A DNA stretch of 64,000 nucleotides. It comes from Calothrix membranacea FACHB-236 (GTDB taxonomy: Bacteria > Cyanobacteriota > Cyanobacteriia > Cyanobacteriales > Nostocaceae). The position numbers and the translations under genes are program-made. The notes beneath the pieces were generated by a model. That model was given only the letters and a program-made list of their open reading frames with translations. It did not search any database and was not told where the DNA came from. Below, in pieces: positions 1-64,000 of the stretch. The stretch is from assembly GCF_014696315.1 (NCBI RefSeq), contig NZ_JACJPX010000026.1, positions 1 through 64,000 of the forward strand, written 5' to 3'. The stretch's first letter is position 1. Each line of letters begins with the position of its first letter.

Positions 1-173
1 AATTGAATCTCTTGCTCCCATCTCCCTGAGGGAGAGGGGCTGGGGGTGAGGGCGAAACCTTGCAACCAAGAGGGTTTCACATTTAAGTTGACACCACTGG
101 GGCACTGCCTTGCCCTCTAGAATATATTGATGTGTCGCAAACATTATTTGATTAGAGAAAATTTCAGGGTATC

Positions 174-974
174 TCAGACATCCTTGAACCAACGAACTGC
201 CCAATCAACAGCATCTCTGAGCGAAAATAACTTGGCAGTAGCAGAACCAACTTTTGAAACTTTAACTTGACCTGCTTGTTCAAAAGCTGCGCCTAGTTCC
301 ACAAAACTGTCGGTGTCAAAATCAATGTCTGTATAAGATTTCCATATCCTTTGTCCTGACTCGAAAATTGGAGCTTGCTTGTTCATTTGCTTTGCCTTAC
401 CACTGCGATACTCGGCTAAATGAAAGCAGGTGCAATTATCGTAGCCAACTCCCAACAAAAGTACCCAACTATTTAAATCGTAGAGACGAGCTAAGGGCGA
501 ACCCTCTCCCAGAGAATAGTCTAAGGAGTGATCCTTCACAATCTCTTGAGCATACTGTCCCCAAGCAGCAAAAGAAGATTCTGGATGATAACTTCTCATG
601 ACATCAGGGCAAGTTCTAAAAACTTCTACAATCTGACCCATACCTCTGGTTGGAGTTATCTTTGGGTCAAAAGCGGGCATTGTTTCTCGAATAATTGTCC
701 ACCAATCTTCTGGTACTGGAGGAGCTTGCCATCCTGCTGGATCTGAATAATTTCCAGAGTGAGTGGGCATCACCAAAGTACCTGTTACAGTCACCGCATC
801 CATGAGAGCTTGAACCACTGTGACTGGGCCTCCACAAACCCATCCTAGTGAACTGAGAGAAGAATGAACAATGACTGTCATACCTTCTGTTAGCCCAATT
901 TGATGCAAGTCACTCAACAGCGAAGAGCGAGTACGAGGTAATGGTGTGCTCACAATGGTTTCGGCTTCACTCAT
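174..974 (-). CDS. AAC(3)-family N-acetyltransferase
   Basis: This 266-residue protein looks like the antibiotic N3-acetyltransferase (AAC(3)/YokD) family, which moves acetyl from acetyl-CoA to an amine. Recognisable stretches are the N-terminal VIVHSSLSSLGWVCGG, the LVMPTHSG segment, the FRTCPDVMRSYHPESSFAAWG segment split around residue 130, and the GEGSPLARLYD loop, all in family order and at near full family length. The ATG start follows a long repeat-filled gap and there is no operon partner. Chromosomal members in cyanobacteria need not give drug resistance, and the natural substrate cannot be read from sequence. The family call is firm and the substrate is unknown. Confidence 0.88.
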   Translation of the reverse strand: MSEAETIVSTPLPRTRSSLLSDLHQIGLTEGMTVIVHSSLSSLGWVCGGPVTVVQALMDAVTVTGTLVMPTHSGNYSDPAGWQAPPVPEDWWTIIRETMPAFDPKITPTRGMGQIVEVFRTCPDVMRSYHPESSFAAWGQYAQEIVKDHSLDYSLGEGSPLARLYDLNSWVLLLGVGYDNCTCFHLAEYRSGKAKQMNKQAPIFESGQRIWKSYTDIDFDTDSFVELGAAFEQAGQVKVSKVGSATAKLFSLRDAVDWAVRWFKDV

Positions 975-1034
975 ATAAAAAACAATTCATTAATTAAAAT
1001 TTAATAGCCAGCAACAATTATGAGTAACAGCAAT

Positions 1035-1178
1035 AGGACTTACGCAAGTGTCACATTTTTTTCGTTGAGGCTGTCCAGAGTCAAGAGTCAAAAGTCCAAA
1101 AAACTTGAATTTTTGACCCTTGACCCTTGACTGTTGACTCTTAAACCAGAAGATTGGTGTACCAGTTGCGTAAGTCCT
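1035..1178. mobile_element. MITE-like element with 13-bp perfect terminal inverted repeats
   Basis: The ends are AGGACTTACGCAA (1035-1047) and its exact reverse complement (1166-1178), giving a 144-bp element with no coding capacity. The centre is made of gagtcaagagtcaaaagtcc-like heptamers and their complement (gacccttgacccttgac), so it can fold into a long hairpin. This is typical of non-autonomous transposable elements; no transposase is nearby. Confidence 0.65.
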
Positions 1179-1307
1179 GAGCAATACATTATGTAAGGAA
1201 ACTTTTCGCCTGTTGCTGATTCAAGGTAGAAATTGCGACAATTTCTGTAAATGGGGCCTGGCCTCTTGTAGCAATTTATTAAAAATCCTTATCTATCCCT
1301 CAGCGCC

Positions 1308-2996
1308 ATGCAGGTATATTGCACTAAACAACACGTAAATAATGGCAGTAACCGTTTTTGTACTCATTGCGGTGAACCATTGCCATTGCCTGTAGGGCAG
1401 CTGGTAGATAAACGCTATAAAATTATACGTCAACTCGGTCAAGGTGGCTTTGGGCGTACTTATTTGGCAGAGGATAAAAATCAAGCAGATAAACAGTGCG
1501 TACTCAAAGAATTTGCACCCCAGGTAGAAGAACCGCAAGATTTACAAAAAGCGAAGGAGTTGTTTGAAAGAGAAGCAAATGTGCTGACAAAACTCCAGCA
1601 CCCACAAATTCCTCGGTTTCACGCTTCGTTACAGGAGAAGTTAGGTGGTAGGGATTTTTTCTTTTTAGTTCAAGATTATATAGATGGTGATAATTATTAT
1701 CAGTTATTAGAACAACGCCAAAGCCAAGGACAAACCTTTAGCGAAGAAGAAGTACTTTTATTATTAGAAAAAATCTTACCTGTATTATCTTATTTACATT
1801 CAAAAGATGTAGTTCACCGCGATATTTCTCCTGATAATTTAATTTGGCGACGTTCTGATAATTTACCAGTCTTAATTGACTTTGGGGGAGTGAAACAATT
1901 ACCAGCTTCTCAAGGGTTTTGGTTTACGCAGTTGGCGGCAAATAATACTTTATTAGGTAAAAAAGGCTATGCTCCAGAGGAGCAATTACGACAAGGTAAA
2001 GTATTTTTTAGTAGTGATTTGTACTCCTTAGCGGTGACAGCTTTGGTGCTACTAACAGGCAAGGAACCGCAAGGGCTTTATGATAGTTATCAAGGAATGT
2101 GGCGTTGGGGTAAAGAAATCAAAGTTAGCCCCAAATTGGAAGCAGTATTTAAAAAGATGTTAGCTTATCAACCGAATGCTCGCTACCAAAATGCCAATCA
2201 AGTCTTGAAAGAATTACCCACAAAAATGTCTACCAAACCACCAAACTCTTACATTACCAAACTTAAGACAATGATTGTCGCTCCGGGAGGTAAACAAGGT
2301 AAACAGACTAATCAAATTGTGAGTAAAATCAAGAGCCAAACGCAATTAATTAGTAATAAAATACCTGCCCCAGTTTGGTTACGTCCTTTTATTGTCAGCT
2401 TGGGAGGAACGGCTGCAGTAGGATTAATTGTTGCTGGTACTTTTGCGGTAGTAAATGGTGTGATTCGGGCGGTATCTTCAATTTCTGTACCATCAATTCC
2501 CTCGATTTCCTTACCTATTAGTCAGCCAGTTAGCGACAAAGGAAAAAGCCGCACCAGCGATATTTTAAGTCGCCGTCAACAACTAGAAATTCCCGAAGGC
2601 TTTTTCATTCGGATGGTAGATAACTTGTTTTATACAAAACATCCAGAATTACAAGGGCGTAGCCTTACCTCTAGCGCCGAAGATGCGCGATTTCGAGATG
2701 AATGGAATGGAATTGCAGAAAACTTGTTGCAAAAATTGGAACAAGCTAATCTCAATTCAGCCGCTCGTCGTAAACTAGGAAGCTACAGTCAAAAAGATTT
2801 CGACACCTGGAGGCGACAAGCCAGCAACGGTGAATTTGGTAATTACACCCTGAATCAACTAACAAAAGATACCTATGCTAAATTTGATCGGTTGTTTCCC
2901 GGTCAACAGCGTGGGAAACTCAATCAACAAACCTATGGTCAAATTTGGTATGCGATCGCAGCTGATCAAGTAAGTAAAGTAAAATCTGGCAATTAG
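1308..2996 (+). CDS. Membrane-anchored Ser/Thr protein kinase with N-terminal zinc ribbon (first of a tandem pair)
   Basis: The 562-residue protein has a C-x3-H plus C-x2-C zinc ribbon at residues 5-21. A Hanks-type kinase domain follows (about 36-300) with the glycine loop GQGGFGRTYLAED, the VLKEF lysine, the catalytic loop HRDISPDN and the Mg-binding DFGG. After a basic linker there is one membrane helix (about 360-385, LRPFIVSLGGTAAVGLIVAG). The C-terminal region of about 110 residues (RRQQLEIPEGFFIRMVDNLF onward) is shared with the next gene and is predicted to lie outside the cytoplasm. The catalytic residues are intact, so an active transmembrane kinase is expected. The ligand and targets are unknown. 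A G-rich heptamer array begins 7 nt after the TAG stop. Confidence 0.92.
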   Translation: MQVYCTKQHVNNGSNRFCTHCGEPLPLPVGQLVDKRYKIIRQLGQGGFGRTYLAEDKNQADKQCVLKEFAPQVEEPQDLQKAKELFEREANVLTKLQHPQIPRFHASLQEKLGGRDFFFLVQDYIDGDNYYQLLEQRQSQGQTFSEEEVLLLLEKILPVLSYLHSKDVVHRDISPDNLIWRRSDNLPVLIDFGGVKQLPASQGFWFTQLAANNTLLGKKGYAPEEQLRQGKVFFSSDLYSLAVTALVLLTGKEPQGLYDSYQGMWRWGKEIKVSPKLEAVFKKMLAYQPNARYQNANQVLKELPTKMSTKPPNSYITKLKTMIVAPGGKQGKQTNQIVSKIKSQTQLISNKIPAPVWLRPFIVSLGGTAAVGLIVAGTFAVVNGVIRAVSSISVPSIPSISLPISQPVSDKGKSRTSDILSRRQQLEIPEGFFIRMVDNLFYTKHPELQGRSLTSSAEDARFRDEWNGIAENLLQKLEQANLNSAARRKLGSYSQKDFDTWRRQASNGEFGNYTLNQLTKDTYAKFDRLFPGQQRGKLNQQTYGQIWYAIAADQVSKVKSGN

Positions 2997-3003
2997 GGGT
3001 ATC

Positions 3004-3035
3004 GGGGATTGGGGACTGGGGACTGGGGACTGGGA
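3004..3035 (+). repeat. Heptamer (STRR) array GGGGATT/GGGGACT
   Basis: Four GGGG tracts spaced by ATT/ACT lie just after the stop of the upstream kinase. The G-rich strand is the sense strand. Confidence 0.9.
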
Positions 3036-3136
3036 AGAGAAAAAGCGAATAACTTTATAACTCCTGACTCAGAACTCAGCACTCAGTACTCAGCACTCTC
3101 AATGCCCCATGCCCTATGAATATAAACTAATTTTAT

Positions 3137-5311
3137 ATGCCTTCTGTGTATTGCTCTCAAGGACATGAAAATCCGCTTGGTAGTCGCTTTTGTCACAATT
3201 GTGGCGAGAAGCTAGCAGATCAGCCTGTAAATTATAGTATCCAAGCGGGAAAAGTTTTAGGCGATCGCTATGCGATTTTGCGTCACCTTGGACAAGGTGG
3301 TTTTGGGCGCACTTATTTGGCGGAGGATATCAATAGATTCCGTGAATTGTGTGTTTTAAAGGAATTTTCGCCGCAAGTACAAACGGCTTATGTTTTACAA
3401 AAGGCGGAAGAACTGTTTCAGCGTGAAGCTAGTGTTCTCTACCAGCTACAACATCCCCAAATTCCCCGTTTTCGGGAATTGTTTCGCATCAATTTGGGTG
3501 GGAAGGAATACCTGTTTTTGGTGCAGGATTATGTGGAAGGAGAAACTTATAGTTCTTTATTAAATAATCGTCAACAACAAGGTTTGCGGTTTACAGAAGC
3601 GGAAATTCGCCAACTTTTACAGCAAATTCTCCCGGTATTAGAGTACATTCACTCCTTGGGAGTCATTCACCGCGATATTTCCCCAGATAATTTAATTCTT
3701 CGTAAAAGCGATCAACTGCCAGTATTAATTGATTTTGGTGGTGTAAAGCAAGTAGTCGCCACTGTCGCTTCCCAATATTATCAGCCGGGTGTTGCTGGTT
3801 CCCCTCCTTCACCCACTCTCCTGGGTAAAGTGGGATTTGCACCTCCAGAACAAATGCAAACTGGTTTGGTGTCTCCCCACAGCGATTTATATGCTTTGGC
3901 GGCTACTATGTTAGTTTTACTGACAGGTAAACAGCCAAATGAATTAATTGATACTTATACCTTGAGTTGGCAATGGGAACGGGAAGTTAGTATCAGCCAA
4001 GCTTTAGGGCAATTATTCAATAAAATGTTATCGCCTAGACCAGGCGATCGCTATCAATCAGCGCATCAAGTTTTACAACTGCTGAACTCCCCGGTAGTGA
4101 CTATTGGTAATGCACCAACTCAAGCACCGACTCAACCGCCAATTCAACCACCCATTCAACCGCCCATTCAACCCCCAATTCAACGCCCTACACAACCTAC
4201 CGAATCGGGAACTATTGCGATTTCACCCTCTCCCCCTCCCCCTATCCCTGTTCGTTCCCCGGAACCGCAAAATTCTTCATCACCCGTAAAGACTGTTTTA
4301 GCGGTGCTAGTAGGGGCGAGTCTTGCGGGAGTTGGTTTGTGGGGAATCAAGAATTTAATTCAATCCGACGGTGGTAATCTTGGCGGAGTTACACCCACAC
4401 CCACAGCAACGCCCACCACACCCGCACCCCAGTATTCCCAAGCCGAACAGCAACGCAAAAATAGATTGCGCGATCGCCGTCAACAATTGGGAATAGACTA
4501 TAACTTTTACGTAAATTTGGTAAATCAGCTTTTCTGGGAGAAAAACCCCAGTTTACAGGGAAGAACCCTCAGCGATGGGCCAGAAGATGAGAGTTTACGG
4601 GCACAATGGGATAAACAGGCTGCAGAAACTTTAGACAAACTAGCCCTACTCAGCGCCAAAGCCCGCCAGCCGCTAGGAACCTACACATCAGCAGAACGCG
4701 ATCGCTGGAAAGTGGAAGTTAACCAAGTTAATGTTGGTAGCCGTTCTTTATATGATTTAGGCGATGCAGCATTCTTTGCAGCATTTCCCGCCCAGCGCAA
4801 CAAAAATTTTATTGATAAACCAATTGGACAAGTTTGGTATGGATTTGTCAGTGATAAACTCAGCGCCATTTTAGCTGGAAGCGCTGTTGAAAAAATAATT
4901 TTTGATCAAGGTACTGTCAGTAAAACTGTCAGTGGTACTCTTAAGCCTGGTAATGGCAAAGTTTACATTGCTGAATTAGCTAAAGAACAATCTTTAACTG
5001 CCAATTTAAAAGCCAATACCAAAGTTTTATTATCAGCTTATTCGCCATCCGGCAAAATCAAATTTTTAGAAGATTCTACACAACGCAGTTTATCAATCAA
5101 ACTCCCAGAAGACGGTTTCTATGAGTTTGTGGTTGTTTCCACAGCCGCACAATCAGCAGATTATGAACTCAGCATCAAAGCCGAATCTCCCGCCCCACCA
5201 ACTCCAACACCCACACCAACAGTTACCGAAACACCTATACCAACACCCACTGAGACAAGTACACCAACACCAACAGAGACGGCTACACCTACACCGATAA
5301 CCACACCTTAG
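3137..5311 (+). CDS. Membrane-anchored Ser/Thr protein kinase with PPC domain (second of a tandem pair)
   Basis: This 724-residue paralogue of the preceding gene has the zinc ribbon (CSQGH...CHNCG, residues 6-23), then a kinase domain (about 45-320) with GQGGFGRTYLAED, VLKEF, HRDISPDN and IDFGGVKQ. A QPPIQPP-type proline-rich linker (about 325-385) leads to a membrane helix near 390-410. The ~110-residue domain shared with the upstream kinase follows (RRQQLGIDYNFYVNLVNQLF). Unlike its neighbour it continues into a PPC-like beta domain (about 585-690) and a PTPTPTET-rich tail, which suggests a wall-facing sensor module. The kinase residues are intact. The two genes lie 140 bp apart on the same strand and probably arose by tandem duplication followed by domain gain or loss. 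Confidence 0.92.
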   Translation: MPSVYCSQGHENPLGSRFCHNCGEKLADQPVNYSIQAGKVLGDRYAILRHLGQGGFGRTYLAEDINRFRELCVLKEFSPQVQTAYVLQKAEELFQREASVLYQLQHPQIPRFRELFRINLGGKEYLFLVQDYVEGETYSSLLNNRQQQGLRFTEAEIRQLLQQILPVLEYIHSLGVIHRDISPDNLILRKSDQLPVLIDFGGVKQVVATVASQYYQPGVAGSPPSPTLLGKVGFAPPEQMQTGLVSPHSDLYALAATMLVLLTGKQPNELIDTYTLSWQWEREVSISQALGQLFNKMLSPRPGDRYQSAHQVLQLLNSPVVTIGNAPTQAPTQPPIQPPIQPPIQPPIQRPTQPTESGTIAISPSPPPPIPVRSPEPQNSSSPVKTVLAVLVGASLAGVGLWGIKNLIQSDGGNLGGVTPTPTATPTTPAPQYSQAEQQRKNRLRDRRQQLGIDYNFYVNLVNQLFWEKNPSLQGRTLSDGPEDESLRAQWDKQAAETLDKLALLSAKARQPLGTYTSAERDRWKVEVNQVNVGSRSLYDLGDAAFFAAFPAQRNKNFIDKPIGQVWYGFVSDKLSAILAGSAVEKIIFDQGTVSKTVSGTLKPGNGKVYIAELAKEQSLTANLKANTKVLLSAYSPSGKIKFLEDSTQRSLSIKLPEDGFYEFVVVSTAAQSADYELSIKAESPAPPTPTPTPTVTETPIPTPTETSTPTPTETATPTPITTP

Positions 5312-5435
5312 AAATGCAAAACAAAGCTAGCAGAGGAAGCAGAGGAGAAATTCCCATTACCAATTATCCAACGCCCATTTTTAAACGAGACGGTCATGTG
5401 ATAAATCACACAAAGATGGCATGAAAATCTCTCTG

Positions 5436-5466
5436 AACAGTCAACAGTCAACAGTCAACAGTCAAC
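5436..5466 (+). repeat. AACAGTC heptamer array
   Basis: About four perfect tandem copies of AACAGTC lie in the short gap between the convergent kinase and aroH genes. Confidence 0.85.
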
Positions 5467-5518
5467 GTTATTTTCAAGACAGGAGATTTTCAATATTTCT
5501 CTTCCCTGTCCACGTACT

Positions 5519-5920
5519 TTAAACTTTTGACTCTACAACTTGTTGCACTCCATGTAATTGCTGGGACAAACTCCAGTCAGGACGTAAGTTAGCCGCATGA
5601 CGTAAATATATATGGTAAATCGGCGCGGAAGTTGGCAAGTAGACGTGGATTAAAAAGCGGATACAGCGCTGTAAACTGCCTTCAACGTGCATTTGCTGCA
5701 CATCCAACATAGCGACACCATCCCAACCTGGACGTGTTCTTGCGATCGCAGCCGGAAAAATCGCATCCAAATCCCGTGTCACGGAAAATGTCACACTAAT
5801 AATGTCCTTTGGCTGGAGATGATTTCGGTTTTCCAGTTCATCTAATAGTTCTGTTACCGCTTCTCGAATCGCTTCAGTTGTGTTTTCTGAAACTGTTGTT
5901 GCTCCACGAATTGCCCGCAT
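5519..5920 (-). CDS. aroH: Chorismate mutase, AroH type
   Basis: The 133-residue protein matches the monofunctional AroH-class chorismate mutase, which converts chorismate to prephenate for Phe/Tyr synthesis. Family landmarks are the N-terminal MRAIRGATTVSENT, the central SVTRDLDAIFPA, the RPGWDGVAMLDVQQM segment and IRFLIHVY. I start at the ATG at 5918-5920 because GGAG stands six bases upstream and the family begins with this RAIRGATT sequence; a TTG 18 bp further upstream is less likely. It lies downstream of sppA on the same strand, separated by a heptamer array. Confidence 0.93.
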   Translation of the reverse strand: MRAIRGATTVSENTTEAIREAVTELLDELENRNHLQPKDIISVTFSVTRDLDAIFPAAIARTRPGWDGVAMLDVQQMHVEGSLQRCIRFLIHVYLPTSAPIYHIYLRHAANLRPDWSLSQQLHGVQQVVESKV

Positions 5921-5961
5921 TTGCCACTCCACGCCCAATCCTCCTTAATTAGTCAATTGTT

Positions 5962-6089
5962 ATTTGTCGTTGGTCATTGGGTAATGGGTAATGGGTAATT
6001 TCTCCTTGTCCCCTTGTCCCCAATCCCCAGTCCCCAATCCCCAATCCCCAGTCCCCAATCCCCAATCCCCAGTCCCCAATCCCCAATCC
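5962..6089 (-). repeat. Mixed heptamer (STRR) array abutting the sppA stop codon
   Basis: On the minus strand, GGGGATT/GGGGACT units start immediately after the TAG of sppA and run for about 70 bp. GGGGACAAGG-like and ATTACCC-type units follow. Confidence 0.9.
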
Positions 6090-6911
6090 CTACGGCCGAT
6101 ACAACCACAGGGGTAAACCACTGGTAGACATTTCAAATTCCAACCAGTCAATACCTGCGCCAATGCTTGATGAGGCTTGGCGACTTCCTGGTAGTAATCG
6201 ACTCAGCAGGGGTTTACGTTCTTCTAGGGTGAAACATTGGGTTTTTTCCGGATCGAGGCCGACTAGTTCTGCTGTCCAACGACGCGCATCTTCCTCTGTT
6301 CCTAGACGATCTACTACACCTAACTCTACGGCTTGCTGTCCAGTAAATATCCGACCATCGGCAAAACTTTTCACAGTTTCTACCGCTAAAGAACGAGCTT
6401 CAGCTACGGTTTGCACAAACTGCTGATAACTAACGTCAATCAACTCTTGTAGAATACCTTGTTCCGGTTCCGTCAGTTCCCGGTCAAATGCCAAAATATC
6501 TTTGTAAGGGCCGGATTTAATGACTTTAAAGGAAACACCGATTTTATCTAACAAGCGTTCTAAGTTATTTCCTCGCAAAATTACACCAATACTACCCGTA
6601 ATAGTACCTGGGTTGGCCATGATATATTCGGCTCCCATGCCAATGTAGACACCACCAGAAGCCGAAATATTGCCAAAACTGGCAACAATTTTTATCTTAT
6701 CCCGCAAACGTTTGAGGGCACTGTAAATTTCTTGAGAATCTCCCACTGTACCGCCAGGGCTATCAATCCGCAGCAGTAACGCAGGAAACTTTTTTTCCTC
6801 CACAGTTTTCAGTGCTTCTAGAACACGTTTACGAGTCCCACCAGAAATTGCACCATTAATTTCAATCCGCGCTATTTGTTTACTAAACCTGGGCTTAAAA
6901 GGCCAAACCAT
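6090..6911 (-). CDS. sppA: Signal peptide peptidase SppA (S49 family)
   Basis: This is a 273-residue single-domain S49 serine protease of the short bacterial SppA type, which degrades leftover signal peptides in the membrane. The expected catalytic dyad is visible: Ser85 in NISASGGVY and Lys137 in SGPYKD. The supporting motifs LLRIDSPGG and [10 protein letters not shown] are also present. The N-terminus ([20 protein letters not shown]) lacks a clear membrane helix, so membrane association may be peripheral. The stop codon TAG is directly continued by a GGATTGGGG heptamer array. aroH follows about 170 bp downstream. Confidence 0.93.
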
Positions 6912-7398
6912 AAGCAGTCATCAAATCTCGTAATACACCCAATATAGAATGCCCAGTGGTCAGACGACCTGCTTTTATCCGCACAAAAAAATGCACAGGT
7001 ACTAGCCGCCACAAAATTTTAAGGAAATTTTTATATTTATCTAGCTATTTATTTGATATTTTCATTTTTACTTCAGCTTGCAGAAATGACAAATCTCATA
7101 AATCAATAACCTGAGTTGGGTGTGTAGCACAACTGCAATAAACACTTAACTCTATTTCTAAATTTAATATAAATAAACCCATTAAAAATACAAAATAATC
7201 TCAGCTAATATTTGGGAACCAGATTTTCTACGCATCTAGACAGATAAAATCTGAACTATTGCGTAATTATTTTTCATGAATTAAATTCCCATAACGCCCA
7301 TCCAGAGCTACTTTATGATCAGCATCCTCGAATTGTGCAGTATTAATATGTATATATTGATCAGCCAATAAATAGTTGATGGTGCTGATGAACTCAAC
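6912..7398. other. Intergenic region, no gene seen
   Basis: This 487-bp AT-rich stretch lies between sppA and a small membrane protein, both on the minus strand. I see no convincing ORF, heptamer array or strong hairpin. It presumably holds the sppA promoter near 6920-7020. Confidence 0.5.
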
Positions 7399-7695
7399 TT
7401 AGGAATCAATGCGGAGGATTTGACACCGATAATAAGCGTAGACATCAAAAAGAGCGCCAACAAAACTACAAGTTAAACTAATAACAAATAAGCCGCGCAG
7501 AGGCGTACCACTGCCAAAGGTAGCGAGAAAATGTATAATTTGTTGAGCGATAGCTTCATTAATGCCTTGTAACCCTGGGATGTGAGCTAACAGGGAGACT
7601 ACAAGCAAGAAGCCACCGACTAAGAGCATGGGCAAGGAAAAGCTAAAAACAATCGTAAGTATCAGGGAACGGAGAAAGTTAGTAAAAACAGTCAT
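7399..7695 (-). CDS. Small two-helix membrane protein of unknown function
   Basis: The 98-residue protein has two hydrophobic segments (about 8-38, LILTIVFSFSLPMLLVGGFL; and 68-88, LFVISLTCSFVGALFDVYAY) joined by a loop with HIPGLQGINEAIAQQII. I do not recognise a named family, although similar short proteins appear in cyanobacteria. It stands alone between repeat-rich gaps. The coding call rests on composition, length and a clean ATG. Confidence 0.6.
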   Translation of the reverse strand: MTVFTNFLRSLILTIVFSFSLPMLLVGGFLLVVSLLAHIPGLQGINEAIAQQIIHFLATFGSGTPLRGLFVISLTCSFVGALFDVYAYYRCQILRIDS

Positions 7696-7984
7696 TGAGA
7701 CGACGCTCCGCGGTTAAGGTAGACAATAGCGTTAAAAGCTGTAATGTCATCTTCTACAATAAGTGCGATCGCTCCCCAGCAACCAAGATGTCAAAAATCT
7801 TAAGTTTTCATTAAAAAAAAGTGCTATTTCACAGATGAGTTGGCTTGAGCATAAATCGAGCCTGAAGCAGCCCAAAGCTTTGCTATATATAGATTTTAGT
7901 TTATAGTTAGCACCCAAAAGCAATTCCAGCTTGCTCAAAAAACCCTTAATTTTATGAGACGAGCTTTAAAGTAAGTTAATCTTT

Positions 7985-8108
7985 GGGCATGGGGCATGGG
8001 GCATGGGGCATTGGGGACTGAGTAAGGCAGAGGGACAGGGAGCAGGAGGAAAATTCTTAATTCCCATTACCCATTACCCATTACTCATTACTCATTACTC
8101 ATTACTCT
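7985..8108. repeat. Heptamer arrays (GGGCATG; ATTACCC/ATTACTC)
   Basis: Tandem ggcatgg units (about 7986-8010) are followed by a run of ATTACCC then ATTACTC units (about 8058-8106). Together they fill most of the 527-bp gap before the MlaE-type permease. Confidence 0.85.
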
Positions 8109-8222
8109 TTACCCCTTCCCCTATGCCCAATGCCCCATCCCCAAACTTTTTCCATTTACCAATTCCCTGAAGGGGTTTAGTTTCGCTATTCTTAAGGCAG
8201 TTACCGAGTTAGCTACAAAACA

Positions 8223-9020
8223 TTGAGTGAGACTACATCCAAATCCAGTTTAGGAGCGTGGGGTCAGCGGTTGCTGGCGGCGATTTTTCTGGGTGGACAA
8301 GTATTGGTTCACCTCCTACGAATCAGAATTCATTGGCGAAATACTAAAGAGCAAATGGCTGCAGTAGGGCCAGATTCGCTCTTTATTGCGCTATTAACGG
8401 CTATTTTTGTGGGCGCTGTGTTTACAATTCAGGTAGCACGGGAGTTTATTAATTTTGGGGCGGGAAATCTTGTTGGCGGGGTGCTGGCGGTAGCCTTAAC
8501 CAGAGAACTTTCGCCTGTATTGACAGCCGTGATTTTGGCGGGGCGAGTTGGTTCGGCTTTTGCTGCTGAAATTGGTACTATGCGGGTCACAGAGCAAATT
8601 GATGCTTTGTTAATGCTCAGAACTGACCCCATAGATTATCTGGTTATTCCCCGTGTCTTAGCTTGTTGCTTAATGTTGCCGATTTTAACTCTGTTGTCTT
8701 TGGTGACAGGGTTGTTAGGGGGAATGTTAATTGCCACAAATTTATACAGCATCGCTGATACTGTATTTCTCGACTCGGCGCGTAATCTGCTTGGTCTTTG
8801 GGATATTTTGAGCGCCATGATTAAGGCGTTTTGCTTTGGAATTTTAATTGCGGTAATTGGTTGTAGCTGGGGTTTAACAACAACCGGAGGTGCAAAAGGA
8901 GTAGGTCAATCAACTACCACTGCTGTAGTAACTGCCTTGCTAATTATATTTGTAAGTAACTTCTTTCTTTCTTGGTTAATGTTTCAGGGCCCTGGTAGTG
9001 CATTGATCAAAGGAATGTAA
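8223..9020 (+). CDS. MlaE-family ABC lipid transporter permease
   Basis: The 265-residue integral membrane protein has the MlaE/YrbE core: TAIFVGAVFTIQVAREF, LTRELSPVLTAVILAGRVGS and EIGTMRVTEQIDAL, with about five hydrophobic segments. The family forms the permease of lipid-moving ABC systems between inner and outer membrane; plants use the TGD1 homologue in chloroplasts. The proposed start is a TTG at 8223, because the next ATG (residue 45) would cut into the conserved N-terminal helix. No strong ribosome site is seen. The ATPase and substrate-binding partners are not in the window. The next gene (DUF3119) is on the same strand. Confidence 0.9.
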   Translation: MSETTSKSSLGAWGQRLLAAIFLGGQVLVHLLRIRIHWRNTKEQMAAVGPDSLFIALLTAIFVGAVFTIQVAREFINFGAGNLVGGVLAVALTRELSPVLTAVILAGRVGSAFAAEIGTMRVTEQIDALLMLRTDPIDYLVIPRVLACCLMLPILTLLSLVTGLLGGMLIATNLYSIADTVFLDSARNLLGLWDILSAMIKAFCFGILIAVIGCSWGLTTTGGAKGVGQSTTTAVVTALLIIFVSNFFLSWLMFQGPGSALIKGM

Positions 9021-9206
9021 TTTTAACTCTCCCCCTTGATACTCCTCCTCAACCACGAAATTTTAAAATAGGAACAGGCAGGCTTTATATCTATAGCCAA
9101 AGGCTTGCAGCCTCTAGGCATTTCTCTCATGTAAAATCACACCACTGAAAACAACGCTCTAACCCGCGCAACGCAGTGGTTCCAGAATTAAAACTCTAAA
9201 ATTGAT

Positions 9207-9593
9207 ATGACTAGTTCATTTGCGCCTAACGCTACATCTACTGTTGAACTCAAACCTAGCTACAATATCCCTGTAGTTTTGCTAGTTGTTTCTATTCCAC
9301 TGCTGCTAGTTCAACCTTTACTAGGAGGCATCATTGGATTGCTGGGTTTGTTTCTCATGTTTCAGGCTGGTATTATAAGGTTGCAATTTACCGCCACTGA
9401 CTTAGATCTTTACAGAGGCGAAAAACTAATTCGGCGGTTTCCTTATCAAGAATGGCAAAATTGGCGAATATTTTGGCCAGGGATTCCAATTCTCTTTTAC
9501 TTTAAAGAAATTAACAGCATTCACTTTTTGCCGATTTTATTTGACCCCAACACCCTGAAAGCTTGTTTAGAACAACGCTGTCCACGTATTTAG
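9207..9593 (+). CDS. DUF3119 family membrane protein
   Basis: The 128-residue protein has two adjacent hydrophobic segments (about 21-52) and a PH-like C-terminal half (FTATDLDLYRGEKLIRRFPYQEWQNWRIFWPGIPILFYFKE). This is the layout of the cyanobacterial DUF3119 family, whose function is unknown. It sits between an MlaE-type permease and the DUF3086-plsY genes, so a link to membrane lipids is a reasonable inference from context only. Confidence 0.8.
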   Translation: MTSSFAPNATSTVELKPSYNIPVVLLVVSIPLLLVQPLLGGIIGLLGLFLMFQAGIIRLQFTATDLDLYRGEKLIRRFPYQEWQNWRIFWPGIPILFYFKEINSIHFLPILFDPNTLKACLEQRCPRI

Positions 9594-9604
9594 TGCTGTG
9601 CAGA

Positions 9605-9622
9605 GACGCGATGAATCGCGTC
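9605..9622. repeat. Dispersed 18-bp palindrome (copy 1)
   Basis: The sequence gacgcgatgaatcgcgtc is one base away from the perfect palindrome found again at 11125 and 52330. It lies 12 bp after the DUF3119 stop. Confidence 0.75.
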
Positions 9623-9771
9623 TGTACAAGAGTTTTTCCAAATCCCCAATCCCCAATCCCCAGTCCCCAATCCCCAATTAATATAAAATGCAGACTTAGG
9701 ACTTTTAGTGCAGGTCAATTGTATATTTCTGAAAGCTATTTATTCGCGTCATAGGAATTACACTATTATTT

Positions 9772-11067
9772 ATGAACCCAGAGGAATCTCAAACCCCAGA
9801 ATCGATTGATGAGTGGTTGGCGCAAATAGAAGAGCCGAGCAAGCCAGTTGCAGAGCCAGAAGACTCATCGGTTGACTCAGAGGCGGAAACAGAAGAGCAA
9901 AGTTTATTGGTGGACTCACAGCCCAATGACGCAACTTTGTCAGCACCAATTTCCCAAATAGACGTAGAAGTTTCTCCAGTTGAGCCAACAGAAGATGCGG
10001 CTGAGTTACTTACACCATTATTACCATTGGAAACTGTGGCAGTGCGATCGCCAAGAGACTTACAATCCGCAGATAATTCACTATATGCACAAGCAGCACA
10101 ACAAGTTGCTGAGTTAGAAAGTACCAAAGAAGCTCTCAAAGCCGAAATAGCCAATCTGCAAGCGACTTACAAAACTCTGCAAGCGCAAGTTGGGGAAACT
10201 CAATTGACATTAGGAAAAATTGTGCAAGAGTCGCTTTCGCAGCTAGAACAACGCAAACAAACCCTGCAAATTTCTGTTGAACAGTTAGAACGCCGTCAAG
10301 AACGCATCCGTAATGAAATGCGTACCACATTTGCAGGTGCATCCCAAGACTTAGCAATTCGCGTCCAAGGTTTTAAAGATTATCTCACAGGCAGTTTACA
10401 GGATTTAGCCGCCGCCGCCGAGCAGTTGCAGCTAGTACCGCCACCAGTAATTGAACGAGAAAAACCTGTGGTGAAAGAGGTAAAGCCTGCTGAATCCCAG
10501 CCAGGTATGCCGCAATTTGCGCCACAGCAGTTTCAAGATACCGCCAAGCAAATTCGCCGCCTCATTGACCAATATCGCAACAAACCCGATTATTATGGCC
10601 CAGCTTGGCAACTGCGCCGCACCTTTGAGCCAGTCCACGCCGAACGAGTTGCTAACTGGTTTTTCACTCAAGGTGGAAGAGGTGCTTTACGGACAATGGG
10701 TAGCCGCTTGCAGAATATATTAATTTCCTCGGCGGTGATTTCTATTCTCAACAGTCTATATGGCGATCGCGTCCGCGCTTTAATATTATCTAATACACCA
10801 GAACGTCTAGGTGAATGGCGACGCGGCTTACAAGATTGTTTAGGAATCGGTCGTCCAGACTTTGGCCCAGATAGAGGGGTAGTATTATTTGAAACTCCCG
10901 AAGCTGTAGCACAAAAAGCAGAGCGGCTAGTCAAAGCCAATCAAATGCCTTTAATTATCATCGATGATTCCGAAGACCAAATTAGTCTAGGGTTACTGCA
11001 ATTCCCTTTATGGTTAGCCTTTGCCCCAGACCCCAAAACAATGAGAAATTATGATGATGATTTTTAA
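9772..11067 (+). CDS. DUF3086 domain protein with coiled coil
   Basis: The 431-residue protein has three parts. An acidic disordered N-terminus (about 1-95, rich in E, S, P) is followed by a predicted coiled coil (about 100-215, many EL/Q heptads such as QLEQRKQTLQISVEQLERRQ). The C-terminal region of about 190 residues (from AKQIRRLIDQYRNKPDYYGP to the DDDF end) matches the cyanobacterial DUF3086 family. It has no membrane segment and its function is unknown. The DUF3119-DUF3086-plsY order is one I recognise from other cyanobacteria, which hints at a shared envelope or lipid role. Confidence 0.82.
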   Translation: MNPEESQTPESIDEWLAQIEEPSKPVAEPEDSSVDSEAETEEQSLLVDSQPNDATLSAPISQIDVEVSPVEPTEDAAELLTPLLPLETVAVRSPRDLQSADNSLYAQAAQQVAELESTKEALKAEIANLQATYKTLQAQVGETQLTLGKIVQESLSQLEQRKQTLQISVEQLERRQERIRNEMRTTFAGASQDLAIRVQGFKDYLTGSLQDLAAAAEQLQLVPPPVIEREKPVVKEVKPAESQPGMPQFAPQQFQDTAKQIRRLIDQYRNKPDYYGPAWQLRRTFEPVHAERVANWFFTQGGRGALRTMGSRLQNILISSAVISILNSLYGDRVRALILSNTPERLGEWRRGLQDCLGIGRPDFGPDRGVVLFETPEAVAQKAERLVKANQMPLIIIDDSEDQISLGLLQFPLWLAFAPDPKTMRNYDDDF

Positions 11068-11124
11068 TTAGTCATTTGTCATTGGTCAAGTATTATGGCT
11101 TTGGACTCTTGACTTTTGAGTACA

Positions 11125-11142
11125 GACGCGATTAATCGCGTC
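11125..11142. repeat. Dispersed 18-bp palindrome (copy 2)
   Basis: gacgcgattaatcgcgtc is a perfect palindrome located 35 bp upstream of the plsY start. Confidence 0.8.
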
Positions 11143-11176
11143 TCTACAACTTTTGAATTTTGAATTTTGAATTGTT

Positions 11177-11857
11177 ATGGCTATTTGGTTAACTTTGTGC
11201 GGTGTAGTTTTGCTTGTAGCCTACCTACTGGGTTCTTTCCCTACAGGCTACATTGCTGTGAAGCAGTTAAAAGGTATTGATATTCGGGAAGTTGGTTCCG
11301 GTTCAACTGGCGCAACCAATGTGCTTAGAACCTTGGGTAAAGGCCCTGGGGCATTTGTGTTATTAATTGATTGCTTGAAAGGAATATTAGCGATCGCCTT
11401 AATTTATCAGTTATTTCACCTGGCCCCAGTTTATAATCTAATTCCCTCAACTGTAGATGAGAAACTGTGGCAACCGTGGTTAGTGACATTAGCAGGGTTC
11501 GCAGTAGTTCTCGGACACAGCAAATCGATTTTTTTGGGATTTAGTGGTGGAAAATCTGTCGCTACTGGTTTAGGGACTTTATTAGCAATCAGCTGGCAAG
11601 TAGGTTTAGCAACAGCGGGTGTATTTGCTCTTTTCTTCGCCATATCGCGCATCGTCTCCTTGGGTTCCATTGCAGGTGCGATCGCGGTGACAATTTTTAT
11701 GGTAGTTTTCCATCAACCTTTAGCTTGTATTCTCTATGCTTTTCTTGGTGGGTTGTATGTCATTATCCGCCACCGCAGTAATATAGAACGCTTGCTTGCA
11801 GGTACAGAACCAAGAATTGGACAAAAGGTAACAACCGAACCAGAACAAACTGCGTGA
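11177..11857 (+). CDS. plsY: Acyl-phosphate:glycerol-3-phosphate acyltransferase PlsY
   Basis: PlsY is a polytopic inner-membrane enzyme that moves an acyl group from acyl-phosphate to glycerol-3-phosphate, the first step of phosphatidic acid synthesis. The 226-residue protein shows the three family motifs: GSFPTGYIAVK with DIREVGSGSTGATNVLRTLGK, then VVLGHSKSIFLGFSGGKSVATG, and a late SLGSIAG segment. It is hydrophobic throughout (five or more membrane segments). A GC-rich hairpin follows the stop. Confidence 0.95.
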   Translation: MAIWLTLCGVVLLVAYLLGSFPTGYIAVKQLKGIDIREVGSGSTGATNVLRTLGKGPGAFVLLIDCLKGILAIALIYQLFHLAPVYNLIPSTVDEKLWQPWLVTLAGFAVVLGHSKSIFLGFSGGKSVATGLGTLLAISWQVGLATAGVFALFFAISRIVSLGSIAGAIAVTIFMVVFHQPLACILYAFLGGLYVIIRHRSNIERLLAGTEPRIGQKVTTEPEQTA

Positions 11858-11914
11858 GAATCACCAGCTAAGGGACTTCTAAATCAAAAAATATCCTATC
11901 GCTGTTTGACATAA

Positions 11915-11937
11915 TCCCCGCAATTCAATTGCGGGGA
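11915..11937 (+). terminator. Hairpin after plsY
   Basis: TCCCCGCAATT and its exact reverse complement are separated by a single base (effective loop about 5 nt). There is no T-run behind it, so it is only a possible terminator or mRNA end stabiliser. Confidence 0.45.
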
Positions 11938-12137
11938 CTAAGTAAGTCGGTGGAAATAAACCAAACTATGTTACGAAACGTAAATAGCCTTGAAACCCTG
12001 ATTCCGTACCTAAAACTGTCACAAAAGAAATAACAGGGAATATGTCCACTAGTTTTTGATAAAAAACCAAAGTCATGAGGGATGGAAAGTTAAAAATCAA
12101 GCTGGAGTTGGGAAAAAATGGATGGTTATAAACCTTT

Positions 12138-12242
12138 ACCAATGACCAATGACCAATGACCAATGACCAATGACCAATGACCAATGACCAATGACCAATG
12201 ACCAATGACCAATGACCAATGACCAATGACCAATGACCAATG
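12138..12242. repeat. Fifteen perfect ACCAATG heptamers
   Basis: 105 bp of uninterrupted 7-bp units lie between the 3' ends of plsY (+) and the ABC exporter (-). This is the longest perfect heptamer run in the window. Confidence 0.97.
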
Positions 12243-12285
12243 ACAGCCCTGTCCAGTTATCTTTAATTGCAACGCCCTACTTATC

Positions 12286-14166
12286 TCAAGTTCCTAACAT
12301 TTGTAAGTTATGCAAGGTGGCGTACATTCCTCCTTTTTGCAGTAATTCTTCATGGCTTCCTTGCTCAATGAGTTCACCGCGCTTTAAAACAAAAATACGA
12401 TTGACATTGCGAATTGTAGATAGACGGTGAGCAATAATAATTGCGGTACGTCTTACCAAAAGCTGATTTAATGCTTGTTGAACTAAAGCTTCTGTTCCTA
12501 CATCTAGGCTAGCTGTAGCTTCATCTAATACCAATACTTGTGGGTTGCGAATCGCTGCACGGGCAAAAGCTAAAAGTTGTTTTTGACCGCTAGAAATATT
12601 TGTACCCCTTTCTCTTAGTTGCGTATCATAACCTTGAGGTAATAGTTGAATAAACTGATCGACATTAGTGTGCTGTGCAGCTTGTTGGATTTCATCAAAG
12701 CTGTAATTGTCGCCTAAGGTGATATTACTTTTAACATCACCCGCAAATAAAAAGCCTTCTTGTAAAATAACTGCCAGATAACGCCGCAATTCTGCTTGTG
12801 GTAAATCACGAATATCGATTCCATCTACAAGAATGCGTCCTTGGGTAGGTTCGTAAAGGCGACATAGCAGCCGAATGATGGAACTTTTACCTGCACCAGT
12901 CGGCCCAACTAAGGCTATTTTTTCCCCAGGATGAATAGTGAAATCTAAATCTTTAATCACATAATCATTGTCTTTATAGGCAAACCATACATGTTCAAAG
13001 CGGATTTCGCCCAGTTGTACTTGCGGTTTGACTTCTCCTGATTCGAGCTGAGCAACTACCTCATCTATATAGCCGAATTTGGCATCATAAATAGAGACAC
13101 GGGAATTAAAGCGATCGCGGATTTCTATCGGTTCATCTAAAATGTTAATAACTCGTTCAATTGCAGTAAAACCTGCTTGAATAACGGTGAATTTCTCAGC
13201 AAAATTCCGTAAAGGCTCAAATAATTGTTGAGCATACAAAACAAATGCTGACAAAATCCCAAAAGTAATGCTTTTACCTAGTAATAACCAGGCACCTACT
13301 ACTAGCACGCCTGCAACCGCCACTAAACCAATCCATTCTAAAATGGCGGAAACTGCTGAATCATAAAAAATTGTTCTGTCTATTTGGTCTTTATAGCGTT
13401 TATTAGTAGTACGAAATAATTCAGCATTAAATCTTTCTCGGCGGAACAACTGCACTACATTAATGCCAACTATATTTTCTTGTAGCTGGGAATTCAGCAT
13501 CGAAAGTTCTTCTCGTGCTTTGTAATTTGATTGGCGATACTGTTGCTGAAAGTAGATTATTATCAAGCTCACTGGTAACAGCATTACCAGCAATAAAGAA
13601 GCCAATTCCCATTGCAAAGAAAACATCAAACCGACAACTACCAGCATCGAAAATAAATCGGAGATAATTCCCACGGCTCCCGTAGAGAACACATCCCCCA
13701 AGGATTCCACATCGCTGGTGAGTCTGGTAATTAATTTACCAACAGGTGTGCGATCAAAAAAACGTACAGATAAAGATGTCACATGATGAAATAAATCATC
13801 ACGAATTTCTGCTGTAATTTGTTGCCCTAACTTCTGTACGAGATAACCCTGAAAACCCGTAAGTAATAGTCTGATAATAATTGCAACTAGCAACAACCCT
13901 TCTAGGATATTTAACCCTTGCAGTACCGGACGATTTTTGAGAAACTCATAAACGCTAGGTTCCTGGCGAATCAGGGAAATAGCCTGTCCAATCAATAGTG
14001 GTTGTACAGAATTAGCTAGGGCGATGGGTACGAGCAATAACATTGACAGCGCTAGTAATCGTCTACTACGACGAGCATAAGGTACTAAGCGCAAAAATAA
14101 CCGCCAGTCATTTTCACGCCGACGGTGTTGTCTGTTAGATTTTTTGAAGGATTCGTAGGTGCTCAT
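12286..14166 (-). CDS. ABC exporter, fused permease-ATPase (MdlB/MsbA-like)
   Basis: The 626-residue half-transporter has a six-helix type-IV exporter domain (about 35-350) and an ATPase domain (about 385-620). The ATPase carries Walker A GPTGAGKSS, signature ISSGQKQ, Walker B VLVLDEATASLD and the switch histidine in IIAHRLST. All ATPase motifs are intact, so an active homo- or heterodimeric exporter of lipid, peptide or drug type is expected; the substrate cannot be deduced. The start has an Arg-rich cytoplasmic lead (RQHRRRENDWRLF). The methyltransferase upstream is on the same strand but is separated by a long heptamer array. Confidence 0.93.
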   Translation of the reverse strand: MSTYESFKKSNRQHRRRENDWRLFLRLVPYARRSRRLLALSMLLLVPIALANSVQPLLIGQAISLIRQEPSVYEFLKNRPVLQGLNILEGLLLVAIIIRLLLTGFQGYLVQKLGQQITAEIRDDLFHHVTSLSVRFFDRTPVGKLITRLTSDVESLGDVFSTGAVGIISDLFSMLVVVGLMFSLQWELASLLLVMLLPVSLIIIYFQQQYRQSNYKAREELSMLNSQLQENIVGINVVQLFRRERFNAELFRTTNKRYKDQIDRTIFYDSAVSAILEWIGLVAVAGVLVVGAWLLLGKSITFGILSAFVLYAQQLFEPLRNFAEKFTVIQAGFTAIERVINILDEPIEIRDRFNSRVSIYDAKFGYIDEVVAQLESGEVKPQVQLGEIRFEHVWFAYKDNDYVIKDLDFTIHPGEKIALVGPTGAGKSSIIRLLCRLYEPTQGRILVDGIDIRDLPQAELRRYLAVILQEGFLFAGDVKSNITLGDNYSFDEIQQAAQHTNVDQFIQLLPQGYDTQLRERGTNISSGQKQLLAFARAAIRNPQVLVLDEATASLDVGTEALVQQALNQLLVRRTAIIIAHRLSTIRNVNRIFVLKRGELIEQGSHEELLQKGGMYATLHNLQMLGT

Positions 14167-14212
14167 AGTAAGAGCATTATAGTTAACTACCTACGCATTA
14201 CGCTATGCTCTT

Positions 14213-14335
14213 GGGAGGGGATTGGGGATTGGGGATTGGGGACTGGGGACTGGGGACTGGGGACAAGGGGACAAGGGGACAAGGAGAAATCTATATTACC
14301 AATTACCCATTACCAATTACCCATTAACCATTACC
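14213..14335. repeat. Heptamer array (GGGGATT/GGGGACT, GGGACAA, ATTACCC)
   Basis: Here the G-rich strand is the plus strand, antisense to both flanking minus-strand genes. This is an exception to the stop-codon-linked arrays elsewhere in the window. Confidence 0.9.
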
Positions 14336-14346
14336 TAACCCCCACT

Positions 14347-15066
14347 TCAAAACCGCACTTTGTATAAATCAAACAATTCTCCTGACTTGCGGGTAACGAT
14401 TTTAGCGCCAGCCGCTTTAATTATTTTTTCCCAGTCAGCTATCGACTCTAGAAATACTTCTGCGCCCAAATAAGTTTCTAAAACCGCCCAATCTTCTGCT
14501 AAAGGCTGTTCGGGATTGAGGATGTCAAAGACGAACTGTCCACCAGGTTTGAGGACTCGTTTAACTTCAGACAATACAGCAGTCCAATAATCTAAGGGAA
14601 AATAGCAGCTGAATCCTGTTGCGATCGCAAGATCAAAAAGACCTTGAGAATACTTTAATTGATGAGCTGGGCCTAACTCCACTCCTTTAAATAGCTTTGA
14701 GTTTAATTGCGAACCCCGAGAATTGAGGGTATCTCGTGCTATAACACTAACTTCTTGCCCGTAAAAATATGCTTGCCAATCTCGCCAAGGATAGATGAGA
14801 AAGCTAACACCGCAACCAATATCTAAACAATGTTGGTTCTTTTGCGGTTGCGCTATTTCCCAGAAGTGAGAAGCAATTTTTCCTGGTAATGTACCACTAA
14901 TCCAGTCCCTATATATGGGCATAGCTTCAACTTCTGCTGGCAATTCAAAAGGTTGATTTTGGTACTGGCGATTGAACCGATATGTAACTTGTGTTACAGT
15001 CTGCTGCCATTTATCTGAAGAGGTTTGTAAGCTAAAAAAATCGCTTTGGGAAGGCTTTTTAGACAT
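14347..15066 (-). CDS. Class I SAM-dependent methyltransferase
   Basis: The 239-residue protein has the Rossmann-fold SAM motif LDIGCGVSFLIYPW (motif I), an acidic strand-2 region, LAIATGFSCYFP (motif II region) and the post-motif EVKRVLKPGGQFVFDILNP. I start at the ATG at 15064-15066, with AAGGAG about 13 bases upstream, rather than a TTG 33 bp earlier. The substrate is unknown. The unusually aromatic segment YPWRDWQAYFYG after motif I may help recognise a relative. Confidence 0.82.
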   Translation of the reverse strand: MSKKPSQSDFFSLQTSSDKWQQTVTQVTYRFNRQYQNQPFELPAEVEAMPIYRDWISGTLPGKIASHFWEIAQPQKNQHCLDIGCGVSFLIYPWRDWQAYFYGQEVSVIARDTLNSRGSQLNSKLFKGVELGPAHQLKYSQGLFDLAIATGFSCYFPLDYWTAVLSEVKRVLKPGGQFVFDILNPEQPLAEDWAVLETYLGAEVFLESIADWEKIIKAAGAKIVTRKSGELFDLYKVRF

Positions 15067-15277
15067 TATGTCTGTACTGCTCCTTAAGAAATTCGTCAAA
15101 TTCTCAGTATAGTTATGGTAAAAAAGCTATATTGCAGTTTGGGTTTCTCTTGCTATGGGTATTGAGAAAGTCTGGTGATGAGTTCACTAAAAAATTCCCG
15201 TAGCATGACACCGTTAAGCGCGTAGCCAATTTACAAGCTTAACAAATTCAAGGAAATTCGGTAGACGCAGACAAACT

Positions 15278-15517
15278 ATGGAATTCAAGCGATTTAACTA
15301 TCAGCCTTTATCACTTGACGAACTCGAAGATATCAACCATCTGAAAATTATTGTTGAGCGTGCTGTAGCAGATGGGAAGCTCTCGAAGCAGGAAATGGAG
15401 TGTATTAAAATCGCAATGCGGAGAAATATTCAAATTACATTTGAGAAGCTAATGATATGTAGAGAAAAGATTTGGGACAAAATTCAAACAGGAGAATTGG
15501 AATATAGCTGGTGGTAA
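15278..15517 (+). CDS. Small conserved-looking hypothetical protein
   Basis: The 79-residue, mainly helical, charged protein (LDELEDINHLKIIVERAVADGKL near the N-terminus, split here for length; IQTGELEYSWW at the end) has no membrane segment or known motif. The phrase AVADGKLSKQEMECIK resembles TerB-like acidic helical proteins, but that is only a resemblance. Its TAA stop continues straight into a TTGGTAATTGGTAATT repeat. Confidence 0.6.
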   Translation: MEFKRFNYQPLSLDELEDINHLKIIVERAVADGKLSKQEMECIKIAMRRNIQITFEKLMICREKIWDKIQTGELEYSWW

Positions 15518-15544
15518 TTGGTAATTGGTAATTCGATGCGGTAG

Positions 15545-15670
15545 CAATACTTGTCGGTTAAGGGCACAAGGGGAAGGGGAAAAGGGGCAAGAAAAAACCT
15601 TTAACCCTTACCCTTTCACCTTTTCCCCAAACCAAATTAAGAGTTGAAAATCCTTAACTGAGCAGTATTG
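15545..15670. mobile_element. MITE-like element with 19-bp imperfect terminal inverted repeats
   Basis: The left end (15545-15563, CAATACTTGTCGGTTAAGG) and right end (15652-15670) are inverted copies matching at 16 of 19 positions. The 126-bp element has a centre of purine-rich AAGGGGAAAAGGGGC and its approximate complement, so it forms one long hairpin. It has no coding capacity. Confidence 0.6.
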
Positions 15671-16052
15671 GATACGGTAAGATAATCGGCATTTAATTGG
15701 GCTTTTTGGAAAGATGAGATGCCTGCATCACAGGAGATTGATGAAATTTCATGTGATGAGATGTGTTTGAGGTTGAGCAGTTCACTGATGGTAAACAGCA
15801 ATTACTTGGAAATTATTTTGTGTGTAATTCAATGCAATAAAATTTGGCTAAAAAGATATAAAATATGGGGAGCAAAGAAGATTTTACCTGCTCATCTACC
15901 TCATTTTTTGTCAATAAATAACTGTTCTTACGCGAACATTATCACCAGGGAAGGAACTCCAATCCCTAAATATTGCGTCGTTTCACTCGCAATGACACAT
16001 TTATAGCAATCCTAAATGATTTGTGAAAGATTCACATGCATGGTTGTTGACT

Positions 16053-16103
16053 GTTAAGCGTTGACAGTCAACACTCAACAGTCAACAGTCAACATTTAAC
16101 AGC
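16053..16103. repeat. AACAGTC-type heptamers in inverted arrangement
   Basis: A short gttgactgttaagcgttgac stretch faces several acagtcaac units, so the region can form a hairpin just upstream of the GNAT gene. Confidence 0.7.
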
Positions 16104-16131
16104 CAAAACCGATATTTCTCCCTGAAAAACT

Positions 16132-16662
16132 ATGCCTGAAATAGAAACTTTGCGTCTGCGATTAAGACATTTGACGTTGGCGGATTTTGATGACTTGTTT
16201 CGCCTCTACAGCGATGCGGAAATTATGAAATATCTGGTACCAAGAACAGCAGAGCAAACACAGACTAGTTTATACAGACATATTAAACAATGGGAAGAAA
16301 ACAACTTTGGGATGTGGGCAGTAATACACAAAGAAACTGCCAAAATGATTGGGCGTTGTGGATTAGGTTTTTTGGCAGATACACCGGAGGTTGAACTTGG
16401 TTATGTGTTTGACAAGTCTTTTTGGAATTTGGGTATAGCGACAGAAGCATCGCAAGCAACTTTAAAATATGGTTTTTGGGAAGTAAAGTTAGATCAGATA
16501 GTTGCGATCGCTCATCCTGAAAATATTGCTTCAGTGCGTGTCATTCAAAAAGTAGGGATGAAATATCAAAAGCATACCCGCTACTACGGCCATGATGTAG
16601 TTTACTACACCCTCCCCCGCGACCAATGGCAACCGGATGATTCTCTATATGTTTTGAGTTGA
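16132..16662 (+). CDS. GNAT N-acetyltransferase (RimJ/RimL type)
   Basis: The 176-residue protein begins IETLRLRLRHLTLADFDDLF, then EIMKYL, as RimJ/RimL-like acetyltransferases do. It has the GRCGLG strand, VELGYVFDKSFWNLGIATEA (acetyl-CoA loop region) and ENIASVRVIQKVGMKYQ. Members acetylate protein N-termini or small amines; the target is unknown. It is monocistronic between repeat-rich gaps. Confidence 0.9.
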   Translation: MPEIETLRLRLRHLTLADFDDLFRLYSDAEIMKYLVPRTAEQTQTSLYRHIKQWEENNFGMWAVIHKETAKMIGRCGLGFLADTPEVELGYVFDKSFWNLGIATEASQATLKYGFWEVKLDQIVAIAHPENIASVRVIQKVGMKYQKHTRYYGHDVVYYTLPRDQWQPDDSLYVLS

Positions 16663-16816
16663 AAAGGATATGGGATATGGGATATGGGGCATGGGGCATT
16701 GGGTAATGGGTAATGAGTAATGAGTAATGAGTAATTGGGGTTTGTCATTTGTCATTTGTCATTTGGTGTTGTCTACCTCTACCTCATCTCCCCAGTCCCC
16801 AGTCCCCAGTCCCCAA

Positions 16817-19099
16817 TTACGAAATCACCCTTTGCAGTGTCAGCAATAATTCATTAATAGTGTAGGGTTTTGGCAAAAAGGTTGTTACACCACTGTTAGC
16901 TAGAGCTTCCAGTTTGTTACTAGACATCAATCCACTGGTGGCGATAATTTTTACCTTGGGGTTGATTTTTTTCAAGGTACGGATGGCAGTTAAGCCATCG
17001 AGAGAAGGTAGCATCAAATCCATGAGTACTACACTAATTTGATCCATGTGTTTAGCGTAAACTGCGATCGCTTCAATACCATCAGTGGCGGCAATGGTTT
17101 TATAGTTATGAGTTTCTAGGGATGTTTTAGTAATCTCTTGAATAGCGGGTTCATCCTCAACAATCATAATCATTTCACCATGTGCGGTGATCACTGTGGC
17201 ATTGTCGGCTTTGCGTGTTTCTACTCCATCTACTGCTGGTAAATATACTTCAAAACGAGTGCCTACGCCTTTTTCGCTATGCACGTTGATGAAACCACCG
17301 TGGCTTTTAATAATTCCCAGAACGGTGGACAAACCTAAGCCTGTGCCTTGCCCTACTTCTTTTGTGGTAAAGAATGGCTCGAAAATTCTATCTAAATGTT
17401 CTTCTGGAATCCCTACCCCTGTATCAGTAACAGTAATTACTATATAGGGGCCTACTTTGGCTTCCAGATTCATGCGGGCATAGTTTTCATCAATAAACAA
17501 ATTTTTGGCATAGATGCTTAAACTACCCCCATTGGGCATAGCATCACGCGCATTAACGCAGAGATTCATTAACACTTGATGAATTTGCGTTCCATCGCCA
17601 GAAACTATCCACAAATCCTTTGACAAATCAATGATCACCTGAATTGATTTGGGAAATGTTTCTTTCAGTACTTTAGAAACCTCCACAATCAAATGTCTGA
17701 TTTGCAGATTAATTCGCTTACCTTCTACACCCCGTGCAAATGACAACACTTGCTTAACTAAATCTGCGCCGCGTTTGGCGTTAACTTCCAAAATTTCCAA
17801 TAGGTGACGAGTCCGCTCATCAACATTGGGAAATTTCATTGGTAGTAGTTGCGCTCCTGCCAAAATTGGTGTCAGGATGTTGTTTAGGTCATGGGCAATG
17901 CCACTAGCTAAGGTGCCTATACTTTCCAGCCGTTGGGCACGAAATAATTGCGCTTCTAAACGTTTCTTTTCGGTAATATCTGTGTCAACGGTGAGAATTG
18001 ATTTTGGTTTACCTTGTTCATCACATACTAAACTCCAACGGCTAGCAACTAAAATTTCTTTGCCAGTTTTGGTAAGTTTCGTTAACTCGCCTTGCCATTT
18101 ACCTTTATTGATAACTTCTAAAAGTGTTGCTTCCATATCTGACGACGGTTCATCGGTATCTAACAGTTCGCTAGCATTTTTATCTTTAGCTTCCGACGCA
18201 GCCCAGCCATAAAGAATTTCTGCGCCTTTGTTCCAAAAGAGAATTTTGTTTTCTAAATCTCTAACAAGAATCGCATCTGTGGAAATGTCTAGCAATGCCG
18301 CTTGTTCGCGGATTGTCGCATCAGCTAGTTTGCGCTCTTCTAAAGCTGCTTGGCGTTCGCTAATATCTATGCAAGCACAAGTAATACCAATAATTTGTTG
18401 TGCCTCATTTCGTAAAGGTTCTACCGTCAAGTCATAATATCGGGTGCCTTGAGCAGTTGTAATTGATACTTCATCTCTAGTACCCACTCCCGTCACCAGT
18501 ACACCCAATTTCATGGCTGTAAGGTGGTGAGCGCTTTCTAAGGGAATTAATTCTGAGTCCCGTTTACCCAACATTTCTTCGGCTGTGAACCCAAAAGCTG
18601 GGTTATAAACCCAGGTATAACGTAATTCTAGGTCTTGGTTAAAGACAAAGATGGGTGAGTTCTTTAAGGCTACTCGAAATCGCTCTTCACTTTGTCTGAG
18701 GGCATCTTCTATCCTTTGACGCTCAATGGCATAACGCATGGAACGTACCAGCAAATCACCTGTTACTTGCCCTTTGACTAAATAATCTTGCGCTCCTTCT
18801 TGCATTGCTCTTAGTGCTAAAGTTTCATCGGCAATCCCTGTTAGGACAATTATGGGAGTTGATTTTGCTTGATTGTGCGCTTTAATAAAGGTTTCTAATC
18901 CCTGGCTATCAGGTAGGGAGAGATCCAAAAGCATCACATCAAAGCTTTGGCGCGCTAGATAGCTTAATGCCTCGTCCAGTTGCTCTACCGGCATCAATTC
19001 AACTGCAGCTGCGGTGACATCCTGTAAAAATTCCTGCAATAAGAGGACATCACCGGGGTTATCTTCAACTAACAGGACTTTAATAACTTCACCTGTCAT
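16817..19099 (-). CDS. Hybrid histidine kinase: REC-PAS-PAS-HisKA-HATPase-REC
   Basis: The 760-residue protein starts with a receiver ([11 protein letters not shown], phosphoacceptor in MLLDLSLPDS). Two PAS domains follow (about 135-260 and 270-390), then a dimerisation/phosphoacceptor helix (GIAHDLNNILTPIL, NtrB-like), an ATPase domain with NARDAM, DTGVGIP and GTGLGLSTV, and a C-terminal receiver (VVLMDLMLPSLDG, TFLPKP). It has no membrane segment. I start at the ATG at 19097-19099, with GGAG upstream, 5 bp after the stop of the response regulator. It is the last gene of a three-gene sensory operon. Its TAA stop runs directly into a TTGGGGACTGGGG array. Confidence 0.93.
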   Translation of the reverse strand: MTGEVIKVLLVEDNPGDVLLLQEFLQDVTAAAVELMPVEQLDEALSYLARQSFDVMLLDLSLPDSQGLETFIKAHNQAKSTPIIVLTGIADETLALRAMQEGAQDYLVKGQVTGDLLVRSMRYAIERQRIEDALRQSEERFRVALKNSPIFVFNQDLELRYTWVYNPAFGFTAEEMLGKRDSELIPLESAHHLTAMKLGVLVTGVGTRDEVSITTAQGTRYYDLTVEPLRNEAQQIIGITCACIDISERQAALEERKLADATIREQAALLDISTDAILVRDLENKILFWNKGAEILYGWAASEAKDKNASELLDTDEPSSDMEATLLEVINKGKWQGELTKLTKTGKEILVASRWSLVCDEQGKPKSILTVDTDITEKKRLEAQLFRAQRLESIGTLASGIAHDLNNILTPILAGAQLLPMKFPNVDERTRHLLEILEVNAKRGADLVKQVLSFARGVEGKRINLQIRHLIVEVSKVLKETFPKSIQVIIDLSKDLWIVSGDGTQIHQVLMNLCVNARDAMPNGGSLSIYAKNLFIDENYARMNLEAKVGPYIVITVTDTGVGIPEEHLDRIFEPFFTTKEVGQGTGLGLSTVLGIIKSHGGFINVHSEKGVGTRFEVYLPAVDGVETRKADNATVITAHGEMIMIVEDEPAIQEITKTSLETHNYKTIAATDGIEAIAVYAKHMDQISVVLMDLMLPSLDGLTAIRTLKKINPKVKIIATSGLMSSNKLEALANSGVTTFLPKPYTINELLLTLQRVIS

Positions 19100-19104
19100 T
19101 AGCG

Positions 19105-19551
19105 TTACTCCGGTGGCAATTTGACAACCGCAAACCAAAAGTTCTCTATGGAACGGACAATTCTCACAAATTGATCGAAGTCCACTGGCTTGGTTATATA
19201 ACAGTTAGCAGCTAGGTTATAGGCTTTAACAATATCTTCTTCTGCTTGGGAGGTTGTCAGCACAACTACAGGAATCCGTCTAAGATGTGCGTCACCTTTA
19301 ATTTCTGCTAATACCTCTCGCCCGTCTTTTTTTGGCAGATTTAAATCAAGTAAGACAATATCGGGATGGGGGACATCAGCATATTTATCTTGTTTTCGCA
19401 AGAATGCCATTGCTTCTACCCCATCTTCAACAACACTTAAGTTCACTGAAATTTTGCTATCCTCCAGAGCGATGCGTGTAAGTAACGCATCGCCAGGATT
19501 GTCTTCTACTAGCAAAACCTCAATCGGCATAACTGCTGATAAATTGTTCAC
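19105..19551 (-). CDS. CheY-like response regulator (Rcp1-like)
   Basis: This is a single receiver domain of 148 residues with [22 protein letters not shown] split over the N-terminus, [14 protein letters not shown] (phosphoacceptor Asp), VVVLTTS and [13 protein letters not shown]. The NPGDALL start and long beta4-alpha4 region are typical of Rcp1, the partner of cyanobacterial phytochromes. The GTG start at 19551 overlaps the TGA of the upstream kinase by 4 bp, so translation is probably coupled; an ATG at 19530 would give a 141-residue form. It is the likely phosphotransfer partner of the kinases on either side. Confidence 0.93.
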
Positions 19552-22487
19552 GATTGCTTACCTGCTTGATCTGGAATCGTAAAGTAAAAAATCGAGCCTT
19601 CACCCGGTTTTGACTCCATCCAGATCTGACCGCCGTGGCGTTCTATGATTTTCTTACAAATAGCCAGCCCGATTCCAGTACCGGGATACTTACTTCTGCT
19701 GTGCAAACGCTGAAAAATTACAAAAATTCTTTCAGCATACTGGGATTCTACACCAATTCCATTATCACGCACTGAGAATAACCATTCGTTTCCTGCTAGG
19801 GTAAGATGGGGATTTTCTGTGGCTGCTTCGATGGTGTTTCTGATGGCTTGGATGTGAATATGGGGCGGTTCCTCCCGATGGAATTTGATGGCGTTGGCAA
19901 TCAGGTTTTGAAATACTTGTGCCAATTGCGTAGTATCAGCCATGATCTGAGGCAGAGGATCGCAGGTAATCCTGGCGTTACTTTCTTTAATGGCTACTTC
20001 CAGATTCGCGATCGCTTTTTCTACAACAGCATTACAATCTACTAATTTAAAAGGTTGCCCCCTGGTGCTAACGCGGGAATAGTTCAACAAATCATTAATT
20101 AAAGTTTGCATGCGCTGCGCCCCATCCACAGCGTAACTAATGAACTCATCCGCACGGGCATCTAGCTGACTTTTGTACCTGCGCTCTAGTAATTGTAAAT
20201 AACTAGTTACCATCCGTAATGGTTCTTGCAAGTCATGGGAAGCAATGTAGGCAAACTGTTCTAATTCGGTATTGGAACGAGTTAGTTCTTGCCGTTGCCG
20301 GGTTTCTTGTTCTAAAAGTTGGGCTTGCCACAGAGCAATGCCAATTTGGTTAGCTAGCTGCTGTAACAAATCCAGTTCATGACTGTGCCACTGGCGGGGG
20401 CTACTACATTGATGGGCAATCAACAAGCCCCAAATACCCTCACCGCTGAGAATGGGTACTACCAAGTTAGCTTTGACACCATACTTTTGTAAAAATTCTC
20501 GATGGCAGTCTTGGATATGAGCTTTCTCAACATCTATAATGGCGCTGACTCTGCCTTGGCGATATCTTTCTACGTAATCTTGCTGAAAGCAGGGGTCAAG
20601 AATTTTTTGCCCCAGCACTACAGGCCAACCAGGTAATACCGCTTCTTGCACTACTGTTCCTGAACCATCTGGCCACAGCCGGAAAATGACAACTCGGTCA
20701 GATTGTAGGAGTTTTTGAACTTCTGTAACTGTGGTTTGGAGAATTTCTTCTATGTTGAGCGAGTCACGAATTTTCACAATAATTTGCGAAAATAACTGCG
20801 ATCGCTGATTTTGTTTTTTGATATGTTCTTCTGCCCGTTTGCGATCGTCAACATCAGTATGGGAACCGACCATTCGCGCAACTTCACCGTTGCTATCCCA
20901 AAGTGCTTGCCCCCGATCTAAAATCCATTTATAGTTACCATCTTTGCACTTAATGCGATGCTCGGTGACGTAATAGGGCGTTTTCTTGTCAAAATGTTCT
21001 TGAACTGCTGCTAATACCCAATCCAAATCTTCAGGATGAACCCGTTTTGACCACTCATCTAGATGATTAGGAATTTCCTGGTCTGTATAGCCCAGCATTT
21101 CTTTCCAGCGTGGGGAAAAGAACACTTCATTAGTCTTAACGTTCCAATCCCAAATACCATCGTTATTGCCAGTTAAAGCAAGTTGCCAACGTAGTTCACT
21201 GGCCTGTAATGCTTCCTCAGCTTGCTTACGTGCGGTGAGGTCAAGTGTGACACCAATCATCCGTAGGGGTTGACCATCAGCATCATAAATTCCCACACCT
21301 CGCGCTAGTATCCAGTGAACGCTGCCATCTGGCCAAATATTGCGATATTCTGCCTCATAATCGCTGTGATTTGCTAGAGCTTGTCGTACAGACTTTTGCA
21401 TATAAGCGCGATCATCGGGATGGATAGCTTGCAGTAAAGTTTCATAGGTAAACTCAGCTGACTCCTCCAGACCAAAATTAGCTTTGCATTGGCTAGAGAC
21501 TGATAGCTCACCTGTGAACAAATTATGCTCCCAAGAGCCAAGTTTCGCAGCTTGCAACGCTATCTTCAGATGGCGATTGCTTTCAATTAAAGCTGCTTCT
21601 ACTTGTTTGCGATCGGTAATATCTCTGGTAAAACAACGAGTATGGATAAATTCACCGTTCTCCCACAATACATTAGAGTGAATTAACACATAGCGAATCG
21701 ATCCATCCTTGCAGCGCATCCGTGCTTCGTAATTTTGCAAGGCTTCATTGTTACTCAGCCGTTGCATAATATCGTCGATGGCTTCTTGGTCAACATGAAA
21801 CTCAGCAATTGAGCGTCCAATATACTCTGAGCGCGTGTAGCCTAAAAGGTCAAGTTCTGCCTGGTTAGCCCATAGAATCGTGCCATCAGCCTTTACCCAA
21901 TGCATACCGACATTAGCATTTTCCACAAAGTCTTTCAGTTCTTGCTGACTTCGTTCTAGTGCGGTTGTGACTCGTCGCTGTTCTTGGGAAACACGCGATA
22001 ATTCTATTAAATTCCGTCTTAACTCTAATTGGTCAATTACCTGGCGACCTAAAGCTTGCAGCGCTTCTATTTGTTGTTGGTTTAATTGTCGTGGTTGTTG
22101 ATCGATAACGCAGAGAGTTCCTAATATATCTCCCTTGGGAGTAATCAAAGGTACACCCGCATAAAATCTCACAAAGGGATAGGAAGTGACTACCGGATTT
22201 TTAGCTAACTCTTCATCAGCTAAAGTATCTGGCACAACCACAAAATCTCGTTTCTCTACGCAAAGGTAGGATAAACCCACATTACGGGGTACTTCCGGCA
22301 GATCCAAACCGAGTTTTGCTTTAAACCATTGACGGTTTTCATCAATAAAATTGACTAAGGCGATCGGAGTATCACAAATAAAGGCTGCTAACTTGGCCAG
22401 GTTATCATAAGCTTGTTCTGGTTCTGTATCGAGAATTTGGTACTGGCGGAGGGCTTGAAGTCTTGCTGCTTCGCTATTAGGTAGCAC
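19548..22487 (-). CDS. Cyanobacteriochrome histidine kinase: GAF-PAS-PAS-PAS-GAF(DXCF type)-HisKA-HATPase
   Basis: The 979-residue soluble sensor kinase has an N-terminal GAF (about 10-165) without a bilin cysteine, three PAS domains (about 183-300, 305-425, 430-555), then a second GAF (about 572-725). That GAF has both signatures of a DXCF cyanobacteriochrome: DPCF with Cys633, and the canonical chromophore cysteine followed by His at 661-662 ([20 protein letters not shown]). The family lineage text [14 protein letters not shown] is also present. HisKA (phosphoacceptor His751 in [10 protein letters not shown]) and an intact ATPase domain follow ([26 protein letters not shown]). Such GAFs bind phycocyanobilin or phycoviolobilin and usually sense blue to green light. 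It heads an operon with an Rcp1-like regulator and a hybrid kinase. Confidence 0.93.
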
Positions 22488-22864
22488 AGGCTTTATAAAT
22501 AATTATGAAAATTTATTAGTTATATAATTTTATCTGCACTTCAGGTCAGGCAGTCGCAATGAAACAAGTTTCACCGCCATACATGGAAGAAGGATGAGGC
22601 AGAGGTGCAGGGAGCAGGGTACAGGGGGAGAATAAATTACCTATGCCCCATGCCCAATGCCCAATGCCCAATGCCCAATGCCCATTTTCAATCTAGCTAC
22701 TATGCGGGAGGCTACTCTACACTGGAATAATGGAAGTATCGTTAAGTGAACAGCTAACAAAAACGGAAGAGTTTAGTTTTTCCTTTGCGGTTTTCGTTAA
22801 CACTTATGGAAATAGTGTAGAAATCCTTAACTGAAATTCTGTCAGATGTGCTGGAGTAATAATA
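22488..22864. other. Intergenic region with CCCAATG heptamers
   Basis: A divergent gap between the cyanobacteriochrome operon and a small membrane gene. A GCCCCATGCCCAATG run of about five units lies at 22643-22684. The rest is unremarkable and should carry both promoters. Confidence 0.6.
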
Positions 22865-23059
22865 ATGGGTAAGTTAATTATTTTGGGGCTAATTGCAGGT
22901 TATCTATATGGCGCTTGGAAATTCTGGAAGGGTTTTGAGCGCACTAACTTTAGACCTAGTTTGACTAATCGTATTGGTTTAGCTCTGTTGTGGCCTGCTT
23001 TATTTGCTACAAATCCATCCTATCGTCGCAACTTTAGAAAAGCTTTAAAAGGCCAATAA
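22865..23059 (+). CDS. Small membrane protein of unknown function
   Basis: The 64-residue protein has one hydrophobic N-terminal segment (LIILGLIAGYLYGAWKF), a second weaker one (IGLALLWPALFATN) and a basic tail (SYRRNFRKALKGQ). The ATG has GGAG eight bases upstream. A near-perfect intrinsic terminator follows 52 bp after the stop, which supports a real monocistronic gene. The family is not recognised. Confidence 0.72.
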   Translation: MGKLIILGLIAGYLYGAWKFWKGFERTNFRPSLTNRIGLALLWPALFATNPSYRRNFRKALKGQ

Positions 23060-23111
23060 TCAGCAGATTGAAAAGTCAAAATTCTCAATAATTGTTTTAA
23101 CCTTTTTTGTT

Positions 23112-23144
23112 AATATTCCCTAGCAAAGCTAGGGAATATTTTTG
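23112..23144 (+). terminator. Intrinsic terminator
   Basis: AATATTCCCTAGC pairs perfectly with GCTAGGGAATATT (13 bp) around an AAA loop and is followed by a T-run. It lies downstream of the small membrane protein gene. Confidence 0.88.
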
Positions 23145-23328
23145 TTAAGGCGTTCCCAGAAATAAATTATCTCTTATGGGGGGGTGAGCCAGACAGCCCA
23201 CTATATCTTCTGCACGGGCAGGATGAGCATCCTACAAGACAGTTTGGGATATTTCTTGTTTAGAAATACCTAAATCCATCATCCATAATTCGTAATTAAT
23301 TTGTTAACTACAAATTATGAATCACAAA

Positions 23329-23739
23329 TTATTTATGTCTGTTGCCATTGGTCAGAACATTGATTGCAGCACCCGCAGCCGCACCATCGATCGCATCGCC
23401 ACCAGGATTTTTAGTGCCATGCAGAATGATGCCTGTAACTGTGCTAGCTGCTGCACCGACTCCGACATCTTGGCCTAAGTTACCAACTTTGCGGTTACGT
23501 GCTTGCCTTCTTGTACCGTGGACAGCATTAACAGCAGCACCAGCTGCAGCACCTTTGATGGCATTATTGATCACGGCACCATTTCCTCTAACAGCACCAG
23601 TGACTACACCTGCACCTGCGCCAATACCGATATCGCGTAACATATCAGCAGAAGCCGGTTTAGCAGGGACTAAGGTACCGCCGGCTAAACTTGCAGCCAT
23701 CAAGCCGGGTAGAAGTGTGCGTTTTAAGATGGGATTCAT
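23329..23739 (-). CDS. Secreted glycine-zipper protein
   Basis: The 136-residue protein has a signal peptide (basic LKR, hydrophobic LLPGLMAASLAGGTLV, cleavage near KPASA-D, about residue 31). Alternating Gly/Ala segments follow (IGIGAGAGVVTGAVRG; IKGAAAGAAVNAVHGT; VGVGAAASTVTGIILHG; IDGAAAGAAINVL). The pattern is two tandem copies of a G-A-G-A repeat pair, as in glycine-zipper (YMGG/Rick17-like) envelope proteins. An export or outer-membrane-associated location is likely; the function is unknown. Confidence 0.78.
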   Translation of the reverse strand: MNPILKRTLLPGLMAASLAGGTLVPAKPASADMLRDIGIGAGAGVVTGAVRGNGAVINNAIKGAAAGAAVNAVHGTRRQARNRKVGNLGQDVGVGAAASTVTGIILHGTKNPGGDAIDGAAAGAAINVLTNGNRHK

Positions 23740-23904
23740 AGTGGTATTTTCTCAAAAAGTCCAACAATGCTCGCACAACCGAAGTTGTTGTATTCACTGA
23801 CTTTATTTTAATTCTAGACAACTCCAACGGTTCGTTACGGCGTGAATACCGATCATCGCATTTAGAAGTAGGCGATCGCATCTACAAAAAGCAAGAAATT
23901 GGGA

Positions 23905-24064
23905 AGGGGGCATTGGGCATAGGGCATGGGGTAATGAGTAATGAGTAATGAGTAATGAGTAATGAGTAATGAGTAATAGTTTTTCCCCAATCCCCAGTCC
24001 CCGGCTTTTTCCTAGTCCCCAATCCCTAATCCCCAATCACCAGTACCCAGTACCCAGCCCCCAA
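23905..24064. repeat. Heptamer arrays (ATTACTC, GGGGATT) between secreted protein and YciI
   Basis: About six ATGAGTA units lie near 23930-23977, then CCCCAAT/CCCCAGT and GTACCCA units up to 24064. The last units directly abut the yciI-like stop codon. Confidence 0.88.
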
Positions 24065-24334
24065 TCAAATCGCCTGAATCCACTCTTGGACTGAATATTC
24101 TGTCCAGATGCCGTTTTGCCAGTAGGGATCATTTTCAATTAACTGGCGTACTGTGGCTTCGTCGTCGGCTTCATAAATGCCAAAAACTTTGGTGACATCT
24201 TTGGTAGGGCCAATAGTAATCAGCACACCAGATTCTTTTTGTTTAGCTAACCCATCTAAATGGGCTTGACGATAAGGGGCGCGTTTTTCCAAAACATCTT
24301 CGCAGTAGCTTCCCGACAATACATATTTGGGCAT
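24065..24334 (-). CDS. YciI-like protein
   Basis: The 89-residue alpha+beta protein of the YciI/dimeric ferredoxin-like superfamily shows the usual phrases: the RAPYRQAHLDGLAKQKESG segment, GPTKDVTKVFGIYEAD, and IENDPYWQNGIWTEYSVQEW. The His in YRQAHLDGL corresponds to the family's putative catalytic His; the reaction is generally unknown. The TGA stop runs into a TTGGGGGCTGGG array. Confidence 0.88.
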   Translation of the reverse strand: MPKYVLSGSYCEDVLEKRAPYRQAHLDGLAKQKESGVLITIGPTKDVTKVFGIYEADDEATVRQLIENDPYWQNGIWTEYSVQEWIQAI

Positions 24335-24344
24335 TTGTTATTTG

Positions 24345-24532
24345 TCCTTTGTCATTGGTTATTTGTCATTGGTCATTTGGTAATGGGTAATGGGTAATGG
24401 GTAATGGGTAATTGGTAATTGGTAATTGGTGTTTGTTATTTCCCCCTGCTCCCTGCTCCCTGCCCCCTGCTTTTTCCCAGTCCCCAGTCCCTAATCCCCA
24501 ATCCCCAATCCCCAATCCCCAATCCCCAATCC
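24345..24532. repeat. Heptamer arrays abutting the pheT stop codon
   Basis: GGTAATG/GGTAATT units (24379-24428) and CTGCTCC units lead into CCCCAAT units that touch the pheT TAG codon. The G-rich strand is again the sense strand of pheT. Confidence 0.9.
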
Positions 24533-26968
24533 CTAACTTCTCAAATTCACGCCAAACTTCTCTACTAAGGCTTCGCGCACTTTGTTGTGTACTGGTTCCA
24601 CTTCAGCATCGGTGAGGGTGCGATCGCTGGCGCGGTAAATTAGGCGAAAAGCTAAACTACGCTGTCCGGCTGGGACATTTTCACCGCGATATTCATCGAA
24701 TAATTCCACGGATTCTAGTAATTCTTTACCAGCTTTGTTAATCGCTTTTTCGATTTCGGCTACTGTTACCTTCACAGGTGAGAAGAAGGCGATATCGCGA
24801 TCGCTTGCGGGATAGGTGGAATAAGACTTAAATACTGGGTTCAGGAGTTCATCCCGATCCATTGCATCCAAAAACACATCAGCATCTAGTTGAAATGCGT
24901 AGACGGAATCTGGTAAACCTTTTTCGCGTCGCAGTTGGGGATGGAGTTGTCCAAAAATTCCGAGTCTGTTACCCCCAATCCACAGGGAAGCGGTGCGTCC
25001 TGGGTGTAGGCGTTCATCACGACAATCAGGTTGATATTCTACTTGTAAACCAAGTTGGCGAAATACGCTGTCGAGTATGCCTTTGGCTTCATACCAGGTC
25101 AGAGGTTGTTCGCGACCACTGCTTGTCCATTTGCTGAGAGTGCGATCGCCTCCCATAATTCCGGCGATCGCTTCGATTTCTTGCAAACCGTCTTCTTCTC
25201 GTGAGAAAATCCGCCCAATTTCAAAGCCGTTTAGTGAACCGTTACCTTGTTCGAGGTTGTATTGAAAAGCATCAATCAACCCAGCAATTAAATCGGTTCG
25301 CAATGCGGAATATTCCACAAATAAGGGGTTTGACAGGACTATTTGTTTGTCTTCCCCGGGTTTGACTAGGGAGTATTGAATTAATTCTGTCAGTCCGGCG
25401 GCGCGGAAGAAAGCGCGCAATTTGCGGATCAGTTCTTGATCTAAAGGTAAATAGCCAGCTTCTGCTTTGTGGGGTAAGGTATCACAAAAGTTGTCATAGC
25501 CATAAAGACGGGCTATTTCTTCAATTAGGTCTATTTCCCTTTCTAAATCACGGTAACGATAGGGTGGTACAGAAACTTTCCATGAACGATCGCCGGAAGG
25601 GGTAAGTTCACAACCAAGTGCAGTTAAAATCCGCTCAACGTCCCGTTCTTCTAGTTCTCCAGTTTCTTCGCCTAAGTCAATTGGCCCCAGGACTTGATTA
25701 ACTCGGTCTAAACGCAGTGCAATTGAACGCGTCCAGGTTGAGGGGTCGGGACGAGTATCAGCAATTTCTTGTTGGGTAATTACGCCACCAGCTAGTTCTG
25801 TTAGCAGCGATAAAGCACGACGACAGGCTACTTCTAATTCAGCCCGGTTCACGCCCCGTTCGTATCTGCCAGAAGATTCACTTCGTAAACCGACACCACG
25901 GGAAGAACGGCGAATGGCTACGGAATCAAATAATGCGGCTTCTAATACTAGGCTTTGTGTACCTTGATAAACTTCTGTTTCTTCTCCACCCATAACTCCT
26001 GCGATCGCCACTGGTTTGTTGTTGGCGGTAATCACTAAGTTTTGGGGTGAGAGGGTACGGGTTTGTCCATCTAAGGTTTTGAAGGATTCCCCAGCATTGG
26101 CGAAACGAACACCAATTGTTAAATTGTCACTTCCTGCAACAGATTTGAGGCGTTCCCTGTCAAATGCGTGTAAAGGTTGTCCCCATTCCAACAACACATA
26201 GTTAGTAATGTCTACAACATTATTAATTGGTCGCACGCCAGCCGCAAGCAGACGTTGTTGCAACCACCCAGGAGAAGGAGCAATTTTTATTTGTTCAATA
26301 ACTGTACCAATATAAGCAGGACAAGCCTGAGTTTCTGCAATGCCTAAGGCTAAGTTTCCTCCACTTTGGCTAATTGAGACTTCCCCAGGTTGAGGAATGC
26401 TGAGTTTACCACCTGTTAAAGCAGCTACTTCCCTAGCTATACCTACCATACTCAGGGCATCAGCGCGATTGGCTGTGGCGGTGACATCTAAAATTACATC
26501 ATCAAGACCCAGCAAGGGACGCACATCGCTACCCAAGGTGAGATTTTCCTGGGGAAAAATATGAATACCATCAACATCGGTGGGTAAGCCTAGTTCCTTT
26601 AAAGAACAGATCATTCCCTGAGAAGGAACACCGCGTAGTTTTGCAGGCTTAATTTTTAAGTCGATATTTGGTAGATAAGTACCTGTAGTAGCAACTGGCA
26701 CATAAATATCTGCCCGCACATTTGCAGCACCACAGACAATATTTAAAGTCTCAGCTGCGCCAATATCTACTTGACAAACACTTAATTTATCAGCGTTGGG
26801 GTGGGGTTGACGCTCAAGCACTCTCCCCACAACAACGCCATTAGCCCAAGTGCGGCGGTCTTCAATATCTTCTACTTCAAACCCAGCCATTGTGAGGGTT
26901 TCGGCTAATTCTTCCGGGCTAAGTTTTATTTCTACTAGTTCCCGCAGCCAGCTTAAAGAGATACGCAT
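24533..26968 (-). CDS. pheT: Phenylalanyl-tRNA synthetase beta subunit
   Basis: The 811-residue protein has the full bacterial PheT layout. N-terminal [20 protein letters not shown] leads into the tRNA-binding domain ([30 protein letters not shown]), then B3/B4 ([38 protein letters not shown]), B5 ([13 protein letters not shown]), a synthetase-like domain and the C-terminal FDX-ACB domain ([14 protein letters not shown]... LTDAEV). It works as an alpha2beta2 enzyme with PheS, which is not in the window. The stop is contiguous with a heptamer array. Confidence 0.97.
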
Positions 26969-27167
26969 GGAGTGTGCTTGTTTAAATAATCTTCTTTTGC
27001 TCTCATTTTAGGGTGCCTATTGGCGAGCGATCGCTTCTCTTCCCGCAAGGCTTACCCTTCACTTGAACAATCGTACTACGTTGATTTGAACAGTCAGTAG
27101 CCAAATTGCGGAATTAGTTTTGAAGATTTTGGATCTATGAAGAGTTGGAACGCTGCAAGACAAAGGT

Positions 27168-27809
27168 ATGAACGTTAAATATCAGCAAATTCAGAAATTG
27201 ATTGTACATCCAGCCTTGATTGGTTTGGTGGCTACTTCTGGGATTGTCGGCTCATTGGCTGCGAATTCTACATTCACAAACCAAGCGATCGCCAAACAAG
27301 TTGTAGCAACTAAACCGGTACCGCCAGACGCAACTACTTACCGCAGTCGTTGGGGTTTCAGTTTTGGCTATTCCCAGAACTCTTTTGCCGTAGAGGAAAA
27401 GATAGCTGCGCGCACAAATAATGCTAATTCTTTATTAGGTACTGTTGATGTCTGGACTCAAGAACACGCCCGAAAGATTCGCAACGGAGAATATGAAGGT
27501 GGTTCAGAATATCCAGCTAATATACGTATAACTGTATATAACAATCGCCGTAAGTTGCCTTTACAGAAATGGATTAAGCAAAGTAATCAATTTGTTGCCA
27601 CTAATGGATTTAAAAATACTCAGATTGCTGGCAGAAATGGATTAAAGTTTACCTCGAGTGGCTTATACGAAAACGAACATGTTGCTTTTGTTAAGCCTAA
27701 AGATTCGCGGATTATTGTTGTCACACTCTCTAAGTCTGGTGCTAGCAATAATGACTCTACTTACCAGATAGCATATCAGTTCCTATTAGACTCATTTAGC
27801 TTTAACTAG
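27168..27809 (+). CDS. Secreted or lipid-facing protein of unknown function (PsbP/DcrB-like appearance)
   Basis: The 213-residue protein has an N-terminal hydrophobic segment (about 15-35, LIGLVATSGIVGSLAANS) that looks like an uncleaved or late-cleaved signal (possible site after QAIA). The mature part contains SRWGFSFGYSQNSFAVEE, GTVDVWTQEHARKI, GRNGLKFTSSGLYENEHVAF and a terminal YQIAYQFLLDSFSF. That strand-rich pattern, ending in a helix-like IAYQFLLDSF, resembles PsbP/DcrB-type proteins, but no family can be named with confidence. Confidence 0.6.
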   Translation: MNVKYQQIQKLIVHPALIGLVATSGIVGSLAANSTFTNQAIAKQVVATKPVPPDATTYRSRWGFSFGYSQNSFAVEEKIAARTNNANSLLGTVDVWTQEHARKIRNGEYEGGSEYPANIRITVYNNRRKLPLQKWIKQSNQFVATNGFKNTQIAGRNGLKFTSSGLYENEHVAFVKPKDSRIIVVTLSKSGASNNDSTYQIAYQFLLDSFSFN

Positions 27810-27834
27810 ATTTATCAAGTATCGACTAATTGCC

Positions 27835-28089
27835 AAATATAGTGAATTGATTGGTCGCTCAAGCATACAGTAAATTAAGTAGGGTGTGTTACGGCTATGA
27901 AAGGATTTGGGACAAAGAGACAATGAAATTTAGCCGTAACGCACCGCCAAATGGATGATGCGTTAGGCGCTAGGATAGTTCTTTCGTGACAAATCATATT
28001 GGCAACCAGCGCCTAACACATCCTACAATAATTTGATTTTTACTGAAATATATTTAAATATAATGAATTGATTAGTCACTCAATCATAC
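27835..28089. repeat. Direct-repeat-flanked double hairpin element
   Basis: Near-identical 34-bp direct repeats (27835-27868 and 28056-28089) begin aaatatagtgaattgattgg and aaatataatgaattgattag. They enclose two consecutive hairpins: 27884-27896 with 27932-27944 (12 of 13 paired) and 27957-27971 with 28008-28022 (14 of 15 paired). No ORF is present. The layout suggests a mobile or duplicated non-coding unit. Confidence 0.6.
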
Positions 28090-28356
28090 CGCATATTTCA
28101 TGTTAATAAATACAAGAGTAGGGGTATAAAATATTATACCCCTACTATCATTTGCAACTCAGCAAATTATAATCTGCTGTAGGTTTTGCCAAATGATATA
28201 AATAGTTGCAAATCAAGTATTTATATCCGCTTTTATCGGCGGTTAATTATCGATTTTAAAAAATTGTCCACAAAATTATGATTTGAAATCTCTCATTTTA
28301 AAATCTTATTTTGGTAGATATCCACTCCTTTACTAATTGCAACACTATTTATTTTG

Positions 28357-29334
28357 TTAAGCACTCAAACTCACAACTCTTCTAGAATCTAAGCAAAGTG
28401 CAGCTATAGAATACTTAAGAACTACCGAGGCTTCTTTAGCATTACAAGAACTCTTCACTTCTACAGTTCTCTTTTCATCCTTCACTAACTTAGCTTTGTA
28501 AGTATATAGTGAGCCTGAATTGTCTTCAAAACTAAGTTCAGCTAATAATGTCTGATTATCTAAACTTTGTTCTAAAATTTTACCTGTTACTGAGTAATTG
28601 AACCAATCCCATCCATGACGCAGAATTAATTCCTTTTCTAAAATTTGCAGTGGTACTGGTAAAATTCCCCAGCCTCGATAAACTTTGTTGAATAACTGAA
28701 TGTCGCCAGTACGAGTCAAAATAGATTTAAAAGAATCTTGCTCTAAATTACCGTAATAGCGTCCTTCGGGTAAATCTATCATTGTTGGTGCAAATCTATG
28801 TCCACCAAAATGGCTTGATTTCCAAATCCGCACATTTTCTAAGCCTGAATGAGCAATAGTTTCTTGAGCGTAGAAATAAAAAGGATTACCATATCTAGCA
28901 CAGCATTTATCATGGCTGCCATGAGTACATACTAAAATATCTCTGGTAAAGCTGGTTTCTCTTTCATAATCAGAAATATTACCCCATAAGAATTTCTTCA
29001 CTAGCGCTGCTACTTGCTCAATATTAGCTAGCTTAAATTCTTGCTTGCGGTATCCTTGACTTAATCCCTTTTGTTTTTGATAAATTAAAAGAGTAGTTTC
29101 TTCAACTTTATGTGATACATCATTCGCAATTAAAAGAAAGCGAATTGGTAATTTAGCACGTTTTACATCCTCGACCAAAAGCTTTAAATTACTGGGTACC
29201 CATTTAGAATTAAAAGCTTCTGAAGTCCAAGGTGGTGGACATTCAACTAAAATATAAGTTTCGTAATTGGTAGCACTACCAATAACATCTTCTCCTATTT
29301 GTTTGGAATTATCTGAACAGAAAAAAGTATTCAT
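28357..29334 (-). CDS. Sucraseferredoxin-like protein (thioredoxin-like [2Fe-2S] family)
   Basis: The 325-residue protein carries the family hallmarks VCTHGSHDKCCARYGNPF (cluster cysteines) and the segment KSSHFGGHRFAPTMIDLPEG with the HxGGHRFAPT motif, preceded by ILVECPPPWTSEAF. Members bind a [2Fe-2S] cluster through Cys and His and are thought to be redox proteins. The C-terminal 70 residues vary and may be a separate domain. It is monocistronic and AT-rich compared with its neighbours. Confidence 0.85.
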   Translation of the reverse strand: MNTFFCSDNSKQIGEDVIGSATNYETYILVECPPPWTSEAFNSKWVPSNLKLLVEDVKRAKLPIRFLLIANDVSHKVEETTLLIYQKQKGLSQGYRKQEFKLANIEQVAALVKKFLWGNISDYERETSFTRDILVCTHGSHDKCCARYGNPFYFYAQETIAHSGLENVRIWKSSHFGGHRFAPTMIDLPEGRYYGNLEQDSFKSILTRTGDIQLFNKVYRGWGILPVPLQILEKELILRHGWDWFNYSVTGKILEQSLDNQTLLAELSFEDNSGSLYTYKAKLVKDEKRTVEVKSSCNAKEASVVLKYSIAALCLDSRRVVSLSA

Positions 29335-29409
29335 CTATCTGATCTCATGCTGAAATTTTATGGACAATGTGAGAACAAAATAAAATTGTGATCCTAGCTA
29401 CAATAGCTT

Positions 29410-30039
29410 TCAACTAACTTGATTAACTGAGTAAAACCAGGTAGCCACTTTATAACATTCATTTCTACTAAACCTATTTCCGGTTAATAAATTCTCCACA
29501 ATAGGGGTAGAAAAGCTGCGAAAAATTTCTTCCGTACCGACAGAGTTAATTTTGTATCCTTTGTCAGTTGACAGTTGAAAAATTCTCAATAGCTGATGAC
29601 AGCCTTGTGTACTCTTGATTAAAGAGCCACAGTCAAAGTATTGTAGCTTTAGCCTACTTAAGCGATTCAAGTAACTGATAACACAGTTATAAATCTGGCT
29701 AAAATTACAGGTATTATGGAAATTTTTTTTAATTAAATGATATATATAATCATTTGCAGTCCGTGTCTCTACACCTGTAGGTATAAATTTACCTTTGGTC
29801 TGCTTTATTAAGGAACTTAGCTGCTTTACCCACCATCTAATAGATTGAATCGCATCTCGCCCATATATTCCTACTACTGGATGTTCTCTGGCTTTAGATA
29901 TGGAAATTGTCTGGATTAATTCATTGTCTTTTAAGTATTTATCTCCATTGTTATTTAAAATCATATTGCAAATTATTCTCAACTGGCTGGGAAAAAAATA
30001 AAATTTTGTATTTAAATTTTGATGATGTTTTTCTATCAC
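29410..30039 (-). CDS. Unrecognised 209-residue protein
   Basis: The reading frame is strongly AT-rich and uses a GTG at 30037-30039 or an ATG at 29962-29964. The predicted protein is basic and mostly helical (ISKAREHPVVGIYGRDAIQS, WWVKQLSSLIKQTKGKFIPT, YLNRLSRLKLQYFDCGSL). It has no signal peptide, membrane segment or known motif. Length and absence of a competing frame favour coding, but it could be a decayed or recently acquired gene. Confidence 0.5.
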   Translation of the reverse strand: MIEKHHQNLNTKFYFFPSQLRIICNMILNNNGDKYLKDNELIQTISISKAREHPVVGIYGRDAIQSIRWWVKQLSSLIKQTKGKFIPTGVETRTANDYIYHLIKKNFHNTCNFSQIYNCVISYLNRLSRLKLQYFDCGSLIKSTQGCHQLLRIFQLSTDKGYKINSVGTEEIFRSFSTPIVENLLTGNRFSRNECYKVATWFYSVNQVS

Positions 30040-30561
30040 CTTTACTAATTATGAGTAAGGCTAATAAAATCAGCATTAGCTGTGAGAAAATAAAATACTG
30101 AATCTGGCGGTAGGGAATTATTATTCAGCAAATATTGTTAATTTCACAGTTATATTCAGTTTTTAAAGATATTAATATCCCTTTTACTCGTTTCATCTAC
30201 TGAAATTTTCATCGGGCTTTTTTTTGATACCTATCTTGAATGTAACTGAAGTCAAGAATAAAAGCAAGTATTTGATAACTTTTATGGAGCCATCTACAAT
30301 TTACAGACTTACCAATACCGGATAAATCAAGCCTAAAAGGATAATTAATAGTTGAGATTGCTATTGAGATTAACTATTGTGATCTTCAATATAAATAATA
30401 GTATTTCTCAATAGTGAATTAATATTACCGTAAGAACGGTGACAAATCAATGCCACAGGACACAGAGAGGATAATTTTTATACTATAGTGCAAGCGCGAT
30501 CGCATCCCAAAAAACTGCGCTACTGTACTGATAATGCATCAGTCTCTAATCAAGTTAGTAT
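30040..30561. other. Intergenic region, no gene seen
   Basis: This 522-bp, very AT-rich divergent gap lies between the unrecognised ORF and the P-loop kinase. A HIP1-like site is near 30497. No repeat array or RNA gene was recognised. Confidence 0.5.
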
Positions 30562-31092
30562 ATGCAGCGAATTTCTATTGTCGGAACCACCGGTTCAGGT
30601 AAGACGACTTTAGCGAAGCAAATTTCTTTGCGCCGCAACATACCCCACATAGAACTAGATTATTTGCACTGGGAACCCAACTGGGTAGAAGTACCAAACC
30701 ATGTGATGCGAGAAAGAGTGTCTCAATCACTATCAGGTAATAGCTGGGTAGTAGATGGTAATTACAGTATTGTGCGGGATATAGTTTGGGGAACAGCTGA
30801 CACCGTTGTGTGGTTAGATTATTCTTGGTGGGTAGTGATGAGTCGAATATTGCGGCGCACAATGTCGCGGGTAGTGACAAAACAAGAAGTCTGCAATGGC
30901 AACCGCGAAACATGGCAAACTACCTTTAGCGGCGATTCTATAATTTTGTGGGCGCTAAAAACTTACGATAAAAAGCGCAAGGAATATCCCCAGCTATTTA
31001 CCAAATCAGAGTATTCCCATTTAAGAATTGTACATCTGCGATCGCCTGCCGCTACCGAAAATTGGCTACACAAGAATTTTGCCGAAAAATGA
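30562..31092 (+). CDS. FlaR/adenylate-kinase-like P-loop protein
   Basis: The 176-residue NTPase begins RISIVGTTGSGKTTLAKQIS (Walker A) and continues with ELDYLHWEPNW and VVDGNYSIVRDIVWGTADTV, the layout of DNA-topology-modulation FlaR-like proteins, which are small adenylate-kinase-related kinases. Walker B is likely the hydrophobic DTVVWLDYS. The biological substrate is unknown. It is single-gene, convergent with the methyltransferase beyond a 20-bp repeat array. Confidence 0.85.
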   Translation: MQRISIVGTTGSGKTTLAKQISLRRNIPHIELDYLHWEPNWVEVPNHVMRERVSQSLSGNSWVVDGNYSIVRDIVWGTADTVVWLDYSWWVVMSRILRRTMSRVVTKQEVCNGNRETWQTTFSGDSIILWALKTYDKKRKEYPQLFTKSEYSHLRIVHLRSPAATENWLHKNFAEK

Positions 31093-31188
31093 AAACGGAA
31101 GATAGAATAAGTTTTAGCCGCTGATTGCCAAGCAAAAGCTTTTATGAGTGAGTATTTATTGATATTTGTGCAAATTAGCTAGTTTATC

Positions 31189-31406
31189 GATTGTGAACCT
31201 GATGCACGATTTGTAAACTTGATGCACGAGTTCGTGAACTTGATTCACAAGTCGTGAACTTGATGCACGAGTTCGTGTACTTGATTCCCAAGTCGTAAAC
31301 TTGATGCACGAGTTCGTGTAATTGATTCACAAGTCGTAAACTTGATGCACGAGTTGTAAACTTGATTCCCAAGTCGTAAACTTGATTCACGAGTTGTAAA
31401 CTTGAT
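31189..31406. repeat. Tandem array of a degenerate 20-21-bp unit, 11 copies
   Basis: The core cTTGATKCacrAGTtcGTr starts at 31198, 31218, 31239, 31259, 31280, 31300, 31321, 31341, 31361, 31381 and 31401. Units alternate between GATGCACGAGTT and GATTCACAAGTC forms, and cacgagttcgtg within some units is itself a small hairpin. It fills the gap between two convergent genes. Confidence 0.95.
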
Positions 31407-31484
31407 AATTTAATTTCACCATAACGTCAGGGCGATCGCATATTTATATCCCCTGGAAGCTGAGAAATTTCTTAGCTGTGGTTC

Positions 31485-32141
31485 CTATTTTGTGGCTACG
31501 CCCATAATATGAGGACTGACAATCGGGAATGGGGCCTCGAAATGCTCATAATTTAACTTAGAAAACCCAGCTTCTTCTAAAGCCACCCAAGTTTCCCTGT
31601 CTGGATGACAACCATCACCTAAAAATTGCCAAATTGGACGAACGGTACTTTGCACGCGTCGTAAAAAAGTACCACTGGGTGCGGCGACATGTTCCATAAA
31701 TAAAAAGCGTCCACCAGGTTTGAGAACCCTTAAGATTTCTCTAAATGTAGCGGCTAGATTTGGTACTGAACACAAAACTAAAGTACTCACCACGGTATCT
31801 ATGCTGTTATTTGATGCATCTATGCTTTCAGCCGTACCTGTGCGGATATCGATGTTTAGACCTAACTGTTCGGCTGCTTCTCGCAGATAAGAATGCATGA
31901 ATGGGTTTGGCTCAATTCCAATCCAGTTTATATCTTGCGGGTAGTAGGATAGGTTGGGGCCTGTTCCAGGGCCTATTTCTAAAATATTACCGTAGAGATT
32001 GGCAAAGAGAGAAGTTTTGCGATCGCTTACGGCTTTTTCATATTCAGCGCTACCTTGAGCCATCATCCAAGCAAACAGGCGCTTACCACAATTACTGCAA
32101 ATATGATTTGCTGATTGTCCACAAGTTTGCTTCTCGGTCAT
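31485..32141 (-). CDS. SAM-dependent methyltransferase (UbiE/METTL7-like)
   Basis: The 218-residue class I methyltransferase has NILEIGPGTGPNLSYY (motif I), WIGIEPNPFM (acidic strand 2), IDTVVSTLVLCSVPN (motif II) and ILRVLKPGGRFLFMEHV (motif III). The C-terminal GDGCHPDRETWVALEEAGFS is typical of the METTL7/thiol-methyltransferase-like branch. An N-terminal CSNCGKR pair could bind metal but is too short to be sure. The substrate is unknown. Confidence 0.88.
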   Translation of the reverse strand: MTEKQTCGQSANHICSNCGKRLFAWMMAQGSAEYEKAVSDRKTSLFANLYGNILEIGPGTGPNLSYYPQDINWIGIEPNPFMHSYLREAAEQLGLNIDIRTGTAESIDASNNSIDTVVSTLVLCSVPNLAATFREILRVLKPGGRFLFMEHVAAPSGTFLRRVQSTVRPIWQFLGDGCHPDRETWVALEEAGFSKLNYEHFEAPFPIVSPHIMGVATK

Positions 32142-32281
32142 ATTCCACTTCGCCTAATATTTCAGCCTCTATGTTCCTTCAGCATACAATTTTTGATTTG
32201 TGAAAAAATCTCACCTTTGATGCTGATGCTGTACTCTCGCCGCTAACGCATCCTACGTGAACTGATAACAATTAGGAATTT

Positions 32282-32710
32282 TTATGAGGTTTTTAGCTTT
32301 TTTCTTTCTGCTAACCAAGTAAACAACACAATACCGCAAAAGTCGGCAGTTAAATCAACTAAGTCGAAAGAACGATAAGGTACAAAGAATTGAATTATTT
32401 CATCTATTACACAAATCAAGATCACAATCATCGGAGCCAATGGCAAAGAAATATTAAAAACTTGGATTTTACGTTTATTCCAAGCTAAATGGCTGATAAA
32501 AGCAGCAATACCTAACAAAAGAAAATGCAAAATTGCATCGTAATGAGGAAATTGCGCTAGTTCTGTAGGAATAACTTTTAGATATGCAGATAGCGAGATA
32601 GACATCAAAATGCCAAAGTAAACCCAAAATGCAAATACCCAAGGTCTATTAGCTTTCATTTTCAGCGTAGAAAAGGTAGTATTTATAACTCCAAAAATAA
32701 CAAAGAGCAT
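32282..32710 (-). CDS. VanZ-like membrane protein
   Basis: The 142-residue protein has four predicted membrane segments. The VanZ signature is in the second half: PHYDAILHFLLLGIAAF and DEIIQFFVPYRSFDLVDLTA, followed by DFCGIVLF. Members are implicated in envelope function or resistance to lipoglycopeptides, but the cyanobacterial role is unknown. A second ATG at residue 18 could be the true start. Confidence 0.85.
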   Translation of the reverse strand: MLFVIFGVINTTFSTLKMKANRPWVFAFWVYFGILMSISLSAYLKVIPTELAQFPHYDAILHFLLLGIAAFISHLAWNKRKIQVFNISLPLAPMIVILICVIDEIIQFFVPYRSFDLVDLTADFCGIVLFTWLAERKKLKTS

Positions 32711-32760
32711 TCCGCAATCAGAAATGCTCTATTTAGAAAAATTTTCTAAAGATAATGAGA

Positions 32761-32875
32761 AGTTAGAGATAATTTATAAAGTAAACCTTAAATTGTAGGA
32801 TGCGTTAGCGATAGCGTAACGCATCGACAAAGATGGTACGTTACTTAATATTTACTTTATAAATAGCCTCTTAGT
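32761..32875. repeat. Inverted-repeat element with nested palindrome
   Basis: ATTTATAAAGTAAA (32772-32785) pairs with TTTACTTTATAAAT (32851-32864), and similarity extends outward. The centre (32801-32823) is a palindrome with arms TGCGTTA and TAACGCA around gcgatagcg; the same palindrome recurs inverted at 54937-54961. A third end copy lies at 33373-33397. Confidence 0.65.
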
Positions 32876-32917
32876 TTGAATATTAACAATATTCAAAATG
32901 CCTAAATTAGCAAAAAA

Positions 32918-33178
32918 TTAGGCATGAAGATTGGCTTGTTCTTGTAACCAGGGGTCTACAGGCTGTCCATCTTTTCGACGCAATTCAATTTCTACTACCA
33001 TGACTTCTTTAGAACCAGGAGGAGCAGGTTTTTTATGGAAAATAATGTCATATGCTAGTGGATCGTGATTGCGTTCTTTTAACCATTCTTGCACTTTGGT
33101 AGTGGCAAAGAATGATTGACCTTGCTCAAACATCCGAGTAATCTGCATTTGTAGGGTGTAGGGATTTAGGCGACCCAT
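32918..33178 (-). CDS. Small hypothetical protein
   Basis: The 86-residue protein has no membrane segment or known motif. It contains YTLQMQITRMFEQGQSFF, KVQEWLKERNHDPLAYDIIF and VEIELRRKDGQPVDPWLQEQ. An AAGGTGG ribosome site stands six bases before the ATG, which supports a real gene. The family is not recognised. Confidence 0.65.
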   Translation of the reverse strand: MGRLNPYTLQMQITRMFEQGQSFFATTKVQEWLKERNHDPLAYDIIFHKKPAPPGSKEVMVVEIELRRKDGQPVDPWLQEQANLHA

Positions 33179-33610
33179 TTTTAACCACCTTTCTCAAATA
33201 ATTTGCAGGGTTAGGAATGCCTACCCTACTTGACACTTTCATGTTACTTGGATCACAAGTAAGTTTTCTACTGTAAAAGATATTAATGCCAGCTTAATAT
33301 TTCCCTAAACTAGCGGAATAACAAAGCTTTGTACGTCTATATGCAATGGCTGTCAGGGTTGCAAGAAGATGTTTTACTTTATAAATAACCTCTTAGTATT
33401 ACTCAAATCCTCAAGTTATGGGGTGAGAGTCCAAATTTTTTCTTTTTGGGAGTACGGTAAACCTCATAACTGATATTGATGAGTATGAGTCAAAATTAAT
33501 CTATCTCAAGGGAAAGCCGCAAAATAGCCGGAGTACGGTAAACTGCAATACTAAACGGCTGAAGCGAAGATTACAATAAAAACTATAAAGCAAGTGGAGG
33601 AGCCACAAGG
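33179..33610. other. Intergenic region with two kinds of repeats
   Basis: It contains a third copy of the TTTACTTTATAAAT element end (33373-33397, 24 of 25 bases identical to 32851-32875, same orientation). It also holds two direct copies of AGTACGGTAAAC at 33451 and 33532, 81 bp apart, upstream of the DUF4870 gene, which could be regulator sites. Confidence 0.6.
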
Positions 33611-33985
33611 ATGCAAGTTACATACGACCCTGATAAGCGTAAATTGCTATCCTCTCTATGTCATGGGGCGATTTTCTTTAGTACAACATTGTTTTCTATT
33701 GGTGTTCCCATCGTAATTAATATTATTTCTGATGACCCAATTGTCAAAAGCAACGCCAAAGAATCGATTAATTTTCACTTTAATGTTTGGTTCTGGGCTA
33801 CTGTAATTGGAGTACCAATTGCGGTGCTATCTTTCCTGACTTTTGGTCTTGGCGGAATTTTATTCTTCCCTGTTGTAGCTTTGGGTTTTGCAATCCACTG
33901 GGGATTAACAATTTGGGCGCTATTTCACTGTCTAACCAATCCAGATGAACCATTCCGTTATCCGTTTATTTTTAGAGTTTTTTAA
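33611..33985 (+). CDS. DUF4870 membrane protein
   Basis: The 124-residue protein has three hydrophobic segments (about 19-40, 58-80, 86-108) and family phrases LSSLCHGAIFF, VKSNAKESINFHFN and FRYPFIFRVF. The function of the family is unknown. A strong AAGTGGAGGAG ribosome site precedes the ATG, and an intrinsic terminator follows. Confidence 0.85.
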   Translation: MQVTYDPDKRKLLSSLCHGAIFFSTTLFSIGVPIVINIISDDPIVKSNAKESINFHFNVWFWATVIGVPIAVLSFLTFGLGGILFFPVVALGFAIHWGLTIWALFHCLTNPDEPFRYPFIFRVF

Positions 33986-34019
33986 TCTTACAAACTACAG
34001 ATAGAAGAGGATGTTTGCC

Positions 34020-34050
34020 AAAGGGATTGAGAATATCATCCCTTTTTTTT
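34020..34050 (+). terminator. Intrinsic terminator after the DUF4870 gene
   Basis: AAAGGGAT pairs with ATCCCTTT around a 10-nt loop, and the right arm runs into an unbroken T-tract of about ten bases. Confidence 0.88.
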
Positions 34051-34107
34051 TAAGGATGCGATCGCAGGAATAAAACTCTCAGGAAACATGAGTATCTAAA
34101 CGAAGTT

Positions 34108-34323
34108 TTATCCGACCTCAAATGCACTAAGAATATCTTCAGGTAAAGGTGCATCAAAATCATCTGGTACTTTAAATTCTCCTGCACACAAACCAAATGG
34201 GCGTTGCTGTTTATTGGTGATTGCGATTGCTTGTAATTCAGTAGTTGGTGTATCTGGTGGGAGAATGGTAAAACTGTCACCAGCTTCAAATTGATTAGGA
34301 TATTTTGAGAAATCTTTTTGCAT
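34108..34323 (-). CDS. Small protein with DUF2281/antitoxin-like tail
   Basis: The 71-residue protein ends FKVPDDFDAPLPEDILSAFE, a phrase typical of DUF2281-like or AbrB-associated antitoxin tails in cyanobacteria. The N-terminal half lacks the usual DNA-binding part, and no toxin gene is adjacent. An overlapping frame (34050-34289) is judged spurious because it lacks this signature. It may be an orphan or a remnant of a toxin-antitoxin locus. Confidence 0.6.
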   Translation of the reverse strand: MQKDFSKYPNQFEAGDSFTILPPDTPTTELQAIAITNKQQRPFGLCAGEFKVPDDFDAPLPEDILSAFEVG

Positions 34324-34621
34324 TTGAGTATTTCGGCGTAGTAGTGTGAAGACGGTGCATATCCTGAATTAATGGTAGTGTGATCGCACTCGGTCTGTCT
34401 TTGTTAAAACGATAGTATAAATCAACAATTAATCTTATTAAGATGCATAGATTTTTACCTCAATAAACAAATTAATTAACAAAATTTATTTTCAGTAAAA
34501 TTACTATTACATGAATTTGCCAGTATCGCATAAAACTTTATTTATGAGTTCCAAGTATTTTGGTTGATACTTATAAGTCAAGATTTTCCAGCATTCAATA
34601 ACTGTTAATTCAAGGGTAAAA

Positions 34622-35605
34622 ATGACAAGTATTGACACGTCCTCTCAAGAAAAAGCAAGAAATTTTATTGCAGAGATTATAGAAAAGCTGCAAGCTCAGC
34701 GTGGAAATAAATTTACGTTTCTTTTGGTCGGTCGTACAGGAGTTGGAAAATCAAGCACTATAAATAGCTTAATGGGTAAAGAAATTGCCCAAGTTGGTGA
34801 TTATGAACCGACAACAATGGAGATTAAACCTTATAACTCTGATATCAATGGAGTTGACTTTATAGTTATAGATACACCTGGTCTTTGTGATGATATTGAG
34901 GAAGTAGGTAATGATTATAAGTATCTAGAACTCATGCGTTCAAACGTTAGTCAGGTTGATTCAATGTGGTTTGTCAGCCGTCTAGATGAGACCAGGGTTA
35001 CTAGCGACGAAAAACGAGGAATAAAGCTGATCTCCGACGCATTTAAGTCAAATATTTGGCAAAACGCTGTTATTGTATTCACATTCGCAGGAAATATTGA
35101 TGCATCAAAATATGAACTTGCACTGAAGAAAAGAACCGAACTTATTCGTAACGAAATAGCAAAATACACAGGAATTGCAATAGCAAATAACATTCCATCA
35201 GTCGCGGTAGATAATAAGAATGAAACAACTCCGGATGGCGAAAAATGGCTTGCAGAACTTTACACACAAGTGTACGCCAGAATGTCTGTTAAAGGTGCGG
35301 CTCCATTCTTAATGGCAACTGTTGAGCGTGTAAAACCACCAGAGAAGAAAAAAGAAGTTATTTATGTACCAACCCCTGTAATCAATCCTCATCCTGAAGC
35401 AAATCCAACATATAGTAGACCAATTGAGCTTAATGATAGGCAAGCTGAAATAGTCCGAAATAAGACTTCAGATGTCTTGCAATTTACAGTTGCAGTAGCA
35501 AGCGTAGGAGCTGCAATTGGAGCTATAGCTGGGCCTGCTGGTGCTGCTATTGGAGGTGCAATTGGTGGGGTAATAGGATTTTTTGGTGGGTTATTTGGAA
35601 AATGA
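34622..35605 (+). CDS. AIG1/Toc34-like GTPase with C-terminal glycine zipper
   Basis: The 327-residue protein has a septin/AIG1/Toc-type GTPase domain (about 30-215). G1 is GRTGVGKSS (37-45), G2 is Thr64/65 in YEPTTMEI and G3 is DTPG (84-87). After that come VSRLDETRVTSDEK and SNIWQNAVIVFTFAGN, which align in order with the helix and G4 strand of Toc34/GIMAP proteins. The G4 His/Asn-Lys-Asp is replaced by TFAGN. A proline-rich linker leads to a Gly/Ala hairpin (294-326, SVGAAIGAIAGPAGAAIGGA), likely membrane-inserting. The stop overlaps the start of the next GTPase (ATGA), so the two are translationally coupled. Confidence 0.85.
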   Translation: MTSIDTSSQEKARNFIAEIIEKLQAQRGNKFTFLLVGRTGVGKSSTINSLMGKEIAQVGDYEPTTMEIKPYNSDINGVDFIVIDTPGLCDDIEEVGNDYKYLELMRSNVSQVDSMWFVSRLDETRVTSDEKRGIKLISDAFKSNIWQNAVIVFTFAGNIDASKYELALKKRTELIRNEIAKYTGIAIANNIPSVAVDNKNETTPDGEKWLAELYTQVYARMSVKGAAPFLMATVERVKPPEKKKEVIYVPTPVINPHPEANPTYSRPIELNDRQAEIVRNKTSDVLQFTVAVASVGAAIGAIAGPAGAAIGGAIGGVIGFFGGLFGK

Positions 35606-36183
35606 TGCGTAAATTTTTGCTATTTGGGCGTACAGGTGTAGGTAAATCAAGTTTCGTAAATACTACTTTTGGTGATTACATTGCTGAGACTTCAGAATTT
35701 GAAGCCTGCACAAAATTTGTTGAACATTATGCTTACGATACACCTTTAGGCAATGTATCCCTTATAGATACACCCGGATTAGCTGAAGATGATGAGGCTT
35801 GTGATGAGGCATACTTATCTTTAGTAAAAGCTAAAGTTGATTTAGATGAAATTTACGCGACAATCTATGTGAGCCGTCTTAACGAAACGCGTTTTCGTCC
35901 AGATGAAAAGCGGACACTACGCCTTTTAACTAATCGGCTAGGTGCATCTATTTGGAATCGTTCAATACTTGTTTTAACTTTTGCTGCATCTGTTCCTGAA
36001 GAGCAACGTGAGGAAGCCACTTCTAGGAGAATTTTACATATTGAGGAGTTTCTACAAACTCTGACTTTAGAAAATAGACTAGTACCCCAATTCAGAAATT
36101 TTCATGAATACTGGCTGGTAGATAATATCGTAAGTCATTGGGCACCAGATGGAGTATCTGTCTTATCGCTCCTGACAGCTTGA
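35602..36183 (+). CDS. AIG1/Toc34-like GTPase, compact partner
   Basis: The 193-residue protein is a bare GTPase domain with G1 GRTGVGKSS (9-17), G3 DTPGL (56-60), VSRLNETRFRPDEK and ASIWNRSILVLTFAAS. It is clearly paralogous to the preceding gene but has no membrane hairpin and a switch region of different length. The ATGA overlap implies coupled synthesis and probably a heterodimer, since this GTPase class acts by dimerisation across the nucleotide. It ends just before a bidirectional hairpin shared with alaS. Confidence 0.85.
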   Translation: MMRKFLLFGRTGVGKSSFVNTTFGDYIAETSEFEACTKFVEHYAYDTPLGNVSLIDTPGLAEDDEACDEAYLSLVKAKVDLDEIYATIYVSRLNETRFRPDEKRTLRLLTNRLGASIWNRSILVLTFAASVPEEQREEATSRRILHIEEFLQTLTLENRLVPQFRNFHEYWLVDNIVSHWAPDGVSVLSLLTA

Positions 36184-36229
36184 ATCGCCATTATATCATT
36201 TGTTTGTTTTACCTTTAATACACAATTCT

Positions 36230-36252
36230 AAGGCAGGCGTTTTGCCTGCCTT
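36230..36252. terminator. Bidirectional hairpin between GTPase pair and alaS
   Basis: AAGGCAGGC pairs exactly with GCCTGCCTT around a GTTTT loop in the convergent gap. T-rich sequence follows in the plus direction, though it is weak. Confidence 0.6.
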
Positions 36253-36265
36253 TAAATTAATAGAA

Positions 36266-38908
36266 TTAACTCAATCCAGCCTTTAAATCACTCAGCGCTT
36301 GTGTTAAAGCCTCTGGTAACTTACTTGCATCACGTCCGCCAGCTTGGGCTAAATTTGGTCTTCCACCACCGCCACCGCCGCAAATTTTGGCGATCGCACC
36401 GACAAATTTACCTGCTTGCAAACCTTTTTTATTCACCTCTGCACTAAAGGCTGCAACTAAGCTGACTTTATCGGCTTCGGGAACTGAACCCAATACCACC
36501 GCACCGTTACTGAGTTTTTGTAATAAGCGTTCGGCTGCGGTTTTTAAGGATTCTGGATCGACATCATCGAGTTGGGCGACGATAATTTTATAATCGCCTA
36601 CAGATTGAGCTGATTGCAGCAAGCTATCAGACTTAGCGATCGCTAATTGTCCTTTCAATACATCCAGTTGTTTTTGGCTGGTTCGCAGTTCGTTTTGCAG
36701 AGTTGTGATTCTCTCTGGTAGTTCTTCGGGTTTGACTTTAAAGCGATCGCTTAAATCTTTGACGACTTTATCGCGTATATTCAGGTAATCTAGCACCGCC
36801 GGGCCGGAAACCGCTTCAATGCGTCGCACCCCAGAAGCTACACCAGCCTCAGAAATGATTTTAAAAACGCCAATCTCCGCAGTATTACTGACATGGGTAC
36901 CACCACACAGTTCCATTGATACGCCTGTGAAGTCAATCACCCGCACTTCATCACCATATTTTTCGCCAAACATGGCAACAGCACCCCTAGCTTTGGCTTC
37001 TGCTAAAGGTAATATTTCTATCTTTGCACTATGTGCCTCGGCAATCCAAGTATTCACTTGTTCCTCAACTTGCTGGACTTCTTCTGCTGTTAAAGCACGG
37101 GGACAGTTGAAGTCAAAGCGCAATCTGTCGAAGGAAACCAAAGAACCTGCTTGAGAAATACCTTCATCGACAAATTTCTTTAACGCTGCTTGTAACAGGT
37201 GGGTTGCTGTGTGGTTAGCTTGCAGACGACGACGACAAGCACGGTCGATTTGAGCAGTTACAGCATCTCCTACTCGGATTGTACCGCGTTCGATGCGCCC
37301 GAAGTGGATAAAGAAATCTGATTCTTTTTTCACATCATCAATGCGAATCACCACGCCATCGCCGGAGATATAACCGCGATCGCCTATTTGCCCCCCAGAT
37401 TCGGCATAGAATGGGGTCTGATCCAACACCAGTTGTATTTCTGTGCCAGCTTCTGCTGCTTCTTGAGCTACACCACCCACTAACAGCGCTTCGACTTTGG
37501 CGGTGGCTGTAGGTTGGGTATAGCCTAAAAATTCGGTGGCGTGGATATGTTCTGCCAGTTTATCGAGGGAACCCTGCACTGTTAAATCGATAGTTTCATG
37601 GGCTGCTTTGGCACGTTCCACCTGTTTTTGCATTTCGGCATTGAATCCGGCTTCATCAACGGTGAGGTTGTTTTCTTCAGCAACTTCTTGGGTAAGTTCT
37701 AGGGGGAATCCGTAGGTGTCATACAAAGTAAAGGCACTTTCACCGCTAATTTGGGTTTGTCCTTGCTGTTTTACCTGTTGAATAATTTCTTCCAGCAGTT
37801 TTTCCCCTCTGTCGAGAGTTCGCAGGAAATTAGACTCTTCCCGTTGCAGTTCGGCTTTAATTGCTGCTTCCCGTTGCCGCACATTAGGGTAAGCTGATTC
37901 GGAAAGTGCGATCGCAGTTTCGGCAACTTGGGTCGTAAATTCTCCAGAAATCCCGATTAATCGCCCATGACGTACCACCCGCCGAATTAATCGCCGCAGT
38001 ATATAACCCCGCCCCACGTTGGAGGCGCGAATTTCATCAGCAATCATGTGGACAACAGCACGCACGTGATCGCCAATTACTTTCAGGGAGATTTTGGTTT
38101 TCTCGTCGCTGCTGTGGTAATCAATCTCCGCAATTTTGGCTGCTGTTTGAATAATCGGGAAAATTAAATCAGTTTCGTAGTTATTCGGGACTTTTTGCAG
38201 GATTTGGGCCATGCGTTCCAAACCCATACCCGTATCAATGTTTTTATTTTGCAGTGGTGTTAAATTCCCTTGTGCATCCTGGTTATATTGCATGAAAACC
38301 AGGTTATAAAATTCGATAAACCGGGAATCGTCTTCTAAATCAATGGTGTCGTTGCCGCGTTCCGGGTGGAAGTCGTAGTATATCTCAGAACAGGGGCCGC
38401 AAGGGCCAGTGGGGCCAGAGTTCCAAAAGTTATCATCTGTACCCATGCGCTTAATACGTGCTTCGGGAACGCCGATTTGATCCCGCCAAATGGCATAGGC
38501 TTCGTCATCTTCTTCAAAGACGCTGACGACCAAGTTATTGGGGGAAAAACCAAAAACTTGCGTGGAGATTTCCCATCCCCAAGCGATCGCTTGTTCTTTA
38601 AAATAATCACCAAAGCTGAAGTTACCCAGCATCTCAAAAAACGTGTGATGGCGTTTGGTGCGGCCGACGTTTTCGATATCGTTGGTGCGGATGCATTTCT
38701 GGGAAGTAGTAGCGCGGTTAAAGTCCGGCGTACGTTGTCCCAAGAATATCGGTTTAAATGGTAGCATCCCCGCGATCGTCAGCAGCACAGTTGGGTCTTC
38801 AGGCACAAGGGAAGCACTTGGGAGAATCTGGTGTCCCCGTTGAGCAAAGAAGTTAAGGAATTGTTGGCGAATTTCGTTACCGCTGAGTTTCTGGGGATTG
38901 GAAGACAT
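36266..38908 (-). CDS. alaS: Alanyl-tRNA synthetase
   Basis: The 880-residue enzyme has the full bacterial AlaRS layout. N-terminal catalytic core: [55 protein letters not shown] and FNLVFMQYN-like [13 protein letters not shown]. Editing domain: [19 protein letters not shown] and [16 protein letters not shown] zinc/editing motifs. C-terminal C-Ala domain: [17 protein letters not shown]. The protein charges tRNA-Ala and edits mischarged Ser/Gly. The ATG start is standard. It is monocistronic. Confidence 0.97.
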
Positions 38909-39552
38909 GGGTTTTTACAAAGTGAGTATCAATAAATTGGGAAGGCCGACAGAGGATCTTTCTTCGCTTTTACAGACAAAGTATGCCGCAATCCAGGACA
39001 TCTGTGCTAAAAGTTTGTCACTTCCTCATATCTAGCACTATTCTCATTCAGCGTCGGGTGGAATGTTGCACGAATTAAGGCCTTATGATTCAAAAAATAT
39101 CCCATTACATTGAGCGCAGGGGACAAGGAACCGGAAAGAGGGGGGAGGAACTGCTATGTTGAGCCCAGAAATGGGGATAATTTATTTTCCCGTGGTTTCC
39201 ACAATCCAATAGTGGCGTATCAGTATTATTTGCATATATCTCTTTATACTTATATATTTTTCTATTTTAGAAAAGCTTGGAGATAGCCAATTACATTATT
39301 TCCCACCAAGTCAGACCAACTCTCCATTATTCAGCAACATCGAAACTCACAAACCCCTGAAAAATATAGTTTTCTTAGTTTTGAACTGGGAATTGAGAAT
39401 TTTGCATTTGTATAACTTTAATTGTAAAAGCAGCTATGCACTGCGATTGTGTACCAGCAAAATTACCTAACTCTGGTAGGATGAGTAATTTCCGCAGAAA
39501 GGATAATATTAAACCTTAAGAATAGATTAAGAATTTTTTTGAGGTTAGATTA
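38909..39552. other. Intergenic region, no gene seen
   Basis: This 644-bp divergent gap lies between alaS and the metallochaperone gene. I found no array, RNA gene or convincing ORF. It should contain both promoters and any metal-responsive operator for the chaperone. Confidence 0.5.
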
Positions 39553-39753
39553 ATGGCATTAAAACTGAAAGTACCGAACATAGCCTGTGAAGACTGTGCG
39601 GCTAAAATCAGTAACTCCATTCATGTAATGGAACCCGATGCGAAGGTGGATGTAGATGTCAGCGATAAAACTGTTACCGTAGAATCTGCAGCCTCAGAGG
39701 AGTCCATCAAACAGATTATTGTTGCTGCTGGTTATCAAATTGAAGGTTATTGA
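39553..39753 (+). CDS. Heavy-metal-associated (HMA) metallochaperone, Atx1/CopZ-like
   Basis: The 66-residue ferredoxin-fold protein has the metal-binding CxxC in IACEDCAAKI (Cys13, Cys16) and the typical closing IIVAAGYQIEGY. It is likely a soluble copper (or zinc) chaperone that hands metal to P-type ATPases; no ATPase is in the window. The residue before the motif is Ala (ACEDC) instead of the commoner Met/His-rich loop, as in cyanobacterial Atx1. A GAGG ribosome site is 8 bases upstream and an intrinsic terminator follows. Confidence 0.92.
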   Translation: MALKLKVPNIACEDCAAKISNSIHVMEPDAKVDVDVSDKTVTVESAASEESIKQIIVAAGYQIEGY

Positions 39754-39821
39754 TCGTAATATTCGCCTTCAGATAAATTTGCATCTGATAAGTTTTTAAA
39801 TTCAAATAGTTTGTTTCTTTA

Positions 39822-39857
39822 ATTGTCCGTCTCTACTCGAGGCGGACAATCTTGTTT
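39822..39857 (+). terminator. Intrinsic terminator after the metallochaperone gene
   Basis: A 12-bp stem (ATTGTCCGTCTC with GAGGCGGACAAT, one G-U) is followed by CTTGTTTT. Confidence 0.8.
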
Positions 39858-40694
39858 TGAGGGCAATATCACTAGAAGTACGTAGGTGAAATGCTTTTTT
39901 GCAAGATTTGGAGGAAATGAAAAGTTCCAAAAATGACCATTAATCCTTGACTCTTGACCATTAACCCTTGACTCTTACTAGGCTACCCTTATAGCATATA
40001 ATATATGTACTTGTTACCTAATTCATGATAAATTTGAGTATAGTCACGGTTTTTTCTGTTATTTATGTAAAATTACTGATAGCTTTTACAAATATTTCAT
40101 AAAGATGTAACTAATTAACTATATATGAAATACCAATATTTTTAATAAAGAAAGACTATGACTTACTCAGTGCCATCTAATGCAGCAATATAAAGGCTTT
40201 ATTTTCAGGAGATGATGATTCAGTATTTTAATGGATATAGGATTTTATGAACTTAGCAAATATATCGGTTTTTACTAGGAAATAAGAATTTTTATATTTT
40301 TTTAAATATTTTCTGCCAGTAATTTTTTATCTTTAGAATATGCTGGTTTTTATAAATGATTAAATTCCATATTTAACCATTAATGCTTAATATATGGAAA
40401 ATACATAAACCATTTTACCTTCTCAAGGAATATTCAGTAATTATACTGTTTGAAAATGATTAGGGAAAAGCTGAAAGTATTTTCATCACACATTTCGTTG
40501 CAACTACAGTTGAGGTAAATTCTTAAAAGGAGATTAAAGTTACAAGAAAAAATTAAATTAGGTAGTAAAACAAACAAATATAGGGTAAACTTCCCTAACC
40601 AAAAATACTGAAGTACTCAGTATTATTTAAGTAAAAACATCAAGTTTTACCAAATCATCCTTTTGAAATTTTAAATAGGGTAAAAAGCAAAGCA
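39858..40694. other. Long AT-rich intergenic region, no gene seen
   Basis: About 840 bp without a convincing ORF lie upstream of the GGDEF gene. Short cttgactcttgacc repeats occur at 39950-39977. The rest is AT-rich and could hide a small RNA or a long leader, but nothing specific is supported. Confidence 0.5.
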
Positions 40695-41720
40695 ATGAAT
40701 ATTTCCATTCTGGTCTTTGGGTGCCATAAATTTCTAAACACACTTCCAGATCAGATCCGTTATGCCAAAGCTTTTAACGTAGAAGTTATTGACAGTTTTG
40801 ATCGGGCAGTTTCATATATTCAAAGCACACCTCCAGACATAATAATTGTGCAGGCTAGTATTGATGGCAGTATAGAACTCTGTACCTGGTTGAAAGACCA
40901 AGTAAAGCTATCTTGGATCTACTGCATTCTTTTGGAAGACCGTTCTCAGCACATTATTGAAAGAGCTAATTATGGCTGGGAATGGGATTTAGAAATGACT
41001 TCCGCTGCTTTAAAACAGGGAGCTGATGCTTATATTTGGCAAGTAAATGCAGAAAAAGCCAGCGATAATTTATCAGAAGTAACTGCTAATCATCGGCTGA
41101 TATTAGCTCAATTGTCAGTAGGCTTACGCAAGGCAGAAAAGTATCGTGATTTGATGCGTAAAAATGATTTATTATCATCAATTGCCTTAGCAGATTCCTT
41201 GACAGAATTAAATAACCGTCGCGCTTTAGAATGGGATTTAGCACGACAAATTCAAAAAGCTCGCGATCAGCAACTTTCTTTGAGTTTAATTATTTTTGAT
41301 GTAGATTTCTTTAAGAAAGTCAATGATACTTACGGGCATTTAGTAGGCGATCGCTTATTGCAATTATTGGCTACTCGTATACGTCACAATTTACGTTTCC
41401 AAGATACAGCCTTTCGCTATGGTGGAGAAGAATTCGTGATTCTGTTAGCTAATACAGCTGGCGAAGAAGCCGCAATTGTGGCGCGTCGTCTCAATCGTAT
41501 AGTTAGCGAACAACCATTTGCGATTAACAATCAACTGTGCATTAATGTCACCATTAGTTTGGGTACTGCTTCACTACAAGGCGATGATGACGCGCAAGGA
41601 ATGAGTCTATTACATCGTGCCGATCAGTGCCTCTTAGAAGCTAAAAACAGCGGACGTAATCGTGTCATTAGTTGGGAAAGCTTCTGTCGTATCCCGTATT
41701 TACAAGTCGCTTCTTCATAA
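40695..41720 (+). CDS. Diguanylate cyclase with degenerate receiver domain
   Basis: The 341-residue protein has an N-terminal receiver-like fold (about 1-140) in which the usual phosphoacceptor strand reads DIIIVQASIDG, so the Asp is missing. An insertion after LLEDRSQH (NYGWEWDLEM) is unusual. The GGDEF domain (about 165-335) is intact: DSLTELNNRRALEWDL, DVDFFKKVNDTYGH, the inhibitory RxxD site as RFQD, and active site RYGGEEF. It should make cyclic di-GMP under product control, with input that is not classic phosphorylation. Confidence 0.9.
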   Translation: MNISILVFGCHKFLNTLPDQIRYAKAFNVEVIDSFDRAVSYIQSTPPDIIIVQASIDGSIELCTWLKDQVKLSWIYCILLEDRSQHIIERANYGWEWDLEMTSAALKQGADAYIWQVNAEKASDNLSEVTANHRLILAQLSVGLRKAEKYRDLMRKNDLLSSIALADSLTELNNRRALEWDLARQIQKARDQQLSLSLIIFDVDFFKKVNDTYGHLVGDRLLQLLATRIRHNLRFQDTAFRYGGEEFVILLANTAGEEAAIVARRLNRIVSEQPFAINNQLCINVTISLGTASLQGDDDAQGMSLLHRADQCLLEAKNSGRNRVISWESFCRIPYLQVASS

Positions 41721-41897
41721 AATCAAGATTTAATTCTGCTATTGCCATTTGGTATTGAACATTTCTTTTTAAGAACTTATTCCCAACACCTAGAACACCA
41801 CAGCATGAATTAACATACTATTCCTCATGCTGCAAAAGCCTAGAATATAAATCTTTTGACTTTTGAGTTTTGACTTTTGACTTGACAATTGTGTTCC

Positions 41898-42608
41898 CTA
41901 TTTCCCAGCACTTGGTAACTCATGGACTCCAAGTTGAGCATTATTAATCGCAATTTGACACTCTGCTATCGATGCATTTTGCCGCATAGCATCAACTAAA
42001 GCTTTATAACTAGACCAATTTTCTTGGAGTAGGTTTTTGGCTTGGAGAGTATGAAAGCGTTGTTTCTGTTGAGCATTAGCACCAGAAAAGCCAATATTTG
42101 CTAATACACCTACTAGCTTAGTGCGATCGTCAGCACCACCTTGAGCATTTTGGAAAACCAATGTTTCTGCCGCAATCCCAGCCATCCAAACAGTGCAGTA
42201 GCGATCCAAGATGTGTGCGCTAATTTTACCCGCTTCAAGTTGAGATACTAATTCCACATCATTAAAGGTGACACCACCTTGCCCTGGCTGTCCCTGTTTC
42301 CAAGCTTCCCACGCACTGAGAGTATAAGCACTAATTGGGATACCCAGCAGGTTTGCAACCAGAAAATGCCCTGCTTCGTGATGCAAAATGCGATCGCGGT
42401 GTTCACTTGTAAAACCAGCCAGCCAATCTAAAAGAATAGTACCGCCTTTTCCCTGCAAGCTGAAACTGTCGAAGGTTGCTATCCCCAAAATAGCAAAAGT
42501 GGCAACTGCGGGGATTGCAGGTGAAAGATTCAGCAATGGCCCCAACAGCACCGATAGAGTCATTAAAAAGATAGATATGGCAATTAAATTCAGGGCAGTT
42601 TGGCTCAT
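41898..42608 (-). CDS. FtsH-like (M41) zinc protease domain without AAA module
   Basis: The 236-residue protein has an N-terminal membrane region (about 7-47, two hydrophobic segments) and an M41-type zinc site HEAGH at 77-81 (RILHHEAGHFLVANLLGIP). A downstream acidic stretch (QGGADDRTKLVG) is placed like the third zinc ligand of FtsH. The ATPase domain that normally precedes it is absent. It may act as an ATP-independent membrane protease or as a regulator of FtsH hexamers. The catalytic residues appear intact. Confidence 0.82.
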   Translation of the reverse strand: MSQTALNLIAISIFLMTLSVLLGPLLNLSPAIPAVATFAILGIATFDSFSLQGKGGTILLDWLAGFTSEHRDRILHHEAGHFLVANLLGIPISAYTLSAWEAWKQGQPGQGGVTFNDVELVSQLEAGKISAHILDRYCTVWMAGIAAETLVFQNAQGGADDRTKLVGVLANIGFSGANAQQKQRFHTLQAKNLLQENWSSYKALVDAMRQNASIAECQIAINNAQLGVHELPSAGK

Positions 42609-42668
42609 ACTAAGTTTTATGAATGCAGCTTAATCTTTCTTTATTATGAGCCGATCTGCAAATGATAT

Positions 42669-42995
42669 TCAGTTTTTCCAGGTATTAGGTACGTTAATTT
42701 TTAAACTTCCATAAATTTTTTGCACAACACCGTCCAATACTCTCCACAAAGACGAGGCATTCAAAAAACTGGGAAACAATACAGGTTCAATCTCAACATC
42801 TGCCATCACTGCATCCAGTTCAGCCTCACTCAGATGTTCCTCCCATAATCCTTCTTCAACCAAGTTATTGGACAGAAAAATAATCCGTTCACGCAACAAC
42901 TTTAATTGTTCATGCCGTGGTACAGCAGGTAAGCGAATGGTACAAGGACAAGTCCCAAACAACACAACTACTTTTCCTGGGAGATATGGCGGCAT
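42669..42995 (-). CDS. Unrecognised 108-residue protein
   Basis: The protein has no known motif. It contains VVVLFGTCPCTIRLPAVPRH, an acidic helix (EEHLSEAELDAVMADVEIEP) and VLDGVVQKIYGSLKI. It lies 24 bp downstream of the InsA-like gene on the same strand, so the two are probably co-transcribed. It does not look like InsB or any transposase. Confidence 0.55.
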   Translation of the reverse strand: MPPYLPGKVVVLFGTCPCTIRLPAVPRHEQLKLLRERIIFLSNNLVEEGLWEEHLSEAELDAVMADVEIEPVLFPSFLNASSLWRVLDGVVQKIYGSLKINVPNTWKN

Positions 42996-43019
42996 AGTTT
43001 AAGAGTCTTTAAATCGCGA

Positions 43020-43430
43020 TCAATTTTGTGATTCTTCTTCACCTACCTTAATTGTACGCTCTTTTTTGTTAGCAGCATGAACAATCTTGACTACGGTATT
43101 ATAGGCTAATCCACTAATACGGCTAATACCTCTTAAACTAATACCATCAGCATAGGACTGTAACACAATTTGCACATCTTCTTGATTCACTTGCCGACGG
43201 TAATAAAATGTATTAAATGTTTCACTAAAAGTTTGTCGGCAATTGAGGCAAAAGTAGCGTTGGCTACCTTTACTTGTCTTGCCGTGTTTACGAGTATGAG
43301 TATGATTACATAAAGGACAGGGTACTGTCTGTTTGGCAAAACTTGTCGGCTTTTGATTGGGGAAACCACCATTTCGATAGGAAGCTATCACATTACTAGC
43401 GACTTTGTCCATTTCTAAGTGAACTGGCAT
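43020..43430 (-). CDS. IS1 InsA-like zinc-ribbon/HTH protein
   Basis: The 137-residue protein has a four-cysteine zinc ribbon (PCPLCNHTHTRKHGKT ... QRYFCLNCRQTFSE) and a helix-turn-helix (DGISLRGISRISGLAYNTVV), the layout of IS1 InsA. No InsB catalytic gene and no terminal inverted repeats were found, so it is either a relic or a domesticated DNA-binding protein. I use the ATG at 43428-43430, with AGGGAG ten bases upstream, not the longer TTG frame. Confidence 0.78.
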   Translation of the reverse strand: MPVHLEMDKVASNVIASYRNGGFPNQKPTSFAKQTVPCPLCNHTHTRKHGKTSKGSQRYFCLNCRQTFSETFNTFYYRRQVNQEDVQIVLQSYADGISLRGISRISGLAYNTVVKIVHAANKKERTIKVGEEESQN

Positions 43431-43705
43431 AAATTTCAATCTCCCTGGCAACAGAATTAAATTGGTAAGTATTGTTTGTGAAAGTAACGATCCACTGCTC
43501 ACACAACAACTATGAGAGTCAGATACCAACTGGGCATTAAACTCTAGTACAAACACTAGTTAAGAAATCTGAGGAAATTCTGAGGAAGCAATATTTTTGG
43601 CACAATATGGGTGATTACCAGTATTTTCATCAAAATACTGAGACCATCGCCCAGTCCTTTGCAGTCTTGATTTCAGCCTTTTCTGCCTAAGGAGAAATCA
43701 CTCAC

Positions 43706-46700
43706 ATGGATATTCCCAAATCATTGCTGATAGTTACAAAACATATGCCAGTGCTTGAGGTTATTCAATTGATGAATCAAGCTCAGACAAGTTATGCACT
43801 GGTTTTAGATGCCCAGAAATTAACTGGAATTGTCACAGTTAGAGACGTACTCGCTGCCACTAGTAATCAATCTGCATTGGCTGATATGACTGTTGTTGAA
43901 GTTATGAGTCAACCTGTAATTACCTTGAGTGCAGCAGAGGCAAAAAATTTATCCACAGTGGTACAAAAATTTCACCAATATGGAATCAGCCACTTACCTG
44001 TCTTAGATAATTACGGGCAAGTATTAAGTGTGGTTAACAAGGATGAAGTGATTGAGAGACTCTACCAAACTCTGAATTGCAAAACAGCAGAGTTGGAACG
44101 CGAAGTAGCTCAAACAGAGCAAATGAGCAAATTGATCGCATACAAAGAAAACTGTTATCAAGCATCACAAGCCATCATCCAAGATATTCTGGATAGTGCG
44201 ATCGCGACTTCGATTGTTAGTTTGCGTGTATTTTCCAACCATCAATGGCAATGTGACTATCAATCACCAGGTAGTGAAGTGCTATTTGGCTATACACCCG
44301 AAGAAATTCTCACTCAACAAGACCTTTGGATATCGCGAGTGCATCCAGAGGATCGAGAAAAAGTGATCGAACCTTTATTTGAGGATATTTTTGCTGGGCG
44401 TACAACCAATGTAGAGTATAGATTTCATCATAAAGACGGTTCACTACGCTGGATTTGTGCTATTTATACCTCCCGTTATGATGCTAGAGCTAACTGTTGG
44501 ATAGTCACAGGTACTAGTAGCGATATCAGCGATAGAAAACTGGCACAAAACACTTTATTAGAACAAGCCAAGCTCTTAGAGCTTTCTCATGATGCTATCA
44601 TAATTCGCAATCTCGATAATCAAATTACATTTTGGAACCACGGAGCAGAGCGAATTTACGGCTGGACAGCAAAAGAAGCAATGCACAAGAATAGTTATAC
44701 TCTTCTGGCAACTCAATTTCCTATACCTTTGGAGGAAGTCAACGCTTGCTTGATTAATGAAGGATATTGGGAAGGCGAATTAGTCCATTTTCAGCGAGAT
44801 GGTCAGAAAATCGTCGTAGAAAGTCGCTGGGCATTGTTCAAACAATCTGATGGTACACCCATATCTGTGTTGGAAATTAATCGAGATATTAGCAAGCGCA
44901 AACAAGCAGAGCTTACTTTGCAGGAACGAGAAGCGATGTTGCGCGGGATTGGAGATAACTTACCTAATGCAGCACTTTATCAAGTAATCCGTGAACTCGA
45001 TGGTAGCGATCGCTTTTCCTACCTGAGTGCTGGATGTGAGAGAATCATGGAAATTAGTGCGGAGGCGGCGCTACAAGATTCTAGTTTGCTGTATAGTCAG
45101 ATAATTGCAGAGGATGTACCTCGCCTACAGCAAGCTGTTGAGCAGTCGATGCAGCATATGTCTGTATTTGACATGCAATTGCGGATTAGAACCCCTAGTG
45201 GTAAAGGGAAATGGTTAGATTTATGTTCTACACCACGCAAGTTGCATGATGGACGGGTAGCTTGGGATGGTTTGATGGTGGATGTCACCGACATTAAACA
45301 AACTGAAGAAACCCTACGTAAGAGTGAAACCTTGTTGGCAGAATCCCAAAGAATTGCGCGTCTAGGTAACTGGGAGTGTGATGTCGCTACAGGTAAAGCT
45401 ACTTGGTCAAAAGAACTTTTCCGCCTTTTCAATCGCGATTTAGAAGCAGAACCCAACTATCAGGAATTATTCAGCTTATGGGATTCTGAAGGCGCGGAAA
45501 AATTACAGCAAGCCATTGAAGAAGCGATCGCTACTGGTAAATCCTACCACCTAATTCTGCGTGTACCCCAGTTTGATGGCTCTCATAGCTATTTAGAGGT
45601 GATTGGACATGCACAATCGAACGCCGAAGGTAAAGTGGTTCGCCTTTATGGAACTGCTCAAGATGTTACCGCTAGAGAAAAAGCACTCAACGAACGCCAA
45701 CGAGTAGAGCAAGCACTGCGCGAAAATGAAGCCTTTTTACGCAGTATCTACTATGGGGTAGGACTATCAATTTTTGTGATTGATGTTGTCGATGATTTTC
45801 GCTATGTGGGCTTAAACCCTACTCACAAGCATCTTACAGGACTCACAGCCGATGAATTACGTGGCAAACTACCTGAAGAAATCTTTCCCCCAATTGCAGC
45901 GGCGGCTGTACGACAGCATTATCAGGATTGTGTCCAAGCGGGGGAAACTATTACCTATGAAGAATGCTTACCTTTTCAAGGTAAGGATATTTGGTGGATT
46001 ACTAGCCTCACTCCTTTAAAAGATGAAAATTCCCGCGTATACCGCATTATTGGCAATAGTCTTAATATTAGCGATCGCAAACATACTGAACAAATATTAG
46101 AACTGCAAGCAATCATCACTCGCAATATGGCTGAGGGAATTTGCTTAATTCGAGCCAGTGATGGTGTTTTTGTCTATACTAATCGCAAATTTGAGCAGAT
46201 GTTTGGCTATGAACCTGGGGAATTAATTGGTCAACATGTATCGATTGTTAATTATGTAGATGCACATACTAATCCTAGAGACGTGGATAAAGCTATTACC
46301 GCCAAGCTGAGGCAAGATGGTGAAACAACTTATGAAGTTCACAATATCAAAAAAGATGGCACTCCTTTCTGGTGTTGTGCAACCGCATCGGTGTTTGAAC
46401 ATCCTGAATATGGAACTGTGTTTGTGGCTGTGCAACAAGATATTACAGAACAAAAAAAAGCTGAAGATAAACTTAAAGCATCCTTGAAAGAAAAAGAAGT
46501 TTTACTTAAGGAAATTCATCATCGTGTCAAAAACAACTTAGGAATTATTAGCAGTCTGCTACAAATGCAATGTAGGCGCATCCAAGATTCTCAAGCAATC
46601 TCTATCCTACTCGATAGCCAAAACCGCATTGCTTCCATTGCTTTAGTGCATGAAAAATTATACGGTTCCGATCATTTGAGTGATATTGATTTTGCTCAGT

Positions 46701-47134
46701 ACATTCTCGATTTAACAACTCATTTATTTAAATCTTATAATTTTAGTTCCAGTAATATCCAATTAAATATTCAAGTTGAACCTGTGCATCTAGATATTGA
46801 AACTGCCATTCCCTGCGGATTAATTATTAATGAACTAGTTTCAAATGCTTTAAAATACGCCTTTCCAGACCAGATCGCAGGTGAAATCCAAGTAAAATGC
46901 TACAAAAAATATGAATATTGCTCAAAGATTTCGCTGCAGCACGATTTAGTTCTGATTATCCGAGATAATGGTGTTGGACTACCTGCGGATTTTGATAGCA
47001 AAAAAGCAAGAACACTGGGAATGACCCTTCTTCATGGATTAGTAAAGCAGTTGAGGGGAACAGTTCAGATTGGCAACCAGCAGGGAACAGAGTTTAAAAT
47101 TATTTTTCCAAGAAGCAAGGTAGAAAAGCAATGA
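43706..47134 (+). CDS. Multi-PAS histidine kinase with CBS pair (CBS2-PAS6-HisKA_2-HATPase)
   Basis: The 1142-residue soluble sensor starts with a CBS domain pair (about 1-120: LTGIVTVRDVLAA; GISHLPVLDNYGQVLSVV), which usually binds adenine nucleotides. Six PAS domains follow (about 155-280, 285-400, 412-535, 540-660, 672-795, 800-920), ending in a HisKA_2 phosphoacceptor (KEIHHRVKNNLGIISSLLQM, His938/939) and an ATPase domain (NELVSNALKYAFPD, DNGVGLP). The stop overlaps the next start (ATGA), coupling it to a REC-PAS kinase. AGGAG lies 11 bases before the ATG. Confidence 0.93.
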   Translation: MDIPKSLLIVTKHMPVLEVIQLMNQAQTSYALVLDAQKLTGIVTVRDVLAATSNQSALADMTVVEVMSQPVITLSAAEAKNLSTVVQKFHQYGISHLPVLDNYGQVLSVVNKDEVIERLYQTLNCKTAELEREVAQTEQMSKLIAYKENCYQASQAIIQDILDSAIATSIVSLRVFSNHQWQCDYQSPGSEVLFGYTPEEILTQQDLWISRVHPEDREKVIEPLFEDIFAGRTTNVEYRFHHKDGSLRWICAIYTSRYDARANCWIVTGTSSDISDRKLAQNTLLEQAKLLELSHDAIIIRNLDNQITFWNHGAERIYGWTAKEAMHKNSYTLLATQFPIPLEEVNACLINEGYWEGELVHFQRDGQKIVVESRWALFKQSDGTPISVLEINRDISKRKQAELTLQEREAMLRGIGDNLPNAALYQVIRELDGSDRFSYLSAGCERIMEISAEAALQDSSLLYSQIIAEDVPRLQQAVEQSMQHMSVFDMQLRIRTPSGKGKWLDLCSTPRKLHDGRVAWDGLMVDVTDIKQTEETLRKSETLLAESQRIARLGNWECDVATGKATWSKELFRLFNRDLEAEPNYQELFSLWDSEGAEKLQQAIEEAIATGKSYHLILRVPQFDGSHSYLEVIGHAQSNAEGKVVRLYGTAQDVTAREKALNERQRVEQALRENEAFLRSIYYGVGLSIFVIDVVDDFRYVGLNPTHKHLTGLTADELRGKLPEEIFPPIAAAAVRQHYQDCVQAGETITYEECLPFQGKDIWWITSLTPLKDENSRVYRIIGNSLNISDRKHTEQILELQAIITRNMAEGICLIRASDGVFVYTNRKFEQMFGYEPGELIGQHVSIVNYVDAHTNPRDVDKAITAKLRQDGETTYEVHNIKKDGTPFWCCATASVFEHPEYGTVFVAVQQDITEQKKAEDKLKASLKEKEVLLKEIHHRVKNNLGIISSLLQMQCRRIQDSQAISILLDSQNRIASIALVHEKLYGSDHLSDIDFAQYILDLTTHLFKSYNFSSSNIQLNIQVEPVHLDIETAIPCGLIINELVSNALKYAFPDQIAGEIQVKCYKKYEYCSKISLQHDLVLIIRDNGVGLPADFDSKKARTLGMTLLHGLVKQLRGTVQIGNQQGTEFKIIFPRSKVEKQ

Positions 47135-48807
47135 GCATCTCATCAGCAGTCGAAACACCAAATATGATTCAAGTACTAGTTGTTGAAGATGAGTATATTC
47201 TTGCTATCAACCTCCAAGAAAGTTTAGAAGGTTTGGGCTACACAGTTGTAGATATTGTAGATTCTGCAGCCGAAGCAATTGAGAAAGCGAATGAGCTACG
47301 TCCAAACTTGATTTTGATGGATATTCGCTTGCGGGGAGAAATGGATGGTATCGAAGCAGCAGAGGAAATTTGGCGAAAGCTGCAAATCCCAGTAATTTAC
47401 TTAACAGGACACTCTGATAAAAGTACTGTCGAACGGGCAACTTTAACATCTCCCTTTGGATATATCCTCAAACCTGTTAGTGAACGAGAACTTTATGTTG
47501 CTATCCAAACAGCACTGGAACGCTATCAACGCGAGCAATTTTTAAGCACAGTCTTGCGGGGAATGGGTGAAGGTGTAATTGTGGCTGATTCTCAACTGCA
47601 AGTACAATACCTCAATCAAGTAGCCGAAACCTTAACTGGCTGGCGATTGGAAGAAGCTAAAAACCAGATGTTAAACGAAGTCGTGCAACTGATTGAGGAA
47701 CAAACTCAGCGTCCTGCAGAAAATCCGATCGCTATAGCTTTACAAACGCAAACTACTATCTATCTCAAAAATCGCATTTTACTGGTTACCAAAAACGGGA
47801 CAAAAATTCCTGTGGCTGATAGCGCTACTCCTGTGAGAGATAGAAGTGGAACCATCACCGGTGCTGTGATGGTTTTTCGTGATGACACACAACGCAGACT
47901 CAACGAAGAACGTAGCCTTGCAGCTGAGAGAGCTAGACAAATAGAAATTCAAATAGCAGAACTCCAACGACTAAACCAGTTGAAAGAAGATTTTTTGGCT
48001 ACTACTTCTCATGAAATGCGGATGCCTTTGTCAAATATTAAAATGGCAATTTCTCAGTTGGAAAATGTATTAAATCAACTGGGAATCTTGAATCATGAAG
48101 AAATGTCAGCCTCTGAGTCTGTAGCCAAATATTTAACTATTTTGCGTAGCCAGTGTGAACGAGAGCTAACATTAATAGATAATTTACTTGAAATGCGGAT
48201 GATTGATGCTGATGTTTATCCATTGCAACTAACTAAAATTAATCTGCACAGCTTTTTACAGCAAATTATTGATAGCTTCCAAGAGCTAGTGCAAGCACAA
48301 CAACAAATTTTAGAAATTAATATTGCCGCAGATTTATCACCTTTCGTTGCCGACCTCAATCTTTTAACTCGGATATTGACAGAATTACTAAATAATGCTT
48401 GTAAATATACACCATTACGTGAAAGAATTACCGTAAATGTCGAATATATATACCCAGAAAATAGCTACATAAATGAGCAGAGACAATCTCAGATATTAAG
48501 TAATTCTCTAGAACCCATATTGCAAATCAAAATTAGCAATTATGGTGTTGAGATTAAGCAAGAAGACCAAGCTTTAATCTTTGAACCTTTCTATCGGATT
48601 ACCAAAAATAAACCTCAACAAAAAACGACTATCTTTGACACAGATAACCAGATTCATCTCAGGAATCCTTTGCAAGATACTGGCGCTGGCTTGGGGCTAA
48701 CCTTAGTTAAAAAGTTAGTGGAACATCTGCAAGGAAGTATTGCAGTTAAGAGCAATCATATCTGCACAACATTTACTGTCTCACTACCGTTTATTCTGTC
48801 TCAGTAA
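47131..48807 (+). CDS. Hybrid kinase REC-PAS-HisKA-HATPase
   Basis: The 558-residue protein has a receiver (QVLVVEDEYILAINL, phosphoacceptor in LILMDIRLRGEMDG, ITGH-like YLTGHSD, YILKPV), a PAS (about 135-255), a HisKA helix (TTSHEMRMPLSNIKMA, near His293) and an ATPase domain (LNNACKYTP, GAGLGLTLV). The usual DxGxG N-box strand reads SNYGVEIK, so that part of the ATP lid is altered. ATGA overlap with the upstream CBS/PAS kinase suggests the receiver is its direct phosphorylation target, forming a relay. Confidence 0.9.
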   Translation: MSISSAVETPNMIQVLVVEDEYILAINLQESLEGLGYTVVDIVDSAAEAIEKANELRPNLILMDIRLRGEMDGIEAAEEIWRKLQIPVIYLTGHSDKSTVERATLTSPFGYILKPVSERELYVAIQTALERYQREQFLSTVLRGMGEGVIVADSQLQVQYLNQVAETLTGWRLEEAKNQMLNEVVQLIEEQTQRPAENPIAIALQTQTTIYLKNRILLVTKNGTKIPVADSATPVRDRSGTITGAVMVFRDDTQRRLNEERSLAAERARQIEIQIAELQRLNQLKEDFLATTSHEMRMPLSNIKMAISQLENVLNQLGILNHEEMSASESVAKYLTILRSQCERELTLIDNLLEMRMIDADVYPLQLTKINLHSFLQQIIDSFQELVQAQQQILEINIAADLSPFVADLNLLTRILTELLNNACKYTPLRERITVNVEYIYPENSYINEQRQSQILSNSLEPILQIKISNYGVEIKQEDQALIFEPFYRITKNKPQQKTTIFDTDNQIHLRNPLQDTGAGLGLTLVKKLVEHLQGSIAVKSNHICTTFTVSLPFILSQ

Positions 48808-48850
48808 TCAAAGAGAACAGGAAACCAGACAAAGGGATAGGGAGGAAGAA

Positions 48851-49705
48851 TTATTCAAAGACGACAGTTTTATTGGCATAGACTAAAACACGATTTTGCA
48901 AGTGCAAGCGTACGGCTCTAGCTAATACAACTCGCTCTAAATCTTTACCTTTTCTAATTAAATCTTCAACGTCATCGCGGTGGCTGACTCGCACCACATC
49001 CTGTTCAATAATGGGGCCAGCATCTAACTCAGGAGTAGCATAATGTGCCGTAGCTCCAATAATTTTAACTCCTCTGTCAAAAGCGCGGTGGTAAGGGTTT
49101 GCGCCTACAAAAGCAGGTAAAAATGAGTGATGAATATTAATAATTTGCGGAAATTTAGTAATAAAATCTGCGCTGACAATCTGCATATATTTTGCCAATA
49201 CAACTAAATCAATGTTGTATTGATGCAGTAATTCTAATTGTTTCAGTTCCTGTTCTGCTTTGTTTTCTTTAGTGATGGGAATGTAGTGATAATCAATGCC
49301 AAATTGCTCGGCTACTTTCTGCAGATTAGGATGATTACTAATAATTAGCGGAATCTCAGCAGCAAATTCCTTAGCACGATGTCGCCAAATTAAGTCAAAC
49401 AGACAATGGTCTTGCTTACTAACCCAGATAGCAATACGGGGTACAGTATCAGAAAAATGTAGTTCCCATTTCGCGCCTAAAGGTTGGGCAATGGCATTAA
49501 ATGCTGGCCCTATTAAATCTCGTGGCAGGTTAAACCCCTCTAGCTGCCATTCAATGCGGCTGAGAAACAACCCAGCACCAAAGTCTGTATGCTGATCGGC
49601 ATGGATAATATTGCCGCCATTAGAGTAGATAAAATTAGCAATTTTAGCCACTAATCCTCGCTGATCTGGGCAGGAAATAAGCAAGGTTGCTGTTGGTTTG
49701 GTCAT
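48851..49705 (-). CDS. purU: Formyltetrahydrofolate deformylase
   Basis: The 284-residue protein has an N-terminal ACT domain (ATLLISCPDQRGLVAKIANF) and a formyl-hydrolase domain with INIHHSFLPAFVGANPYHRA and IGATAHYATPELDAGPIIEQ. The Asn/His/Asp active-site set is present. It hydrolyses 10-formyl-THF to formate and THF, balancing one-carbon pools. I start at the ATG at 49703-49705; the 20 codons upstream (PITNYPMPHAPCPMPITND) are translated heptamer repeat, not protein. Confidence 0.94.
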   Translation of the reverse strand: MTKPTATLLISCPDQRGLVAKIANFIYSNGGNIIHADQHTDFGAGLFLSRIEWQLEGFNLPRDLIGPAFNAIAQPLGAKWELHFSDTVPRIAIWVSKQDHCLFDLIWRHRAKEFAAEIPLIISNHPNLQKVAEQFGIDYHYIPITKENKAEQELKQLELLHQYNIDLVVLAKYMQIVSADFITKFPQIINIHHSFLPAFVGANPYHRAFDRGVKIIGATAHYATPELDAGPIIEQDVVRVSHRDDVEDLIRKGKDLERVVLARAVRLHLQNRVLVYANKTVVFE

Positions 49706-49710
49706 GTCAT

Positions 49711-49803
49711 TTGTAATGGGCATGGGGCATGGGGCATGGGGCATTGGGTAATTGGTAATGGGCATTTCTCCCTTTCCCCCTTTCCCCTTGTCCCCTTCTC
49801 TCC
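49711..49803. repeat. Heptamer array upstream of purU and abutting the DUF4340 stop
   Basis: GGGCATG and GGTAATG units (49717-49765) continue into pyrimidine-rich CCCTTTCC/CCCCTTG units that end at the TAG of the DUF4340 gene. Confidence 0.85.
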
Positions 49804-50409
49804 CTATTTACCGTTGGGAGTTGGTAAAGGTGTTTTATCGCTATTAGCTACTGGTTGTTTCCACTCGGATATATCGCGGTTGACTGCGTTTTCAAAATCT
49901 GTGGAAACCAACAGAACATCTATATTACCATCGGGTTTTACAGATGGGTCAGCTTGAGCATATAAGAAGCGACGGTTAAAGTTAGTCGTACCTAAAAGCA
50001 ATTGATGGCTTTGCTGATTTTTCAGGGTGATATTAATTGTCGCCTGGGGGTTGTCTAAGCCAAAATCGCCTTTTTGATTAGGCGGGATAGATAAAGAGCG
50101 ATCGCTCTTGCCTTTTACCAACAAATCCATTAAATAAGAAACAATAGCATCATTCGCTGGCTCTGACACCGGTGATTTTAACAACCATTTAGGCGGACTA
50201 TCCTGCGGGTTCCGTTCCACAGCTAAAGAGAGTTTTGCTGTTGTGATTTTCAATGACTGCACATCATCAGCAGTAAAAGCGAAAATCTGCTGCTTTTGAT
50301 CCTTTACTTCCTCACGCTGAGTCGCCCCCCGAATTTCATGGAAATAAACAAAGCTACCCAAACCTAGGGCTAGCAATATCAAAATTAAAGTTGCGCGCGA
50401 AAATTTCAT
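49804..50409 (-). CDS. DUF4340 protein, part of Gld-type transporter operon
   Basis: The 201-residue protein has one N-terminal membrane anchor (TLILILLALGLGSFVYFHEI) and an exported beta-rich domain with DVQSLKITTAKLSLAVER, FGLDNPQATINITLKN and LLGTTNFNRRFLYAQ, the DUF4340 signature. The family commonly follows GldG-like genes, as here. It is thought to assist an ABC-2 transporter; its exact role is unknown. The last codons (SDKTPLPTPNGK) run to a TAG that continues as GGGAGAGAAGGGG. Confidence 0.88.
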   Translation of the reverse strand: MKFSRATLILILLALGLGSFVYFHEIRGATQREEVKDQKQQIFAFTADDVQSLKITTAKLSLAVERNPQDSPPKWLLKSPVSEPANDAIVSYLMDLLVKGKSDRSLSIPPNQKGDFGLDNPQATINITLKNQQSHQLLLGTTNFNRRFLYAQADPSVKPDGNIDVLLVSTDFENAVNRDISEWKQPVANSDKTPLPTPNGK

Positions 50410-50419
50410 GTTTTAATCA

Positions 50420-50568
50420 TTGTGGTAATGGGCATGGGGCATGGGGCATGGGGCATTGGGGGATGAGTAATGAGTAATGAGTAATGAGTAATGAGTAATG
50501 AGTCATGGGTAATGGGAATTTGCCCCTTGTCTCCCTGCCCCCTGCCCCCCTGCCTCTTCCCCAATCCC
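50420..50568. repeat. Heptamer arrays abutting the gldG-like stop
   Basis: GGGCATG units and six ATGAGTA units are followed by CCTGCCC-rich sequence. The minus strand reads TGA then GGGATTGGGG at the gene end, the same junction as at 56692. Confidence 0.88.
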
Positions 50569-52293
50569 TCACCGCCTCCGCCACCAAATCAGAAAGGCGG
50601 ATACTAAGCCAATCAGGGGTAGAAGTAATAAAGATGACAATGTTAATAGATTGGCTTGGGCGGCTGTGATGTTGAGGCGGCGGTTTTTGGCTTCTTTGGG
50701 GCGAATTGATAAAGGTTGTCGATCCTCTTGTTTGCTTAGCCAGGTGACTGAGTTGAGGAAGACATCACCGTTTAATTGCTGTTGAAATAAGCCATCGGTA
50801 GCAAAGTCGGAATTTCCGATGACTACTAACCGGGATTCAGTAGCAGGTTTTTCACCTTGCTGATTGTTTAAAGGTGCAGCAGTTGTAGGAGTTGGTGAAG
50901 GTGTAGCTGTGGGAGTTGGCGAAGGGCTAGCGCTGGGTGTGGGTGAAGTACTAGCTTTGGGTGTCGCTTGTCCTTGGGTTGTGGGTGATGGTAATGGTGA
51001 GGGTGTGGGGTTAGGTTGAGTTGTGGATGGGGCTGGTAGTTTTTTCTCTAAAGCTACGCCTAAAGTTAAAGGCCCTTTCAGGTCTTTATCGGCATTAAAC
51101 TCTAATTTCTCGCTTTGCAGGTCGCTTTCTGCCCAGCTGTTAGGATAAGGTTTGGTTCGCAGCAAGGGTGTAGACTGAACACCAGCTACGGGATTAATTT
51201 GCAACGGTCTTGCTAACCGATAAAAAGAAATATTGTTACCAAATTCTTTAGTAATTGGATGTTGACCGTAGTCTGTAATTATGGGAACTGCTGGCCCTTG
51301 TTTTGCACCTTGTCCAGAAACATCAACTGCTAAACGACTATCTAGTGTCACACCCCACTGTTTCAGCAAGTTATCGAGTTTAGGGTCGGTACCAGGGTCA
51401 ATCATTAGCAGTAAGTTACCGCCACGATTGAGGTATTGTTCTAAAGCTTGAACTTCCCCCTCAAATAGGGCTTCTTTTGGCCCGGCTACTACGACCGCCG
51501 CTGCATCATCAGGTACTTTTGCGGCTTCGGCTAAATTTAAGGGCGAGGTGGTGAAGTTTTTATCAGTTAATCCCTGAATAGCTTGCGACATTCCACTTTC
51601 AGCTGCTGTCAGTTGGTGTTCGCCATGACCTTGAAGAAAGTAAACTTTGGCGGCGTTAGCAGTAGTAATTTGTTGCAGACGATTAGTTAACCTTACTTCT
51701 GAAAGCCTTTCATTTTCCTGATTAACTACTTGTACTAACTGCCTTTTATCTTGATATTCTAAATAAACTTCTCCATAGTCTTTATAACCAAACTTTGTGG
51801 CTAGTCCTGGTCTAGCATCTGGATCGACATACTCAAATTGAAACTTGGAGCTTTGCCGACGATAATTTTCTAGTAAATACCGGTCTTGGGGATTTTGATT
51901 CACATCAAAAATCCAGACTTTAACTGGCTGTGGCAGATTATTTAATAATTCTTGCGATTGGGGTGCTAAGGTAAATAATTGAGTTTCTGTTAAATCTGCC
52001 CGGTAATGGTAGCGGACACCCAAGAAGTTAATTAGCCCTAAAATTACCAATACTGCTAAAGTGGCAACTAAAGCATTAGTACCTGCTTTGGTAGAACGAC
52101 TTCCTAACCATTGATTGTTTTGGCTTTGTAAAATAATCCATATACCAATAACTGCAATTCCGGTAATGAGAAATGCTAAGGAAATTGGACTCCATGATGA
52201 TGAAATTAACCTAGCCGTTAAGCCCGCCACTAAGAAGAATGGGCCTAGCCAAAACAGATATTTCCAAAGTTTATTTTTAGCAACGATTTTCAT
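50569..52293 (-). CDS. GldG-like ABC transporter auxiliary protein
   Basis: The 574-residue protein has membrane helices near 12-55 and 70-90 and again at the C-terminus (LTLSSLLLLPLIGLVSAFLI). A long external GldG domain lies between (RADLTETQLFTLAPQSQELL, PVKVWIFD, YFLQGHGEHQLTAAE, LMIDPGTDPKLDNLLKQWGV, VVIGNSDFATDGLF). A PTPSPLPSPTT-rich insert at about 420-470 is low complexity. In Bacteroidetes the homologue works with GldA/GldF in gliding; in cyanobacteria the operon is conserved but the cargo is unknown. Confidence 0.9.
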   Translation of the reverse strand: MKIVAKNKLWKYLFWLGPFFLVAGLTARLISSSWSPISLAFLITGIAVIGIWIILQSQNNQWLGSRSTKAGTNALVATLAVLVILGLINFLGVRYHYRADLTETQLFTLAPQSQELLNNLPQPVKVWIFDVNQNPQDRYLLENYRRQSSKFQFEYVDPDARPGLATKFGYKDYGEVYLEYQDKRQLVQVVNQENERLSEVRLTNRLQQITTANAAKVYFLQGHGEHQLTAAESGMSQAIQGLTDKNFTTSPLNLAEAAKVPDDAAAVVVAGPKEALFEGEVQALEQYLNRGGNLLLMIDPGTDPKLDNLLKQWGVTLDSRLAVDVSGQGAKQGPAVPIITDYGQHPITKEFGNNISFYRLARPLQINPVAGVQSTPLLRTKPYPNSWAESDLQSEKLEFNADKDLKGPLTLGVALEKKLPAPSTTQPNPTPSPLPSPTTQGQATPKASTSPTPSASPSPTPTATPSPTPTTAAPLNNQQGEKPATESRLVVIGNSDFATDGLFQQQLNGDVFLNSVTWLSKQEDRQPLSIRPKEAKNRRLNITAAQANLLTLSSLLLLPLIGLVSAFLIWWRRR

Positions 52294-52299
52294 GTGAGA

Positions 52300-52435
52300 T
52301 GTTAAGAGTCAAGGGTCAAGAGTTGGAGAGACGCGATTAATCGCGTCTGTACTCAAAGGTCAAATGTTAAGGGTCAAGGGTCAAGAGTTGGGAATTTTGA
52401 CTTTGGACTCTTGACTTTGGACTTTGGACTCTTAT
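52300..52435. repeat. GACTCTTGAC-type repeats with embedded 18-bp palindrome
   Basis: Degenerate aagagtcaagggtcaagagt repeats surround the perfect palindrome gacgcgattaatcgcgtc at 52330-52347 (the third copy in the window), between the permease and gldG-like genes. Confidence 0.8.
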
Positions 52436-53248
52436 TTATTGACGCTGAAAGCGCAGGGCATCAATTGATTGAGATGTCAGGAAGATACCCAGAAAAATGT
52501 AACTGAGAAATAGTAGCAGGGCGCTAGTATCAAAAATGCCTTCGATAAAAGTATTAAAATGTTTGAGTAAAGAGATATAACTCAAGGCTTCGCCAATGGG
52601 GCCGGGGACAGTTCTAGCAATTAAATCAACGAATAACAGTAATAAAATTACTGCAAAAGTGAATACAGCAGAGAGAATTGTACTATCTGTTAACGATGAA
52701 ATAAACATTCCCAAAGATAAAATCGCGGCTGCGAGTAAAATTAATCCTAAATGCCCAAATAAGAGAATGGTTAGTGTCATGGGTGGGTTTGATTGTTGAA
52801 TCACAAACGCTTCCAGCGCCAGCAAGGGTATAACCATTGTGATAAAGAAAGTGATCACGCCCAATAACTTACCAACAGCTACCGCCCAGTTTGTCACTGG
52901 TGACGTAGCTAATAGTTCTAAAGTGCCCCGCTTACGTTCTTCGGCATAAAGTCCCATAGAAAGAATGGGCAATACAAATAATAATAGCCATCCCATTCGG
53001 TCTAAAAATGCCCGTACAAATTCATAGGGAACATCAATTGGTGGTACTGGTACTCCTAATTGTTGTCCTTGTAAATCTAAGGCGGTGATTGTTGGCAAAA
53101 TACCGCTTGGCCCTAGCAAAATCATTACTAAGAATAAGCCGGAAATAAACCAAAATATGCCAGCAATCACATAAACCAAAGGTGATACAAAATAACTCTG
53201 CAATTCTCGGCGATAAATGGCAATAATATTACTCAGTACTATACCCAT
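52436..53248 (-). CDS. ABC-2 type permease (GldF-like)
   Basis: The 270-residue protein has six hydrophobic segments and the ABC-2 signature YRRELQSYFVSPLVYVIAG, LSMGLYAEERKRGTLELLAT and SPVTNWAVAVGKLLGVITFF. It begins directly at the last base of the ATPase gene (TAG stop then ATG on the minus strand, no gap). It forms the membrane channel for the GldA-like ATPase. Confidence 0.92.
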   Translation of the reverse strand: MGIVLSNIIAIYRRELQSYFVSPLVYVIAGIFWFISGLFLVMILLGPSGILPTITALDLQGQQLGVPVPPIDVPYEFVRAFLDRMGWLLLFVLPILSMGLYAEERKRGTLELLATSPVTNWAVAVGKLLGVITFFITMVIPLLALEAFVIQQSNPPMTLTILLFGHLGLILLAAAILSLGMFISSLTDSTILSAVFTFAVILLLLFVDLIARTVPGPIGEALSYISLLKHFNTFIEGIFDTSALLLFLSYIFLGIFLTSQSIDALRFQRQ

Positions 53249-54253
53249 CTACGCTGCTTCTCCTTCTTTGGGGGCTGAGTCTTGGATAGATTCTAAATTT
53301 TTTTCTTCTGTTGTTAACTGCAAAAACACATCTTCTAGGGTAGCGCTGACACGCCGCATTTCATGTAATGCAAATCCCGCACGGACTATTGTGGCAGCAA
53401 TATCTTTTCCTGGTTCGGTTCCTGGTTGCGATATTACTCGTAAATAGGCGCGGTTTGCTGACACTGGGTGATGACTCCCAGACGTAGGAATTGATTCTAC
53501 CAGACTCACGCCTGAGATGTTTTGCAATACTTGTTTTGCTAGGCTAGCTTCACCTTCAATTTCCAATTCATACCCAGAGCCACCTGTCAACTGTGTCATG
53601 AGATTTTCTGGTGTATTAGTGGCGACGACTTTACCACGATTAATAATGGCAACGCGGCTACAAGTCATGCTCACTTCTGGGAGAATGTGGGTGGAAAGAA
53701 TGATGGTATGAGTGCCGGCGAGGCTTTTAATTAAATTCCGCACCTCAATGATTTGCCGGGGGTCAAGTCCTACCGTCGGTTCATCTAAAATAATCGCTGG
53801 TGGATCGTGGACGATCGCCTGAGCAATCCCCACTCTTTGACGGTATCCTTTAGACAGTTTGCGGATCAGTACCTTGCGCTTATCTTCTAAATTACAACGA
53901 GCGATCGCAGCTTTTACTTTATGATTGCGATCGCCTGCGGATACTCCTTTAATTCTGGCCACAAAATGCAAAAACCCCTCCACCGTCATATCTGGATATA
54001 ACGGCGGGGTTTCTGGTAAATAACCAATTCGTTGGCGCACAGATAGAGAATTCTCATGGACATCAAAGCCTGCAATCTTCGCTGTCCCCTTCGTTGCGGG
54101 TAAATAACCAGCTAAAATTCGCATAGTGGTAGTTTTACCAGCACCATTCGGGCCTAAAAACCCTAAAATCTCCCCAGGTTCGACATTAAAAGTCACATCA
54201 GTAATCGCTGGAGTCGAACCGTATATTTTACTTAAATGCTCAACTTCAATCAT
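53249..54253 (-). CDS. ABC transporter ATPase (GldA-like)
   Basis: The 334-residue ATPase has Walker A GPNGAGKTTTMRILAG, Q-loop YLPETPPLYPDM, signature LSKGYRQRVGIAQA, Walker B AIILDEPTVGLDP and H-loop ILSTHILPE, followed by a ~100-residue C-terminal domain with GYELEIEGEASLAKQ. It heads the four-gene GldA-GldF-GldG-DUF4340 operon. The motifs are intact. Confidence 0.94.
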   Translation of the reverse strand: MIEVEHLSKIYGSTPAITDVTFNVEPGEILGFLGPNGAGKTTTMRILAGYLPATKGTAKIAGFDVHENSLSVRQRIGYLPETPPLYPDMTVEGFLHFVARIKGVSAGDRNHKVKAAIARCNLEDKRKVLIRKLSKGYRQRVGIAQAIVHDPPAIILDEPTVGLDPRQIIEVRNLIKSLAGTHTIILSTHILPEVSMTCSRVAIINRGKVVATNTPENLMTQLTGGSGYELEIEGEASLAKQVLQNISGVSLVESIPTSGSHHPVSANRAYLRVISQPGTEPGKDIAATIVRAGFALHEMRRVSATLEDVFLQLTTEEKNLESIQDSAPKEGEAA

Positions 54254-54325
54254 CAGTCTCAGGCGATCGCGATTTTATAGAATACCCAACAATCTTAGAT
54301 CACCATGTTTTGATTGCAAGCATTA

Positions 54326-54446
54326 AGGGAACTCCAAAAAATAAATTATTCCGTTTAAGTCGTTGACTGTTGACGGTTCACAGTTAACAGTCAACGGTCA
54401 ACCGTGAACAATAGCAATGGAATGTTTTTTGTACTTGGAAGTCCCT
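54326..54446. mobile_element. MITE-like element with imperfect inverted ends
   Basis: The left end (54326-54352, beginning AAGGGAACTCCA) and right end (54419-54446, ending TGGAAGTCCCT) are inverted imperfect copies. The centre is gttgactgttgacggttcac facing its approximate complement, giving a 121-bp hairpin with no coding capacity. Confidence 0.55.
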
Positions 54447-54583
54447 AAATGGGGATGAGGGGGAATAAGCTATCCATCGTGAGGACGGTTGACAGTTGAC
54501 AGCCCTGATTAGTAGTTATGCAATTTATAAGCGCACTAGCTTAACCATTTAATTTGCTCATTGAGGCTGCAGGGGGGTATGGA

Positions 54584-54864
54584 ATAGAGAATGCGATCGC
54601 ATTGGTGACCAACCAGATCAGGTTGTCTACCAACGAGGGCTCATCCATAGAGAATGCGATCACATTGGTGACCAACCAGATCGGGTTGTCTATCAATGAG
54701 GGCTCATCCATAGAGAACTAGATCACATTGGTGACCAACCAGATCGGGTTGTCTATCAATGAGGGCTCATCCATAGAGAACTAGATCGCATTGGTGACCA
54801 ACCAGATCGGGTTGTCTATCAATGAGGGCTCATTCATAGAGAACTAGATCACATTGGTGACCAA
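54584..54864. repeat. 63-bp tandem repeat, four full copies plus a partial fifth
   Basis: Units start at 54584, 54647, 54710, 54773 and 54836, each beginning ATAGAGAA. Copies 2 to 5 differ from each other at only a few positions. The first copy contains a HIP1 site (GCGATCGC) that is mutated in later copies. The 63-bp period is a multiple of three, but stop codons in most copies close all long frames. Confidence 0.95.
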
Positions 54865-55395
54865 GGTTTTTTGATGACAACACGATTATTTCAGTTAATT
54901 TACTGAAGTACAATATTTGATAAAAGCAATAGAAGGGTGCGTTACGCTATCGCTAACGCACGCTACAGTTTTTCCAGAAATCAATTTGGATTGCTATATA
55001 TTGTGACTTTTATTACGTTTTAGATTCACACAAGTTTATCTTTATTTAACTAAAACCTATCATTAGCTAGTTAATTATGATTGTAAAACCTGTATTTCAT
55101 CATAAAAAACGCAGCTATTTATTTAATCAAATTGCTTAAGCATCTGACAAAAGGTAATTAAGTAAAATTTTGATAATTAGTAATGATTATCATGTTAAAT
55201 AAGTTGCTAATTATGCCATAATTATGTTGATGCATTAAGCAAAATATAAGTAAATCGTTGTTATAGCTTCTGTGGAGAAAGCCTATATCGTGACATTGGG
55301 AAAAGATGCTTAATTTTTCTATTGCCAATCGGTTAATTTTTCTAGAGGTAATGGAATTAAAGAGCTAGCTAATGTTAATAGAAAACTAACCTCTG
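54865..55395. other. AT-rich intergenic region upstream of the Crp/Fnr gene
   Basis: It contains the palindrome with GTGCGTTA arms at 54937-54961, related in inverted orientation to 32801-32823. The remaining roughly 430 bp are AT-rich with no gene seen. Confidence 0.55.
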
Positions 55396-56109
55396 ATGCA
55401 ACCGGAAAATCAGCTACTTGGGGCTTTACCACCCGATATATATGAACGCCTTGCTTCTCACTTTAAGTTAGTTTCTCTCCCAACTCAGGAAGTTATTTGC
55501 GAAGTAGCTGAACCAATCGATTATGCCTATTTTCCTCATTATGGTGTAATTTCTTTACTAGCCACTATGGATGACGGTGCAACAGTCGAAGTAGCCTTGG
55601 TGAGTCAGGAAGGTATGGTAGGTCTACCTGTAATTTTGGGAGACAATATTTCATCAATGCGAGCAATAGTGCAAGTTCCAGGCGAGGCGATGCGGATTAA
55701 CGCAGATATACTTAAAGCGGAGTTTTTCCAAGGTGGGCCTTTGCAAAACCTGCTACTCCGCTACGTACAAGCTGTATTAATAGAATTAGCGCAAGGCGCG
55801 GCTTGTAACCGTCTCCATAGTTTAGACAAGCGCCTAGCCAGATGGCTGCTAAAAATTGCCGATCGCATGGAATCTGAAGAGTTTCCTTTAACCCAAGAAT
55901 TTATCGCCCAAATGCTAGGTGTCAGGCGTGCTGGTGTAAGTGTCGCGGCTGCTACTCTCAGCCAATCAGGAATCATCAGCTACAATCGCGGACATATTAG
56001 CATCTTAGATAGGAAAGGTTTAGAAGCAGCTTCTTGTGAGTGTTACCAGGTGGTAAAAGACGAATTTACGCGATTATTCGGAAACTTGCCACATCAAGAA
56101 GATAGATAA
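55396..56109 (+). CDS. Crp/Fnr-family transcription regulator
   Basis: The 237-residue protein has a cyclic-nucleotide-binding-like beta roll (LPTQEVICEVAEPIDYAYFP, VSQEGMVGLPVILGD) and a winged helix (PLTQEFIAQMLGVRRAGVSV, GIISYNRGHISILDRKGLEA). The cAMP-binding Glu/Arg pair is not evident, and there is no Fnr cysteine cluster, so the ligand is uncertain. It stands alone before a CheY-like gene. Confidence 0.92.
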   Translation: MQPENQLLGALPPDIYERLASHFKLVSLPTQEVICEVAEPIDYAYFPHYGVISLLATMDDGATVEVALVSQEGMVGLPVILGDNISSMRAIVQVPGEAMRINADILKAEFFQGGPLQNLLLRYVQAVLIELAQGAACNRLHSLDKRLARWLLKIADRMESEEFPLTQEFIAQMLGVRRAGVSVAAATLSQSGIISYNRGHISILDRKGLEAASCECYQVVKDEFTRLFGNLPHQEDR

Positions 56110-56283
56110 ATCTATATAAATAGACAGATAAATATGTTTACATTTGTATGTACGAAACCGGACAGACGACATGATGTAACTTTATCTAATCTTTATATGA
56201 ATGGCAGATAAATCATATATAGCTCATCACGTAGTTTTAATACGGTTGCTAATCCCAGTTTTTAAATTTAACTAAGTCGAATC

Positions 56284-56694
56284 ATGTATAAGAAACCTAT
56301 TTCATTTCAGGGTTTAAGATTAGTAGTTGTTGATGATGATCCTGATACTATTAAGCTTTTGGGTATTTTGTTTGAATTAGAAGGAGCAGAAGTAAAGACA
56401 GCGACATCAGTGAAACAGGCTATAGAAATCTTTTCATTCTTCCAACCAGATATTCTGATTAGTGATATTTGCTTACCAGATGAAGATGGCTATTCTCTCA
56501 TCAAAAAAGTCAGAAAACTTGACGCACAGACAGGGAGAAGAACTCCGGCGATCGCATTTAGCGCTGATGTCACAGATGACGATCGCAGAAATGCATATTT
56601 GGCTGGTTATCAAAGGTATCTTCACAAGCCATTTAACTTAGATGTATTAGCAGGAACTGTTGCTGATTTAGCAGGAATTTCGCAGTGTGCGTGA
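56284..56694 (+). CDS. Single-domain response regulator
   Basis: The 136-residue receiver has LVVVDDDPDTIKLL (acidic pocket), DILISDICLPDEDG (phosphoacceptor Asp), AIAFSADV and YLHKPFNLD (conserved Lys). It has no output domain. The TGA stop is directly followed by GGGATTGGGGATTGGGG. Confidence 0.93.
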   Translation: MYKKPISFQGLRLVVVDDDPDTIKLLGILFELEGAEVKTATSVKQAIEIFSFFQPDILISDICLPDEDGYSLIKKVRKLDAQTGRRTPAIAFSADVTDDDRRNAYLAGYQRYLHKPFNLDVLAGTVADLAGISQCA

Positions 56695-56767
56695 GGGATT
56701 GGGGATTGGGGACTGGGGACTGGAGACTGGGGAATAACTTTTGACTCTTGACTCTTGACTCTTGACT
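56695..56767 (+). repeat. Heptamer array after the response regulator
   Basis: GGGGATT/GGGGACT units begin at the stop codon and pass into GACTCTT units at 56742-56767. Confidence 0.9.
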
Positions 56768-56768
56768 C

Positions 56769-57950
56769 TTATGATTTCTTCCGCTTTTTTCTAGCTGCGT
56801 CTCGGACTTGTTGATTGAGTAAGTAGCCAAAGCCGGCTGTTTCTAAACGGGTGACGAATTCTTCACGGGAGTTACCTAGGGCTTTAGCGGTTGCGTCGAT
56901 GTTCCAGTTGTATAAGTGTAATTGACTGAGTAAATAGACACGGCGGGTTTGGGCGGCGGAAAGGCGGTAAGTTTTGAGATATTCTAGTTCGCCATCTTCA
57001 CGAATAATTGCTTCGCCAATATGGTTTTCTTCCTTGGGAAGCAGACTAGTGATAAAACGTTGGAGTACAAACGGCCCCATTGTATAAACTCGCTGGGAAT
57101 TTAGGGGACGTTGTAGTAAGCCTTCCGCCATGAAGCCTTGAAAAGCAGCCCAATCGGATCGCATTTGCGCGATCGCATTTCTCAAATCTGCCAAGCTGTT
57201 AATTTTAGAATCATCTACAGACAAATCCATAGGAAATGGCTTGTCAAACATCATGCTGTATTCGTAAATTAACTCGCCGTAGAAGTCTTCTAGTAAACTG
57301 GTGTGCAAAGCCCGGTAATCTTCTGGGGTAGGAACGACAAAAGCCGATGCTAAAGTCTCAGCTACAAATACCAACACCCCAACTTGTCGGGGATGAATCT
57401 CAAACACCCGCAAAGCATCTTCCAACCCCGCTATATAACGTCCACTGAAGGACATTTCATAGCGTGAACCCAGCCCATGAGATAGAGAATACTTAGAATA
57501 CTCACTCCAAGCAATATCTGGCCCTGAAAAAAACAGCGAGAGAAAACCTTCCATAGCCAAATGCAGAGGTAACAATCGCAGTTGATTCTTAGCTTCCCGC
57601 TTCGCCATGCGATGCATTAACCGCACACTTGCACAACCACAGTCTAAACGCTTTCCATCCGGCTTGAGCATTTGTCCGCCAAAAGCGGCGATGGGGCTAC
57701 CGTCATCACTCCAAGAAACTACCAAGCCGTGAGGTACATAGGAGTAGTATTTTAGTCCTGGTTCTGTGATTTTATCTTCTAACGAAACCACCGCTATGTC
57801 TTCGTGATAATCACGCTGCACTAAACGTAAGTCTCCGCGCACCTGACGACGCAATAGGGGGACAATCCGCACAGCACCGCGTATCTGGGATGGTGCAATT
57901 TCCAATCCTTTTAAAGAGATATCTGTTAATAATTGCTGTTTGGTAGCCAT
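56769..57950 (-). CDS. ARPP-2-like protein with C-terminal helix-turn-helix
   Basis: The 393-residue soluble protein starts IRGAVRIVPLLRRQVRGDLR and continues YSYVPHGLVVSWSDDGSPIA with AAFGGQML. From memory this resembles the ARPP-2 domain family, but I cannot verify that here. The C-terminal 55 residues (LHLYNWNIDATAKALGNSRE, then FVTRLETAGFGYLL and a basic RDAARKKRKKS tail) look like a Fis-type helix-turn-helix. It starts 4 bp after the stop of the repeat ORF and is the third unit of the vWA operon. It may be a nucleic-acid-linked partner of the vWA protein. The function is not established. Confidence 0.6.
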   Translation of the reverse strand: MATKQQLLTDISLKGLEIAPSQIRGAVRIVPLLRRQVRGDLRLVQRDYHEDIAVVSLEDKITEPGLKYYSYVPHGLVVSWSDDGSPIAAFGGQMLKPDGKRLDCGCASVRLMHRMAKREAKNQLRLLPLHLAMEGFLSLFFSGPDIAWSEYSKYSLSHGLGSRYEMSFSGRYIAGLEDALRVFEIHPRQVGVLVFVAETLASAFVVPTPEDYRALHTSLLEDFYGELIYEYSMMFDKPFPMDLSVDDSKINSLADLRNAIAQMRSDWAAFQGFMAEGLLQRPLNSQRVYTMGPFVLQRFITSLLPKEENHIGEAIIREDGELEYLKTYRLSAAQTRRVYLLSQLHLYNWNIDATAKALGNSREEFVTRLETAGFGYLLNQQVRDAARKKRKKS

Positions 57951-57954
57951 AAGA

Positions 57955-58293
57955 TTAAGGGGAATGGGAAATGGGGAAGGGGGAATGGGGAAAACTGGTG
58001 TGATGGTGTAGGGTAAAGTACTTGAGATGGTTGGTGGTGCGTTGCGCTACGCGACAACACACCCTACTCTCCTCTTCTTTGCGCCTCTGCGCCTCTGCGT
58101 GAGACAAAAAAGCCGCAATCTTCAGCCTCAAAGGTGCAACATTTAAGCTCAAAGCCGCAACTTCCAGCCTCAAAGGTGCAACGTTCCAGCTAAAAGCCGC
58201 AACCTTCAGCCTCAAAGGTGCAACTTCCGAGAAAAAACCTGCAACTTCCACCTTCAAAAGCTCACCTTCCGCCTTCAAAGCTGCAAGCTTCAT
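57955..58293 (-). CDS. Short ORF made of 14-residue repeats, coupled between two genes
   Basis: The 112-codon frame opens with ATG overlapping the vWA stop (ATGA) and closes 4 bp before the next gene start. Its first part is built from a 14-residue repeat (VAPLRLKVAAF, VAPLRLEVAAL, VAPLRLKIAAF with spacer residues) encoded by a 42-bp tandem repeat. The second half (SHAEAQRRKEEE then HSPFPISHSP) is translated dispersed repeat. It may be a true repeat protein, a coupling peptide that delivers ribosomes to the downstream gene, or an accident of repeat invasion. Confidence 0.45.
   Translation of the reverse strand: MKLAALKAEGELLKVEVAGFFSEVAPLRLKVAAFSWNVAPLRLEVAALSLNVAPLRLKIAAFLSHAEAQRRKEEESRVCCRVAQRTTNHLKYFTLHHHTSFPHSPFPISHSP
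58109..58293. repeat. 42-bp tandem repeat, about 4.4 copies
   Basis: Units start exactly at 58109, 58151, 58193, 58235 and 58277 and begin aaagccgcaa (diverging to aaacctgcaa and aaagctgcaa). The period is a multiple of three and the frame is open through all units on the minus strand. Confidence 0.93.
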
Positions 58294-59717
58294 ATTTCAC
58301 TCAACATTTGTTGGACTCGTTCAGCCAAATATGCTTCTAATTCTGACAAAGGTGCAGAACCATCAGCGAAGCGTGCAAATCCCAGCATGGTTGGTAAGTC
58401 TTCAGCGTCGCGCAATCCCACTGTCGGGATGCTGGCGCTGAGATTTCGCAAGGAGAAATCCTCAGAATTAAACACCGGATTGCAATGAATGATGGAAGTT
58501 CTTCTTTTTGGATCTAACTTAGCCCGAAATATCCGCAACACTTCCGCCGCACCATTGGGGGGATAGTTTTCGCAACCATCGGAGACAATCACAACTAAGT
58601 CTGCACCAGAACCCAAGGCGGCTAATAAAGGTGTAGCTAAGTCAGTTTGTCCATGTGGACGGACTTGCAAAGCATCTTCTACGGGTACCGTCCAAAAAGC
58701 GCGATATTCCTGTGATGCGGCTTGCAATAAATAGTGAGTAGCAACAGCTACACCCAAAGGACGGCGACGCTTTTCACTAGAACCTGAGCTAGAGTAGCTA
58801 CAATCTAAAACTGCTGCCACTTTTCCCAGTTTCAACGGTGCTTTTTTTAGCACTGAACGAGCTGATCGCTCTAAAGCTTGCTGAAAAATCTCCCTTTGCT
58901 CTTTTCTCCTTTCCAAAGGCAAAGATAAAATATACAACGCTAACTTAGTTAAGGGTAACTTTCCCAAATCTAAGTCAATTTCCACCTTTTCAGTGCGTTC
59001 CGCCGCACCTTGGAAGCGCAACTTTTCACCCACAGTCATTTGCTGTTGGATGCGGGTTAAAAACACATCGCGTTTAACTTTGTGCTTTGCTGCTAATCCC
59101 TCAGCCACAGTGAAAGGTAAGTCATAAATAGCCTGTTCGCTAAAATGTGCTTGACGAAACTTCTCGAATAACTCAGTTTCATACACCTTTTGCTTCCAAT
59201 TGCGGAACAGAAAAGTACCTAATTCACCTTGAAGTTTCAAATGTGCGTGAGATGCGATCGCTCTTACCTTGGGACGATACTTCACAGCATGGAAACTTAA
59301 ATCGCGTCGCTGTTGTAAATAATCCCGTGCGATCGCGCGACTCCGACGGTTGTTAATTCGTTGTTGACGCAACTGCTGCAACACTCCCCAAGCCCGTTGC
59401 GGCGGTAAAGAATTGAGCGCATGAGCAATTAAAGCACCCTCCTCTTCCTTATGTTGCGGTAACGTATTCTTTCCCGTCGCCAGCAATTTCAAAATAATCT
59501 GCGCCTGATTAAAATGATTAATCCCCGCCGCCAAAGAACGAGCATAAAGTAAGCGATAATTCCCCAAAATATAATCATGTAAAAAGTTAATTGATACTCG
59601 CTGTCCATAAGCATCATCATAAAATTCCCGCTGTCCCGTACAAGCCAGACAAGCATTAATAAACATCACCAAATCTTCCCGCGCCACCTGCTCAACGCGG
59701 TTATTATTACTAACCAT
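58290..59717 (-). CDS. Helical-vWA protein with intact MIDAS (possible Ro60/TROVE-like)
   Basis: The 475-residue protein has an all-helical N-terminal region of about 290 residues (NFLHDYILGNYRLLYARSLA; INNRRSRAIARDYLQQRRDL) and a C-terminal von Willebrand A domain. The metal site is complete: DCSYS (Asp305, Ser307, Ser309), Thr358 in HGQTDLATPLL and Asp380 in VVIVSDGCENYP. This order and length resemble Ro60/TROVE proteins, which bind Y RNAs and misfolded RNA, but I do not see a certain TROVE signature. It is followed by a coupled repeat ORF and an ARPP-2-like gene, and is preceded by two structured elements. Confidence 0.75.
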   Translation of the reverse strand: MVSNNNRVEQVAREDLVMFINACLACTGQREFYDDAYGQRVSINFLHDYILGNYRLLYARSLAAGINHFNQAQIILKLLATGKNTLPQHKEEEGALIAHALNSLPPQRAWGVLQQLRQQRINNRRSRAIARDYLQQRRDLSFHAVKYRPKVRAIASHAHLKLQGELGTFLFRNWKQKVYETELFEKFRQAHFSEQAIYDLPFTVAEGLAAKHKVKRDVFLTRIQQQMTVGEKLRFQGAAERTEKVEIDLDLGKLPLTKLALYILSLPLERRKEQREIFQQALERSARSVLKKAPLKLGKVAAVLDCSYSSSGSSEKRRRPLGVAVATHYLLQAASQEYRAFWTVPVEDALQVRPHGQTDLATPLLAALGSGADLVVIVSDGCENYPPNGAAEVLRIFRAKLDPKRRTSIIHCNPVFNSEDFSLRNLSASIPTVGLRDAEDLPTMLGFARFADGSAPLSELEAYLAERVQQMLSEI

Positions 59718-59724
59718 ATAAATT

Positions 59725-59758
59725 GAGTAATGAGTAATGAGTAATGAGTAATGAGTAG
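59725..59758. repeat. ATGAGTA heptamers at the vWA gene start
   Basis: About four ATGAGTA/ATGAGTA units lie within 10-40 bp upstream of the vWA ATG, in its presumed leader. Confidence 0.85.
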
Positions 59759-59834
59759 GAAATTTACTTATTACTCATTACTTTTTTCAATTAGTTGCTG
59801 TACCTTATAAAAATCTAATCTGCTGTATTATGGT

Positions 59835-59917
59835 GCTGTTCGGGGAAAGATTAGCACGACTATGTTTGACAATTTAACAAATTGGAACGGAAGTCATACT
59901 CAAGTCCCGCGAACAGC
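59835..59917 (-). ncRNA. Structured RNA candidate A (83 nt, Y-RNA-like)
   Basis: Read on the minus strand it folds as P1 GCTGTTCG, a bulged C, then GGGA closing with TCCC and CGAACAGC; P2 AGTATGACT with AGTCGTGCT (9 bp, one U-G); P3 CAATTT with AAATTG. It is the same length as candidate B and shares helices at identical offsets with compensatory changes. It lies 118 bp upstream of the vWA gene. Strand is inferred from G-U pairs; a plus-strand transcript cannot be excluded. Confidence 0.6.
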
Positions 59918-60040
59918 AAAACTGAAAAATTAGATAATTCTAAATTTAATATTTTGGAACTTTTGAAATTAATAAAATGGGTATAAGCTTTTCTTCTCCC
60001 CCCTGCTCCCTGCCCCCTGCCCCCTTGCCTATTATGGGAT

Positions 60041-60123
60041 GCTGTCCGGGGAAAGGCGGCGCGACTGACTAGGACGAATTCAAAGTTCGGGTTCGGAAGT
60101 CGCACCAAAGTCCCGCGAACAGC
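60041..60123 (-). ncRNA. Structured RNA candidate B (83 nt, paralogue of A)
   Basis: The fold matches A: P1 GCTGTTCG, bulged C, GGGA closing with TCCC and CGGACAGC (one U-G); P2 GGTGCGACT with AGTCGCGCC; P3 CGAACT with AATTCG (one mismatch). The 5' strand of P1 including the bulge is identical in A and B, while P2 and P3 differ by paired changes. The copies are 206 bp apart in the same orientation. Confidence 0.6.
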
Positions 60124-60130
60124 AAGACTG

Positions 60131-60192
60131 AATGTTGACTGTTGACTGTTAACTGTTGACTGTTAACTGTGAATCTTCAACAGTTAACAATG
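60131..60192 (-). repeat. AACAGTC heptamers overlapping a gene 3' end
   Basis: Degenerate gttgactgttaactgttgac units start inside the 3' end of the upstream gene and continue past its stop. Confidence 0.8.
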
Positions 60193-60553
60193 GCATAAAT
60201 TGTTTAGTTTGCGCTAGTTGTTCAAGTAATAATTCCGCATATTTGTCCAGTGAAGTTACAAAAATACCTACTTCACTCTCTTGATTAGATGCTATCCAAC
60301 TACCTTTAAGAACAACTTCTACCGCATCAGCATCACAAGGACAAATTTCTAAAATATTTGCTTGACTTAATTTCTCTAACTCTTCCAAATTAGATAAATC
60401 ACAAGGAAGTAAAAATGCTGCTTGACTAGATTCAATGTAAATATTATTTGCAGAATGCAAAGATAGTGTAACTCTTTGATTTATCCAATTTTCCAACGAG
60501 GTTTCCAGATGTTCTAAGCTAAAGCTGTCTTCTGTGTAGGTAAGTTTTAACAT
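60149..60553 (-). CDS. Conserved cyanobacterial protein (alr0857-like)
   Basis: The 134-residue soluble protein begins MLKLTYTEDSFSLEHLETSL and contains WINQRVTLSLHSANNIYIES, ASFLLP-like QAAFLLPCDLSNLE and VEVVLKGSWIASNQESEVGIFV, phrases I associate with a cyanobacterial family of unknown function (alr0857 type, from memory). Its last eight codons (DSQLTVNS) are encoded by aacagtc-type heptamer repeats, so the C-terminus looks extended by repeat invasion. It lies directly upstream of the structured RNA pair on the same strand. Confidence 0.7.
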   Translation of the reverse strand: MLKLTYTEDSFSLEHLETSLENWINQRVTLSLHSANNIYIESSQAAFLLPCDLSNLEELEKLSQANILEICPCDADAVEVVLKGSWIASNQESEVGIFVTSLDKYAELLLEQLAQTKQFMPLLTVEDSQLTVNS

Positions 60554-61023
60554 ATTGGCTGAGTGATATCTAAATTTTTAGGTGCTTCATCTATGTCTTA
60601 AGAATATGCCAGGGAATTTCCCCGAAGCCAATATAGCCTCAAAACCTGGAAAAGCTTATAGAACAAGGCTGAGTCTGCTAGGGGAAGTTGAGAAGCTAGG
60701 GGAATCCCCCAACTTTGGAGATGAGAATTTATATTTCTTCATACATATAGAATTTTGCTTGCCAACTTACTTAGGGTATGACATCAAAATTGTAATGCTA
60801 GCTTTTCTTAACTTTTTTATAACTGAATATTTACTAATAAATTCCATTAATCGTGATAAATTCCAACTTGGTAATTGGTAATATTTTCAACATTTCTGCT
60901 ATTAGCAAGTTTTGCATATTTGCTATCGAAAAGCTTTGTGTATTTATTACACAAAGCTAATAAAACTGTAACTATCACTCAGCAATCAGCAATTCTTCTT
61001 CTGAAATACCACTGCTAAAAATT
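60554..61023. other. Intergenic region upstream of phoD
   Basis: A 99-codon frame at 60582-60881 has no family signature and is not accepted as a gene. The region carries the strong palindrome at 60932-60958 described separately. No Pho-box array was recognised by eye. Confidence 0.5.
60932..60958. promoter_or_regulatory. 11-bp-arm palindrome upstream of phoD
   Basis: AGCTTTGTGTA and TACACAAAGCT are exact inverted copies around TTTAT, 66 bp before the phoD ATG. It may be an operator or leader hairpin. There is no T-run, so termination is less likely. Confidence 0.45.
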
Positions 61024-62628
61024 ATGGAATTCAAACCGCCAGCGAAGCTAAACCGCCGCCAATTCTTGCTAACTTCAGCACTTACAGGCGGTGGAATTGT
61101 CGCTCAAAATCTTCTATCACAATCAACAGTTTTTGGACAAGCGCCAGCAATTATTACATCCGAAAAAATGCGTCCGAGCATACCTTATGGTGTAGCTTGC
61201 GGAGACATTAGCGATGATAGCATCATCATTTGGAGTAAGAGCGATCGCCCTGCCCGGATGATTGTAGAATACTCGACTAATGAATCGTTCCGCCGTGTGC
61301 AGCGTGTTTTCGGCCCAGCAGCTTTGGAAGATAGCGACTTTACCGCCAGGTTAAATCTCAATAACTTACCCCCAGGTCAACAGATATTCTATCGGGTAAC
61401 TTTCCAAAATTTAGCTGATAAAAACATCTATAGCGCACCTGTTACAGGTACTTTCCGTACTCCATCTAAATATAAAAAAGATATCTTTTTTGCTTGGGGT
61501 GGAGATACAGCCGGTCAAGGATGGGGGATTAATCCTGATTTTGGCGGGATGAAAATTTACGAAACCATGCGGAAAATGAATCCCGATTTTTTCATCCATT
61601 CTGGCGATAATATTTACGCTGATGGCCCAATTCCCTCACAAGTAACTCTGGATGACGGCAAAATTTGGAACAATATTACCACACCAGCAAAATCAAAAGT
61701 TGCAGAAACTCTAGACGAATTTCGTGGTAATTATATCTACAATTTAATGGATGAAAACGTCAGACGTTTTAATGCAGAAGTCCCAATTTTATCGCAGTGG
61801 GACGACCATGAAGTAACTAACAACTGGTACCCTGGTGAAATTCTCCCCATTAATGATACTCGCTACACAGTAAAAGATACTTCTTTACTAGCAGAAAGGG
61901 GAAGACAAGCATTTTTAGAATATATGCCCATCCGCTATAAAGGTGATTTAACAGACAAAGCTAAAATTTATCGTTCTTTTAGCTATGGGCCATTATTAGA
62001 AATTTTCATGCTTGATGAGCGTAGCTACCGAGGGCCAAATACAACTAATCGCCAAACAACACAAAGTAAAGAAACAGAATTTTTAGGCAGCAAACAATTA
62101 CGATGGTTAAAAAGGCAATTGCAGCAATCAAAAGCTACTTGGAAAGTAATTGCTAGTGATATGCCTTTAGGGTTGGTAGTTCCAGATGGTAGCACTGATT
62201 TTGAAGCTTGGGCGAATGGAGATGGCGCAGCTTTAGGAAGAGAACTGGAACTGGCTGATTTACTACGTTTTATTAAACGCAACTATATTAAGAATGTTGT
62301 CTGGTTAACTGCGGATGTGCATTATGCAGCCGCCCACTATTACGATCCAGCTAAAGCACAGTTTACCGACTTCAAGCCTTTTTGGGAATTTGTCGCTGGG
62401 CCTCTCAACGCCGGGACATTTGGGCCAAACAAACTAGATAATACCTTCGGCCCGCAAGTTAAGTTTCTCAGTATTCCCCCAGGAATGAAAGCAAATCGTC
62501 CCCCCAGTGAAGGTTTGCAATTCTTCGGTACAGTCAAAATTAACAGTTATACAACTGTGATGACAGTCAGGCTGCATAACTTGAAAGGGGAAACTATTTA
62601 CACTATCGATTTACCACCGGAGAAATAG
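61024..62628 (+). CDS. phoD: PhoD-type alkaline phosphatase
   Basis: The 534-residue protein has a twin-arginine signal (KLNRRQFLLTSALTGGG, Arg11-Arg12) and the PhoD metallophosphoesterase motifs HSGDNIYADGP, SQWDDHEVTNNWYPGE, MLDERSYRGP and LTADVHYAAAHYYDPAK. The enzyme releases phosphate from diesters or monoesters in the periplasm with Ca/Fe. Phosphate-starvation control is usual, but I see no clear Pho box. The TAG stop continues as GGATTAGGGAC. Confidence 0.95.
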   Translation: MEFKPPAKLNRRQFLLTSALTGGGIVAQNLLSQSTVFGQAPAIITSEKMRPSIPYGVACGDISDDSIIIWSKSDRPARMIVEYSTNESFRRVQRVFGPAALEDSDFTARLNLNNLPPGQQIFYRVTFQNLADKNIYSAPVTGTFRTPSKYKKDIFFAWGGDTAGQGWGINPDFGGMKIYETMRKMNPDFFIHSGDNIYADGPIPSQVTLDDGKIWNNITTPAKSKVAETLDEFRGNYIYNLMDENVRRFNAEVPILSQWDDHEVTNNWYPGEILPINDTRYTVKDTSLLAERGRQAFLEYMPIRYKGDLTDKAKIYRSFSYGPLLEIFMLDERSYRGPNTTNRQTTQSKETEFLGSKQLRWLKRQLQQSKATWKVIASDMPLGLVVPDGSTDFEAWANGDGAALGRELELADLLRFIKRNYIKNVVWLTADVHYAAAHYYDPAKAQFTDFKPFWEFVAGPLNAGTFGPNKLDNTFGPQVKFLSIPPGMKANRPPSEGLQFFGTVKINSYTTVMTVRLHNLKGETIYTIDLPPEK

Positions 62629-62760
62629 GGATTAGGGACAAATCAATTCAAAATTCAAAATTCAAAATTCAAAATTAAAGAACTCTTGTAATCGGATTGG
62701 GGACTGGGGAATTTAGTTTCCCTTTCCCCTTTCCCCCTTCCCCCTACTAACTAAATACCC
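62629..62760. repeat. Repeats between phoD and the NACHT gene
   Basis: ttcaaaattcaaaattcaaa units (62644-62675) and G-rich or C-rich heptamer remnants fill the gap. Confidence 0.75.
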
Positions 62761-62821
62761 AGTGCGGAAGTTGTTAAACTTGGATAATTCCCGAACTTTG
62801 TCCAGTTCTACAACTACAGCG

Positions 62822-64000
62822 ATGGCAAGAGCGAGTTATGGCCCAGAAGCAAAAAAGCGATCGCGCCGCTTGTTAGAGGTATTATTAGCTTATGCTAATG
62901 ATGCCCTAGACTGTAGTGATGAAGCTGGTTTGGATGCTCTCCGTCCCCAAATCCAAACTCGCTGGCTATCTGACAATCGCCTAGTTGTCAGAACAAAAGT
63001 GAGATTTTTACAAACATTAACAAGTTTGGCAGCAGGTGAAACACAATTAAACGCCGAACACATCAAAGAAGCTTTAAAACGGTTTACAGATTTCTTAGAA
63101 ATTCTTGAAGATAATCGCCCATCTCGCAGCGGTTCAGAAACTTGGCACTTTACTCTCAATTTATGGTGCGATCGCCAAGACATAGCCGCCAATTTACAAA
63201 AATTTGATATCCACTGGGAAAGCCACCGCCCGGAGAAGTCGAAGCAGGTGACAGGGGGACAAGGGGACAAGGGAACAAGGGGACAAGGGGAAGCAAATTC
63301 TCCTTCATCGCCCTCATCTCCCTCATCTCCCCCATCCCCCGACTGGAAGCAACTTTGTCGTGATGCTTTAATGGCGCAAAATCACCAGCGGTTGACTACT
63401 AATCCTCTGACGAGTGCTGATGGTGTGAGTTTTGAATTAAATCAGGTTTATGTTCCCCTGGGTTTGGTGGAACGCAAACAACGTCTGCGTCAAGGTGGGG
63501 ATGTCACGCCGCAAGATGGTTCGCGGTTATATGAACCTGAAGATTCGGAAATGACTCAGACTTTTAACCCTGATGAATTTATTCAACAATTAATAGGGGC
63601 GCAAGATAGCCAGCGCATCGCCATATTAGGGGAACCGGGGGCGGGAAAAACTACATTGTTGCAAAAAATTGCCGCATGGATTTTAGATAGTACTGAAGAT
63701 TTACCTGTCTGGATTTCTTTAGCAGATTTGCAAGGTAAAACTTTAGAACAATACTTAATTCAAGATTGGCTACCTACTGCACTTCGCAAGCTGCGCGTCT
63801 CGGAGGAAGTTGAGGAAGCATTTTGCGAACAGTTTAACCAAGGGCGAATTTGGTTACTTTTAGATGCAGTGGATGAAATGGCTTTGGACTCTAGCCAAGC
63901 TTTAACGAAAATTGCGAGTTTTTTGACAGGCTGGGTTGCAGATGCCAAGATAATTTTGACTTGTCGGCTGAATGTTTGGGATGGAGGTAAAAATGCGCTG
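62822..64000 (+). CDS. NACHT/STAND-type NTPase, N-terminal part (runs off the window)
   Basis: The frame is open from the ATG at 62822 to the window end (393 codons, 3'-incomplete). An N-terminal helical region (YGPEAKKRSRRLLEVLLAYA) is followed by a low-complexity linker (about 145-174) encoded by in-frame heptamer repeats. The NTPase domain follows: Walker A GEPGAGKTT (270-278), Walker B LLLDAVDEM (Asp348) and sensor-like ILTCRLNVW. Cyanobacterial relatives continue into sensor repeats and often act in immunity or signalling; the C-terminus is not in the window. Upstream in-frame GTG/TTG codons (62762, 62771) are alternative starts. Confidence 0.85.
   Translation, partial: MARASYGPEAKKRSRRLLEVLLAYANDALDCSDEAGLDALRPQIQTRWLSDNRLVVRTKVRFLQTLTSLAAGETQLNAEHIKEALKRFTDFLEILEDNRPSRSGSETWHFTLNLWCDRQDIAANLQKFDIHWESHRPEKSKQVTGGQGDKGTRGQGEANSPSSPSSPSSPPSPDWKQLCRDALMAQNHQRLTTNPLTSADGVSFELNQVYVPLGLVERKQRLRQGGDVTPQDGSRLYEPEDSEMTQTFNPDEFIQQLIGAQDSQRIAILGEPGAGKTTLLQKIAAWILDSTEDLPVWISLADLQGKTLEQYLIQDWLPTALRKLRVSEEVEEAFCEQFNQGRIWLLLDAVDEMALDSSQALTKIASFLTGWVADAKIILTCRLNVWDGGKNAL
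63254..63343 (+). repeat. In-frame heptamer insertion in a NACHT gene
   Basis: GGGGACAAGG-type and CATCTCC units lie inside the coding frame, giving a TGGQGDKGTRGQGE... SPSSPSSPP linker without breaking the frame. Confidence 0.85.

Follow-up and report, generated by a model that had tools for sequence, protein, structure and literature searches.

A conserved structured RNA encoded beside the gene for a vWA protein of predicted Ro60-like shape in cyanobacteria and myxobacteria

A structured RNA and the gene for a vWA protein with a predicted Ro60-like shape are found together across bacteria in a near-strict association, which suggests an undescribed RNA-protein machine. We give a probability of roughly 0.7 to the reading in which this RNA is independently conserved and works with the adjacent Ro60-like vWA protein, the two forming a system that resembles Ro RNPs and has a Y-RNA-like RNA of its own. 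The fuller version of this proposal we consider probable, if somewhat less so: it combines a Ro60-like protein beyond the reach of the TROVE profiles, an obligate and separately evolved Y-RNA-like family and an ARPP-2/helix-turn-helix (HTH) protein, occurring in several phyla and in some genomes beside a classical TROVE protein. Ro60, a protein of RNA quality control, and the Y RNAs are present from bacteria to humans and the working of the pair is still debated; to our knowledge, work on their function in bacteria is confined to very few species.

The RNA was recognized in the window, that is the whole stretch of 64,000 nucleotides from Calothrix membranacea FACHB-236 analyzed here (positions 1 to 64,000 of contig NZ_JACJPX010000026.1), where two copies lie within the following group of features:

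60149..60553, minus strand: alr0857-family gene (family match), upstream of the RNA copies
60041..60123, minus strand: RNA copy 2 (upstream), 83 nt, bulged C at 60115, covariance model score 98.4 bits
59835..59917, minus strand: RNA copy 1 (gene-proximal), 83 nt, bulged C at 59909, covariance model score 76.9 bits
58290..59717, minus strand: vWA gene, encoding a 475-aa helical-plus-vWA protein of Ro60/Rsr-like predicted structure, MIDAS residues D305-x-S307-x-S309, T358 and D380
57955-58293, between the vWA gene and the ARPP-2 gene: short ORF of 112 aa lying over tandem repeats
56769..57950, minus strand: ARPP-2 gene, 393 aa, conserved downstream partner with a likely C-terminal HTH (weak Fis/NtrX-like matches)

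Read in the direction of minus-strand transcription the order is alr0857-family gene, RNA copy 2, RNA copy 1, vWA gene, short ORF and ARPP-2 gene (56769-60553). The first-pass annotation had described the two elements as twins, and their position, equal length of 83 nt, shared offsets and common fold are all confirmed in the sequence, the spacing between them being 206 nt. Both assume the same architecture, with a P1 stem of 8 bp containing a bulged C and followed by GGGA/UCCC, a P2 helix, an internal loop with UUCCG and a P3 hairpin. The pair changes that had been listed are likewise present: in the minus-strand reading the outer pair of P2 changes from A-U to G-C, the fourth from A-U to G-C and the fifth from U-G to C-G, two pairs change in P3, and the 5' strand of P1 including the unpaired C is identical in both copies. 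The 3' strands of P1 differ by one base, which converts a U-A to a U-G pair. The spacers of this cassette are filled by short tandem repeats, mostly heptamers (56695-56770, 57959-57992, 58108-58292, 59724-59757, 59999-60025 and 60129-60170), one array being contained in a 20-pair hairpin between the RNA and the vWA gene. Further along, positions 62762-64000 are occupied by a gene of the conflict-system type with EAD4 (effector-associated domain) and NACHT regions, which continues past the end of the window.

When the two elements were folded on both strands, 0 of 200 dinucleotide shuffles were as good in any of the four 83-nt folds, with z-scores of -6.9 and -4.6 for the minus strand and -3.8 and -3.3 for the plus strand. 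The minus strand is favored because of these stronger z-scores and its higher model scores. The plus-strand reading was rejected, as gene-strand matches scored 58-99 bits versus at most 27 bits for the six antisense matches reported; with a covariance model that includes the window copies, the antisense of one copy scored 21 bits and that of the other went unreported. The proposal that compensatory changes point to a selected RNA structure holds when divergent homologs are considered, the comparison of the two window copies by itself being weak evidence. For this purpose 36 elements with less than 80% similarity were aligned (alignment A2), drawn from 86 elements found by motif in 73 loci and the two window copies; a second alignment (A3) retains 34 of the 36 and omits the second copy from L079 and that from L083, both with a shortened P1 3' strand. 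The RNAalifold consensus of the 36 divergent sequences contains 25 pairs, 19 of which show changes on both sides. Across these homologs 94.1% of the paired cells are filled by pairs versus a shuffled mean of 77.1%, and the covariation score is 0.576 versus 0.232, 0 of 500 shuffles being as high on any of five measures, though such shuffles ignore the relatedness of the sequences. Sliding the partner strand, which retains relatedness, reduces pairing to 35-49%, with the proviso that a structure derived from an alignment tends to outdo its own slid versions.

Conservation within the element is unevenly distributed. The outer helix of P1 covaries strongly, and the five pairs around the bulge are near-constant, three of them being G-C in all 36 sequences and the other two conserved as pairs in 34 and 35. 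Every one of the 36 sequences has an unpaired base at the corresponding position of P1, a C in 27 and a U in 9, and the barely changing GGGA/UCCC follows it. The strand opposite this base is paired, and the asymmetric internal loop begins three or four pairs further in. Beyond it come P2, with about 8 bp, a large loop that contains UUCCG in each of the 36 sequences, and the P3 hairpin. Three far-diverged RNAs from other cyanobacterial families (42, 51 and 47 bits) fold by themselves into the same shape with z-scores of -2.5, -5.1 and -5.7, the UUCCG being partly lost in one. These elements are a selected structured RNA of about 83-90 nt encoded on the minus strand.

To survey the RNA and its neighbor, a species genome collection was scanned with an alignment of 17 protein sequences, and 80 loci were kept out of 117 relatives. 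According to the record titles the hosts are cyanobacteria and myxobacteria (Myxococcus, Corallococcus, Archangium, Hyalangium, Sorangium, Minicystis and others), with further single assemblies labeled Armatimonadetes, Planctomycetota, Thiomargarita and Deltaproteobacteria, including a few MAGs; one locus labeled Comamonas (L128) belongs to the myxobacterial genome draw. Calothrix sp. PCC 7103 and Chlorogloeopsis fritschii PCC 6912 are laboratory cyanobacteria among the carriers. A covariance model search recovered the RNA upstream of the vWA gene and on its strand in 75 of these 80 loci, with 88 copies in total (one copy in 63 loci, two in 11 and three in one), and the distance from the end of the nearest copy to the start of the protein match ranges from 13 to 576 nt, with a median of 46.

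The association was also examined from the side of whole genomes, those with a protein match at E 1e-60 or better being counted as gene-bearing, which excludes a paralogue family that accounts for 13 of the 33 matched genomes in a draw from the order to which the window organism belongs (the order draw). Among the 195 genomes of that draw, 20 have a close vWA relative (E 2.7e-90 or better) and 13 more only the distant paralogue (26-34% identity); the RNA was found in 21, namely all 20 gene-bearing genomes and one of the 175 others, where it looks decayed. In this exception (G183) the RNA scores 42 bits, has by our own reading lost several pairs and lies beside a fragment of ARPP-2 (residues 258-392), and the 10-kb stretch around it gave no vWA match, so that the RNA seems to decay once the vWA gene is lost. 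In a wider cyanobacterial draw of 244 genomes the RNA is present in 13 of the 14 with the vWA gene versus 0 of 230 without it; one of the 13 (G221, 47 bits) was found solely by a targeted contig search with the filters off, and in the fourteenth genome the vWA gene is at a contig end. In the myxobacterial draw of 146 genomes it is present in 35 of 35 gene-bearing genomes, by the listed coordinates always closely preceding the gene and in its orientation, versus 1 of 111 without the gene, a weak match of 29 bits. The Fisher values of these tables, at 1e-20 and below, are descriptive, as the two cyanobacterial draws overlap and related genomes are non-independent. Thus the link to the adjacent vWA gene, which had been put forward as an inference, is borne out by 20/20 versus 1/175 in one draw and 35/35 versus 1/111 in another, together with the upstream RNA in 75 of the 80 loci. 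Weak DNA-only matches in G127, G167 and G180, all of one genus, were rejected as RNA copies, with no model match at the corresponding loci (L055, L058 and L057).

These distributions bear on whether the element could be a mobile palindromic or other selfish repeat, a notion that might draw on the two equal-length copies lying side by side, the short tandem repeats in the surrounding spacers and the presence of the cassette on plasmids. The first-pass annotation had pointed to many scattered copies without any vWA neighbor as the mark of such a repeat; instead, the 8.8-Mb genome of the window holds two RNA copies in total. With the almost strict association with a single gene across two phyla and the compensatory changes also speaking against it, we reject this explanation and regard it as extremely improbable.

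More weight is due to the alternative that the element acts in cis, as an autoregulatory protein-binding site or riboswitch in the leader of the vWA mRNA. The RNA is on the same strand as the gene and in many loci ends no more than tens of nucleotides ahead of it, so that it probably is encoded within the vWA leader and could act in cis too. Of the 42 loci of the non-Nostoc type, 39 have a TAnnnT box directly ahead of the stem, against 8.8 expected in shuffles, which makes the stem itself the probable start of the RNA; such a -10-like box at the RNA start would place the RNA and the gene in a single transcript. The sequence of the window assigns it to the other type, where the box is seen in 4 of 15 loci; near-duplicates were removed before counting, which left 42 loci out of 57 and 15 out of 18. 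The stem is followed by a pyrimidine-rich stretch (67% versus 46% further on, in 57 loci), and a promoter scan of the window gave nothing above chance (3 found, 2.9 expected). Against the leader reading stand the 12 of 75 loci with two or three copies, the gaps of up to 576 nt and the absence of an evident expression platform at a non-systematic look.

The five loci that lack an upstream RNA are informative in this regard, as every one of these genomes has the RNA elsewhere. Three of them (L095, L107 and L129) begin at or near a contig end, and the RNA is on other contigs of 4-5 kb in the same genomes. The other two, from Nostoc sp. 106C and T09 (L074 and L098), have a complete 4-kb upstream flank without the RNA, and the only copy found in each genome is on a different contig from the vWA gene, scoring 101 and 94 bits, directly after an alr0857-like ORF and before a GTPase-like ORF (the alr0857-like ORFs were recognized by eye from translations). 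An RNA that is intact yet apart from the vWA gene in two Nostoc genomes counts against a purely cis-acting leader, and we consider that explanation unlikely. Second RNA copies located off the vWA gene were also noticed at G048:C6:4114812-4114900 and G503:C1:11290822-11290910, the latter about 13 kb away; in G048 the vWA reading frame contains stops.

The vWA protein of the window has no match above the cut-off in Pfam, none in NCBIfam and no PADLOC family, and a sequence search of the PDB with it gave no match. The TROVE profile (PF05731) matches neither this protein nor any of the 26 members at E up to 5, in a search where the HMMER filters drop most weak matches. In the AlphaFold2 model of the window protein (pLDDT 79.7, pTM 0.74) a vWA domain comes after an N-terminal portion that is essentially helical. 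A Foldseek search of the PDB with this model returned Ro60, Rsr or a phage TROVE protein as all of the top nine matches (E 5.6e-8 to 1.3e-3), with superpositions over the full length (519-541 columns) at TM 0.52-0.56 and rmsd 7-8 Å, whereas the matches after these are at 1.4e-2 and worse and other vWA proteins reach TM 0.18-0.25. The helical-vWA, Ro60-like architecture suggested earlier for this protein is thereby upheld as a prediction, the model predicting a HEAT-type helical ring joined to a vWA domain. In the viral library there are 12 matches under 1e-3, the best being an uncharacterized Indivirus protein, and those with names include Ro-like, TROVE, vWA, DUF2828 and DUF7788 proteins.

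The vWA domain of Ro60/TROVE proteins has a MIDAS motif of the form DxSxS...T...D (as given in PMC11277228), and in an alignment of 26 sequences of our family D305, S307, S309 and D380 are invariant and T358 nearly so. A profile comparison with cyanobacterial TROVE proteins over the full length gave weak similarity (E 1e-4, probability 57). After splitting, the vWA half scored E 4e-5 and the N-terminal half 15 versus 16 +/- 3 for shuffled columns. H187 of Ro60 contacts the Y RNA (PMC4030889); the invariant H159 was considered as its counterpart, being aligned with the TROVE histidine in the full-length comparison, but it has no part in our argument, as the N-terminal half taken by itself did not align significantly when set against shuffled controls. 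Kinship with Ro60/TROVE is therefore proposed on the grounds of the predicted fold and the gene company, not of sequence.

Type III toxin-antitoxin pairs, in which a structured RNA, sometimes repeated, precedes the gene for a ToxN/AbiEii-like endoribonuclease toxin, offer another model, in which our RNA would be the antitoxin. One to three copies upstream of a protein gene and plasmid-borne examples are features that the present cassettes share with them. They differ in the size and fold of the protein, which has 475 aa, is predicted to fold like Ro and matches none of the toxin families of Pfam or PADLOC; in the copy number and spacing of the RNA, which is single in 63 of 75 loci and otherwise spaced rather than in tight tandem; and in linkage, since the RNA can also occur apart from the gene. 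We reject this alternative as highly improbable.

A closer comparison is with Ro60 and Rsr RNPs such as the D. radiodurans Rsr-Y RNA pair and the Salmonella rsr-yrlBA-rtcBA operon. Both these systems and the present one have a small stem-closed RNA encoded beside the protein, and the predicted helical-plus-vWA architecture of the vWA protein is closest to theirs, with the MIDAS kept; the lack of a TROVE profile match sets it apart. Bacterial YrlA has a tRNA-like module. A tRNA-like domain is mentioned in PMC7790460. In Y RNAs a terminal stem with a single bulged cytidine is the site for Ro60 (PMC4726728, PMC4030889). Like these, our RNA has a terminal stem with a single unpaired pyrimidine and conserved surroundings; unlike them, it has no bulge on the opposite strand, no model match and no recognizable tRNA-like part, ARAGORN detecting no tRNA in 59700-60300, where a tRNA-like fold of degenerate form may nevertheless be present. 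Rfam searches with cmscan (8 kb at E up to 5, and 309 bases at E up to 10) placed neither a Y RNA nor any other family over the elements, the sole Y_RNA line (20.6 bits, E 1.7) being a chance match over a spacer repeat at 59708-59792. The same scan of seven further RNA-bearing loci gave nothing over the element, with 6S RNA detected in one of them. As for the kinship with Y RNA that had been hinted at, the stem does carry an unpaired base, but this base is U in 9 of 36 sequences, no Rfam Y-RNA model matches and the protein is without a TROVE profile match.

One could go further and regard the element as a divergent true Y RNA of bacteria, bound by a direct TROVE homolog. The Ro-like predicted fold, the unpaired pyrimidine in a stem near the 5' end and the weak TROVE profile similarity, carried by the vWA half, agree with this, but besides the silence of the Rfam models and of the TROVE profile in all 26 members, the genome of the window has a separate classical TROVE protein (G000:C1:190232-191113, L157), and our RNA model is silent at the ten TROVE loci searched. 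We accordingly find this explanation doubtful. Classical TROVE proteins occur in 46 of the 195 order-draw genomes and in 8 of the 20 that bear the cassette, and two Ro-like systems may coexist in the genome of the window. The ten TROVE loci (L063-L072) were rejected as hosts of the RNA, as were, with no model match at any of ten, the loci of the cyanobacterial vWA paralogues (L030-L039). Homology between these paralogues and the vWA protein covers most of the latter (profile probability 99); unlike the cassette they have no RNA, and none of their upstream 11-mers is common to more than 3 of the 10 loci. Boxes resembling TGTAGTAT are common to several of their upstream regions. Our best reading is that of a new RNA family belonging to a Ro-like system not described before, and by analogy the RNA may work like a Y RNA. 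Our search covered the open-license literature, in which we found no account of the RNA or of its pairing with the vWA protein.

The constant partner of the pair is ARPP-2, whereas rtcBA is found in the Salmonella Rsr operon (PMC7790460). It is encoded downstream of the vWA gene and on its strand in 74 of the 80 loci; the six without it are L077, L078, L106, L127, L133 and L147, of which L077 stops at a contig edge. The ARPP-1 profile gave a weak match in 21 of 24 ARPP-2 members, and the Fis-family HTH weak matches in 5 of 24 (best E 0.011). The model of ARPP-2 has low confidence (pLDDT 67.5) and no significant PDB match in Foldseek, its C-terminal HTH superposing on NtrX over 41 residues at 1.0 Å with a non-significant E of 0.61 and a probability of 0.99. 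With a poor model and non-significant matches, a mechanism for ARPP-2 drawn from its predicted structure was set aside; a C-terminal HTH is likely, and our guess is that the protein is a regulator or effector of the same system. The related ARPP domain is probably enzymatic and belongs to ADP-ribose-linked conflict systems, where a vWA protein is named among the neighbors (PMC9503650). Those systems have ARG and phosphatase partners, with no RNA described in the available part of that account (PMC9503650), whereas here an RNA and a Ro-like protein are the companions.

Based on the above we infer that the RNA is transcribed and directly bound by the vWA protein, with the predicted ring being closed. 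The helical ring would hold the RNA by its P1 stem, and the protein would read the conserved bases around the bulged pyrimidine, much as Ro60 does with the bulged-C stem of Y RNAs. In turn, the protein may be stabilized and gated or tethered by the RNA, and a partner might dock at the P2-loop-P3 end, where the conserved UUCCG lies. The downstream ARPP-2, as a likely DNA-binding HTH protein, could then be the regulator or effector. A second Ro-like family with a near-constant RNA in cyanobacteria and myxobacteria would suggest that the design of a ring plus a stem is older or was more often invented. It would also offer new hosts for the study of RNA binding, gating and the ARPP-2 partner, and the RNA, as a family with clear covariation, is an addition to the curated libraries.

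A search of viral contigs gave no relative, and the sole match in phage records is a 24% identical relative of the vWA protein in a 462-kb uncultured phage (L172, 4001-5374), with neither the RNA nor ARPP-2 in the portion examined. On two annotated Nostoc plasmids the RNA, the vWA gene and ARPP-2 are all present together; RefSeq leaves the RNA unannotated on both and labels ARPP-2 a hypothetical protein, as it does the vWA protein on one of them. In the conjugative Nostoc plasmid pn3 (L170, 3997-7572) the vWA gene is separated from ARPP-2 by genes for XisH and XisI, and similar gaps between these two genes in L089, L093 and L103 may also reflect insertions.
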